The translations under genes were made by a program, and so were the position numbers. Positions 1 through 64,000 of a stretch of DNA of 64,000 bases are shown here, piece after piece. The notes beneath the pieces were generated by a model, which saw only the letters and a list, made by a program, of their open reading frames with translations, was not told the origin of the DNA and made no database searches. This DNA comes from Polyangium mundeleinium (lineage in GTDB: Bacteria > Myxococcota_A > Polyangia > Polyangiales > Polyangiaceae), in contig NZ_JAQNDO010000001.1 in NCBI RefSeq assembly GCF_028369105.1, positions 8,526,501-8,590,500 of the forward strand. The letters run 5' to 3'. The stretch's first letter is position 1. Each line of letters opens with the position of its first letter.

Positions 1-17505
<17,505 letters not shown>

Positions 17506-17536
17506 TGTTCCTCCGGGCCGGAGTCTTGACACTCGT

Positions 17537-17580
17537 CATCCAAATACTCCAGGAATTTCGTACATGTCCAGGACAGACAT
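17537..17580 (-). other. Possible 14-codon leader ORF or frameshifted small peptide ahead of the PKS
   Basis: An ATG at 17580 opens a 14-codon frame (MSVLDMYEIPGVFG) closed by TGA at 17538-17536. A one-base shift after MYE would continue it as [17 protein letters not shown] and end at a TGA (17504-17502) that overlaps the PKS TTG start, a classic coupling arrangement. The shifted reading has the more protein-like composition. It could be a real small peptide with a frameshift, a leader, or chance. Confidence 0.25.
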
Positions 17581-17628
17581 CACCTTACCTGCAGGCTCCA
17601 CTGTGAGCCACCCACCATCAGAAAAGGA

Positions 17629-17775
17629 TCAATCTGGTTCGGGTTCCCCGTGATACGCACCGTCGACCCAGACCCGCTCCAGCTTGGTGTATTCGCGACG
17701 CGCTTCCTGCAATACCGGCACGGCCCCATCACGATCTTGCGTCGACGCTGGCGTTAGAATGATGGCAAGCGCCCT
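17629..17775 (-). pseudogene. IS5-family-like transposase remnant
   Basis: In one minus-strand frame 48 codons read R-A-L-A-I-I-L-T-P-A-S-T-Q-D-R-D-G-A, then a linker, then L-E-R-V-W-V-D-G-A-Y-H-G, then a stop. The Q-D-R-D-G-A and R-V-W-x-D-G-x-Y-x-G blocks, about 15 residues apart, are typical of the DDE core of IS5-family transposases. A TGA lies directly upstream, and there is no start codon, no remaining N- or C-terminal part and no visible terminal repeats. It sits about 120 bp outside the PKS start, so it may mark an old insertion or recombination edge of the cluster. Confidence 0.55.
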
Positions 17776-17855
17776 TCAACCCGCAGATCATCGACCCGCG
17801 TCGAGGGTCCGTGTTCACGGACTGGAGGGCGCTCGCGGTGTTTCTCGACAGCCTG

Positions 17856-19559
17856 CTAAAGCTCGATCTTCGACGCGTCGAGCTGATCGTTCACCGCGTC
17901 CGCGGCCAGGGTCTTGCTCGGCGGCGGCGCCGTTCCCTTCTCGGCCCACTCCACGAGGGCGTCGAATGCACGCTCGGCGTAGGGCTGCAGGATCGTGAAC
18001 TTGTCCTGCGCGCCCTCCTCGGCCGGCGTGCCGTCGAAATCGAAATCGAGCACCCCGTCCGAATGCAGGTCCACGTGGCCGCCGCCGGCCACGACGTAGA
18101 GCCGGTACAGGTCCGGATCACCGTACGTGGTCACCGCGTCGCGGTAGTCCTCCGCGTTCGAGATCACCCCGAGCAGCCCGTCCGCGTCGCCGTGAATGCT
18201 CACGAGCGGCGCCGAGAACTCGCCCGTGTTCGCGTTCTTCAGGGCATACGACACGCTCTCCTCCGTCCAGCCGGCGTCCGGCGCCGAGGCCAGGAACGCA
18301 TAAAACGGCGGCGGATCCATGTCGTTCGGCGGGAAGCAGCTATACGCCGCGCTCCCGGCCAGATCGTGGCCGAGGAGCTCCGCCTTGAAGTAATACGCCG
18401 TGAAGTTGTAGTACCCGATCCCCTTGAATTGCGGCAGCGACGCCTTGAGGGAGTCGAACGCCGTGTTGTAGGCGCCCCATATCGTCGCCGACGGCGCGCC
18501 GAAGCCCGCGGCGATCATCGCATCCTGGGCCCCCGAGAACGGCGGCGTCTCCGCGAACGCGGCCGGCGTCGAGAGCGTCGCCGCATCGTAGGCCCACTTC
18601 ATCGCGAGCGCCGCGCGCTCATTCGAGCTCACGAGGTGGTTTGCCGCGGCATACTCGGCCGGCGTCACCGTCCCGTTCTTGTCCTTGTCGAGCACCCGCG
18701 CGTCGGGCCAGTACGCGCCCGACCAGTCGAGCCCACCGGCGAAGATCCGCTTCCCGCCGGCCTTCTCGCGCTCGTGATCGATCTCCAGCGCGCGCCGCAC
18801 CTGATATCCGCCGTTCGACAGGCCCACGGCATACACGTGGGTCGGCGCCTTGCACGTCACGATCTCGATCTGCTGCGCGGCCCACTCCGCGAGATCCAGC
18901 ATCATCGCGCCCCAGTGCTGCGTCGGGTGCGCCTTGTTCAGCAGCGTCGCGTTCCCGTCGACCCCGCCGTTCGTCATTCCCTTGTTGCCGGCCACGTAGG
19001 CATAACCGCGCCGTAGCACCCAGGGCACGATCGTCCCCTCGTTCGCGAATTCGCTGCGCGTACCGGGCGTCCCCGCCACCACGAGCTTGCCGTTCCAGTC
19101 GTTCGGCATCTTCAGCACGATCTCCTGCGTCCGCGTGACCCCGCCTTCGGTCACCGTGAGCGTGCCCGTGACCTCGATGCCGGCCACGTCGTCCTTCGGC
19201 GCGAGCTTCAACGAATGCAGGAGGCTCGCCTGCATCTTCTTGACCTTCGCTTGCTCCTCGGGCGGAAGGTCGTCGAATTCGGGCATCCCGGCCTTGAGGG
19301 TCCAGTAGTTGATGTGCGCGAGCCCCCCGTCGCCGTTGCCGTTGTAGAACCTGCGTAGCGTCCCCGTGAGCCCGCCATCGAGCCCTTCGAAGTCCATCGC
19401 CGGCACGCACGGCTGTGGGGGAGGATTGCAGGCATCGCCCACGCAGGGCGGATTTTGCGCCGGCTCGTCGCTGCACCCCGCGAAGGAGAGGGCGGCGAGG
19501 GCCACGGCCGCCTGGAATGGGTTTGCCTGTCGAGTGAAGGATCGGAAGTTCTTGAGCAT
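17856..19559 (-). CDS. Secreted alpha/beta-hydrolase lipoprotein (esterase/tannase-like) with an EF-hand loop
   Basis: 567 residues. The N-terminus has a short charged region, a hydrophobic stretch and a lipobox ending S-F-A-G-C at residue about 29, so it is probably a surface or periplasmic lipoprotein. The nucleophile elbow is G-L-S-N-G-G-Y near residue 245, and G-G-G-H-V-D-L-H near the C-terminus can supply the His. Asp candidates lie around S-I-H-G-D-A-D-G. This arrangement fits the large secreted esterases of the tannase/feruloyl-esterase and hydroxybutyrate-oligomer-hydrolase type; the substrate is unknown. Between them, D-K-D-K-N-G-T-V-T-P-A-E matches an EF-hand calcium loop at all six liganding positions. 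It is transcribed toward the PKS, but its style is that of ordinary myxobacterial secreted enzymes and nothing ties it to the cluster. Confidence 0.8.
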   Translation of the reverse strand: MLKNFRSFTRQANPFQAAVALAALSFAGCSDEPAQNPPCVGDACNPPPQPCVPAMDFEGLDGGLTGTLRRFYNGNGDGGLAHINYWTLKAGMPEFDDLPPEEQAKVKKMQASLLHSLKLAPKDDVAGIEVTGTLTVTEGGVTRTQEIVLKMPNDWNGKLVVAGTPGTRSEFANEGTIVPWVLRRGYAYVAGNKGMTNGGVDGNATLLNKAHPTQHWGAMMLDLAEWAAQQIEIVTCKAPTHVYAVGLSNGGYQVRRALEIDHEREKAGGKRIFAGGLDWSGAYWPDARVLDKDKNGTVTPAEYAAANHLVSSNERAALAMKWAYDAATLSTPAAFAETPPFSGAQDAMIAAGFGAPSATIWGAYNTAFDSLKASLPQFKGIGYYNFTAYYFKAELLGHDLAGSAAYSCFPPNDMDPPPFYAFLASAPDAGWTEESVSYALKNANTGEFSAPLVSIHGDADGLLGVISNAEDYRDAVTTYGDPDLYRLYVVAGGGHVDLHSDGVLDFDFDGTPAEEGAQDKFTILQPYAERAFDALVEWAEKGTAPPPSKTLAADAVNDQLDASKIEL

Positions 19560-19848
19560 CGGGTGAAATCTACCAAGGACACCCCGGAGCGCTCAACGTC
19601 GGCAAAGGCACGGCGCGCCACATGCGCAGCCGCGTCGGCAGGATCCCGCGCGTGGCCGCGTCCGCCGCTTCGCAGGCCCCTGTCGAATTTCGGGCGGTCG
19701 TCGTCGATGTTCTGCACTTTCGGAACGGATAGGCCCCTGATCCCACCCCTCCCCTCTTGCCGGCACGGCGCGTGCCTCTACCGTGATAGCCTGCTGGATG
19801 CCGCGATCTCCTTTTCGCGCGCCGGCGCCTTCGCCACGAGGTAACACC
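19560..19848. other. Divergent intergenic region
   Basis: About 290 bases between the esterase lipoprotein (minus) and the first barrel-like gene (plus). It contains a 15-bp inverted repeat, GGCACG-GCG-CGTGCC (19762-19776), that also happens to satisfy GG-N10-GC. No other convincing signal is visible. Confidence 0.5.
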
Positions 19849-21081
19849 GTGCGATCACCTCCCCGACGCCTCCTCTTGTCCGCGCTGCTCACCGCCCCGC
19901 TCCTCGCGTTTGCGGCGCCCGCCGCGGCGGACGACGCGCCGCCCGCGCTCCGCTGGGACCAGCCCGTGAGCTGTTACAACCTGAAGGAGGGAAAGACGCT
20001 CCGCGTCCAATGCACGCAGGACGCCAAAGGAGAGACGTGCCTCGTCGCCCCCGGCGAGATGGTCGGCATCGGCGATCCGCTCGACAAGGTCCAGCCCTGC
20101 ACGCCCTACAACGATGACGCCTACCGCGATCTCGCGCGCCGCGCCCGCATCGTCCCCGCGGTCGCCGAGGCGCCGCCCGGGTATGCGCGCGGCGAGAGCG
20201 GCCGGGCCTTCCAGGTCAAATTCGACCTTTTGAACCGCTTTTACATCGGCGTCGGCTGGGCCCCCACCCTGCAATCGAGCCGCGGGTTCGCGATCCCCGC
20301 GGGCTTCCCGTTTGCCCGGGCGAACGCCGAGATGGGCATCCACCTCAGCATTCTCTCGCCGCGACGGCGCGCCCGGCACGACCTCCGCATCCTCGAAGGC
20401 AGCGCGACGTTCGCCGACCTCGAGCTCCGCGGCACGCTCCTCTCCTACGATTACCAGCACGAGCACAGGCGCCCGCTCTTCTGGATCAGCACCTTCTTCG
20501 GCGAGCCCGACGTTTTCCCGATCCTGCCGCGCATGGGCTTCGGCTTCCGCGTCCTCTCCGTCCTCGATCGCCAGCCCTCCTTCCGCGACGCCCTCGACAT
20601 GGAGTTCGGCGAGTTCCACGTCGCCTGGAACCCCTGGCAATCCGACGACATGTACAGCCACCTCCGCGTCGAAATCGGCGGCAATTTCGGCGCGCACTGG
20701 CAGGATCGGACCATCGTCTCCGGCAAATCGGGCAATTATTTCCTCGGACCCACGGCCGCGATCGAGACCCGCATCAGCCTCGGCAAGGGCGGCCTGCATT
20801 ATCTCTTCAGCGACCTCACGTTCCGCCGCCCCACCATCGTCTCCGGCGATCTCACGGGCGAGACCGTCAATCGCCTCGCGGGCTCGTTCGCGTACGAGGG
20901 CGTGCTCGTCGCGATCAACGACCAGCCGATCTCGGTCCGCCTCGCGGCCGAGGGCCGCACGCAGAACGATTTCGTGCGTGACGTGCGGGCGGTCGAGCTC
21001 CGCTTCTTCGCGGGCCTGCGCATGTCCTTCGGCGCCCCGCCGCGCGTCTTCGAGCCGATGCCCGCCTTCGAGGACCCGTGA
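19849..21081 (+). CDS. Exported protein, probable outer-membrane barrel, paralogue of its downstream neighbour
   Basis: 410 residues from GTG 19849, chosen because AGG lies seven bases upstream and because the residues after it form a clean signal peptide (R-R-L-L-L-S-A-L-L-T-A-P-L-L-A-F-A-A-P-A-A-A). The longer reading from 19783 adds a non-signal-like stretch. A Cys-containing N-terminal part (C-Y-N-L, V-Q-C, T-C-L, P-C-T) is followed by alternating amphipathic beta-strand-like sequence with aromatic girdle residues, suggesting an outer-membrane barrel. The segment V-A-I-N-D-Q-P-I-S recurs as L-A-I-N-D-E-P-I-S in the next gene. Stop and next start overlap (GTGA), so the two are co-translated. 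No family name can be assigned. Confidence 0.7.
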   Translation: MRSPPRRLLLSALLTAPLLAFAAPAAADDAPPALRWDQPVSCYNLKEGKTLRVQCTQDAKGETCLVAPGEMVGIGDPLDKVQPCTPYNDDAYRDLARRARIVPAVAEAPPGYARGESGRAFQVKFDLLNRFYIGVGWAPTLQSSRGFAIPAGFPFARANAEMGIHLSILSPRRRARHDLRILEGSATFADLELRGTLLSYDYQHEHRRPLFWISTFFGEPDVFPILPRMGFGFRVLSVLDRQPSFRDALDMEFGEFHVAWNPWQSDDMYSHLRVEIGGNFGAHWQDRTIVSGKSGNYFLGPTAAIETRISLGKGGLHYLFSDLTFRRPTIVSGDLTGETVNRLAGSFAYEGVLVAINDQPISVRLAAEGRTQNDFVRDVRAVELRFFAGLRMSFGAPPRVFEPMPAFEDP

Positions 21082-22139
21082 TCCGACGCTCCCTCACCGC
21101 TGCGATCGCTGTGATCGGTGCGATCGCCGTGACCCCCGCGCCCATGGCCGCGGCGGACGAGGGAGACTTTCGCCATTCGCCCAAGGGCCGCACCTTCCGC
21201 GTCCGTTTTGATCTCGAAAGCCGCATCCGCCTCGGCGCCGCCGCCTCCGGCGCGCGCAAGGAGAACGGCCGCATCACCCCTGCGCTCGAGGTCCATGCAG
21301 GCATCTCCATCCGCCGCCGGTATGCCTTCGGCGAAGGGCCCGCGCGGGTCGAATGGCAATTCGATCAACGCATTCTCTCGGGCTTCGTCGCCCCCTTCGC
21401 CCGCCCGTTCGGCGACATGCCCTCCTTCGACGCCGTCCTCTACGGCGCCGCCGCGCACCGCCACGACCTCGCGCCGCGCATCGTCCTGCCCTCCTCGCCG
21501 CCGCTCAGCATCCCTTTCCCCTTCGACGTCGGCTTCGACGCCGAGTTCGGCCGCGTCATCGTCCCGCGGGCCCTGCCCACGGGCACCGCGGACGGCGGGG
21601 CCATCCCCTTCCTCCGCGTTTCTGTCGCGCGCGCGACCGCCTACCTCGATCCTTTGCGCTCCAACCATCCCGGCCGCAGCCTCGAGATCGGCGTGGGCGT
21701 GCGGTACGACCTCGACGTCTACGGCGCGCAGCGCGGCACCGGCCCCGAGGGCTCGATCGCGCGCCCTCGCCTCGTGCACCGTGTCGCCCCTGGCACAGCC
21801 GGCTCGCTCCGCTTCCGCTTCGAGACGCAGGACGGGCTCCTCTCGCTCGACACCCGCGCCGAGATCACCCCGCACTGGACCAGCGAACGCACGTGGAAGG
21901 TCGGCGCGCTCGGCTACGGCCGCGTCGAGCGCACGATCCTCGCGATCAACGACGAGCCGATCTCCCTGTTCCTCGAAGGCAGCTACCGCCTCGTCCCGCC
22001 CACGCTCGAGCTCGCCGCGCTGCACGACGTGCGCGCGAGCCTCGGCATCAGCTTCGGGCTCGATCTCACGCCGAACCCGCGCGTGAAAAAGATCCTGCCA
22101 CGCTCGCGGCAGATCCCGACGACGGCGCCCGCTCCTTGA
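21078..22139 (+). CDS. Exported barrel-like protein, second of a tandem pair
   Basis: 353 residues. GTG 21078 overlaps the stop of the upstream gene by four bases. The signal peptide is R-R-S-L-T-A-A-I-A-V-I-G-A-I-A-V, with cleavage expected after P-M-A-A-A. The opening F-R-V-R-F-D-L-E-S-R parallels F-Q-V-K-F-D-L-L-N-R in the upstream protein, and the I-N-D-E-P-I-S segment sits at the same relative place near the C-terminus, so the pair probably arose by duplication. It lacks the Cys-rich N-terminal part of its partner. Beta-rich and probably outer-membrane. Function unknown. Confidence 0.68.
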   Translation: MIRRSLTAAIAVIGAIAVTPAPMAAADEGDFRHSPKGRTFRVRFDLESRIRLGAAASGARKENGRITPALEVHAGISIRRRYAFGEGPARVEWQFDQRILSGFVAPFARPFGDMPSFDAVLYGAAAHRHDLAPRIVLPSSPPLSIPFPFDVGFDAEFGRVIVPRALPTGTADGGAIPFLRVSVARATAYLDPLRSNHPGRSLEIGVGVRYDLDVYGAQRGTGPEGSIARPRLVHRVAPGTAGSLRFRFETQDGLLSLDTRAEITPHWTSERTWKVGALGYGRVERTILAINDEPISLFLEGSYRLVPPTLELAALHDVRASLGISFGLDLTPNPRVKKILPRSRQIPTTAPAP

Positions 22140-22166
22140 GTGGGCTCTTCTTTCGATCGCAAACGA

Positions 22167-23648
22167 TCAATGCGCGGGAGGTGCAGGCGCGGGCGCCGGC
22201 TCCGCGGCCTTCGTCGCCAGAGGTACGTCCGGGAAAAACAGCGCCCCGACGAACGCGAGGACGCCGAGGACCGCGATCATCCAGAACACCGTCCCGAGGC
22301 CCGCGTCGAGCAGGCCGGAGATACGCTGCACGACGTCGGGCCCGAGCGCGGACATTCCCTCACGCGAGAGCGCTCGGCTCGCCGCGTCGCTCGGAAGTGT
22401 TGGGTCCTTCCGAAGCGAGGCCACGATCACGCCGCCCATCACGCCGACCGCGACAGCCCCGCCGATCGTCCGGAAAAACATCGTGCTCGCGGTCGCCACG
22501 CCGCGTTGCTCCCAGCGCACCGAGGTCTGCACCGAGATGACGAGCGCCGTGTTGGCGCAGCCCATCCCGATCCCGAAGAGCCCGGTCACGACGCGCAGCG
22601 CGATGGGCCCTTCCTCGGCGACGAGGGGCAAGGCAACCGCGGCCGCCGCCGTGCAGCCCATCCCGAAACGAACGAGGGCACGAAAGCCGACCCTCGGGAG
22701 GATCCTCCCGCTGAACGTGCTCGCGATGGGCCACGAGACGAGCATCGGCGTGATGGAGCTCCCCGCTTGTGTCGGCGTCCCGCCGAGCACGCCCTGGATG
22801 AAGAGCGGCACGTACGTGAGGAGGGCGATCATCGCGCCGCCGATGATCGCGCCGATCGCGGACGAGAGCGCCATCACCCGACGCGCAAAAAGCGCGAGCG
22901 GCAGGAGCGGCTCCTCGGCGCGACGCTCGACGAAGAGGAAGGCCCCGAGCAGGAGCGGCGTCGCGAGGACGAAGGTCGCGGACTTGTGCACCCCGGAGCT
23001 CGCGATGAGCAGCGACGTCACGAAGCCCGCGAGGAGCAAGGCCCCCGCGAGATCGAGGCGCCGCGTCTTTCGCTCCACGCGCTCGTGCAGGGCCGTCGCG
23101 ACGAGCGCCGCCGCCGCCACGCCGAAGGGCAGGTTCATGTAGAAGACCCAGCGCCAGGACACGTTCTCGACGATCACGCCGCCGATGATCGGCCCGACGA
23201 GGCCAAAAAACCCCCACGCCGCGCCGATGTACCCTTGCAGCTTCGAGCGCTCCTCGATACCGAAGATGTCGCCGATGATCGTGACCGGCATCGGCTGCAT
23301 GGCCCCGGCGCCGAGCCCCTGGATCGCCCGGAACGCGATGAGCGCGGGCATCGATTGTGCGGCGCCGCTCGCCGCCGATCCCAGGAGGAAGATCGCGATC
23401 CCCGCGAGCAGCACGGGCTTTCGACCGTGCAGATCCGCGAGCTTGCCGAAGATGGGGACCGAGATCGCCGAGGTGATCAGGTACGCGTTCGTGACCCACG
23501 CGTAATACTCGATGCCGCCGAGATCCCCGGTGACGGTGGGCATCGCGGTGGCCACGACGGTCGCCTCGAGCGCGGCCATGGCGAGGGCGAGCACGAGGCC
23601 CGCGACGGTCAGGCCTCTGTGCGTGCGTCGTTCATCTGGAACCGACAT
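22167..23648 (-). CDS. MFS drug exporter, DHA2 (14-helix) family
   Basis: 493 residues, the right length for a 14-TM DHA2 proton antiporter. It begins with a helix containing L-E-A-T-V-V-A-T-A-M-P, typical of the group. Motif A is G-K-L-A-D-L-H-G-R-K-P, and the antiporter motif C region is G-P-I-I-G-G-V-I-V-E-N-V-S-W-R-W. It ends in a Pro/Ala-rich tail. It should export hydrophobic toxic compounds across the inner membrane. It follows the nucleotidyltransferase gene by 53 bases on the same strand and may share its transcript. It is about 5 kb from the PKS gene, so a role in exporting the polyketide is possible but unsupported. Confidence 0.85.
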   Translation of the reverse strand: MSVPDERRTHRGLTVAGLVLALAMAALEATVVATAMPTVTGDLGGIEYYAWVTNAYLITSAISVPIFGKLADLHGRKPVLLAGIAIFLLGSAASGAAQSMPALIAFRAIQGLGAGAMQPMPVTIIGDIFGIEERSKLQGYIGAAWGFFGLVGPIIGGVIVENVSWRWVFYMNLPFGVAAAALVATALHERVERKTRRLDLAGALLLAGFVTSLLIASSGVHKSATFVLATPLLLGAFLFVERRAEEPLLPLALFARRVMALSSAIGAIIGGAMIALLTYVPLFIQGVLGGTPTQAGSSITPMLVSWPIASTFSGRILPRVGFRALVRFGMGCTAAAAVALPLVAEEGPIALRVVTGLFGIGMGCANTALVISVQTSVRWEQRGVATASTMFFRTIGGAVAVGVMGGVIVASLRKDPTLPSDAASRALSREGMSALGPDVVQRISGLLDAGLGTVFWMIAVLGVLAFVGALFFPDVPLATKAAEPAPAPAPPAH

Positions 23649-23701
23649 GGCAAGGCGGTGTGGTTACTCCGCGGCCGGCACACGCGCAACCGCGGCTCCC
23701 C

Positions 23702-24757
23702 TCAGAACACGCCGAATTGCCGCACGAGGCCCGCGATCTCCTCGTCCTCGTGAAAGAAGACGCGATCGAGCCCCTCCTGGAACGTGTAGGTCAAGTTCGT
23801 CGCTTCCTTCCAGAGCGCGTCTTGATTGAAGGCTTCGAACGGGAGATCCGAGAGGTGCCGGCGTTTGTCCTCGTCCGAGATGATGGCCATGAAGGCGTCG
23901 TACGAGCCCATCACCTTCTGCGCGGTCTCGACGGAGATCGTAGGCCGGAGCAGAACCTCGCACATCTGCTCGAACGGCGAGAGGCGGAGCCGCTCGCGGA
24001 GGTAGTGGACGACACGCGTTGGATCGATGCCGCCCTCACCACGCCGGAACTCGCCCTTGCCGAAGAGCTCGAGCGAGAAGCACGCGAGCATCCCGCTCGC
24101 GAAGAGCAGCTTCCGGCTCGTGCGCAGCTTGACGTTCCGCAGCGCCCAGCCGCCCTTGAAGCCCTGCTTGTTCACGAAGTCGACGGTGATGGTGCGCCAG
24201 TACCGGATGATGTCGTTCAAGAGGACACGCGGCACGAGCTTCGAACGCTTGGAGAACAAAAGACCACGATCATCGGAGACGTAGCGGTGCAGCACCAGGT
24301 CGACGACCCGATCGAGCGCCTCCCTCTGGCCGATCGCGATCGACTCCAGCAGGAGCAGGATGCGCTGCGTGGTGTTGCGGTTCGTGTCGTCGTGGCCCCC
24401 GATGAGGTGCAGCAAGGGGTGGCTGAAGGACACGTTGTCGAAGACGCCGAACGGGCTCGGCGGTTGGAACTTCGCCGCATCCAGGATACGCGTAATCGCG
24501 ACGGCCTCTTCGAAGTGGACCCGGTCGGCGCGCCCGTCGACGAGCAGCGTCCAGTCGATGTCGCTGCCCGGCGTGTACTCGCCGCGGGCGAACGACCCGA
24601 AGACGACGATGCTCGCGTCCTCCGGATCGTGCCCCTGAAGGAGCTCGCGCAGCCTGACCAGCGTCCGCGCGGAGAGGTCACGCGCGGCGAGCACGTGCGG
24701 AAAGGCGCGGCTGGCCTTCGCTTCGAGACGCTGGATCACCTCGGATTTCGCTTCCAT
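23702..24757 (-). CDS. Nucleotidyltransferase-fold protein
   Basis: 351 residues. The Pol-beta-like NTase signature is G-S-F-A-R-G-E-Y-T-P-G-S-D-I-D-W near residues 52-68, giving the GS...SDxD metal-binding set. The remaining 280 residues are mostly helical, with a conserved-looking R-Y-W-R-T-I-T-V-D-F block. No anti-toxin HEPN partner, effector or cyclic-nucleotide sensor gene is adjacent, so I see no reason to call it a CBASS or toxin-antitoxin component. It is head-to-tail with the MFS exporter and divergent from the amphi-Trp gene. Substrate unknown. Confidence 0.72.
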   Translation of the reverse strand: MEAKSEVIQRLEAKASRAFPHVLAARDLSARTLVRLRELLQGHDPEDASIVVFGSFARGEYTPGSDIDWTLLVDGRADRVHFEEAVAITRILDAAKFQPPSPFGVFDNVSFSHPLLHLIGGHDDTNRNTTQRILLLLESIAIGQREALDRVVDLVLHRYVSDDRGLLFSKRSKLVPRVLLNDIIRYWRTITVDFVNKQGFKGGWALRNVKLRTSRKLLFASGMLACFSLELFGKGEFRRGEGGIDPTRVVHYLRERLRLSPFEQMCEVLLRPTISVETAQKVMGSYDAFMAIISDEDKRRHLSDLPFEAFNQDALWKEATNLTYTFQEGLDRVFFHEDEEIAGLVRQFGVF

Positions 24758-24834
24758 TCGGTTTTCCTGAGGGGGGCGGACACTAGCACATGCCCCGTGG
24801 ACATCGCGACGATCAGCCGATTATCCTCCCGGCC

Positions 24835-25077
24835 ATGGCGAGAGACGTCACGCGCATCCGCACGAGGGATGAATTCGTCGCGCTCCTCCGCCGCGTCGCC
24901 GACGCGGTCGAGCGAGGCGAGCCGTTCCGCGTCCAGGTCGGCGGCGTTCGGGTCACGGTCCCGTACGACGCCGAGCTCTCGATCGAGCACGAGGCCGAGG
25001 GCGACACGGAGGAGATCGAGATGCAGCTCCGGTGGCGCCGCGGGCAAGCCGAGAGCGACGGTCCCGACAGCACATGA
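24835..25077 (+). CDS. Small amphi-Trp domain protein
   Basis: 80 residues from ATG 24835, which begins M-A-R-D-V-T-R-I-R-T as this family usually does; the upstream ATG at 24790 adds an unlikely leader. The order of a short helix (E-F-V-A-L-L-R-R-V-A-D-A-V-E), a G-G-V-R-V strand and a C-terminal E-I-E-M-Q-L-R-W strand matches the amphi-Trp domain. That domain is a small fold of unknown function found mainly in archaea and some bacteria. Its stop overlaps the start of the RNase R gene (ATGA), so the two are translationally coupled. Confidence 0.7.
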   Translation: MARDVTRIRTRDEFVALLRRVADAVERGEPFRVQVGGVRVTVPYDAELSIEHEAEGDTEEIEMQLRWRRGQAESDGPDST

Positions 25078-26945
25078 ACGACAGCACGACACGCGGGCGC
25101 GTCTCCGTTCATCCCCGCGGGTTCGGGTTCTTCGTCGTCGAAGGCACGACCCCGATCTCCGCGTTCATCACGCCTCCGGATCTGAACCCCTTCCTCGACG
25201 GCGACGTCGTCTCCGCGCGGCTCTCGTCCGACGCTAGCGGCCGCTTCGTCGCCACCGAGCTCGCGCTCGTCAGCCGCCCCCGCGCCGAGGTCTTCGGCAG
25301 CGTCGCCCTCCGCGGCGGCAAACGATACCTGCGCATCGATCGCTCCGTGGCGAACACAGACTGGCCCCTCGACACCACGAGCGAGCTCGCCGAAGGCACA
25401 CACGTCGTGGCCGAGGTCTCGGGCGATCGCCTCGTCGTCGCGCGTGTCGTGCCCGAGGGCGCCGACCTCGGCGTCGAGCGTTGCATCGCGCGGCACGGCC
25501 TCCGCGCGGTCTTCGCCGAGGCCCTCGATCGCGCCGCGGAGGAAGCAGCCGCGCGGCCGATCCCGATGGAGCGGCGTCGCGATCTCCGGAGCGTCCCGAC
25601 CGTGACCATCGACGCGGCCTCCACGCGGGACATCGACGACGCGCTCTCGGCCTATCCGGCCGACGCGAGCGGCGCACTCCGCGTGCTCGTCTCCATCGCC
25701 GACGTCGACGTGTTTGTCCCCGAGCGCTCGGCCCTCGATCGCGAAGCGCGCCTGCGCGGCACGAGCGTCTACCTCGCGGGCCGCGTGCTGCCGATGCTCC
25801 CCGAGGCCATCTCGTCGCGCGCCGCGAGCCTCGTCGAGGGCGAGGACCGGCCTGCGCTCACCGCCGAGCTCCGCATCGATCCCGAAGGTCGCATCACGTC
25901 GGTCGACGTCTACGAGAGCCTCGTCCGCTCACGCGCGCGCCTCACGTACGACGCCGTCGACACCTTCCTCGCCGAGGGCCACGCCGAGGGCGTCCCGCAC
26001 GCCGTCGAGAGCACGCTGCGCTGGCTGCGCACCGCGGTCGCGCGCCTCGGCGCCGTTCGCGCCGCGCGGGGTGGCGTCAACCTCGCGCGTGAGGAGGCGC
26101 GTATCGAGCTCGACGCGCGCACGGGCGAGCCGACCGCGATCGAGGCGCACCGCGAGACGCCCGCGCACAGGCTCGTCGAGCGGCTCATGGTCGCGGCGAA
26201 CGAGGCCGTCGCGGAGTGGCTCGTCGCGCGTGGCCTCCCCGGCATCTACCGCGTCCACGACGAACCCTCGCCCGAGCGCGTCCGCACGCTCGCGCAGCTC
26301 GCGCATAACTTCGGCATCGAAGCCGGCTTCGGCCCTCGCCTCTCGGCCCGCTCGCTCGCCGCGTTCGAGGCACAGATCGCGGGCGCCCGCTTCGAGCCCG
26401 CGATCCGCACCGTGCTCGGCCAGGCCCTCGGCCCGGCGCGGTACACGCCCGATCCCGGCGCGCACTTCGGCCTCGGCGCGCCGCTCTACCTGCATTTCAC
26501 CTCGCCGATTCGCCGATACGCCGACCTCGTCGTGCACCGCATCCTCAAGCGGTACCTCGAAGGCCACCGCGATTACGAGGACATCCGCGCCGGCCTCGCC
26601 GTCCTCGCGGCCGATTGCGACCGCTCCTCGCAAAACGCGGGCAAGGCGGAAGCCGAGCGCCACCGCATGCTCGTCGCGCGCCTTTATGCCGGCCGCCTCG
26701 GCGAGGAGGTCTCGGGCAACATCGTCGCGCTCAAGCCGTTTGGCCTCCTCGTGCAGATCGCCGGCACGGGCGCGATGGGCTCGATCACGACGGACGCTCT
26801 GCCTGGCGGCCCCTTCCGCACGGACCTCGCCGCGCAGGCGCTCCTCGGCGCGGGCGTGCGGTACGCGGTGGGGGATCGGATCACGGCGACCGTCGCAGCC
26901 GTCCACGAGGAGCTCGGGAGGATCGATCTGGTCCCGGTGGGGTGA
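25074..26945 (+). CDS. rnr: RNase R/RNase II-type 3'-5' exoribonuclease
   Basis: 623 residues from the ATG that overlaps the preceding stop. An N-terminal cold-shock-like OB domain (R-V-S-V-H-P-R-G-F-G-F-F) leads into the RNB catalytic domain. That domain carries the metal Asp cluster T-I-D-A-A-S-T-R-D-I-D-D-A-L near residue 190 and the signature H-F-T-S-P-I-R-R-Y-A-D-L-V-V-H-R near residue 480. A short S1-like end (V-S-G-N-I-V-A-L-K-P-F-G-L-L-V-Q) follows. It is shorter than the E. coli enzyme (about 813), lacking the N-terminal helix-turn-helix and basic tail. It degrades RNA processively from the 3' end. The coding region runs directly into a tandem repeat at its stop codon. Confidence 0.9.
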   Translation: MNDSTTRGRVSVHPRGFGFFVVEGTTPISAFITPPDLNPFLDGDVVSARLSSDASGRFVATELALVSRPRAEVFGSVALRGGKRYLRIDRSVANTDWPLDTTSELAEGTHVVAEVSGDRLVVARVVPEGADLGVERCIARHGLRAVFAEALDRAAEEAAARPIPMERRRDLRSVPTVTIDAASTRDIDDALSAYPADASGALRVLVSIADVDVFVPERSALDREARLRGTSVYLAGRVLPMLPEAISSRAASLVEGEDRPALTAELRIDPEGRITSVDVYESLVRSRARLTYDAVDTFLAEGHAEGVPHAVESTLRWLRTAVARLGAVRAARGGVNLAREEARIELDARTGEPTAIEAHRETPAHRLVERLMVAANEAVAEWLVARGLPGIYRVHDEPSPERVRTLAQLAHNFGIEAGFGPRLSARSLAAFEAQIAGARFEPAIRTVLGQALGPARYTPDPGAHFGLGAPLYLHFTSPIRRYADLVVHRILKRYLEGHRDYEDIRAGLAVLAADCDRSSQNAGKAEAERHRMLVARLYAGRLGEEVSGNIVALKPFGLLVQIAGTGAMGSITTDALPGGPFRTDLAAQALLGAGVRYAVGDRITATVAAVHEELGRIDLVPVG

Positions 26946-27184
26946 CGAGGGCGCGTTGTCGGAGGACGAGGGCGCGATCTCGCGTGACGAGGGCGCTTTC
27001 TCGCGTGACGAGGGCGCGATCTCGTGTGACGAGAGCGCTTTCTCGCGTGACGAGGGCGCTTTCTCGGATGACGACGGCGTCCAACATGATGACGACGCAA
27101 TTTGGCGATGGGCTCCGACCGGATGACGACGGGGCGGGGGCGGATGACGAGGCCTCGGGGCTGGATGACGAGGCCCTGGGCTGG
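26943..27184 (+). repeat. 21-bp minisatellite beginning on the RNase R stop codon
   Basis: Six good tandem 21-bp units occupy 26943-27068. A typical unit begins TGACGAGGGCGC and ends TCGCG, with alternation between GATC and TTTC in the middle. Degenerate copies follow, then three related 21-bp units (each starting GGATGACGA) at about 27120-27184. Because 21 is a multiple of three, the TGA of the RNase stop recurs in frame in nearly every unit. In another frame the repeat reads D-E-G-A-F-S-R; on the minus strand it reads A-L-V-T-R-E-S. No spacers lie between units, so it is not a CRISPR. Confidence 0.88.
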
Positions 27185-27547
27185 CGGAGCAAGGTCATTG
27201 CTCTTGCATGAATCGGATCACGCCCCCGGGTCTGGAGCTACCTGCGCCGGAAGCTCGGGTCCGGTGCCCTGCAGAACGTCGAGTTCATCTTTACGAATAC
27301 CCCGGAAGAGAGCGCCGCATAGGCGTTCGGCCGGCCCGCCCCCGATGCCCAAGGAGAACGACGCCGTCCCCTCGTGGCTATCCAAGGTTCGCGAGGAGCT
27401 CGTGCCCTCGTCAACGGCGGCGTGGCCGCTCTTGATCATGTCGGAAGCCGGGCATCGAAACCATTCGATGCTGCAGCAGCGCTCCACCCTGCTCTCGCCC
27501 ACAATTCCCCTTGACACGGCTCGCCCGCTCGCCCGACTCTCCCGGCC
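26946..27547. other. Long gene-free stretch between RNase R and the next gene
   Basis: It contains the 21-bp minisatellite, the possible gene remnant, and then about 220 bases with no convincing coding sequence. A TTGACA lies at 27511-27516 but has no good -10 partner before the ATG at 27548. Confidence 0.6.
27212..27322 (+). pseudogene. Possible C-terminal gene remnant
   Basis: A 36-codon open stretch ends in TAG at 27320-27322 and reads V-W-S-Y-L-R-R-K-L-G-S-G-A-L-Q-N-V, then E-F-I-F-T-N-T-P-E-E-S-A-A. It has protein-like composition but no start codon and begins just after the minisatellite. It looks like the tail of a lost gene. I do not recognise the family. Confidence 0.35.
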
Positions 27548-28414
27548 ATGCCCATCCAATCCAGTGACGATCCGATCCACACCCTCGACATCCTCGCCGC
27601 GAAGGTCGGCGCGCCTCAGGCGGGATTGCTCGATGCGCTGCTCGCGGGCACCGATAACGAGCAGCTCACCGACAAGGGTCGCGAGATCGCCACGAGCCGG
27701 CTCGTCGTCGACGGGGTGCGGCTGTATCAGGAGGCGTACAACTTCTGGCAAGGCGCCACCGATCCGCAGAAGAAATGCCTCAAGGGGTTTTCGTTGCCCC
27801 TGCTCGGCGTGGCCGTGCATCAGCTCCTCGCGCTCCACGTGCGGGCGCAGAAGATGGCGGACGATACGACGGACGAGGGCAAGTCGCGGGCGAAGCGCGC
27901 GACCGAGGCGAGCCGCACCGCGTCGCATGCGGTCGCGGTGCGTGATCAGGCCGCCTCGGCGCTGCGGGACGCCGCAGGCCTCGACCCGGCATTACGCGCG
28001 GAGGTCGACGAGACGGTCGGCACGGCCGATACGCCGGACACGCTCGCGCGCGGGCTCGACGGGCTCGCCAATGTCCTCGACGCGTGGCTGAAAGCCCCGC
28101 CCGCCTCGCCCATCCTCGCGCGGCTCACGCTCGCGAGCCTCGATGCGGCCTATGCGGAGGAGCTCAGGGCCGCGGCGAATGCCGTGCGGACGACCGCGGC
28201 GAATGCCGGCGAACGGCAAGCGGCGAAGGCCGCGGCGCAGGCAGGACTCGATCGAGAAGACGGCGTGGCGATCCTCCTGCTCGGGCAGATCGTGCGCGCC
28301 TTCGAAGCCGCGCACGATCTCGATCCGACGATCCCGCGCCTCCTGCCGAATTCGACGCGGCGGCTGTTCTCCCGGCGCACGAAGAAGAAGGAGACGGGCG
28401 CGGCGGAGGCATGA
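27548..28414 (+). CDS. Hypothetical soluble helical protein
   Basis: 288 residues, no signal peptide, almost entirely predicted helix with long Ala-rich segments (for example A-N-A-V-R-T-T-A-A-N-A-G-E-R-Q-A-A-K-A-A-A) and a basic C-terminus R-R-L-F-S-R-R-T-K-K-K-E. One moderately hydrophobic segment (F-S-L-P-L-L-G-V-A-V-H-Q-L-L-A-L) lies near residue 85. No catalytic motif is visible. Its stop and that of the convergent PAS-STAS gene are adjacent. Function unknown. Confidence 0.65.
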   Translation: MPIQSSDDPIHTLDILAAKVGAPQAGLLDALLAGTDNEQLTDKGREIATSRLVVDGVRLYQEAYNFWQGATDPQKKCLKGFSLPLLGVAVHQLLALHVRAQKMADDTTDEGKSRAKRATEASRTASHAVAVRDQAASALRDAAGLDPALRAEVDETVGTADTPDTLARGLDGLANVLDAWLKAPPASPILARLTLASLDAAYAEELRAAANAVRTTAANAGERQAAKAAAQAGLDREDGVAILLLGQIVRAFEAAHDLDPTIPRLLPNSTRRLFSRRTKKKETGAAEA

Positions 28415-29281
28415 TCACTTCCTCCGCCGCACCACCTCGAACGCCATTCGCCTGAGCGCCGCGCGCAATCCATCCCGCAGCGTCCCATACGTCGGCACGC
28501 CCGACAGCGGCGCGTCGATTCCCACGAGCGTCCTCGCGACCTCCGGGCTCACGCCCACCACGGCGCAGCCCGCCCCGAGCAGCCGCGTCGCGCTGATCGT
28601 TTGCAGGAGCCGATGCGCGGCGCTCTCGTCCACCGACCGCATCCCCGTGATGTCGAGGAGCACCTCGCGCGTCTGAAATTGCTGAATGGCCGCGAGCACA
28701 TCGTCCGTCACCCGCTCGCCTCGCCGCTCGTCGAGTGTCCCGACGAGCGGGACCACGAGCACGCCGTCCCACACTTGAATGATCGGCGCCGAGATCGCCT
28801 GGATCAGCGCGATCTTCTCTTCGAGCTCCGCCGTCCGTGCGGCCACCATTCGTTCGAGCTCGGCTCGATGCTCCGCCACGAGCGCCTCGTTGCGCTTCTC
28901 GGTCGTGACGTCTTTCACCTGCACGAACACGCCGATCGCCGCGCCGTCCTCGCCGCGCACCGGCGCGTACACGTTCTCCCAGTAGTTCCGCTGCAACGCC
29001 TCGTCGCCATACGCCTCGACGACGGTGAATGCCTCGCCGGCGAGCGCGCGATCGAAGTTCAGGCGGGCTTTCTCGCGATCAGCAGAGGCCTTGATGACCT
29101 CCAGCATGCTCAGGCCGAGGCGGATGTCCGCGCCCCAGATCGCCCGCATGACCCCCTCGTGTCGGGGATTGAAATAGATGTATCGATAGTCCCGGTCGAG
29201 CGCGAACATGATCGCGCCGGGGATATTCTCTCCGATCGCGCGGAGTACGGCCATCGCGGTGGCGCCTTGGGTCTTGCTCAT
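28415..29281 (-). CDS. PAS-STAS domain sensor protein (RsbR-like)
   Basis: 288 residues from ATG 29281; a TTG at 29308 would add nine. A PAS domain (A-I-M-F-A-L-D-R-D-Y-R-Y-I-Y-F-N through V-F-V-Q-V-K-D-V-T-T-E-K-R-N-E) is followed by a short coiled coil (A-E-L-E-R-M-V-A-A-R-T-A-E-L-E-E-K). A C-terminal STAS domain follows (P-I-I-Q-V-W-D-G-V-L-V-V-P-L-V-G-T-L-D, then V-L-L-D-I-T-G-M-R-S-V-D). STAS proteins of this kind act in stressosome-like or anti-sigma partner-switching modules, where a Ser/Thr just after L-D-I-T-G is phosphorylated. No kinase or phosphatase partner is adjacent. Confidence 0.82.
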   Translation of the reverse strand: MSKTQGATAMAVLRAIGENIPGAIMFALDRDYRYIYFNPRHEGVMRAIWGADIRLGLSMLEVIKASADREKARLNFDRALAGEAFTVVEAYGDEALQRNYWENVYAPVRGEDGAAIGVFVQVKDVTTEKRNEALVAEHRAELERMVAARTAELEEKIALIQAISAPIIQVWDGVLVVPLVGTLDERRGERVTDDVLAAIQQFQTREVLLDITGMRSVDESAAHRLLQTISATRLLGAGCAVVGVSPEVARTLVGIDAPLSGVPTYGTLRDGLRAALRRMAFEVVRRRK

Positions 29282-29345
29282 CAAGCGAGCATCATCGACC
29301 CTCAGCAATCCACGCGCAACCGGCTCCTCCCCAGAAAACTCCCAC

Positions 29346-31235
29346 CTACTTCTGCAGCACGCCGGCCACCACGAGCAGCTTGATCAAGATTCCCATCAAG
29401 CTCTCACCCGCGATCCACCCGCTCGACACCGGCACCGTCAGCCGCTCACCGAGCACCGGCTTCACCTTGCGCAGCACGTGCGCGATCGTCGCCCCGATGA
29501 ACATCGCGATCGCGTTGCTCGCCGGGATCACCAGCGCGATGCCGAGGCCCGCCGGCGAAGGCACGAAAGGAAGCACCTTCTTCGGCGCGAATCGCTCCGC
29601 GAGCGCGAGCACCACGCCGAGCAGAAGGCCGATCACCATCGCGCGGTCCGCCCCCGGGGGCAAACCCCCGAGCCCGCCTGCGAATGCCTTCGAAACGCCG
29701 GCCCATACGAGGCACGACGGCGCGGGCCACTCCTCGCTGCCGAGCACGGACGGGTCCGGCATGATGAGCCAGAAGGCCGGCACCACGACGAGCGCCCCGG
29801 CCACCACGCCGAAGAGCTGCCCTTTGAGCTGCTGCCGCGGACTCGCGCCGAGCAACCACCCGCTCTTCAGGTCGGTCAGCAAATCCGCCGCATGCAGCCC
29901 GACCCCGCCCGTCACGTTCGCGCTCATGATGTTGCCAGCGAGGTTGCCGGGCGTCAGCACCCCGTACACCGCCTGCGTCACGGGCCCGAGCGCCTTCGTC
30001 GGCGTCACGTCCGTCTCGCCCGTCACGCGCGCCGCGACAAACCCCATCACGATCGAGAGCGGCACCGCGATGATCCCGGCCCAGAGCGGAATCTTGAAGA
30101 GGAACCCCATCAAGAGGATCACGACCGGCGCGAGCACGGCGAACCCCGCGGGAAACCACCACGCCGGGCATTCCACCTCCGTGATGGGCTCCTCTTTCTC
30201 GGATTTCTCGCCACCCTTGAATATCCCCGACAAACCTCGGAACGAACGGGCGATGCTCTTGTAATCGAGCAGGAAGCTCGTCAGGCCCGAGGCCACGAGG
30301 ATCGCGGCGCCTGGCCAGAGCGTCCACCCGACGATCGCCTTGTAGCTCACCTCTTTGATCGCGTGCTCCGCGGCGAGCCGCGGCGCGAGGATCGCGTAGC
30401 CGGCCATCCCCGAAAGCAGGAGCGACCATGCCGTGCGGAAGCTCATGAGCGCGCCCGCGCCGACCAGCACGAGCTCGCAGTTCAGCGTGATCGTCCAGTC
30501 CTTCGCCGCGCGCCCCGCGATCTGGAAGGGCAGCGCGATCGAGCCGGGCAGGTTGAACGGGATCCACGCCGCCTTCGCGTCACGCAAGAACGCGAGCAGC
30601 GCGCCCATGAGCCCCGCGATGCCGAGCAGCCGCGCCTTCTCCTTGCCCCCGCCCGCGGCTTGCGCCCCCGCATCTCCATGCGCCGCCGCGTGCATCGAGC
30701 GCAACGTCTCGGCCGTCGCCGTGCCCGTCGGGAACGCGAGCGCCTCCTTGTTGATGAGCTGCCGCTTGATCGGGATCGCTGCGAATACGCCCATCGCCGC
30801 GATCACGCCGAACCACAGCATCAGCCAGACCGTGCTCGGCCGCATCGTCGTGACCATGAGCAGCGCGCCAAACGCCGCCATGTTCCCGCCGCCCGTCATG
30901 TACCCGGCCGCGGACGCGACCGAGCCCATCGCGTTGTTCTCCAGGATCGTGAACTCGCTCTTCGTCAGCTTCGCCGCGCGAAACAGCTCGAAGACGGCGA
31001 ACGCGAGGATACACGCGGTCAGCGTCACCCCGAGGCTCCAGCCCGTCTTGAAGAAAACGTAGAGGTTTGACAAACACATCACCCCGCCGATGAGCATCCC
31101 GGCGATGACCGCGCGCGGCGTGAGCTGTTTTTCCCCTTTGCGATAGACCGTATCGAGCCATTGTTGCTCGGGGTCCGTCGCGGTCGTGGTTTCCGGCGGG
31201 GCAGTGGGCTCGGCGGTGGGTTTCATCGTGGTCAT
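29346..31235 (-). CDS. OPT-family oligopeptide/siderophore transporter
   Basis: 629 residues starting at ATG 31235 (M-T-T-M-K-P-T); a longer reading to 32204 is an artefact that overlaps the next gene. There are many hydrophobic helices, with a hydrophilic N-terminal tail. Characteristic segments are L-T-P-R-A-V-I-A-G-M-L-I-G, E-F-T-I-L-E-N-N and T-P-G-N-L-A-G-N-I-M-S-A-N-V-T-G-G. They place it in the OPT superfamily, whose bacterial members import small peptides or metal chelates by proton symport. It lies downstream of the CocE-type hydrolase with a 53-base gap, so co-transcription is plausible. Confidence 0.85.
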   Translation of the reverse strand: MTTMKPTAEPTAPPETTTATDPEQQWLDTVYRKGEKQLTPRAVIAGMLIGGVMCLSNLYVFFKTGWSLGVTLTACILAFAVFELFRAAKLTKSEFTILENNAMGSVASAAGYMTGGGNMAAFGALLMVTTMRPSTVWLMLWFGVIAAMGVFAAIPIKRQLINKEALAFPTGTATAETLRSMHAAAHGDAGAQAAGGGKEKARLLGIAGLMGALLAFLRDAKAAWIPFNLPGSIALPFQIAGRAAKDWTITLNCELVLVGAGALMSFRTAWSLLLSGMAGYAILAPRLAAEHAIKEVSYKAIVGWTLWPGAAILVASGLTSFLLDYKSIARSFRGLSGIFKGGEKSEKEEPITEVECPAWWFPAGFAVLAPVVILLMGFLFKIPLWAGIIAVPLSIVMGFVAARVTGETDVTPTKALGPVTQAVYGVLTPGNLAGNIMSANVTGGVGLHAADLLTDLKSGWLLGASPRQQLKGQLFGVVAGALVVVPAFWLIMPDPSVLGSEEWPAPSCLVWAGVSKAFAGGLGGLPPGADRAMVIGLLLGVVLALAERFAPKKVLPFVPSPAGLGIALVIPASNAIAMFIGATIAHVLRKVKPVLGERLTVPVSSGWIAGESLMGILIKLLVVAGVLQK

Positions 31236-31288
31236 CGCGGGTCGGGCCGCGAGCGTACCGGAGAAACGTTCGAGGTGCGAAGAAAAAC

Positions 31289-33277
31289 CTACTCGTCCAG
31301 CGCCCGGAGGATCGTCACTTCCAGGGCGCTCGGCATCCCCTGCGAACGATACACCCGGTGCGTCGCCTTCATGTAATCGCTCGGCTTGGCCTCGAAGATG
31401 TTTGGCACGAATTTCTGCGGGTTTCGATCGATGAACGGGAACCACGTCGATTGCACCTGGATCACGATCCGGTGCCCCTTCTTGAAGGTGTGGAACACGT
31501 CGTTCACCGCGAACTTCACCTTCGTCGGCTCGCCTGGGACGAACGGCTTTGGCGCCTCGTAGCTCTCGCGGAACCGGCCGCGGAACGGCTCGCCGCGCAC
31601 GAGGATCTGCTGCCCGCCCCGGTCCTTCTTGCCCGCCCACCGATCTTCCTTGGTGAACCCCGGCATCTTTCCGGGGTTCTCGTCGATGAGCTTCACCACC
31701 CAGTCGGCGTCGGTCCCCGTCGTGCTCACCCACAAATCGGCTTCGAGCGGCCCCGCGAGCGTGACGTCCCGTTCGAGCGGCTCCGAGCGATATTCGAGCA
31801 CGTCGGGCCGGCGTGACGCGAAGCGTTGATCCTCGGCCATGTAGCCCGTCGACCAGTTGTTCGCCATCTCCTGGGTGTACGGCACGGGTTTGTCCGGGTC
31901 GCTCATGTATTCGTCGCTCTCGGCCTCCGCGTTCTTCGGCGGCTCGAACGACAGCGCGCCGCTCGCTTGCAGGTAGAGGCGCCCCTTCTTCGCCTCGCGC
32001 GGGGGCCAGGCGTCGAACCTCCGGAAGCGATTGGCGCCCGCCTCGAAGACCAGCGCCTCCGCGAGCTCCGGATCCGGCCCGTCCTTCAGGTGATGCTTGA
32101 AGAACGCGAGCTCGAGCTCCTGAAGCACGACCGACGTCGCGAACCCGAACTCTGCGTCGCCGAGCTTTTCCCCTTTTCCGTGCCACCAGCCCCCGTGTTT
32201 CCACGGCCCCATCACGATCGAATTCTTCGCGCCCGGGTTTTGCGCCTCGATCGCGCGGTACGTGGCGAGCGGGCCATAGAGATCCTCCGTATCGTAAAAT
32301 CCTCCCACCACGAGCACCGCGGCCTTGATGTTGCGCAGGTGCGGCAGGATGTTCCGGGCCTGCCAGAACGCGTCGTAGTTCGGGTGCGCCACGATCTCGC
32401 GGAAGAACGGCCGCTCGCCCTTGAAATGCTTTGCCTCGGCCTCGGACAGGGGCCCCGCGGAGAGGAAAAACCGGTAGGCGTCAGGCGTCCCGTAGTCGAT
32501 CCCCTCCCAATCGTCCTCGCTGTCCTCCTTCGGCTTCGGCCGCGGCTTGTCGAACGACGCGAAGAAATGGAACGCGAGCTGCAAATTGAAGGCGCCGTGC
32601 CGATGCACGTCGTCGCCGCGGAACCAGTCCCCGATCGGCGCCTGCGGCGAGACGGCCTTCAAGGCCGGATGCGAGTCGATCGCCCCCGCCGACGAATAAA
32701 ACCCCGGATACGACACCCCGAGCATGCCCGCGCGCCCGTTGTTCCCGGCCACGTTTTTCGTCAGCCACTCGAGCGTGTCGTACGTATCGGTGCTCTCGTC
32801 GATGTCCTTCGGCCCCTTCTTGTCGAGGTGCGGGCGCACGTTCACGAACTCGCCCTCGGACATGAAGCGGCCGCGCACGTCCTGATGAACGAAGATGAAG
32901 CCCTCCCTCTCGAACGCCTCCGACAGCATGCGCTCGCGGTACCGATCGGCCCCGTACGGCGCCACGGAGTAAGGCGTGCGCATCATCAGGAACGGATACT
33001 TCCGGGAAGGGCTCGCGTCGTTCGGCACGTACACCGCCGTGAAGAGCCGCACGCCGTCGCGCATGGGAATGCGGTATTCGTATTTCGTGTACCTCGACCG
33101 GATGAACTCTGCGCGCGCGTCCGGCGCTTCGCCCTCGCTCGTCGCGGCGGGCGCGGCGGCGGGCGCGGAGAGCGGCGGCGGCGTCGGGGCGGCCTTCTCC
33201 TCGACGTGACACGCGGGCGAGGCGAGGAGCGCGAGGACGAACGGGGATGTGCGGGCGAGAGAAACACGAACGGACAC
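31289..33277 (-). CDS. CocE/NonD-family (X-Pro dipeptidyl peptidase S15-like) hydrolase lipoprotein
   Basis: 662 residues from GTG 33277, chosen for the AGGAGG six bases upstream. The signal peptide ends in a lipobox S-P-A-C-H. The S15 catalytic set is visible: G-V-S-Y-P-G-F-Y (nucleophile Ser), G-G-F-Y-D-T-E-D (Asp) and P-W-K-H-G-G-W-W-H-G (His). The C-terminal jelly-roll begins around F-E-P-P-K-N. Members cleave acyl-Pro peptides or esters and amides such as glutaryl-acylase and cocaine-esterase substrates; the natural substrate here is not evident. The following OPT transporter could take up peptide products. Confidence 0.85.
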   Translation of the reverse strand: MSVRVSLARTSPFVLALLASPACHVEEKAAPTPPPLSAPAAAPAATSEGEAPDARAEFIRSRYTKYEYRIPMRDGVRLFTAVYVPNDASPSRKYPFLMMRTPYSVAPYGADRYRERMLSEAFEREGFIFVHQDVRGRFMSEGEFVNVRPHLDKKGPKDIDESTDTYDTLEWLTKNVAGNNGRAGMLGVSYPGFYSSAGAIDSHPALKAVSPQAPIGDWFRGDDVHRHGAFNLQLAFHFFASFDKPRPKPKEDSEDDWEGIDYGTPDAYRFFLSAGPLSEAEAKHFKGERPFFREIVAHPNYDAFWQARNILPHLRNIKAAVLVVGGFYDTEDLYGPLATYRAIEAQNPGAKNSIVMGPWKHGGWWHGKGEKLGDAEFGFATSVVLQELELAFFKHHLKDGPDPELAEALVFEAGANRFRRFDAWPPREAKKGRLYLQASGALSFEPPKNAEAESDEYMSDPDKPVPYTQEMANNWSTGYMAEDQRFASRRPDVLEYRSEPLERDVTLAGPLEADLWVSTTGTDADWVVKLIDENPGKMPGFTKEDRWAGKKDRGGQQILVRGEPFRGRFRESYEAPKPFVPGEPTKVKFAVNDVFHTFKKGHRIVIQVQSTWFPFIDRNPQKFVPNIFEAKPSDYMKATHRVYRSQGMPSALEVTILRALDE

Positions 33278-33387
33278 GAACGACCTCCTGGGGACGCCTG
33301 GGGCGCACAGGATAGACGCCGGGTCGTGGTGCTTGTGAGCAAAATCCAATCGCCGCCCCCGGTCCGCCGCGGTGGTAGTCTTGGGGC

Positions 33388-34014
33388 ATGAGGGTCACCC
33401 CCGAGCAGCACCTTGGAGACATCCTCCGGTTCGGACGCGACGAGGCCGTACGTGCTCTCGGCGAGGCGCGCGCCGATCGTCTGCGCTCGCTCACGTGGGC
33501 CCGTTATTACGCTCTCGTGCCCGACGCGCCGAATTTCCAGGAGAAGACGAATCGAAAACTCTTCGTCCTCACCCTCCCGCTCCTCGCGCTCTACCAGGCG
33601 CTCCGCCAGGGCCTCGAGATCGAACGAGAAGACGCGCTCCGCCTCGCCGAGGACATGCTCCACGCGTCGTACCGCGAGCGCATGAGCCCCGTGCGCGTCG
33701 CCGCGCTGAACGTCACCTACCAGGTCGCGCCGATACGGCGCGTGTACCTGCAACAGGTGACCCGCATGAGCGAGCCCGGGGGCTTCCGCATCGAGGTGCC
33801 CGAGGCCTCGAACGCCGTACTCGCGCTCGACGTGCACGCCTGCCCCATCGCGCGCTTCGCCGAGGAGCACGGCGCGCCCGAGATCGTCCCCTTGATCTGC
33901 CGGCTCGACGATTTCCTGGCCTCGAAGCTCTCGGGCCTGCGCCTCGAGCGCACGGGCACGATCGGCACGGGCGCCTCCCATTGCGATTTCAGGTACGTCA
34001 AGAAAAACCAATGA
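33388..34014 (+). CDS. L-2-amino-thiazoline-4-carboxylate hydrolase-like protein
   Basis: 208 residues, cytoplasmic. The C-terminal half carries the pattern seen in this family: A-C-P-I-A-R-F-A-E-E-H-G, then L-I-C-R-L-D-D-F and G-A-S-H-C-D-F-R-Y. Homologues open the thiazoline ring of 2-amino-thiazoline-carboxylate, but many are annotated by domain only. Its stop overlaps the M28 peptidase start (ATGA), so the two are coupled. The physiological role is not inferable from context. Confidence 0.65.
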   Translation: MRVTPEQHLGDILRFGRDEAVRALGEARADRLRSLTWARYYALVPDAPNFQEKTNRKLFVLTLPLLALYQALRQGLEIEREDALRLAEDMLHASYRERMSPVRVAALNVTYQVAPIRRVYLQQVTRMSEPGGFRIEVPEASNAVLALDVHACPIARFAEEHGAPEIVPLICRLDDFLASKLSGLRLERTGTIGTGASHCDFRYVKKNQ

Positions 34015-36314
34015 AAATGCCCCCGGCGGCCCACCGCGCCGCGCTCGTGCTCGCCCTCCTCGTGATCGTCGCTTTCCGGATCGTCGGGTTCGCCCCGAAC
34101 GACCCACCGCCGAGCACCACGCCGCAGGCTTTTTCCGTGGATCTCGCCGCGGCCCACGTGGCGCGCCTCGCCGCGGCGCCGCGTCCTCCGGGCACCTCGG
34201 GCCACGACGCCGCGCGGGAGTTCATCCGCGCCGAGCTCACGCGCCTCGGCATCTCCGTGGAGATCCAGCGCGCCACGGCGCTCGGCACGCACTGGGGCGT
34301 GCCGTACGACGTCGCCCGCGTCGAGAACCTCGTCGCGCGTTTGCCCGGACGCGAGCGTGGCCCGGCCCTCGCGCTCGTCGCCCATTACGACTCCGTTCCG
34401 AATGCGCCCGGCGCGGCCGACGACGCGAGCGGCGTCGCCGTCTTGCTGGAGACGGCCCGCGCCCTCCGCGCGGGCCCCGCGCTCCGCAACGATGTGATGT
34501 TCCTGTTCACGGACGCCGAAGAAGCCGGCATCCTCGGCGGAAACGTCTTCGTCCGCGAGCACCCGTCGTTCCGCGACATCGGCCTCGTGCTGAACTTCGA
34601 CGCGCGTGGCACACGAGGCCCGGTCGGGCTCATCGAGACGAGCGCCGACGCCGGCGCGCTCGTGCGACATTTCGGAGACGCCACGCCCGACCCCATCGCC
34701 TCGTCGCTCTTCCCCGAGATCGCGCGCCGCCTCGGCCACCAGACCGATTTTTTCCCCTTCCGCCAGGCCGGCGTGCCCGGGATGAATTTCGCGGCTGCCG
34801 ACGGGGCCGCCCATTACCATTCTCCCGTCGACGCCCCGGCGCACCTCGACCGGCGGACGCTCGCGCACGCGGGGACGCTCGCGCTCGCGCTCGCGCGGCG
34901 CTTCGGCGATCTCGATCTCACGACCCTCGCGGCCGAGCCGGTCGTTTATTTCGACGTGCCGGGCCTCGGGCTCGTCGTGTACGGCCGCGCGTGGGCGCTG
35001 CCGATGGCGATGATCCCCGCGGTCTTGTTCGTCTTCGCGCTCCTCTCTGCCATGCGGCGCGGACAAGCGCGCCCGGCTCGTGTGCTCGCCGGATTCGGCG
35101 TGCTCCTCGCCTCGCTCGCTCTCGCAGCCGGGCTCGCCGCCGGCATCGTCGCCGCGCTCCGCGCCCTCACGCCCGTGTGGGGCGTTTTCCGCGGGGATCC
35201 CTTCGATCCAGGCCTCGCGCGTATCGCTCTCGCCCTGCTCGGCGTCGCCATCTATGCCGCCGCCCATCGGTTTTTCCGGGCACGCCTCTCCCCGGTCGAA
35301 CTCGCGCTCGGCGCGGCCTCGGCCTGGCTCCTCCTCGCGTTCGTGACGGCCGCGCTCCTGCCGGGCGCGAGTTTTCTTTTTGCCCTCCCGCTCGCGGCGT
35401 CGCTCGCGGGCCTGCTCGTGTGGCAACGGTGCCCTTCTCCGCAATCGCCGTCGAGCGGCCTCTGGCTCCTGCTCTCCGCGCTTCCTGCGCTCGTCCTCGT
35501 CGTCCCGGTCCCTTATCTCCTCTTCGTCGCCCTCGGCTTGCCGCGGGCCGCGCCGGCCGTCGCCGTCGTCGTCCTCCTCGCGGGCCTCTTCGCCCCGCTG
35601 TTCGAGGTCCTCGGCGCGGGCGCCTCGCGAAAACCCGCCCTCGGCCTCGCGGCGGCCTTCGTGATCACGCTCGGCTTGGCCGTCGGGACAAACCCCTTCT
35701 CGCCGGCGCGGCCGCGCCCGGCTTGCCTCGCGTACGCCCTCGACGCCGATCGCCGCGAGGCCGTCTGGACGACGACCGAGGACAAACCCGCTCCGTGGAC
35801 GACCTTGTACATCCCCGAGGCCACGCGCCGCGCCGCTCGCTTCTCGCTCCCCGACCAGGGAACGCTCCGGCACGAGGCCGAGGCGCCGCCGCTCGACGTC
35901 CCGCCGCCCCAGATCGAATCCCTCCGTGACACGATCCACGACGGGATCCGCACGCTCCGCTTTCGTCTTCGCTCGGGCCGGAGCGCGCCGTTTGTCCTCG
36001 TCTCGGTCACCTCGGAGGCGCCCCTCCGCGGCGCGACGATCGACGGGCGACGCGTGGACGAGCCGAGCGCGTTTCGAGCGACGACCACCGAGCCCTGGGG
36101 TTTTACCTTCCAGGGTTTGCCCGCGGAGGGCATCGAAGGATCGATCGACCTCGCGCCCGGCGCGCCCGTGACCGTGCGGGTGGTCGATCGGACCTATGCC
36201 TTGCCCGAGCAGCTCCTCCGCGCGCCCATGCCCGCGGACGTGATGCCAATGCCCTTCCGAATCGCCGGCTCTACGTTCGTCGCCGCCGAGCGCACATTCG
36301 GCCCGGGCCCCTGA
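34011..36314 (+). CDS. M28 metallopeptidase fused to a multi-helix membrane domain
   Basis: 767 residues from ATG 34011, overlapping the preceding stop. An N-terminal signal-anchor is followed by an M28 peptidase domain. Its two-zinc ligands are visible: V-A-H-Y-D-S-V-P (His/Asp), A-D-D-A-S-G (Asp), D-A-E-E-A-G (catalytic and metal Glu), L-N-F-D-A-R-G (Asp) and A-H-Y-H-S-P (His). From about residue 320 there are eight or so hydrophobic helices, then a soluble C-terminal beta-rich domain of about 200 residues. This layout resembles ERMP1/Pff1-type aminopeptidases. It is probably an inner-membrane exopeptidase with a periplasmic catalytic face. Confidence 0.85.
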   Translation: MKMPPAAHRAALVLALLVIVAFRIVGFAPNDPPPSTTPQAFSVDLAAAHVARLAAAPRPPGTSGHDAAREFIRAELTRLGISVEIQRATALGTHWGVPYDVARVENLVARLPGRERGPALALVAHYDSVPNAPGAADDASGVAVLLETARALRAGPALRNDVMFLFTDAEEAGILGGNVFVREHPSFRDIGLVLNFDARGTRGPVGLIETSADAGALVRHFGDATPDPIASSLFPEIARRLGHQTDFFPFRQAGVPGMNFAAADGAAHYHSPVDAPAHLDRRTLAHAGTLALALARRFGDLDLTTLAAEPVVYFDVPGLGLVVYGRAWALPMAMIPAVLFVFALLSAMRRGQARPARVLAGFGVLLASLALAAGLAAGIVAALRALTPVWGVFRGDPFDPGLARIALALLGVAIYAAAHRFFRARLSPVELALGAASAWLLLAFVTAALLPGASFLFALPLAASLAGLLVWQRCPSPQSPSSGLWLLLSALPALVLVVPVPYLLFVALGLPRAAPAVAVVVLLAGLFAPLFEVLGAGASRKPALGLAAAFVITLGLAVGTNPFSPARPRPACLAYALDADRREAVWTTTEDKPAPWTTLYIPEATRRAARFSLPDQGTLRHEAEAPPLDVPPPQIESLRDTIHDGIRTLRFRLRSGRSAPFVLVSVTSEAPLRGATIDGRRVDEPSAFRATTTEPWGFTFQGLPAEGIEGSIDLAPGAPVTVRVVDRTYALPEQLLRAPMPADVMPMPFRIAGSTFVAAERTFGPGP

Positions 36315-36315
36315 A

Positions 36316-37101
36316 TCAACCCGATTTCTTCCGGCCCGTCTTTTTCGTCGCCCCGCCGGCTGCTTTCTTCGTCTCGTCACGCAAGTGCGCCCAAAGCGGC
36401 AGCGCCGGCACGAGCGCGTCGTCGGCTTCGACGACGGCGCGCCGAAGGGCCGGCGTATCCACGGGTCCGCCCTTGGGCCACAGCACCTCACCTTGCCCCT
36501 CGGCCACGTTGTGAAGCGCGTCGATCACCTTGCCACGCGTCACGCCGAGCGTGTCGTGCACCAGGAGGCCCGGCCGGAAAGGCTCTTCCCGCTCCACGAG
36601 CGCGCGCTCGAATGCCGCCTCATCGAACGTCGTGTGGTCCTCGGACCCGAAACCGAGCTCCTCTGGAGAGGCCGCGATCGTCTTTTTTTCGTACGTCCGG
36701 AGGACACCTTTGTCGATCGCGACGCGCTCGCCCTCCCCGTCGATCATCGCGCGTCCCTCGAAGCCGTCGGGCGTGAGACGCATGGCCACGTCGTAGTCGC
36801 TCATGTCCGACGACATCCACGCCACGTATTGCCAATCCCGCTCGCCTGCTTTCCGGAGCGCCTCGGCCGGCGCCTCGGCCCAGTCGTCCACCAGGAACAC
36901 CTCGCAGCCGAACGAGAATGCCAGCGATTTCAGCCGGAAGTTCCCGGGAAAATAGAACACCGCCTCGACGCGCGGGCTCACGGCCACGCGCACGAGGCTC
37001 TCGCCCGCGAAGCCCGGCTCCGCGTCGGCCCACGGATCCACGATGGCCTTCGCCGAGCAGCGACGTTTGTCGTACAGGTACACGACGAACAGGTAGCTCA
37101 C
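36316..37101 (-). CDS. Hypothetical protein with Lys-rich tail
   Basis: 261 residues from GTG 37101 (V-S-Y-L-F-V-V-Y-L-Y-D-K). The longer reading upstream to 37347 has poor composition and would run into the palindromic operator, so I reject it. There is no signal peptide or transmembrane helix. The C-terminus is basic (K-K-A-A-G-G-A-T-K-K-T-G-R-K-K-S-G), which could contact nucleic acid or membrane. No recognisable domain. Convergent with the M28 peptidase gene and divergent from the ferredoxin-reductase operon. Confidence 0.6.
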   Translation of the reverse strand: MSYLFVVYLYDKRRCSAKAIVDPWADAEPGFAGESLVRVAVSPRVEAVFYFPGNFRLKSLAFSFGCEVFLVDDWAEAPAEALRKAGERDWQYVAWMSSDMSDYDVAMRLTPDGFEGRAMIDGEGERVAIDKGVLRTYEKKTIAASPEELGFGSEDHTTFDEAAFERALVEREEPFRPGLLVHDTLGVTRGKVIDALHNVAEGQGEVLWPKGGPVDTPALRRAVVEADDALVPALPLWAHLRDETKKAAGGATKKTGRKKSG

Positions 37102-37332
37102 GGTACCGAGGAAAGCATGGTGGTGGCAGGACGACAACACGTCCCGCCGACGAACCCACGCCGATGGTACGACCCCCAAGCATCCATCGCGGGTGTTTCC
37201 CGTTCTGATCGTCGTCTCGTCGAATTCGTGCCGCGTCTCCGATCCCGCGGACGCGGGGGGCGCTGCGCGACGCCCGCGGACGGCGACAGCGACGGCATCC
37301 CCAGCGACGGCTGCCTCGGAGCCACCGCGCAC

Positions 37333-37355
37333 AGTGTCAAGTGACACTTGACACT
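37333..37355. promoter_or_regulatory. Perfect 23-bp palindromic operator
   Basis: The 11-base arm AGTGTCAAGTG is followed by a single central A and its exact reverse complement. The right arm contains the -35 box of the downstream operon, so a bound dimer would block or remodel the promoter. The MerR-type regulator encoded second in the operon is the obvious candidate binder, but TetR-type regulators also use such sites. Confidence 0.8.
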
Positions 37356-37376
37356 TGGCAGTCCGGCGGATACAAG
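37348..37376 (+). promoter_or_regulatory. Promoter of the ferredoxin reductase-MerR-diiron operon
   Basis: TTGACA (37348-37353), a 17-base spacer and TACAAG (37371-37376). The expected start point, six to eight bases further, falls on the ATG at 37383. There is no ribosome-binding site ahead of that ATG, so the transcript is predicted to be leaderless. Confidence 0.6.
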
Positions 37377-37382
37377 CGAGCC

Positions 37383-38666
37383 ATGGAGCTCGACAAGGCC
37401 AAGGCCGAGACGCGCAAAGGCGGAGGCCCCGCGGATCTCCTACCCGCCAGGATCGTCGTCCGGCTCGAAGCGCTCGTGCGTGACGTACGTACGGTCTTGA
37501 ACGACTTCACCGGCGCGCGCCCCGCGCCCTACTCGGTCCGCAAGCCGCTCGTCCGGCACCTTCTCACCTTCACGTCGTCGCCTTCCCCCGCGCCGAGCGC
37601 CGGCATCACGCCGCGCAGGCTCCGCGTCACGCGCGTCGTGCGCGAGACCCCGGACGCCGTCTCGCTCTCGCTCGCCGATCCCGAGGACCGCCGCATCCCC
37701 TTCGTCCCCGGCCAGTTCTTCACCGTGCTCGTCACGCTCGCGAGCGGCGAGGTGCTCCGCCGCGCCTATTCGATCTCGAGCCTGCCCGACGAAGACGGCG
37801 CCGCCGCCGAGGTGACGATCACCATCAAACGAATGCCCGGCGGGCGCGCCTCGAACCACCTGAACGAGCGGATCGCGGAAGGCGACGTCCTCGACGTGCT
37901 CGGCCCCTCCGGCAGCTTCACGGTGGCGCCGGATCCCGCGGCGCGAAGGCACCTCGTGTTGATCGCGGGCGGCAGCGGCATCACGCCGCTCGCCTCGATC
38001 ACGCGGACCACGCTCGCGCGCGAGCCCGAGAGCCGCGTCTCGCTCGTGTACGGAAACCGGGGCGAGGCCGACATCATCTTCCGCGAGGCGCTCGCTTCCC
38101 TCGCCGAAGCCCACGCGGATCGCTTCACGCTCCGCCACGTGCTCTCCGATCCGCCCGCGGGTTTCACGGGACGCACGGGCCTGCTCGATCACGACAACGT
38201 CACACGCGAGCTCGACATGATCGCCGCGGCCTCCGGCCTCGACGCAGGTGCCACCGATTATTACGTCTGCGGGCCCGAGCCGATGATGCTCGCGGCGCGG
38301 GAAGCGCTGCTCGCCCGCGGCGTCGATCCCGCTCGCATCCACGAGGAACGGTTCTTCGCCCCCGCGCGCCGCACCACGCCGGCGCTCCCCACGAGCTCCG
38401 CCCCGATCGAGATCCGCCTCCGCGGCCGCACGAAAACCGTGACCGCCGCGCCCGGACAAACCCTGCTCGAAGCGGGCCTCGCCGCGTCCTTGCCCATGCC
38501 GTTCTCGTGTACGATGGGGGGGTGCGGCGTGTGCAAGATCAAGCTCCTCTCGGGGGACGTGACGAGCGAAGAGCCGAATTGCCTGCAAGAGGAAGAAAAA
38601 AACCAGGGGTTCGTCCTCGCGTGCGTGTCCCGCGCGGCGGCGCCGTGCACGGTGGAAGTCCCGTGA
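37383..38666 (+). CDS. NAD(P)H:ferredoxin-type reductase with C-terminal 2Fe-2S domain
   Basis: 427 residues. An FAD-binding beta-barrel carries R-R-A-Y-S-I-S-S near residue 120 and G-P-S-G-S-F near 180. The NAD(P)-binding part has I-A-G-G-S-G-I-T-P and Y-Y-V-C-G-P-E-P-M-M. A plant-type ferredoxin domain ends the chain, with C-T-M-G-G-C-G-V-C and a distal A-C-V. It passes electrons from NAD(P)H through FAD and its own 2Fe-2S cluster to an oxygenase, as PaaE-like and fatty-acid-desaturase reductases do. The partner is most likely the diiron protein encoded two genes downstream. The MerR gene start overlaps its stop. Confidence 0.88.
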   Translation: MELDKAKAETRKGGGPADLLPARIVVRLEALVRDVRTVLNDFTGARPAPYSVRKPLVRHLLTFTSSPSPAPSAGITPRRLRVTRVVRETPDAVSLSLADPEDRRIPFVPGQFFTVLVTLASGEVLRRAYSISSLPDEDGAAAEVTITIKRMPGGRASNHLNERIAEGDVLDVLGPSGSFTVAPDPAARRHLVLIAGGSGITPLASITRTTLAREPESRVSLVYGNRGEADIIFREALASLAEAHADRFTLRHVLSDPPAGFTGRTGLLDHDNVTRELDMIAAASGLDAGATDYYVCGPEPMMLAAREALLARGVDPARIHEERFFAPARRTTPALPTSSAPIEIRLRGRTKTVTAAPGQTLLEAGLAASLPMPFSCTMGGCGVCKIKLLSGDVTSEEPNCLQEEEKNQGFVLACVSRAAAPCTVEVP

Positions 38667-39487
38667 TGGACGTCGTCGTCGCGAGCAAGGAGCCCGCGCG
38701 CCCCGCCGTGGGGGGGTTCGGGGGCGAAGCTCGGCCTGCCCGAGCGAAGCCCCCGAGCGTGGACCGTGATGCGTATCCGTATCGCATGAAGGATCTCTGC
38801 GAGCGGACCGGATTGCCGCGGCAGGTCGTCCATTTCTACATCCAGCAGGGCCTCGTGCCGGAGGGCCACAAGACCGGCCGCAACATGGCGTATTACGGCG
38901 AGGAGCACCTCGCCCGTATCCTCCTCGTGCGCAAGCTCCAGCACGAGCGGTTCCTCCCGCTGCGCGCCATCAAGGCCCTGCTCGAAGAGCGCGACGAGGC
39001 CTTCAGTCCCGCGCAACGCAGGTTCGTCCACGAGGTGAAATCCCGCCTCAGCAGGGCGCTTGGCGCGCGCGCGGACAACCCCGCGACGGCGGACGCGAAC
39101 GAGCTCATCCAGAAGCTCGGGCTCTCGCGCAAGGACCTCGAGGACATGGTCGATCTCGGGCTCATCGCGGCCGCGGAGGAGCACGACGCCTCGGGGCGCG
39201 CGCGGCTCGTCGTGGCGAGCGACGATACGTGGATCCTGGAGACGTTCGCCGAGTTCCGGCGGATCGGCTTCAACGAGTCGATCGGTTTTTCGGCGCGCGA
39301 CATCTTGATGTACGAGGAGGCCATGGGCGCGCTCTTCGCCCGCGAGGCGAAGCTGCTCGCCGAGCGCCTCTCCTCGCTCGCGCCCGAGCAAGCCGCCACC
39401 ATGGTCGAGCGGGCGCTGCCGCTCATCAACGCCTTTTTGGTCCGTTATCACGACGCCCTGGCGAGGAATTTCCTCGCGACGCTTTGA
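38666..39487 (+). CDS. MerR-family transcriptional regulator
   Basis: 273 residues from the ATG overlapping the upstream stop; a GTG one codon earlier is also possible. After a 35-residue Pro/Ala-rich leader comes a MerR DNA-binding domain: Y-R-M-K-D-L-C-E-R-T-G-L-P, then H-F-Y-I-Q-Q-G-L-V-P and the wing. A dimerisation helix (R-F-L-P-L-R-A-I-K-A-L-L-E-E) and a roughly 170-residue effector domain follow. That domain lacks the Cys pairs of metal sensors. Its place between reductase and diiron genes suggests it regulates this operon through the upstream palindrome. Confidence 0.85.
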   Translation: MDVVVASKEPARPAVGGFGGEARPARAKPPSVDRDAYPYRMKDLCERTGLPRQVVHFYIQQGLVPEGHKTGRNMAYYGEEHLARILLVRKLQHERFLPLRAIKALLEERDEAFSPAQRRFVHEVKSRLSRALGARADNPATADANELIQKLGLSRKDLEDMVDLGLIAAAEEHDASGRARLVVASDDTWILETFAEFRRIGFNESIGFSARDILMYEEAMGALFAREAKLLAERLSSLAPEQAATMVERALPLINAFLVRYHDALARNFLATL

Positions 39488-39516
39488 CATCAAACGGTTT
39501 TCGGAGGAGGCATACG

Positions 39517-40695
<1,179 letters not shown>

Positions 40696-40696
40696 A

Positions 40697-41311
40697 TCAG
40701 GGCGGGACGGGGATCGTGACGGTCGTCGCGTCGGGGTAGCTGAACGTTCCTTTGACCTCGAACGGATCGAGCCCGGTCTGACAACCGTCCTCGCAGTTCT
40801 GCTTCACGTTCGCATAAAGCGGCACGGTCACCTCCACCATCCCCGGCGCGACGGCGAAGCCCTGCGAACACGTGGACGGCTTGATCGCGGCCGGGTCCGC
40901 CTTCGCATAGCAGCTCGCCGGCATTTCGACCCGCTCGTAGAGGAGGCCCGACCATCGAAACGTCTGCGTCGCGCCCGACGCGATCGAAGAAAGGGCCGAG
41001 TCGAAACAATCGAGCGGGAACCCTTCGAGCGTCCGGGCCGCGTCGCACGTGACGTCGAGGACCGTGAGTTCCGCCCTTCGTGGTGTCTCCTCCCCATGCG
41101 GCGCGATTTGAAACTGCGCGTCGCAGGTTCCGTTGCGCAAATAGACGGGCTGAGGACGGTCGTTCCGGACGACGATCTCGACCTCGCCCGCGGAAGCCTC
41201 CGACATGAAGGGCGCGCAAACGTCGACGGGCTCGGAGCCCTCGCCGCCGCTGCAACCGGCGAGAGCCGCCGCGATCCCCACGAACACGAACATCCAGCGT
41301 GTTTTGATCAC
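40697..41311 (-). CDS. Hypothetical lipoprotein
   Basis: 204 residues from GTG 41311, with GGGAGAG just upstream. The lipobox is A-L-A-G-C-S-G-G. The mature protein has six or more Cys (V-D-V-C, G-T-C, V-T-C, L-D-C, S-C-Y, T-C-S, N-C-E-D-G-C), suggesting disulfides, and is beta-rich. The upstream lipoprotein gene ends 17 bases away on the same strand, so they form a pair. No domain recognised. Confidence 0.7.
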   Translation of the reverse strand: MIKTRWMFVFVGIAAALAGCSGGEGSEPVDVCAPFMSEASAGEVEIVVRNDRPQPVYLRNGTCDAQFQIAPHGEETPRRAELTVLDVTCDAARTLEGFPLDCFDSALSSIASGATQTFRWSGLLYERVEMPASCYAKADPAAIKPSTCSQGFAVAPGMVEVTVPLYANVKQNCEDGCQTGLDPFEVKGTFSYPDATTVTIPVPP

Positions 41312-41328
41312 GTGTCTCTCCCGGCGCC

Positions 41329-41949
41329 TCAGGATCCCTCGAGCCCGCGCCACGGCTTCGGGAAGAAGCGCCATTCGCCATTGACGTACGTGAGCCCGTC
41401 GAACGCCATGCCGAGCGTCTCCCCGGGCTTGACGAACTTGAACCGATACCAGCGGACGCCTGGCTTCATGGACTCCACGGCTTTTTTGTATCCGCCGGGG
41501 AAATTCGGCCCGTCGCCCTGGCCGGCCGCGATCTCCTCCGTCGTCGCCGAATACAGGAGGAGCTGGGTTTGTCCTTCGTTCGGCTTGATGGCCGCGTTCG
41601 GGTCGGACCACATCTTCTTGTAATGCGATTCGAGCTTGCCCGCGGCGTCATCCTTGAACACGGCCTTGTAGTCGCCGGTCGTCGGCTCGAGCCGCTTCGT
41701 CAGCGCCGCGTGATCCGCGCCCGGCTTCAAGAACTGTTCGAGCAGCGCCTTCGCCGCGTCCATGTCCCCGCCGCCCGACGGCGCCGCCGCGCTCTCCCCC
41801 GCGGGCTTTTGCCCCGGCGCGGCCTTCCCATCGACGCCGGCCCTGGTCTCGGACTTCGCTTCTCCGCCCGCCTGGTCGGACTTGTTGCACCCGGCGGAGC
41901 AGAGCACCAGCACGACGAGCGATACCGCAGACAACGAACGAATGGACAC
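41329..41949 (-). CDS. Hypothetical lipoprotein
   Basis: 206 residues from GTG 41949, selected for AGGGAGG five bases upstream rather than the start at 41970. The lipobox is C-S-A-G-C-N-K-S. A low-complexity Ala/Gly/Pro linker of about 45 residues precedes a compact globular domain (residues about 65-206) with W-Y-R-F-K-F-V-K-P and G-E-W-R-F-F-P-K-P-W-R. It resembles small lipoproteins with NTF2- or lumazine-like folds, but I cannot assign it. Confidence 0.7.
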   Translation of the reverse strand: MSIRSLSAVSLVVLVLCSAGCNKSDQAGGEAKSETRAGVDGKAAPGQKPAGESAAAPSGGGDMDAAKALLEQFLKPGADHAALTKRLEPTTGDYKAVFKDDAAGKLESHYKKMWSDPNAAIKPNEGQTQLLLYSATTEEIAAGQGDGPNFPGGYKKAVESMKPGVRWYRFKFVKPGETLGMAFDGLTYVNGEWRFFPKPWRGLEGS

Positions 41950-42072
41950 GGCCACCTCCCTCGGGCGCACGAGCGCCGCGGCGCGCGAGTCTAGGCGACG
42001 CGCGCGCCGGCCGTAAACCCCGGCCCTCGGGAAAAGGGTGCGACGAACCGTGCCCGGCGGAACTGTCGCCGC

Positions 42073-45000
42073 TCAGAAGAGCTGCCCGGACGAGCCCGCG
42101 ACGCCCGCGTTGCCGGACGAGGTGCCGCCGGTGCCACCGGTGCCGGGCGTGAGCGTGTTGCCCGTGACCGAGACCAAGGGGCTGCCAACACGGTACACGG
42201 CAAACGAGGGGCCGCCCGCGCCGCCGCCGCCATGCCCGCCATTGCCACCCTTGCCGCCGGTGCCGCCATTGCCGCCCTGGCCCACCTCGGCGGTGCACGT
42301 CGCCGCGCCCGTACCGCCGCTCCCGCCGGCCCCGCCCGCGGCGCCCGCACCGCCGTTCCCGCCGTTCCCGCCCTTCGCGCTCCGGATCGTATTGCCCGAC
42401 AGGGACATTCCGTTCGAATTGAGGACGAAGAGCCCGAACGAGCCCCCGCCGGCCCCGCCGCCGACGCCGCCGGTTCCGCCGCAGCCGCCCGCGCCGCCGC
42501 CGCCGCCTCCGTTGCCGGTGCCATTGATGACGAACGCGCCCGTCTGTCCGCCACCACCGCCACCACCGCCGGCGCCATTGCCGTGCACACCGGTCACGCC
42601 GGTCACGCCTGCATTGCCGACCCAGAACAGGGTCGCGGTCGATCCGCCGTTGCCGGCCGCCCCGTTCCCGCCGTTCGTCCCCGCCGCGCCGGGCTGGCCA
42701 CCCGCGCCGTCCGTTCCCGTATTGCCCGCGGAGCCGCCGATCCCGCCGGCCGTGCCTCCGATGCCCGAGAGCCCTGATCCGCCGACTGCTGCATAACCGC
42801 CCTTGCCGCCGAGGCCGCCGGTCCGGCTGCACACGCTCGACCCGCCCGAGCCGCCGGCAGCCGTGGTGTTGGAATCGCAGGCGCCGGGCCCGCCCGCGGC
42901 CCCATTGCCTCCGGTCCCACCAACGGTCCCCGCCGCCCCCGCCGCCCCTGGCCCCGCCGCGCCGGCGGAGAGCGAGCTGTTTTTCAGGACGAGCGACGGG
43001 CAGTTGTTGCAGTACATCGCGTAATTCGAGATGCCCGCCGCGTTCGTGTCGAGCGTCTGGATCGTCATCCTGTCGACGGTCATCGCCGTGACGAGGTCCT
43101 TGCCCTCGACCGCGCCCACGCGCCCATTCACCACGCCGCTCGATTGAATCGTGGCCACGTAGGCCGCGCTCCGCGCCCAGGCGTTCTGCGCCGAGTACCC
43201 GCCGTACAAGGACACGCCGTTCGCCAGCGTGATGCGGCCGTCGTAGAGCCCCTGCGACACGTACACCTGCTTCTTGCCGAGGACGACGGCCCTCGAGATC
43301 CCGGCGGAGATCGTCGCCATCGGCGACTCGCGCGTGCCGGGGTTCAGGTCATTTCCGGTTTTCGCGACGAACACAGCCGCGGACGCGTCGCCGTCGATGC
43401 CGTCGCAGTTCGTGTCGGCGAACGTGTCGTCGGGCAGGTCTGCCCCGACGAACTGGCACTCGCAGCCGTTCTGCGGGGAGCCGTCGACGTCGACGTAGCC
43501 GGGCTGGCAGGCGACGAGCTGGCACATGCCGGACGAGCAGGTCGATTGCGCGTTCGGGATGAGCATCCCGCAGTTGTTGTTGCAGCCGCCGCAGTTCGCC
43601 GCGTCGTTCAGGTGGTTCGTCTCGCAGCCGGTCGCGGCCACGCCGTCGCAGTTGCCGAAGCCCATGGCGCAGACGCCGAGCGTGCAGGCGCCCGACACGC
43701 AGGACTCGGCGGCGTTCGCGAGATCGCACAGGGCATTGCACCCGCCGCAATGCGCGAGGGTCGTTTGCAGGTTCGTCTCGCAGCCGGTCGCGGCCACGCC
43801 GTCGCAGTTGCCGAACCCGCTGTCGCAGGCGCCGAGCGTGCAGGAGCCCGACACGCAGGACTCGGCGGCGTTCGCGAGGTCGCACGCGGCGTTGCACGCG
43901 CCGCAATGGGCGAGGGTCGTTTGCAGGTTCGTCTCGCAGCCGTTGCTCGGAACCTGGTCGCAATTGCCGAACGGCGCGGTGCACGCGGCCGGCACGCAGG
44001 CGCCGCCCATGCACGCCTCGGTCGCATTCGCGAGCTCGCAGGCGTAGTTGCAGCCGCCGCAATGCAGCACGTTGCTCGTCACGTCCGTCTCGCAGCCGTC
44101 GCCCGCCACGTCGTTGCAATCCGCGAACCCCGTGGTGCATGCGCCCGGCTTGCAAGATCCCGACACGCAGACGGCGTTGGTGTTCGGCAAACTGCACGCG
44201 TTGTCGCAGGCGCCGCAATGACCCGCGCTCGTCATGATGTCCGTGTCGCAGCCGTTCGTCGGATCGGCGTCGCAGACGGCCTGGCCTTGCGGGCAGCCCT
44301 CGGCGGTCCCCACGATGGGCACGATCACGTCGGACGCCGGGTTGCCGCCAATCGTCGCCGTGACCTCCACGTGGAGCGGGTCGAGCGGCTCGGCGAGGCC
44401 GGGCGAGGTATACGTGACCTCGAAATGAAGCGCTGTGCCGGGCGGCCGGTCGAACGGCAACGTGACCGGCACGCGAATGGGCGGATTCGGCGCGTCCGGC
44501 ACGAACCGGACCACCGCGACGGAAAAGTCGGGGCTCGCCACGCTCACCGTCTGAAACGACGCGGTTGCGTTCGAGGTATTGTCCACGCGGAAAAGCCGCA
44601 TCCGGGTCGTCCCCGGGGGCACGAGGCCGTACGAGAGCTCCTCGGGGCTCGCGCAAGCGCCCTCCGGCCCCGCGTCGTTCAGCACACAGAGCTCGAGCCC
44701 GGCCACGGGCCCGCCGCCCGCGCCGCCCATGCCACCTGCGCCGCCTTCGCCGCCTACGCCGCCGACCCCACCCGTCCCCCCTCTACCGCCTGCGCCGCCG
44801 ATGCCGCCGGCGCCTCCCATGCCCGCGTTCCCGCCGACGCCGCCGACGCCGCCGGAGCCACCTACGCCGCCCACGCCGCCTGTGCCCGCGGCTCCGCCGT
44901 TGCCCCCGGTCCCGCCGCCTCCCGCGTCGCCGCCTCCGCCGCCGCTTCCGCTCGGCGATCCGCTCGCGCCGGCCGTGCCGCTCGTACCGACCTCGCCTCC

Positions 45001-45093
45001 TTCCGCGCATGAAGCCGCGTGAAACGCCGCGAGGCTGAGCCAGGCGGAGGAAACCAGGAGGCCCATCGTGGTGCGGAAGGGTCGACTCGGCAT
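42073..45093 (-). CDS. Large Cys-repeat and Gly-rich surface lipoprotein
   Basis: 1006 residues. The signal peptide ends in a lipobox-like A-A-S-C. A Gly-rich linker (G-G-V-G-G repeats, about residues 35-130) and a beta domain (to about 275) follow. Next come roughly five 52-residue Cys-rich repeats (core G-C-E-T-N, H-C-G-x-C-N, C-D-L-A-N-A-A-E-S-C, G-x-C). Then there is a right-handed beta-helix start (V-A-K-T-G-N-D-L-N-P-G-T-R-E-S-P), and finally about 350 residues dominated by G-G-x-G-G. This modular style is typical of myxobacterial cell-surface or slime-associated proteins. Neighbouring repeats are nearly identical at DNA level. Confidence 0.82.
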   Translation of the reverse strand: MPSRPFRTTMGLLVSSAWLSLAAFHAASCAEGGEVGTSGTAGASGSPSGSGGGGGDAGGGGTGGNGGAAGTGGVGGVGGSGGVGGVGGNAGMGGAGGIGGAGGRGGTGGVGGVGGEGGAGGMGGAGGGPVAGLELCVLNDAGPEGACASPEELSYGLVPPGTTRMRLFRVDNTSNATASFQTVSVASPDFSVAVVRFVPDAPNPPIRVPVTLPFDRPPGTALHFEVTYTSPGLAEPLDPLHVEVTATIGGNPASDVIVPIVGTAEGCPQGQAVCDADPTNGCDTDIMTSAGHCGACDNACSLPNTNAVCVSGSCKPGACTTGFADCNDVAGDGCETDVTSNVLHCGGCNYACELANATEACMGGACVPAACTAPFGNCDQVPSNGCETNLQTTLAHCGACNAACDLANAAESCVSGSCTLGACDSGFGNCDGVAATGCETNLQTTLAHCGGCNALCDLANAAESCVSGACTLGVCAMGFGNCDGVAATGCETNHLNDAANCGGCNNNCGMLIPNAQSTCSSGMCQLVACQPGYVDVDGSPQNGCECQFVGADLPDDTFADTNCDGIDGDASAAVFVAKTGNDLNPGTRESPMATISAGISRAVVLGKKQVYVSQGLYDGRITLANGVSLYGGYSAQNAWARSAAYVATIQSSGVVNGRVGAVEGKDLVTAMTVDRMTIQTLDTNAAGISNYAMYCNNCPSLVLKNSSLSAGAAGPGAAGAAGTVGGTGGNGAAGGPGACDSNTTAAGGSGGSSVCSRTGGLGGKGGYAAVGGSGLSGIGGTAGGIGGSAGNTGTDGAGGQPGAAGTNGGNGAAGNGGSTATLFWVGNAGVTGVTGVHGNGAGGGGGGGGQTGAFVINGTGNGGGGGGAGGCGGTGGVGGGAGGGSFGLFVLNSNGMSLSGNTIRSAKGGNGGNGGAGAAGGAGGSGGTGAATCTAEVGQGGNGGTGGKGGNGGHGGGGAGGPSFAVYRVGSPLVSVTGNTLTPGTGGTGGTSSGNAGVAGSSGQLF
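43615..44240 (-). repeat. 156-bp tandem repeats coding for Cys-rich 52-residue units
   Basis: The segment GTTCGTCTCGCAGCCG (plus-strand reading) recurs at 43615, 43771 and 43927, an exact 156-base period, with more diverged copies to about 44240. Copies at 43615 and 43771 share long identical stretches, indicating recent duplication or gene conversion. Confidence 0.85.
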
Positions 45094-45209
45094 GTCAAAC
45101 CATCAAACACGAATTTGGCCCTTTGTCCACGAAGCAACCTGCTCAGAAATTGCGGTCACCTTCTTTTCGTCCGATGCTGCGATACCTCTGTCGCAGGCGC
45201 GTCCCCGTG

Positions 45210-45226
45210 CGTTGCAAATTGCAACG
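45210..45226. promoter_or_regulatory. Perfect 17-bp palindrome (operator candidate 1)
   Basis: CGTTGCAAATTGCAACG: eight-base arms around one base, in the divergent region between the surface lipoprotein and the Ser/Thr kinase genes. Confidence 0.65.
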
Positions 45227-45250
45227 GTTCGTCCGCGGACACTTCGGGGG

Positions 45251-45268
45251 GTGTCGGATTTCCGACAC
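45251..45268. promoter_or_regulatory. Perfect 18-bp palindrome (operator candidate 2)
   Basis: GTGTCGGATTTCCGACAC: eight-base arms around TT, 25 bases from the first palindrome and 73 bases upstream of the kinase ATG. Its sequence differs from palindrome 1, so two different regulators may act here. Confidence 0.65.
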
Positions 45269-45340
45269 GTCCCTCCATCGGCGCACACACGACGACCTTG
45301 TTTCGGTCGCAAACGAGCCGTGATAGCGTCTGTCGTCAGT

Positions 45341-46702
45341 ATGATGGTGGCGCCGCCGCCCGGGACCATCCTGCTGGGCAAGTACCGCGTCGAGCAAGAG
45401 CTCGGCTGCGGCGGGATGGGTGTGGTCCTCGAAGCGACGCACCTCGCGCTCGGCCAGACCGTCGCCATCAAGCTTTTGAACCCGGAGCTCGCGCTCTCGT
45501 CGGACGTCGTGACGCGGTTTCTCCGCGAAGCGCGCATCGCCGCGACGTTGCCCTCCGAGCACATCGCGCGCGTGAGCGACGTCGGGCAGACCGAGACGGG
45601 CGCGCCGTACCTCGTGATGGAGCGGCTCTACGGGCACGACCTCGAAGCCGAGCTCACGCGGCGCGGCAAGCTCCCCGTCGCCGAGGCCGTCGACCTCGCG
45701 CTCGAGGCCTGCGAGGGCATCGCGGCGGCCCACGCGCAGGGCCTCGTGCACCGGGATCTCAAGCCGGCGAACCTCTTCCTTGCCGAGCGCCCGCTCCGCC
45801 CGCGCGTGCTCAAGGTGCTCGACTTCGGCCTCTCGAAAGAAGCGCCGGGGCACAGCGCCTCCATCACCGGGACCGACGCCGTCTTCGGCACCCCGCAGTA
45901 CATGTCCCCCGAGCAGATCCAGTCGACGAAGAACGTCGACGCACGCAGCGATCAGCACGCGCTCGGCATGATCCTGTACGAGATGCTCGCGGGCGCGCCG
46001 CCCTACGCGGCCGAGAGCATCACCCAGCTCATCGTCGTCATCGCCACGCAGCCACCGCCGCGCGTGCGCGAAAAACGCCCCGATGTCCCCGCGCGGCTCG
46101 AAGAGGCGATCCTGCGCGCCCTGGCGAAGCGGCCGCACGAGCGGTTCCCGGACCTCGGCGCGTTCGCGGAGGCGATCGCGCCCTTCGGCGGCCCCGAGGC
46201 TCGCACCCGGGCCACGCGCATCGGTCAGGCGCTCGTGGGCACGGCGAGCTTCGAGACGACCTCGCCCGGCCGGCCCTCGCGCGTACCGACGGACCAGGCG
46301 ATCACGCTCCCGCGCGCGCCCGCGCACACACATCCAGGCTTCACGAGCTCCGTCGACCTGGGCGACGCCCGAGGCCGAAAAAAACGCGCGGCGCTCTTCG
46401 CGACCGGGGGCCTCGTCGCGACCGCGCTGGTCGTCTCGCTCGTCGTCGTCACGCAACACGCAGCGACGCCCGAGGCCACGACGACGCCGCCCGAGGCCAC
46501 GCCCGCGGCGCGCGCGCCCGATCCGACGACGCCGCCGCCTCCGCAGGTCACGGTCGCGGCGCCGCTCCCCTCCGCGACGTCGTCCACGGCCACGAGCACG
46601 ACCCCGGCGAAGACCACGAAGGCGCCGACGACGACCAAGACTTCGAAGCAAACGCAAACAATCAAGCAAACGGTGGGGATTTTCGGTGGCAAGCGCAAAT
46701 AA
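45341..46702 (+). CDS. Eukaryote-like Ser/Thr protein kinase with transmembrane anchor
   Basis: 453 residues from ATG 45341; a longer frame to 45068 crosses both palindromes and is unlikely. The kinase domain occupies residues 15-275. It shows the glycine loop G-C-G-G-M-G-V-V, VAIK Lys, catalytic H-R-D-L-K-P-A-N, D-F-G, and G-T-P-Q-Y-M-S-P-E at the activation segment end. A linker, one transmembrane helix (A-L-F-A-T-G-G-L-V-A-T-A-L-V-V-S-L-V-V-V) and a Thr/Pro-rich extracytoplasmic tail follow, with no PASTA domains. The next gene, a secreted TPR-like protein, overlaps its end by 17 bases. Confidence 0.92.
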   Translation: MMVAPPPGTILLGKYRVEQELGCGGMGVVLEATHLALGQTVAIKLLNPELALSSDVVTRFLREARIAATLPSEHIARVSDVGQTETGAPYLVMERLYGHDLEAELTRRGKLPVAEAVDLALEACEGIAAAHAQGLVHRDLKPANLFLAERPLRPRVLKVLDFGLSKEAPGHSASITGTDAVFGTPQYMSPEQIQSTKNVDARSDQHALGMILYEMLAGAPPYAAESITQLIVVIATQPPPRVREKRPDVPARLEEAILRALAKRPHERFPDLGAFAEAIAPFGGPEARTRATRIGQALVGTASFETTSPGRPSRVPTDQAITLPRAPAHTHPGFTSSVDLGDARGRKKRAALFATGGLVATALVVSLVVVTQHAATPEATTTPPEATPAARAPDPTTPPPPQVTVAAPLPSATSSTATSTTPAKTTKAPTTTKTSKQTQTIKQTVGIFGGKRK

Positions 46703-47732
46703 GTTCGTCCTCGTCGCCGCGTCGCTTCTCGCCCTCGCGCCCGCCGCAGCCCGCGCGGACAACGAGCCCCCGCTCACGTCGCCCGCCGATCCCAGCGAGG
46801 CCGCGACGCTCGCCGAGACCCTCTTCCAGGACGGCAAGCGCCTGCTCGAACAGGGCGCGTTCGTCGAGGCCTGCACGAAGCTCGCGCAAAGCGACGCGCT
46901 CGATCCGGCGATCGGCACGCTCGGGCTGCTCGCGGCTTGCCACGAGCAGGAGGGCCGCACTGCCACCGCGTGGCGCGAGTATGGCGAGACGGCCCGACGC
47001 GCGGAGGCCGTGAACGACGAGCGCGGCGCGTTCGCCCGGCAGCGCGCGAGCGCGCTCGAACCGGAGCTGCCGCGCCTGCTCGTGCGGCTCCCGAAGGGCG
47101 CCGAGGGGGCCGCCGTCTTCCGCAATGGCGTGCGCCTCGCGCCGGACGAGCTCGGGGTCGCGCAGCCCATCGATCCGGGCACGTACGAGATCGTCGCGCG
47201 CCTCGCGGGCCGGCCCGAGTTCCGGGCCATGGTCACGGCGCAGGCGCGCAAGGTCGCCGAGGTCGAGATCCCCGGCTGGAATCGCCCCGCGTCGGTGGAG
47301 CCGGCGAAGAAAAATCCGGCACCATCGGATCCTGGGACCTCCAATCTTTTGACCTCCAAAGGACTTGGCCCGCGCAAAGTGGGCGCCATCGTGGCGGGCG
47401 GGGTGGGCTTCACCGGGCTCGCGGTCGCGGGGGCCTTCGCGCTTTCGGCCAGCAGCCGGAACGCCGCGTCGGTCTCGCTCCAGGAATCCTGCACGACGGC
47501 GGCCTCGTGCGAGCGCGGGCGCGAGCTCCGCGAGGACGCGCTCCGGTCGGCCACGGTGGCGAACATTGCCTTTGGCATTGGCGCCGCCAGCACGGTGACG
47601 GCGCTCGTACTCGCTTTGCTCCCCGAGCGCGCCGAGGCCCCCAAGCCCGCGCCGCTGACGGGTTTCCACTACGAAGTCGCGCCCTTCGCCAATCGGACCG
47701 GGGGCGGAGCGCTTCTCATCGGAAATTTCTAA
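46686..47732 (+). CDS. Exported TPR-like protein encoded with the Ser/Thr kinase
   Basis: 348 residues from GTG 46686, with GGGGA upstream. The signal peptide is F-V-L-V-A-A-S-L-L-A-L-A-P-A-A-A-R-A. A TPR-like helical block follows (L-F-Q-D-G-K-R-L-L-E-Q-G, then E-A-C-T-K-L-A-Q-S), then a PEGA-like beta segment (V-F-R-N-G-V-R-L-A-P-D-E). Two hydrophobic helices near the C-terminus (I-V-A-G-G-V-G-F-T-G-L-A-V-A-G-A-F-A-L and I-A-F-G-I-G-A-A-S-T-V-T-A-L-V) flank a small Cys pair. Kinase-plus-TPR pairs of this design are common in myxobacteria. The overlap with the kinase gene suggests a shared pathway. Confidence 0.8.
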   Translation: MASANKFVLVAASLLALAPAAARADNEPPLTSPADPSEAATLAETLFQDGKRLLEQGAFVEACTKLAQSDALDPAIGTLGLLAACHEQEGRTATAWREYGETARRAEAVNDERGAFARQRASALEPELPRLLVRLPKGAEGAAVFRNGVRLAPDELGVAQPIDPGTYEIVARLAGRPEFRAMVTAQARKVAEVEIPGWNRPASVEPAKKNPAPSDPGTSNLLTSKGLGPRKVGAIVAGGVGFTGLAVAGAFALSASSRNAASVSLQESCTTAASCERGRELREDALRSATVANIAFGIGAASTVTALVLALLPERAEAPKPAPLTGFHYEVAPFANRTGGGALLIGNF

Positions 47733-47789
47733 TCCGAGCGCTGCGAGTTGCCTTGCGGAGCGCAGGCTCGGCCAGGTAAACTACTGAAC

Positions 47790-48413
47790 ATGCGTTCCAT
47801 TCTCTTCATAGCATCGGGTTTGGGTTTGCTGGTGTCCATGACCGGCTGCGCCGATCTCCTCGGCATCGAGGCGTGGCAGGACCCGGCGAACGCGGACGGG
47901 AGCGGGAACAACGGCGCCGGGGCGAAGGGGGAGGGGGATTCCGGCGCGGGGGGCGAAGGCGGTGAGGGCGGCGAAGGGGCTGCCGAGCCGTGTAGCAATG
48001 GCGTGCAGGACGGGGACGAGGCGGACGTCGATTGCGGCGGCACTGCGTGCGGCGCGTGCCCCGACGGCGCCGCGTGCGCGAGCGACCAGGATTGCGTGAG
48101 CGTGTTCTGCTCGGTCCGACAGCTCTGCGCGCCGGTCGACGGGCGCATCACGTGCGGCGAGGAGGGCGAGCACGGCCCGAGCTGCGGCGACTGCATCAAG
48201 AACAGCGACGAGACCGACATCGATTGCGGCGGCGACGCCTGCAACCCGTGCCGGCAGGGAAAGGCGTGCCTGCAAGACGCCGATTGCCTCGGGGGCGTGT
48301 GCGTCGCGAACGTCTGCGCGCTCGGCGCGCCGGGCGTAGATTGCTACGCGAACGCCGATTGCGTGAGCGGGCAATGCCTCGGCGCGGATCTCCTGGGCGG
48401 CGCTTGCCAGTGA
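47790..48413 (+). CDS. Cys-rich lipoprotein with myxobacterial disulfide repeats
   Basis: 207 residues. The lipobox is S-M-T-G-C. A Gly/Ala/Glu-rich linker precedes two copies of a repeat with core N-G-V-Q-D-G-D-E-A-D-V-D-C-G-G and C-x-x-C-x-x-G-x-x-C, plus a third shorter C-x-x-x-A-D-C-V-S-G-Q-C end. Such repeats occur in many myxobacterial secreted proteins and probably form small disulfide-stabilised modules. Role unknown; it may be cotranscribed with the two genes upstream. Confidence 0.75.
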   Translation: MRSILFIASGLGLLVSMTGCADLLGIEAWQDPANADGSGNNGAGAKGEGDSGAGGEGGEGGEGAAEPCSNGVQDGDEADVDCGGTACGACPDGAACASDQDCVSVFCSVRQLCAPVDGRITCGEEGEHGPSCGDCIKNSDETDIDCGGDACNPCRQGKACLQDADCLGGVCVANVCALGAPGVDCYANADCVSGQCLGADLLGGACQ

Positions 48414-48416
48414 CGG

Positions 48417-50063
48417 CTAGCCCTCGCCGTACTCCTTGAGCTTCCTATAAAGGGTCGCCACGCCGATCCCGAGTTTCGCCGCAGCCTCCTTGCGGTTTCC
48501 TCCCTCGGCCGCGAGCATCGCGAGGATGTGCTCCCGCTCGACCTCGGCGAGCGGGCGCGGGGAAAACCCTGCTTCACGCGGAGCTGTTGCGGCTGCTGCG
48601 CCTCCGATCTCGGGCGGCAGATCGCCCCCCTCGATCGTAGGCCCTTCCGACAGGATCCGCGCCCGCTCCATCGCATTGACGAGCTCGCGCACGTTGCCCG
48701 GCCAGGCGTGCTCGTAGAGCGCGCGGCACGCTGATTTGCCGAGCTCCTTCGGCGCCTCCCCTTCCCGCGCCGCCGCCTCCGAGAGCTGTCGCCGCGCGAT
48801 CGGCAGGATGTCCTCCGGACGCTCGCGGAGCGGCGGGATTGCGATCTCCACGACCCGCAGCCGAAAATAGAGATCCTGCCGAAAGCGCCCCTGCGCCACG
48901 GCCGCCGCGAGATTTCGGTGCGTCGCCGCCACGATCCGCACGTCGATCGGGCGCGTCCGGTTCTCGCCCACCCGCCGCACCTCGCGCTCTTCGAGCACCC
49001 GGAGCAATTTCGCCTGCATCGCGAGCGGGATCTCGCCCACCTCGTCGAGGAACAACGTCCCGCCCCGCGCCGCTTCGAAGAGCCCCGCCCGCTCCGTCAC
49101 GGCCCCGCTGAACGCGCCTTTCGCGTGCCCGAAGAGCTCGCTCTCGAGCAGACTCTCCGGCACGGCCGCGCAGTTGATCGCCACCAGCGGCCCCGCCACG
49201 CGCGGCGACGCGTCGTGCACGAGCCGCGCGATCCTCTCCTTGCCCACCCCGCTCTCGCCGAGCAGAAGCACCGTCGCGTTTGTCCGGGCGACCCGCCGCG
49301 CCATCGCGACCACGCCCCGCATGGCCTCGCTCCGCGCCACGATCCCCGGCACCTCGGCATCGTCCTCGCCCGCCGAGAGCAGCCGCTCGGCGCGAAGCAG
49401 CCGCGTCTCGGCACGCCGCAGGGACCGCTGCACGTGCCGGAGCGAGGCGTCGAGGCAGTCTGTCTCGTAAAACGAGAGGTGCGGCACGATCGCCTCGCCC
49501 CACTCCTCGCGGCTCCGCCCGATCATCCGGCACACGGCGTCGCCCTTGCCGCGGCACGACTCCTCCAGCGCGAAGATCGGCCGACCATTGACGCGGCTCA
49601 GGTATCCGCTCGCGAATCCCGCGAGCGTCCAGCACACCGGCTCCGTCGCTTGCCCGAGGTGCAGGAGGTGCTGCTCCGCCTCGTACGAGTCATTCCATAT
49701 CGCGTCGGCGAACGGCTCGGGCCCCGGGCGCCCGTCGGGCTCGACCGGCTCGAACGTCACGAGCCCCCACAGCCGATGCAGCCGCCCGCCCGCGATGCGC
49801 CATTCCCGCTCGTCCGCCCAGGGAATCCGCTCGCGCAGCGCCTCCGCCGTCCGCCAGCCGTGCCCGTACCCGAAGCGCGTCAACACCGCGCGCGCCGCGT
49901 GGTAGCCGAAGCTCTCGATGAGCTGCTTGCGCAAGAGTCCGAGCGCGACCGCGTCGAAGAGGAGCACGCGCTCGCCCGCGAAGCGCATCACCCCGCCCTT
50001 CGGGCCGAACGAGAACAGATCCGAGAGCCGCAGATCGGCGGCCCGCATGCCCTTGGTTTTCAT
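48417..50063 (-). CDS. Sigma-54-dependent activator of XylR/DmpR type (XylR_N-V4R-AAA-Fis)
   Basis: 548 residues from ATG 50063 ([12 protein letters not shown]); the longer frame to 50303 overlaps the pirin gene and is rejected. An N-terminal XylR_N domain and a V4R domain (W-N-D-S-Y-E-A-E, then C-R-G-K-G-D-A-V-C) form a small-molecule sensor, usually for aromatics. The AAA+ domain has Walker [16 protein letters not shown] (Walker B), R-fingers and a sigma-54 contact loop reading G-A-F-S-G-A instead of G-A-F-T-G-A. A Fis-type helix-turn-helix ends it ([19 protein letters not shown]). It is divergent from pirin. Confidence 0.9.
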
Positions 50064-50078
50064 TTCGAGAGCCCCGAG

Positions 50079-50095
50079 TCTATCATTTTGATAGA
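50079..50095. promoter_or_regulatory. Palindromic upstream activator site candidate
   Basis: TCTATCATTTTGATAGA: seven-base arms around TTT, between the sigma-54 activator and pirin. Its centre lies about 87 bases upstream of the predicted pirin start point, the usual distance for an enhancer site of such activators. Confidence 0.65.
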
Positions 50096-50147
50096 CGGAG
50101 GCAGCACGAACCTCGCGTTTCCCGCCGAAAAAGCGCCTACCCGAGCT

Positions 50148-50164
50148 TGGCCCGGCTCGTGCTT
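50148..50164 (+). promoter_or_regulatory. Sigma-54 type promoter of pirin-wrbA
   Basis: TGGCCCGGCTCGTGCTT gives GG at 50149-50150, exactly ten bases, then GC at 50161-50162. Six of the seven bases of the -24 box (TGGCACG) and four of the five of the -12 box match consensus. Predicted start near 50174, leaving a 47-base leader with AAGGAGA before the ATG. Confidence 0.5.
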
Positions 50165-50220
50165 GTCTGGAGGGCGAAAGGACAGCGCCCCGCACGAGGC
50201 CGGGGACCAAGGAGACCACG

Positions 50221-50919
50221 ATGATCAGGCTGCGACGCTCGGAAGACCGCGGACACGCGAACCACGGCTGGCTCGACTCGTACCACACGTTCTCGTTCGC
50301 CAACTATTACGATCCGGCGCACATGGGCTTCCGGTCGCTCCGGGTCATCAACGAGGACCGCGTGTCGCCGGCCCAGGGCTTCGGCACGCACCCGCACCGG
50401 GACATGGAGATCCTCTCGTACGTGCTCGAAGGCGCCCTCTCGCACAAGGACTCGATGGGCAACGGCTCGGTGATCCGGCCGGGCGACGTGCAGCGCATGA
50501 CCGCGGGCACGGGCGTCACGCACAGCGAGTTCAACGGATCGCGCAAGGATGGCGTGCATTTCCTGCAGATCTGGATCGCGCCCGAGGAGCGCGGGATCAC
50601 GCCGGGGTACGAGCAGAAGAACTTCTCGGAAGAGGACAAACAGGGCCGGCTCCGCCTCATCGCCTCGCGGGACGGCCGCGACGGCAGCGTCACGATTCAC
50701 CAGGACGCGAGCGTGTATGCAGGGCTCCTGGCCGATGGCGAAGAGACGCGCCACGCGCTCGCCGACGGCAGGCACGCCTACGTGCACGTCGCGAAGGGCG
50801 AAGTGAAGCTCGGCGAAACCGTGCTCCACGCGGGCGACGGCGCGGCCATCAGCGGCGAAAAGGAGCTCGTCTTCAGCGGCCACGGAAAAGGAGAGGTGCT
50901 GCTCTTCGATCTTGCGTGA
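50221..50919 (+). CDS. Pirin-family cupin protein (YhhW/quercetinase-like)
   Basis: 232 residues, the usual pirin length, with AAGGAGA ahead of the ATG. The N-terminal cupin carries the metal ligands H-P-H-R-D-M-E and T-H-S-E-F-N. The family signature [15 protein letters not shown] and the [11 protein letters not shown] block are complete. Bacterial pirins bind Fe or Ni; some have quercetin 2,3-dioxygenase activity and respond to electrophile or quinone stress. With wrbA downstream and an aromatic-sensing activator upstream, a quinone/aromatic response is the likely role. Confidence 0.9.
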
Positions 50920-50943
50920 TAGCGTACGCGCCCTCCTCCGCGC

Positions 50944-50977
50944 GGGGGCTCCGCTCGGACACGCCGAGCGAGCCCCC
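50944..50977 (+). terminator. Strong GC hairpin between pirin and wrbA
   Basis: GGGGGCTC-C-GCTCGG pairs with CCGAGCGAGCCCCC over 14 base pairs with one bulged C and a five-base loop. No T run follows, so it may be an attenuator or RNA-stability element rather than a complete terminator. Confidence 0.55.
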
Positions 50978-51019
50978 GCCCCCTCATCTTCCGATCTTGG
51001 ACGGAGCTAGACAGCCACC

Positions 51020-51610
51020 ATGCCCAACGTAGCGATCATCTATTATTCGTCGACCGGGACCAACCACGCCATGGCGCAGGCCGTGGGCAAGGGCGCGAGC
51101 GCGGCGGGGGCCGAGGTGCGCCTCCGCCTCGTCGCCGAGACCGCGCCGGACGCGGCCATCGATCGGAACCCTGCGTGGCGCGCGTTCCTCGACAAAACGA
51201 AGGACGAGCCGAAGGCCTCGCTCGAGGACCTCGACTGGGCCGACGCCGTCGTCATTGGCACGCCCACGCGCTTCGGCAACGTGGCGGCGCAGATGAAGTC
51301 GTTCATCGACACGGCGGGCGGGCTCTGGTTCCAGGGCAAACTCGCGAACAAGGTGTATTCGGGGTTCACCTCGGCGCAGAACGCGAATGGTGGCCAGGAG
51401 TCGACGCTGCTCGCGCTTTACAACACGTTCTACCACTGGGGCGGCGTCATCGTGACGCCGGGCTACACCGACCCGCTCGTGTTCTCGTCCGGCGGCAACC
51501 CCTACGGCCCCTCCGTCACGGCGAACGGCGCGCCCACCGAGCACGACATCGCGCACGCGACGTACCTCGGCAAGCGCGTCGCCGAAATGGCGAAGAAGAT
51601 CCGCGGCTGA
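51020..51610 (+). CDS. wrbA: NAD(P)H:quinone oxidoreductase, WrbA family
   Basis: 196 residues, matching WrbA. The flavodoxin-like FMN phosphate loop is Y-Y-S-S-T-G-T-N-H. The second FMN loop is G-T-P-T-R-F-G-N-V-A-A-Q-M-K-S-F-I-D-T, and the third contains S-G-G-N-P-Y-G. WrbA reduces quinones by two electrons and so avoids semiquinone redox cycling. It lies 100 bases after pirin with a hairpin between them, so the two are probably one operon with lowered wrbA read-through. Confidence 0.93.
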   Translation: MPNVAIIYYSSTGTNHAMAQAVGKGASAAGAEVRLRLVAETAPDAAIDRNPAWRAFLDKTKDEPKASLEDLDWADAVVIGTPTRFGNVAAQMKSFIDTAGGLWFQGKLANKVYSGFTSAQNANGGQESTLLALYNTFYHWGGVIVTPGYTDPLVFSSGGNPYGPSVTANGAPTEHDIAHATYLGKRVAEMAKKIRG

Positions 51611-51834
51611 CGACGCGCCGCTCCATGCTGCGCCGCAGCACGCACATCTGGCGTCCTTTTGCAGTGCGGCAATTGCTCCCCTTCCGACACTTCTTCGCAG
51701 CCGCAGCATCAAACGGACCTTCCGGTTCGAACGATGCTTGAAAACCCCACGGATCACCGATAGGCATGGACGACCCGCACTTGCTGCGGTCGCACAACCG
51801 GGGCTCCCCGGCGGGCGCTGCCCAGGAGGTTTCC

Positions 51835-53883
51835 ATGCTGCAATCTTCGCTTCCCCGTCGTTCGTTTGCGCTCACGGCCCTCTTCGCGGCCCTCTCCGCC
51901 ATGGGCTGCGTGGCGTCGCCCGTCGACGAGTTCGCTCCGGGCGACGACGAGACCGACGAAGCCAGCTCCAACCTCACGTTCATCTCCGATTACGAGGCCT
52001 ATTTCGATCCCCCCGCGACCACGACGTTCTCGCAGAGCTACAAGCTCGTCGGCGCCATCACGCCCCCGAGCTGGTCCTGGGGCAAGATCGAGCTCCTCGA
52101 AGGGCGGCAGAAGTTCCGCACCGAGGGGTACAACCTGCGCACGGCGAAGGGGCGCTGGCAGGACACGTTCCAGGACTCCACCTATCCCTTGCGCACCTAC
52201 TTCGGCGCCCTGAACCAGCAGCTCGTCGACGGGTTCAACATCCAATACCAGAACACCTGCGCCGGCGCCGTCGGCTCGACGTCGGCCGCCGCTTGTCCGG
52301 ACAAGGGCCCCACGCGTCCCGAGGCGCGCTTCGTGCTCCTGCATCACGGCCCGAAGACCGCGCTCGATCAGTGTGACAAGACGAAGGCCCCGGTGCTGCT
52401 CGTGCACGGCGCCATGCAAAACGCGAACGTCTGGCTCCGGCCGAGCGGCGACGACGGCACGGGCAAGCTCTACCCCGGCATGACGCAGGCGACGGGCTTC
52501 GTGCAGGCGCTCGAGGCCGAAGGCTTCTGCACCTACGCCACGACCTTCGGCAACTTCCACGGCGACAACTTCAACCAGGCCATTCACATCGCGAACGCGC
52601 TCTCGCGCATCCGCTCGCTCACGGGGAGGCCGAAGGTCAACCTCGTCGCCTGGAGCAAAGGCGTCGTCGCGGCGGACCTCTACATGTCGAGCCCCGCGAC
52701 CTGGACCGACTGGGGCCCGAAGTATTTCGAGCAGCTCGCGGCGCTTCAATCGCTCGGCGTCCCGAACTTCCGCAAGGACGTGCGCACGTACGTCGCGCTC
52801 TCCGGTCCGCACCTCGGCATCGACCTGAACTTCCGCCACCCGTTCAACCCGCTGCTCATCTACAGCACGGCGGAGAACGCGCCGCTCGGCCAGGGCCCCG
52901 TGACGTGGAGCTACATGTCCGCCGTGCAATGCGTGACGTGGGGCTACGCGGACTCGCCGAACGACATCTTCCCGAACCCGTATGCCTACTCGGTCTGCGA
53001 AAACCGCGGCGGCACATGGCTCGATTACTGGCGCCGCATTTACACGTCGAACATCACGGGCCTCGACACGACCGGCAAGCCGCTCGCGCCGAAGTCGCTG
53101 AAGACGCTGAACACCGAGCAGGGCGCCTCGGCGACGGGTTACTCGTTCGACAAGTACAACCTGGCCATGTGGGGCTCGGTCGACGACAAGGGCAAGCTCG
53201 TCTCGGCCTACCTCGGCCAGATGCAGGTCACCTACGATCTGCGCCCGTATTACCCGCTCCCGAACCGGCAGGACGATCCGATCAGCTACGACTGGTCCAC
53301 GCTCGACACGGACGAGACGAAATGGCGCGACTGGATCGCCATCAAGACCAACTACAACCCCGCGAACATCTTCGGCGGCGCTGGCTGGATCATGGATGAC
53401 GCCGGTCACACGACCTGCCGCGCGACCGCGTACGATCCCGCGACCGCTTGCCGCGCCAAGCACCTCTACTACGACAGCCTCACCGCCGAGTCGTATTCGC
53501 TCGGCTATGCGCAGTACAAGCTGATGGACGGCATCGGCATCAAGGCCGTCGCGGAGATGGGCGGCAACCTCATCGATCGGCTCCGAGCGCGTGGCCTCAG
53601 CACGAGCCTCGATTACCTCTACGTGCTGCACGGCACCTCGGGCGGCACGAGCGGGCAGGTCTTCGAGATCGACGGCATGGCCTGCCCGACCTGTGATCCC
53701 AAGGGCGACGGCGTGCTCTTCGACGTGAGCATCGCGGCACGGGATCAGCTCACACAGGGCTGGACCAGCACGAACAAGGCAAACAAGTCGAAGCAGGAAG
53801 GCGTGCCCTACGGCCACCTCGAAGTCGGCGTGACGCCCGCCGTCTGGACGAAGATGATCACGCAGTTCAAAGCGCTGCCCTGA
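51835..53883 (+). CDS. Large secreted lipase-like lipoprotein
   Basis: 682 residues from ATG 51835, with GGAGG five bases upstream. The lipobox is A-M-G-C-V. An Asp/Glu-rich linker and an N-terminal domain of about 150 residues precede an alpha/beta-hydrolase core: P-V-L-L-V-H-G-A-M-Q-N-A (oxyanion hole side), then the nucleophile elbow V-A-W-S-K-G-V-V with the form A-x-S-x-G rather than G-x-S-x-G, as in Bacillus lipase A. Several Cys pairs lie in the C-terminal half. It is probably a cell-surface lipase or polyester hydrolase. The catalytic His may be in D-D-A-G-H-T-T-C or Y-G-H-L-E-V. Confidence 0.75.
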   Translation: MLQSSLPRRSFALTALFAALSAMGCVASPVDEFAPGDDETDEASSNLTFISDYEAYFDPPATTTFSQSYKLVGAITPPSWSWGKIELLEGRQKFRTEGYNLRTAKGRWQDTFQDSTYPLRTYFGALNQQLVDGFNIQYQNTCAGAVGSTSAAACPDKGPTRPEARFVLLHHGPKTALDQCDKTKAPVLLVHGAMQNANVWLRPSGDDGTGKLYPGMTQATGFVQALEAEGFCTYATTFGNFHGDNFNQAIHIANALSRIRSLTGRPKVNLVAWSKGVVAADLYMSSPATWTDWGPKYFEQLAALQSLGVPNFRKDVRTYVALSGPHLGIDLNFRHPFNPLLIYSTAENAPLGQGPVTWSYMSAVQCVTWGYADSPNDIFPNPYAYSVCENRGGTWLDYWRRIYTSNITGLDTTGKPLAPKSLKTLNTEQGASATGYSFDKYNLAMWGSVDDKGKLVSAYLGQMQVTYDLRPYYPLPNRQDDPISYDWSTLDTDETKWRDWIAIKTNYNPANIFGGAGWIMDDAGHTTCRATAYDPATACRAKHLYYDSLTAESYSLGYAQYKLMDGIGIKAVAEMGGNLIDRLRARGLSTSLDYLYVLHGTSGGTSGQVFEIDGMACPTCDPKGDGVLFDVSIAARDQLTQGWTSTNKANKSKQEGVPYGHLEVGVTPAVWTKMITQFKALP

Positions 53884-53889
53884 TCCGGA

Positions 53890-55005
53890 TCAATATGGGT
53901 CCGCCGGGCTCGTCACGCCGTTCGCGGCGCTGAGGGGCTCGGCGGGCACGCTCGTTTCGCCCGACGGGAATTCCAGCGTATCCCCGGCCGCGAGCCGATG
54001 ATACGACAACCCCGAATACACGAGCGGCTTTCCAGCCTCACAGCTCGTGGGCTTCTCGTTCGCCACCACGAGATACGCTTTCCCCTCCCCCATCACCTCG
54101 CCTTTGCCCTGAGCGTCGATCACGACCGCGGTCTGCTCGTCCACGCCGATCCCCTTGGCCTTCGGGGCCCAGCCGTCCGTGAGGATCCGCCCGAGGAAAC
54201 CGACGAGGCGGCCCATGCGATCGCGGGGCACGAAATGGCTGTCCGTGATGAACCCGGCGAGCGGCGCGAATGTGAAGAAATCACGCTCCATCGTCATGAA
54301 GACGTTGTACGGATCGAGCAGCGCCTCGTCCGAGTACACGCTGCCCTCGTGCGCGGCGAACACGAACTCGCCGAGCACGGCGCAGCCCGCGCTCGTTCCG
54401 CCGACGACGCCGCCGCGCTGCCAGACCGAGGCAATCGCCGAGGCGAGGGCCGTGCCGCGCCAGAACGTCACGTAATCGGACTGATCCCCGCCGGCGAGGA
54501 AAACGCCCTCGGCGTGCTCGACGCGCCATTTCACATACTCGCTGTTCGCGAGATCCTTGCTCGTGACGAGCATCGTCTCCACCGAATCCGAGGCGCTGAG
54601 CTCCTGCAGATACTCGTTGTACCCGTCGGCGCCCGAGGCCCGGAGGACGACGACGTCGCCGCCTGCGATGCGCGGCTTCCACCAGGTGAATGCGGCGTCC
54701 ACGTCCGTCGAGCCGCCCATCAAGATGAGGCCCGGCCCCGCGGGGGTCACGTCGGCGTCCGCGTCGTTGCCCGTCACGTAATGAACGAGCCCCGCGGGCG
54801 GCTCGGGGCTCACGGCGTTGCCGCCCGTGCCTCCGCTACCGCCTGCGCCGCCGCTTCCACCTGCGCCGCCGCTTCCACCCGCGCCGCCGCTGCCGCTTCC
54901 GCCTGCGCCCCCGCTACCGCTCCCATTTCCGCCTCCACCCCCGCAACCGGCGAGCACCAGGAGGACGACCAGCGAAGCGGCGAGTTTTTGGGGTCGCGTC
55001 GACAT
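53890..55005 (-). CDS. Cyanophycinase-like peptidase S51 lipoprotein
   Basis: 371 residues. A lipobox (V-L-A-G-C-G-G-G) is followed by a G-G-A-G-G-S-G linker of about 40 residues. The S51 core shows L-I-L-M-G-G-S-T-D-V, the nucleophile turn G-G-T-S-A-G-C-A-V-L-G, and F-I-T-D-S-H-F-V-P-R-D-R-M-G-R-L, which matches the D-x-H-F-x-x-R-x-R-x-x-R-L block of cyanophycinases. It also has G-I-G-V-D-E-Q-T-A. Extracellular members let predatory or saprophytic bacteria degrade cyanophycin released by prey. Its stop is six bases from that of the convergent lipase gene. Confidence 0.85.
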   Translation of the reverse strand: MSTRPQKLAASLVVLLVLAGCGGGGGNGSGSGGAGGSGSGGAGGSGGAGGSGGAGGSGGTGGNAVSPEPPAGLVHYVTGNDADADVTPAGPGLILMGGSTDVDAAFTWWKPRIAGGDVVVLRASGADGYNEYLQELSASDSVETMLVTSKDLANSEYVKWRVEHAEGVFLAGGDQSDYVTFWRGTALASAIASVWQRGGVVGGTSAGCAVLGEFVFAAHEGSVYSDEALLDPYNVFMTMERDFFTFAPLAGFITDSHFVPRDRMGRLVGFLGRILTDGWAPKAKGIGVDEQTAVVIDAQGKGEVMGEGKAYLVVANEKPTSCEAGKPLVYSGLSYHRLAAGDTLEFPSGETSVPAEPLSAANGVTSPADPY

Positions 55006-55092
55006 CCGCCCCGAATACCCGCGTCACGAACGCACGTCAATCCGCGACGCGGCCTGCACAGTATTCATCCACACACGCACTCGTCCGCCATG

Positions 55093-55127
55093 ACGGACAT
55101 CCAGTAAATTTCACTGGACACGTCCGT
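55093..55127. promoter_or_regulatory. Interrupted inverted repeat upstream of the sulfate importer
   Basis: ACGGAC and TCCAGT on the left are matched by ACTGGA and GTCCGT on the right, 12 paired bases around an AT-rich centre (AAATTTC). A TATAGC box follows at 55128-55133. The site is placed to control sbp-cysTWA; the regulator is unknown. Confidence 0.55.
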
Positions 55128-55151
55128 TATAGCAGACATAAGTTCGTCATC

Positions 55152-56198
55152 GTGGCACACAATCCGACGGGTGGGACGGCGGGCCGACGCACGGCGATCA
55201 CCGCCTTGATCGTGGGCGCGCTCGGGCTCTTGGCCTGCGGCAAGTCCCGACCTGGAGGCGCGGCCCAGGAGGTCGAGCTCCTGAACGTCTCGTACGACCC
55301 GACCCGGGAGCTCTGGCGGGACCTGAACGAGAAGTTCATCGCTGCCTACGAGAAAGAATCGGGCACGAAGGTCACCCTCAAGCAATCCCACGGCGGCTCC
55401 AGCACGCAGGCCCGGGCCGTCATCGACGGCCTCGAAGCGGACGTCGTCACGCTCGCCTCGTACCTCGATACCGACGCCATCAGCAAAAAGGGCCTCATCC
55501 AGCCGAACTGGATCGACAAACTCCCTTCGCGCTCCTTGCCGTACACGTCCACGGTCATCTTCGTGGTGCGAAAGGGCAATCCGAAGGGAATCAAGGATTG
55601 GCCGGACCTCATCAAGCCCGGCGTCGAGGTGATCACGCCAAACCCGAAGACCTCGGGCAACGGTTACCTCTCCTTCTTCAGCGCGTGGGGCTCCGTCGTC
55701 CTGCGCGGCGGCTCGCGCGACGACGCGATCAAGTACGTCACGCAATTGTACAAGCAGGTCCCCGTCCTCGATTCCGGCGCGCGCGGCGCGACCACCACGT
55801 TCGTCCAGAAGAAGATCGGCGACGTCCACCTGGCCTGGGAAAACGAAGCCCACCTCGAAGTGCGCGAAGCGAAAGGCGAGCTCGAGCTCGTGTATCCGCC
55901 CATCAGCATCCGCGCCGAGCCCCACGTGGCCCTCGTCGACAGCAACGTCGACCGCAGGAACACCCGCAAAGCCGCGGAGGCGTATCTCAGGTTTGCATAT
56001 ACCGACGAGGGACAAGAGATCGCCGCAAAACACTTCTACCGGCCGACGAACGAGGCCATCCTGAAGAAACACGCCGCGATCTTCCCGGAGCTCCGGCTCT
56101 TCGCCATCACCGAGATCGCCAAGGACTTCCCCGACGCGCACAAGCAGTTCATCGGCGAGGGCGGCGTCTTCGACACCATCTACAGCCCGAAGAAGTAG
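55152..56198 (+). CDS. sbp: Sulfate/thiosulfate ABC transporter substrate-binding lipoprotein
   Basis: 348 residues from GTG 55152, with no clear ribosome site. The lipobox is L-L-A-C-G-K. The core carries family blocks L-N-V-S-Y-D-P-T-R-E-L-W, S-H-G-G-S-S-T-Q-A-R-A-V-I-D-G-L, T-P-N-P-K-T-S-G-N-G and H-L-A-W-E-N-E-A, which form the sulfate pocket in Sbp/CysP proteins. First gene of sbp-cysT-cysW-cysA, with six bases to cysT. It binds sulfate or thiosulfate in the periplasm and delivers it to CysTW. Confidence 0.93.
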   Translation: MAHNPTGGTAGRRTAITALIVGALGLLACGKSRPGGAAQEVELLNVSYDPTRELWRDLNEKFIAAYEKESGTKVTLKQSHGGSSTQARAVIDGLEADVVTLASYLDTDAISKKGLIQPNWIDKLPSRSLPYTSTVIFVVRKGNPKGIKDWPDLIKPGVEVITPNPKTSGNGYLSFFSAWGSVVLRGGSRDDAIKYVTQLYKQVPVLDSGARGATTTFVQKKIGDVHLAWENEAHLEVREAKGELELVYPPISIRAEPHVALVDSNVDRRNTRKAAEAYLRFAYTDEGQEIAAKHFYRPTNEAILKKHAAIFPELRLFAITEIAKDFPDAHKQFIGEGGVFDTIYSPKK

Positions 56199-56204
56199 CC
56201 GCGA

Positions 56205-57029
56205 ATGGCGAGCGTGAACCGAAGAGTGCTCCCGGGTTTCTCCCTGACCCTGGGGTATACGGTCTTTTACCTCGGCCTCCTCGTGCTCCTGCCGATCGCG
56301 GCCGTCTTCGTCAAGGCCGGGTCGCTCTCGCTGCACGATTTCTTGGGCGCGGTATGGACCGAACGCGCGCGCGCCGCCTATCTCCTCACCTTCGGGACCT
56401 CGTTCCTCGCCGCGCTCACGAACGTCGTCCTCGGCGCACTCATCGCCTGGGTGCTCACGCGGTACACGTTCCCGGGCAAACGTATCCTCGACAGCCTCGT
56501 CGACCTGCCCCTGGCGCTTCCGACCGCGGTCGGCGGGCTCGTGTACGCGAGCCTTTACGTGGAAAACGGCTGGCTCGGCCGATTTCTCGTCCCCCTCGGG
56601 ATCCGCGGCGCGTACACGAGGCTCGGGATCGTGCTCGTCCTGGTCTTCGTCGGCCTGCCTTTCGTGGTGCGGACCGTGCAACCCGTCCTGGAAGACCTCG
56701 ACCCGGAAGCCGAAGAAGCCTCGTCCTCGCTGGGCGCGACGCGCTGGCAAACGTTCGCCTTCGTGATCCTTCCGACGCTGTATCCCGCATTGATCACGGG
56801 GTTTGCCCTCGCGTTTGCTCGCTCCATCGGCGAATACGGCTCGGTCGTCTTCATCTCGGGCAACATGCCGTTCAAGACCGAGATCGCTCCGATTTTGATC
56901 GTCGCCCGCCTGGAGGAGTTTGCTTATGGCGAGGCGACGGCCATAGCGGTCGTGCTGCTCGTCATTTCGTTCTCGATGCTGCTCGTGGTAAACCTCCTGG
57001 AGAGCTGGAGCCGGCGCCATGACCGTTGA
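56205..57029 (+). CDS. cysT: Sulfate ABC transporter permease CysT (CysU)
   Basis: 274 residues with about six transmembrane helices, normal for the family. The ATPase-contact EAA loop reads E-E-A-S-S-S-L-G-A-T-R-W-Q-T-F near residue 165. It also has P-L-A-L-P-T-A-V-G-G and R-S-I-G-E-Y-G-S-V-V-F-I-S-G-N-M-P, typical of CysT. Its end overlaps cysW by 11 bases. Confidence 0.93.
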   Translation: MASVNRRVLPGFSLTLGYTVFYLGLLVLLPIAAVFVKAGSLSLHDFLGAVWTERARAAYLLTFGTSFLAALTNVVLGALIAWVLTRYTFPGKRILDSLVDLPLALPTAVGGLVYASLYVENGWLGRFLVPLGIRGAYTRLGIVLVLVFVGLPFVVRTVQPVLEDLDPEAEEASSSLGATRWQTFAFVILPTLYPALITGFALAFARSIGEYGSVVFISGNMPFKTEIAPILIVARLEEFAYGEATAIAVVLLVISFSMLLVVNLLESWSRRHDR

Positions 57030-58131
57030 GACGGCGGAGGTCCGCGACGCGCTTCGAACGAGGTCCGCGGCGACGAAAATCCGGCGGGCGCAGCAGGATC
57101 CCGCGTGGCTGCGATGGAGCCTCATCGGGCTCGCCGTCGCCGTGGTCGGCGTGCTCATCGTCCTTCCCGTGCTCCACGTGTTCGCCGGGGCGCTGGCCGA
57201 GGGCGCGGGTGTGTACTGGAAAAACCTCGTCGAGGATCCCGACACGCGCCACGCCATCGGCCTGACGCTCACGGTCGTGCCCATCGCGGTAGCGGCGAAC
57301 GTCGTCTTCGGCGTCGCGGCGGCCTGGGCGATCGCGCGGTTTTCCTTCCCGGGACGAACCCTGCTCACGGCCCTGATCGACCTGCCCTTCTCGGTCTCCC
57401 CCGTCGTCGCCGGGCTCATGTTCGTGCTGATCTTCGGCCTCCAAGGGTATTTCGGAGCCTTCCTGCGCCGCGACGGTTACGCGATCATGCCGTACCTCGT
57501 CTCGGCCCTCCTCGTCCTCCTCCTCGCCGTCGCCTATTTCGTCTTTCGGCCAAGCCACCCGCGCGCGCGACGTGGCCTTTGGAAAACGCCTCCCCTCGGC
57601 TTGGCGCTCGCGGGCGCCACGGTGTTCGTGTTGCTCGTCCTCGGGCAGCAGGCCCTCGACGTGTGGCCCGCGAACCAAAACCTCAAGATCATCTTCGCCA
57701 CGCCGGGGCTCGTCCTGGCAACCGCCTTCGTCACGTTTCCTTTCGTGGCGCGGGAGCTCATCCCCGTGATGAATGCCATCGGCGCGGACGAGGAGCTCGC
57801 GGCGCTGAGCCTCGGGGCAAACGGCTGGCAGATGTTCTGGCACGTCACGGTGCCGAACGTGAAATGGGGGCTCGTGTACGGCATCATTCTGTGCAACGCC
57901 CGCGCCATGGGCGAGTTTGGCGCGGTGTACGTGGTCTCCGGCCACATCGCCGGGGAGACCGACACCATGCCGCTCCGGATCGAGAAGTTGTTCCAGGAGT
58001 ACAACATGCCGGGATCGTTCGCGGTCGCGTCCGTGCTGACGCTACTCGCCATTGTGACGCTCATCGTCAAACGGAAGCTCGAAGATCGCATCCCGGCCTC
58101 CGAGCAAGGCCGCACGGGGGCGCATCCATGA
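57019..58131 (+). CDS. cysW: Sulfate ABC transporter permease CysW with an extra membrane segment
   Basis: 370 residues against about 290 for usual CysW. The CysW hallmarks are present: [27 protein letters not shown] (EAA loop) and [15 protein letters not shown]. Between them, about 75 residues are inserted (about 150-225). They contain two added hydrophobic helices ([18 protein letters not shown] and [15 protein letters not shown]) joined by a basic loop. It pairs with CysT in the membrane. Its stop overlaps the cysA start. Confidence 0.9.
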
Positions 58132-59186
58132 GCATCCGCATCCAGGGCGTATCGAAGAACTTCGGCGGCTTCCGGGCCCTCGACGACGTCAGCCTCGACG
58201 TCCCGAGCGGCTCGCTCCTCGCCCTGCTCGGCCCATCCGGCTCGGGAAAAACCACGCTCTTGCGAATCATCGCGGGCCTGGAGGTCGCCGACCGGGGCAC
58301 GGTCCTGCACCACGACGAGAACATCACCGAATACGACGCACGTGATCGAAAGGTGGGCTTCGTCTTCCAGCATTATGCCCTGTTCCGGCACATGACGATC
58401 GCCGAGAACGTCGGGTACGGGCTGCGCGTACGCGGGGTGCCCAAGCAGGAGAGACAAACCCGGGTCGACGAGCTCCTCAAGTTGATCCGCCTCGAAGGCC
58501 TTGGATCGCGGTATCCGGCGCAGCTCTCCGGCGGGCAGCGGCAACGCGTCGCCCTCGCCCGCGCGCTCGCAGCGCAGCCGAATGTCCTTTTGCTCGACGA
58601 GCCATTCGGCGCGCTCGACGCCAAGGTCCGCACGGAGCTCCGGCAATGGCTCCGCAAGCTCCACGAGGAAATTCAAGTCACGAGCGTCTTCGTGACGCAC
58701 GACCAGGAAGAGGCCTTCGAGGTCGCCGATCACGTGGTCATCATGAACGAAGGCCGCATCGAGCAGGTGGGCACGCCGGCCGAGGTGTTCGAACGCCCGG
58801 CGAATGCGTTCGTCATGGACTTCCTCGGCAACGTCAACGTGTTCCACGGCCGCGTCGAGCGTGGTCGGGCCGTCGTCTCCGGCCTCACGGTGGCCTATCC
58901 CGAGTATCCGCACCCCGAGGCGCGCGACGCCGCCGTGTACGTGCGTCCGCACGAGCTCGAAGTCGAGCGGAGCCCCACCGAGGCAGGCAGCCTCGCGGCG
59001 AAGGTCCTGCACGTGAATCCGACGGGATCCCGAACCAAGGTGGAGCTCCGCGCGCTGGACTCGAACCAATTGATCAACGTGGAGCTCACGCCCGAGCGTT
59101 TCACCGAGCTCGGCTTGAAATCGGGCGACACCGTCCACGTCGCGCCGCGCAAGGTCCGCGTGTTCGTGCCCGATTACGAGATCTGA
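58128..59186 (+). CDS. cysA: Sulfate ABC transporter ATPase CysA
   Basis: 352 residues from the ATG that overlaps the cysW stop. Walker A is [10 protein letters not shown]-loop F-V-F-Q-H-Y-A-L-F, signature [10 protein letters not shown], Walker [13 protein letters not shown] and H-loop V-T-H-D. The C-terminal TOBE-like part ([19 protein letters not shown]) is typical of CysA. It powers sulfate import. The sigma-54 activator gene begins 38 bases downstream. Confidence 0.94.
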
Positions 59187-59224
59187 GCCTCACGCGTCCT
59201 TCCGAGCCGATATCCGAGGAACCG

Positions 59225-60244
59225 ATGGAAATGAGCGAGTTCGTGATCGGAGAATCCGCCGGGCTCAAGCCGGTGATGGAGCGCGTCCTTCAGGTGGCGT
59301 CCACGGACGCGCCGGTGCTCGTGCTGGGCGAGACCGGCTCCGGGAAGGAGGTCATCGCGCGGGCCATCCACGCGCGCTCGCGACGCGCGAAGGGCCCCGT
59401 GGTGCGCGTCAATTGCGGCGCCATTCCCTCGGAGCTCATCGATTCGGAGCTCTTCGGCCACGAGCGCGGGGCATTCACCGGCGCCGTGGGCACGCGCAAA
59501 GGCTGGTTCGAGCGCGCGGACGGCGGCACGCTTTTCCTGGACGAGGTCGGCGAGTTGCCGCGCGCGGCGCAGGTGCGCCTCCTGCGCGTGCTCCAGGAGA
59601 GCACGATCGAGCGGGTCGGCGGGCACGAGACGATCCACGTGGACGTGCGTATCGTCGCGGCCACCCACCGCCACCTCGAAAGCATGGTGGCCGAAGGAAC
59701 GTTCCGGGAAGACCTCTGGTATCGCCTGAGCGTCTTCCCCATTCGATTGCCCGCGCTGCGGGATCACATGGAGGACCTGCCGGCGCTCGCGGCGTTTTTC
59801 GCCGAGCGCGCGGGCAAACGCCTCGGCGGCCCCGGGCTCACACCGACGGCCGCCGACCTCGACTTGCTCCGTCGATACACGTGGCCGGGCAACGTGCGTG
59901 AGCTCGCGACCGTGATCGAACGCGGCGCGATCCTCGGCAATGGCAAGCGGCTCGAGCTCGCGGCCGCGCTCGGCAGCCCGATCATGAAGCCACCCTCGCG
60001 CCCTCCCCCCTCGGCGGCGTTCCACGACGCGGAGGAAATCGTGACGCTCGACGAGGCAACGGCCGCGCACATTCGACGCGCCCTCGCCGCGCGCGGCGGC
60101 CGCATCGAAGGCCCGTTCGGCGCGGCGCGCCTGCTCGGCATCAACCCGCACACGCTGCGCGCGCGCATGCGCAAGCTCGGCATCGAGTGGTCGCGGTTCC
60201 GCGAGCCTTCCGCGGGACCCACCTCGATGCAGCCGAATCGATAG
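59225..60244 (+). CDS. Sensorless sigma-54-dependent activator
   Basis: 339 residues, with GAGGAA ahead of ATG 59225. The protein starts directly at the AAA+ domain (I-G-E-S-A-G-L-K-P-V-M) and has no receiver, GAF or PAS domain. Walker A is G-E-T-G-S-G-K-E, the sigma-54 loop is canonical G-A-F-T-G-A, Walker B is L-F-L-D-E-V-G, and W-P-G-N-V-R-E-L closes the domain. A Fis-type helix-turn-helix follows (G-A-A-R-L-L-G-I-N-P-H-T-L-R-A-R-M). It is linked to cysA, so a sulfur-limitation role like SfnR is plausible. The convergent porin gene has a matching promoter. Confidence 0.9.
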   Translation: MEMSEFVIGESAGLKPVMERVLQVASTDAPVLVLGETGSGKEVIARAIHARSRRAKGPVVRVNCGAIPSELIDSELFGHERGAFTGAVGTRKGWFERADGGTLFLDEVGELPRAAQVRLLRVLQESTIERVGGHETIHVDVRIVAATHRHLESMVAEGTFREDLWYRLSVFPIRLPALRDHMEDLPALAAFFAERAGKRLGGPGLTPTAADLDLLRRYTWPGNVRELATVIERGAILGNGKRLELAAALGSPIMKPPSRPPPSAAFHDAEEIVTLDEATAAHIRRALAARGGRIEGPFGAARLLGINPHTLRARMRKLGIEWSRFREPSAGPTSMQPNR

Positions 60245-60259
60245 ACGCACGCGTCCCCC

Positions 60260-61492
60260 TCAAAACATCGCGTCGAGCTGGAGGTGGGCCGCGTGGTTCG
60301 CCTTCTCGAAATCGAAGTCGTGCGGCATCCGGGCGATCCAGTCGGCTTGCAGCTTCATCTTGTGCTTGTTGAAGTAATAGTTGAGCCCGACGCCGACCTC
60401 CTGCCCGCGGCTCTGGACCTCGGAGACGAGCTTCGGATCCGTCCCGCCGAACGCGTACAATCGTGAAAACCGCGCCACGATCTCGATCGGCGGATCGAAC
60501 ACGTACGACGCCTGAAAGACCGTGCCCTGGCCCGAACGCGTGTACTCCGTGCGCGGGTTTCCATCCTCGTCCGTGGACTCGATCCGATCCACATCCGCGC
60601 GTTTCCACAAATATTCGCCCTGGAGCGCGAATCCGCGCCATTTGAACACGAGATCCGCCGCGGCGTGCAGGTAATCCGTCGTCCCGCCGAGGAACGTCGC
60701 GCCCGTCGTGCTCCGCAATCGGTTCGTGTTGTAGTTCGCCGCGAAAGCGCCGCCGAGGGCCACGGCCGGCTTTCTCCGGCGCTCGAGGTCTCCTTCGGAG
60801 TCATCGTCGATCTTGCCGAGCGGGCGGAGCTCGAGCCGTCCCACGAGCAGCGCGCCGGGCTCCCTCGACGTGGTGAGGTTCGTCCCGCCTCCGCCGAATG
60901 CGCTGAGCCGCCAGGCGACGGGAGACTCTTTCCCGAGGAAATTCTCCGAATACAACGTGATGCCCGCGTCGCGATCGAGCGTCAGCTCGCCGACCGGCAC
61001 CGGCCTGTCGGCCATCTGCAACGCGAACTCGCGCACCGTCCGCAATCGATCGAACGGAACGAAAAACTGCCCGGCTCGGACATGAAAATCGCGGTGGATC
61101 TTCCAGTCGATGTATGCGTCGAAGATCGGTGACGTCGCGCCGTCACGATAGTCACGTCCAGCAATGGCGAGCTGAATCATGTAGGTCAGCTCGGGCCGAT
61201 AGACGTGGCCAGAGAACCAGAGGCGCGCCGTCCCGATGTTGACGATCTGCTGGAAATCCCGTTCGCCCTGATCATCCGCAGGAGGCACGTTGATCTGGTA
61301 GCGGAGCTGGATCCGGCTCCGGGCATTGAACGAGAAGACGTCCCCGACCTTCACCGTCACCCCATTGCCGGGGGAGCCGGATATCTCCACCGGAGGCTTC
61401 GGCTCCACCGCGGCGGCGCTCCCGGGCAGCCCGAGCGCCGCTCCCATCACGAAGGCGCAATACGATTCCAAGCGTCTTCTCAGGGACGACAT
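60260..61492 (-). CDS. Phosphate-selective (OprO/OprP-type) outer-membrane porin
   Basis: 410 residues from ATG 61492. The longer reading to 61597 is not signal-like. A signal peptide (R-R-R-L-E-S-Y-C-A-F-V-M-G-A-A-L-G-L-P-G) is followed by beta-barrel sequence with V-K-V-G-D-V-F-S-F-N-A-R-S-R-I-Q, A-R-L-W-F-S-G and A-G-Q-F-F-V-P-F-D-R-L, blocks typical of OprO/P porins. The C-terminus ends in Phe. Anion-selective porins of this family admit phosphate or related oxyanions. Next to a sulfate importer, it may admit sulfate or organosulfur anions. Confidence 0.85.
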   Translation of the reverse strand: MSSLRRRLESYCAFVMGAALGLPGSAAAVEPKPPVEISGSPGNGVTVKVGDVFSFNARSRIQLRYQINVPPADDQGERDFQQIVNIGTARLWFSGHVYRPELTYMIQLAIAGRDYRDGATSPIFDAYIDWKIHRDFHVRAGQFFVPFDRLRTVREFALQMADRPVPVGELTLDRDAGITLYSENFLGKESPVAWRLSAFGGGGTNLTTSREPGALLVGRLELRPLGKIDDDSEGDLERRRKPAVALGGAFAANYNTNRLRSTTGATFLGGTTDYLHAAADLVFKWRGFALQGEYLWKRADVDRIESTDEDGNPRTEYTRSGQGTVFQASYVFDPPIEIVARFSRLYAFGGTDPKLVSEVQSRGQEVGVGLNYYFNKHKMKLQADWIARMPHDFDFEKANHAAHLQLDAMF

Positions 61493-61504
61493 GCAAACCC
61501 CCCG

Positions 61505-61520
61505 AGCATCTCGCGTGCCA
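61505..61520 (-). promoter_or_regulatory. Sigma-54 type promoter candidate of the porin
   Basis: TGGCACGCGAGATGCT on the minus strand: the -24 box TGGCACG is an exact consensus match, then GG-N10-GC spacing. The predicted start, about 61494, is only two bases from the chosen ATG, so either the transcript is essentially leaderless or one of the two calls is wrong. Confidence 0.5.
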
Positions 61521-61583
61521 GGGGCGACGTGTCGGTTTCCTCCGACGCATTCATCCGCTCGAACGGACGCGCTTCCAGAGGAC

Positions 61584-61599
61584 CCGTGACCGGTCACGG
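61584..61599. promoter_or_regulatory. Perfect 16-bp palindrome upstream of the porin promoter
   Basis: CCGTGACCGGTCACGG, centred about 98 bases upstream of the predicted porin start point, a suitable place for a sigma-54 activator to bind. Confidence 0.65.
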
Positions 61600-61629
61600 C
61601 CGCCCGTGAAATATGCTGGGGGGCTTGAC

Positions 61630-61660
61630 GGGCGGCGTCCCGGTGCGCCGGGCGCCGCCC
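61630..61660 (-). terminator. Strong hairpin downstream of the haem-lipoprotein gene
   Basis: GGGCGGCG-T-CCCGG pairs with CCGGG-CGCCGCCC over 13 base pairs with one bulge and a four-base loop, about 40 bases after the stop at 61702. There is no following T run. Confidence 0.5.
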
Positions 61661-61701
61661 TGGTTGCGTGGTCGATCAGGCCGGAGGCGTGCGCCTCGAC
61701 C

Positions 61702-63840
61702 TCACTTCGGCGTGGGGGCCGCGCATCGATTGTTGATGCACAAGGAGTCCGGCACGCAGCAGTTCGCCGCGGTCTCGCAGCTCTCGCCCTCCTGCGCGCA
61801 TTCGTTCGCGGGCGGCGGCACGCAGACGAGCTCCTTCGTGCCGTCGCCATTCACGTCGGCCGGGCGGCAGACGTTGCCGTTGCAGCACGAGGCGGCGGAC
61901 TCGCAAGGCTGGTTGAGGTCCTTGCAGGGCTCGAGCGCCGCGAACGCGCGCATGTTGCCCGCTTCGAGCTCCTGGCCGGGCAGGTAGAACGCCGGGTGGC
62001 TCGGATCGGGTTTGCCCTGGTAATTGATGTCGATCGCGGCGACCCAGAGCTTCTTGCGCGGGCTCGGCGTCTCGGCGCCGTTGATGTACGTGCCCCACTT
62101 GTTGTCGCCTGCCGGCACCGTGCCGCCGGGGCCGATCGTGTTGCCATACACGCGCCGGCTCGTGAAGAAGACCCAGTAATACCCGCCGACCGGGACGGGC
62201 AGGATCGTGGGCTCGTAATTCAGGCGTGCCTCCTCGGCGTCGCCGAACGGCAGGATGAACTGCCCATTCTCGTCGTAGCCATTCAGCGCCGCGAGCTTGT
62301 TCACCGTCTTCGTCGCCGTCTCGACGAGGAGGACCTCGGCATACGAAGGCGTCGCGCCGCCACCCGCGGTGTCGAAGCGATCCCCCGCGTGGTAGAGCAC
62401 CGCGCCGCCGTCGGGCGTGAAGCTCGGCCAGCCGACGATACCCGAGGGCACCGTGAGCAGCTCCGTGATGGCCGAGAACGAAGGCGGCGATTGCGAGAGG
62501 TCGGCGTCCATCATGGCCAGCGTTCGCCCAGGCGAGGCGTCGTACCACGTGAACGCGAGGTGCTTGCCGTCGGGAGAGAACGTCGGCGTGAGCGCGTATT
62601 TCACGGCGTTCGTGAACGAGGAGGCCCCCACGTCGGCGCCCGTCTTCGTGTCGAGGAGCCGCGAGGGGTAATCCCCGGCCAAACCACGCACGGGCGAGCC
62701 GCCCGCCGGGATGCCGTTCGTGATCATGTACGTGCCGTCGGGCGTGAGGCCGCCGAACGAGAACTTGCGGCCGTCGTTGTCGAGGTAGCGCTGCGAGGCC
62801 GTGCCGTCCTGCGTGAGATCGTAGCTCGCGCTGTCGAGCGGATTGTCGACGGTCCAGTTGACGCCCGCCACGAGCACGTTCCCGTTCGCGCTGACGGAGT
62901 GGCAGACATTGCATCCGCCGAGGAGGACCTCCGCATTCGACCCCGGCTTGATGCGCATCACCGCGCCGCCGTTCGCGAGCTTCGAGACGTACGTGTTGTA
63001 ATAAACGATGCCGCTCAGGCTGCCCTGCGCGATGCGCCACGATTGCGTGACGGGCCCCGTCGCGACGCCGCCCGCGAGCCTCGTGGCCGTGACGGACACC
63101 GTGTCGCTCGCGCCGGCGCTCTGCGTGACGCCCTTCCATACGGCCGGGGGCAGGTCCACCCGCGCGGGGGCCGACGCGCCGAAGTAGCCCTTGTATTCGA
63201 AGTCGCCCACGTGGATCTTCACGAGCACGGCGTCCGCATTGCCGGCGAGCTGGAGCGTGGGGGCCGCAAGTCCTCGGGGGAAGACGGTCTTGTCGTACGG
63301 ATAAAGCCACCGGAAGCCCGGATCGGCATTGCCGCCGGTGTCGAGCTTCGTCTGATCGTCGGGCGAGAGACTGCCGGCATTGTCGGCGATCTTCACGCGC
63401 ACCGTGAGGGTCGTGCTCGCCTCCAGTTGCCCGCTCTTCGCGGTGACCTTGGCCTTGCCGGCCACGAAGCCGCCGGACGCGAAAACACCGTCAGCGCCAA
63501 TGGTTCCTACGGTGACATCGTCGAGGAACCAATCCACGGCGCCGGGGTTCGAGCCGTCGGTGAGCTTTGCGTGGAAGGGGAGCGAGCCGGGGACGCCGGT
63601 CACGTCGAGGATCGGGTCCTGGGGCTCGATCACGAGCGACTGCTCGCCGCCGTCGAAATTGATGAAACCGCCCTCGCCGCCCGAGCCGCCGCCCCCGGAC
63701 GACGAGCCGGCGTCCGGGGCCGAAGCGCCGCTGCCCGCGGCGCCGCCGCTCGATTCGCCGCCGCCGCCGCACGCGGCGATCGCCCCCGCGGAGGAGACGG
63801 CCGCCGCAAGGAAAAGAAACCAGAGTCTGTCACGCGTCAT
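61702..63840 (-). CDS. Secreted beta-propeller lipoprotein with one c-type haem motif
   Basis: 712 residues. The lipobox is A-I-A-A-C-G-G. A Gly/Ser-rich linker precedes a beta-sandwich region, then a c-haem motif G-G-C-N-V-C-H-S (residue about 307) in a region typical of myxobacterial extracellular cytochromes. TolB/WD40-like blades follow (F-S-P-D-G-K-H-L-A-F-T-W, F-T-P-D-G-G-A-V-L-Y). The C-terminus has paired Cys-rich repeats (C-C-N-G-N-V-C-R-P, E-S-C-E-T-A-A-N-C-C-V-P). It probably sits on the outer face. The electron partner and role are unknown. Confidence 0.78.
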   Translation of the reverse strand: MTRDRLWFLFLAAAVSSAGAIAACGGGGESSGGAAGSGASAPDAGSSSGGGGSGGEGGFINFDGGEQSLVIEPQDPILDVTGVPGSLPFHAKLTDGSNPGAVDWFLDDVTVGTIGADGVFASGGFVAGKAKVTAKSGQLEASTTLTVRVKIADNAGSLSPDDQTKLDTGGNADPGFRWLYPYDKTVFPRGLAAPTLQLAGNADAVLVKIHVGDFEYKGYFGASAPARVDLPPAVWKGVTQSAGASDTVSVTATRLAGGVATGPVTQSWRIAQGSLSGIVYYNTYVSKLANGGAVMRIKPGSNAEVLLGGCNVCHSVSANGNVLVAGVNWTVDNPLDSASYDLTQDGTASQRYLDNDGRKFSFGGLTPDGTYMITNGIPAGGSPVRGLAGDYPSRLLDTKTGADVGASSFTNAVKYALTPTFSPDGKHLAFTWYDASPGRTLAMMDADLSQSPPSFSAITELLTVPSGIVGWPSFTPDGGAVLYHAGDRFDTAGGGATPSYAEVLLVETATKTVNKLAALNGYDENGQFILPFGDAEEARLNYEPTILPVPVGGYYWVFFTSRRVYGNTIGPGGTVPAGDNKWGTYINGAETPSPRKKLWVAAIDINYQGKPDPSHPAFYLPGQELEAGNMRAFAALEPCKDLNQPCESAASCCNGNVCRPADVNGDGTKELVCVPPPANECAQEGESCETAANCCVPDSLCINNRCAAPTPK

Positions 63841-63908
63841 GAAGGGACCTCCGAAGCAATCCGGCCGATCATGCTACCAGATGTCCGGGTCGATTCCGAT
63901 TGCAGGCG

Positions 63909-64000
63909 CTAGAAAAATCCGAACGTGAGGCCCCCTTGCGCGGCGAAGCCCACCGAATCGAGGACGCGCATGTAGACGGGCCCGGCGTGCGCGAAGAGGC
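63909..64000 (-). CDS. C-terminal tail of an outer-membrane barrel protein (cut by the window edge)
   Basis: The last 29 codons of a minus-strand frame end V-G-F-A-A-Q-G-G-L-T-F-G-F-F, then TAG at 63911-63909. Alternating hydrophobic residues and a terminal Phe form the usual C-terminal beta-signal of outer-membrane barrels. The rest lies to the right of the window. Confidence 0.5.
   Translation of the reverse strand, partial: LFAHAGPVYMRVLDSVGFAAQGGLTFGFF

Follow-up and report, generated by a model that had tools for sequence, protein, structure and literature searches.

Results

A V4R activator gene faces a pirin-wrbA gene pair

In the window, the 64,000-nt stretch of the Polyangium mundeleinium genome that we analyzed, a gene for a sigma-54 activator lies divergently from a pirin gene, which is followed by wrbA. 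Two putative operators, one of which reaches into the first codons annotated for the activator, and a predicted sigma-54 promoter lie between the activator and the pirin (Table 1). The 13.25-Mb genome carries a single rpoN gene, which scores 421.6 bits where the cut-off is 277.35. Polyangium fumosum DSM 14668 has this locus too (L087).

Table 1. Features of the locus in window coordinates; operators, promoter and transcription start are predictions.
Feature	Position	Strand	Content or basis
Sigma-54 activator	48417..50063	-	XylR_N, V4R, AAA+ (GAFSGA loop), HTH_8
Distal degenerate operator TTTTCATTTCGAGAG, core TCATTTCGA	50057..50071; core 50060-50068; center 50064	.	Genus conservation
Proximal operator, perfect palindrome GTCTATCATTTTGATAGAC, core TCATTTTGA	50078..50096; center 50087	.	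Genus conservation
Sigma-54 -24/-12 box TTGGCCCGGCTCGTGCT	50147..50163; GG 50149-50150; GC 50161-50162	+	11/13 consensus letters
Predicted pirin transcription start	50174	+	Inferred from the -12 GC position
Pirin ribosome-binding site AAGGAGA	50209..50215	+	
Pirin, YhhW/quercetinase type, 232 aa	50221..50919	+	Pirin and Pirin_C_2 domains
WrbA, NAD(P)H:quinone oxidoreductase type IV, 196 aa	51020..51610	+	NCBI equivalog cut-offs exceeded

The first-pass annotation had named the output genes as a pirin and a quinone reductase, and both names hold: the pirin has the two domains expected of it, and WrbA scores 169 against a cut-off of 141 and 156.6 against a cut-off of 132.5 bits in the NCBI equivalog models. 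The pirin matches 1tq5 and 6uts, of the YhhW quercetinase-type sequence family, and the YhhW motifs THPH and HSE, which serve as metal ligands, are present as well. Judged by these matches, the window pirin is a member of the YhhW-type (quercetinase) family, just as its WrbA shares the sequence family of the WrbA quinone reductases. The wrbA gene lies 3' of the pirin gene in all six genus members, and the two are probably co-transcribed.

The spacer between pirin and wrbA comes in two lengths: close to 100 nt in three loci (the window, L047, L049) and close to 50 nt in the other three (L048, L050, L051). In the window it contains a G+C-rich hairpin-like sequence (50945-50985), which might lower wrbA expression. 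Further downstream, 3' of wrbA, the region 51766-53883 encodes a large secreted protein with weak similarity to lipases and PHA depolymerases that is syntenic in all six genus members.

The activator resembles the phenol sensors of the XylR/DmpR type

The first-pass annotation had assigned XylR_N and V4R sensor domains to the activator; Pfam matches bear this out and add Sigma54_activat and HTH_8, all four domains following in this order and exceeding their gathering scores. Read from the ATG at 50063 the protein has 548 amino acids, and from a conserved start at 50048 it has 543. We take the conserved ATG that ends at 50048 to be the probable true start, rather than the one at 50063; a conserved M[RK]A.DL-like N-terminus opens most activators of this V4R/sigma-54 family. 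The closest named full-length model is MobR, with a score below the model cut-off of 999. Among solved structures, the sensor domain matches DmpR/CapR, MopR (two sequences) and PoxR, where we take 6iy8 to be DmpR and 5fru to be PoxR. Both names derive in part from excerpts of PMC7264223.

According to the same excerpts, His100 and Trp128 position phenol in DmpR (PMC7264223). The equivalent residues, H91 and W118, are present in all six genus members, and among 119 aligned activators, a set that includes near-copies, the histidine is found in 112 and the tryptophan in 95 (it is missing in 24). The V4R zinc ligands C139, E162, C165 and C173 are present in all 119; the cysteine numbers in the consulted part of PMC7264223 run two above those given by the offset of our alignment, and the spacing matches. 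The pocket departs from that of DmpR at Phe93, which is Arg84 in the window activator and arginine in 84 of the 119. This substitution suggests a different, perhaps more polar ligand, and because the pocket differs in this way, the activator may respond to something other than phenol itself; judging by the sensor residues and the kinds of output, the inducer is likely to be a phenol, a catechol or a quinone. In all six genus members the AAA+ loop that contacts sigma-54 has the sequence GAFSGA, and a sample of 40 activators divides into GAFTGA (29), GAFSGA (7), GSFTGA (3) and GAYTGA (1). In the passages available to us, GAFSGA is described as a loop variant that retains activity (PMC4641369, PMC6615313). 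By every sequence feature tested, the window activator is of the XylR/DmpR type.

Two conserved putative operators lie upstream of a predicted sigma-54 promoter

The palindrome upstream of the pirin gene had been described as 17 bp long and about 87 bases upstream of the predicted start. The palindrome and the distance of 87 nt from its center to that start stand, and its length is corrected to 19 bp, made up of 8-bp arms and a 3-bp center. The window as a whole has no excess of perfect inverted repeats with arms of at least 8 bp (33, against 40.85 in shuffles), and the palindrome alone among them exceeds 60% A+T (1, against 0.05 per shuffled window). Because 47 of 2000 shuffles of the 157-bp intergenic sequence also produce a repeat of its size, the palindrome by itself is moderate evidence. 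As for its occurrence elsewhere, which the first-pass annotation had proposed to search, the exact sequence CTATCANNNTGATAG is found at a single place in the genome, and allowing one mismatch brings the whole-genome count to chance level (28 per strand against 29 for the control).

A second, distal operator had been overlooked. It is a degenerate copy of the TCA-N3-TGA core, occurs in all six genus members, covers the alternative ATG (50061-50063) and is separated by 8 nt from the conserved activator start codon. The two operator centers are 23 nt apart, at 62 nt (proximal) and 85 nt (distal) from the GG of the promoter box.

GG-N10-GC had been expected to be common in GC-rich DNA, and its 1717 occurrences in the window indeed make it uninformative alone. 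The stricter pattern TTGGC-N8-TGCW occurs twice in the window, where 0.42 matches are expected and 7 of 100 shuffles reach two, and the box upstream of the pirin gene is one of these two matches. Scored against the TTGGCAC-N5-TTGCW-type consensus, this box, whose presence the first-pass annotation had reported correctly, retains 10 or 11 of 13 letters in all six genus members. We predict that it is a sigma-54 -24/-12 promoter.

Aligning the six genus members, we found invariant columns at 15 of the 19 positions of the palindrome, 11 of 15 in the distal site and 11 of 17 in the promoter, compared with 16 of 50 in the operator-promoter gap, 8 of 40 in the leader and 79 of 88 at the start of the pirin coding sequence. 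This conservation is the decisive evidence that the predicted operators and promoter go beyond chance. In two of the six members, L048 and L049, the right arm of the palindrome reads TGAGAG in place of TGATAG, and therefore exact symmetry is dispensable.

The tandem operators recur upstream of related activators

We assembled 119 upstream regions from the window, 39 family loci and 79 of 80 loci from a scan of genome contigs (the best 80 of 270 relatives; L105, without a start codon, was left out). Length and sequence quality admitted 118 of these, and removing near-copies left 103; this set, which includes loci from the best 80 of the 270 relatives, spans Myxococcota, Acidobacteriota, Gemmatimonadota and other phyla. 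We scored a pair when two TCA-N3-TGA cores, each matching at least five of six letters, lay 20-23 nt apart within the first 90 nt. Such pairs are present in 65 of the 103 regions (shuffle mean 0.75, maximum 4), most frequently at a spacing of 21 nt (34 regions), and a perfect core lies within the first 60 nt in 70 (shuffle mean 2.2, maximum 6). A box with at least 9 of 13 consensus letters occurs at positions 60-150 in 73 regions, against about 4.4 in shuffles; the reverse strand yields 3. When pairs are defined more loosely, pair and box occur together in 63 of the 103 regions, this combination is absent from 40, and 17 have neither. Where a near-perfect pair is joined by a strong box (49 regions), the pair lies either 59-63 or 70-74 nt before the GG in 41.

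The activators of L052 and L053 are 62-63% identical to that of the window, yet these loci are without operators. L120 and L129, both from Archangium, encode V4R activators without a tandem TCA-N3-TGA pair; upstream of both we noticed by eye a TGGCA...TGCCA-like repeat that is different from the operators. A tyrosinase gene stands in front of the V4R activator of L129, and we rejected it as an output of the switch because the locus is without operators.

The outputs are diverse and have changed repeatedly

We defined the output as the first gene recognized within 500 nt, using tblastn with representative proteins and Pfam on chosen ones, because the choice of open reading frames in GC-rich DNA often picks the wrong strand or frame. 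The first output of the 103 regions is a YceI protein in 23, a pirin in 19, a LigB/DOPA-type dioxygenase in 16, and other or unassigned in 45, with some of the assignments weak (the pirin match of L109, for example, has 52 bits). Of the 23 YceI regions 21 have both pair and box, as do 12 of the 19 pirin regions, all 16 dioxygenase regions and 14 of the other 45. The dioxygenase is followed by a YceI gene in 15 of 16 loci, and in the sixteenth (L137) the sequence ends there. Outputs of the fourth class that have both pair and box include cytochromes P450 (L059, L076, L080), a GST followed by a pirin (L148), a FUSC/aromatic-acid-exporter-type protein (L112) and a SnoaL-like protein (L156). Among the surveyed loci, we found wrbA within 5 kb only in those of the window's genus. 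We found no phenol or toluene hydroxylase among the identified outputs of the 103 regions. By their families, the outputs fit aromatic or quinone chemistry.

On an activator tree, built by a quick method and with some long branches and doubtful record titles (Comamonas and Bifidobacterium breve among them), no fewer than 10 changes are required for the three main outputs; the pirin label takes 9, of which the starred branches force 8.

Operators and promoter occur apart from the activator gene

Because the tandem motif was first spotted on part of the set later used for counting it, we searched whole genomes for a composite operator-plus-box pattern without protein information. In the window's own genome the pattern occurs at one place (control 0), and since the palindrome is likewise confined to one place, we rejected a wider regulon in this genome. 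The 98 family genomes contain 20 places (control 1), of which 10 lie beside a V4R activator, and the 282 phylum genomes contain 18 (control 2), of which only 2 do.

We examined places without an activator in their 1.5-kb flanks, covering all 10 from the family and 6 of 15 further ones from the phylum. Three of them precede a cytochrome P450 gene: L184 (genome G087), L186 (G097) and L187 (G058), assigned by Pfam for the first two and by 95% identity to the P450 of L184 for the third. The L184 enzyme is 65% identical to the activator-adjoining P450s of L076 and L080 and 68% identical to that of L059, where those of L059 and L076 are themselves assigned by similarity. At all six loci (L059 in G077, L076 in G094 and L080 in G019, together with L184, L186 and L187) the operators are of the CGGTCA-N3-TGACC(G) type. 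G087 and G097 carry activator relatives elsewhere in the genome (L057 and L058), and we found no CGGTCA-type operator in the 600 nt upstream of the starts of these two; for G058, the search for relatives returned no full-length activator relative. We propose that a paralogous V4R activator of the Polyangiaceae with CGGTCA-N3-TGACC operators drives the P450 gene, adjoining it in three loci and standing apart from it in three. The occurrence of operators and box before a P450 gene with no adjoining activator indicates that operator and promoter track the target gene, and not merely the 5' end of the regulator gene.

A serine in place of alanine in the recognition helix accompanies the CGGTCA-N3-TGACCG operator, in cis in L059, L076 and L080 and unlinked in L057 and L058. 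We do not claim a correspondence between the two because L118, L120 and L129 also bear the serine and have no identified operator pair.

Two further kinds of places came up in these searches. At L182, L191 (G009) and L075 (G084) an operator and box precede chaperonin (Cpn60/GroEL)-like genes, a call that rests on a Cpn60_TCP1 match in Pfam for L182 and was made by eye for L191 and L075. At L193/L206 (G157), where the 1.5-kb flanks contain no V4R activator, two overlapping operator-plus-box patterns of opposite orientation neighbor a distant pirin.

Discussion

The comparative evidence and the presence of rpoN strongly uphold the circuit of sensor, enhancer, promoter and output that had been proposed for this locus, although the enhancer is not a single palindrome but a putative tandem pair. 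The support for an aromatic or quinone signal is indirect, coming from the sensor residues and the kinds of output. The circuit is very probably real and dedicated, resembling those of XylR and DmpR and at the same time more compact, with two helical turns between its sites and a shorter distance to the promoter. We consider it probable that the locus encodes a dedicated compact sigma-54 switch, in which a V4R activator, two operators and an aromatic effector control the pirin gene, and probably wrbA with it. The predicted operators and promoter, their conservation, the rpoN gene, the protein families and the recurrence of the arrangement with other outputs all support this reading.

A related reading accepts the circuit and places the origin of the signal inside the cell: the effector would be a product of the cell itself, such as an isoprenoid quinone or a lipid, and YceI, pirin and WrbA would serve envelope or redox upkeep. 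YceI proteins bind polyisoprenoids, and YceI is the most frequent output in our survey; to our knowledge, the roles of pirins and YceI proteins are poorly understood. The arginine that commonly replaces DmpR Phe93, and the loss of the tryptophan in a fifth of the activators, would also sit well with such a ligand. Against it, the phenol-positioning histidine is almost always retained, and the LigB/DOPA-type dioxygenases act on catechols by family. We regard a cell-made signal as unlikely.

It is quite improbable, in our judgment, that the locus is an ordinary catabolic circuit of the XylR/DmpR type with the known layout and unremarkable operators. The two do share their domain order, the His/Trp pair and zinc ligands, palindromic operators that come in pairs and a sigma-54 target that lies divergently, and AphR of Betaproteobacteria, an activator of the XylR/DmpR group with multiple sites, has a related half-site: in the text of PMC6449761 available to us, its motif GCTTGATCATTTGATCATGC includes TCA-N2-TGA, where we find TCA-N3-TGA. 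The same source, as far as we could consult it, gives a spacing of 29-42 nt for the operator pairs of this group and a usual distance of 100-200 nt to the promoter downstream; XylR and DmpR sites are separated by three turns, HbpR sites by three or four, and AphR sites by three or rarely one (PMC6449761). The pairs described here are instead 20-23 nt apart with an odd, 3-nt center, lie nearer the promoter and abut the start of the regulator gene. When we ran the same script on plasmids, at the loci of mobR, xylR and a dmpR-like gene, candidate sites lay about 158-250 nt from the regulator start, with two copies 41 nt apart at mobR (sites judged by eye). The targets differ too. AphR controls phenol hydroxylase and catechol pathway genes, as the excerpts of PMC6449761 have it, whereas the outputs found here are a pirin, WrbA, YceI, a dioxygenase or a P450, with no phenol hydroxylase. 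The predicted enhancer layout at the window thus does not match the XylR/DmpR type, even though the activator does.

That the operators serve autoregulation only, with pirin and wrbA transcribed from an unrelated sigma-70 promoter and GG-N10-GC a chance match, would suit operators that adjoin the activator start codon and a box whose core is so frequent, but it is very improbable given that strong boxes cluster within a narrow range of distances on the target side and are rare on the reverse strand, that three P450 genes have operators and box although the nearest 1.5 kb holds no activator, and that L057 and L058, the unlinked activators, have no such operator in the 600 nt before their own starts.

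We return to the compact switch responding to an aromatic compound, for which we propose the following sequence of events. The V4R activator would bind the two TCA-N3-TGA operators just upstream of its own start codon, which are separated by about two helical turns, probably as adjoining dimers. An aromatic effector, most likely of the phenol, catechol or quinone type, would bind the XylR_N/V4R domain, upon which the activator would hydrolyze ATP and open the sigma-54 polymerase at the -24/-12 box 62 nt away. The opened complex would then transcribe pirin and probably wrbA. Activator bound at the two operators probably also limits its own synthesis, since these sites abut the activator start.

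The first-pass annotation knew of no aromatic or quinone response described in this form. Among PMC titles and abstracts, which mostly leave out subscription journals, we likewise found no pirin under a V4R/sigma-54 activator, no circuit linking V4R, sigma-54 and YceI, and no such circuit of a myxobacterial enhancer-binding protein; but the module is not peculiar to this locus, as it recurs across phyla with other outputs. Myxococcota are among the lineages with higher counts of sigma-54 activators, according to the part of a recent survey that we consulted (PMC12316311). What appears to be new is the tandem two-turn operator layout and its outputs, whereas the XylR/DmpR-type activator protein is known.

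Taken across phyla, the V4R/sigma-54 switches may form a modular defense against catechols and quinones, in which one type of regulator and one two-turn operator are combined with varied outputs and the same operators shut off the regulator gene. We put this forward tentatively, as a generalization that could hold but of which we are not persuaded. If true, it would define a previously unrecognized family of modular switches whose outputs are pirin, WrbA, YceI, extradiol dioxygenase, P450 and GST. For the sigma-54 activators of this family in Myxococcota and Acidobacteriota, the analysis provides a specific and testable operator and set of targets. Through repeated, partly independent couplings, it ties pirins and YceI proteins to a regulator of the aromatic-sensing type. 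With its two-turn operators, which differ from the published XylR/DmpR layout, the locus would also offer a short sensor cassette that can be assayed in laboratory hosts.
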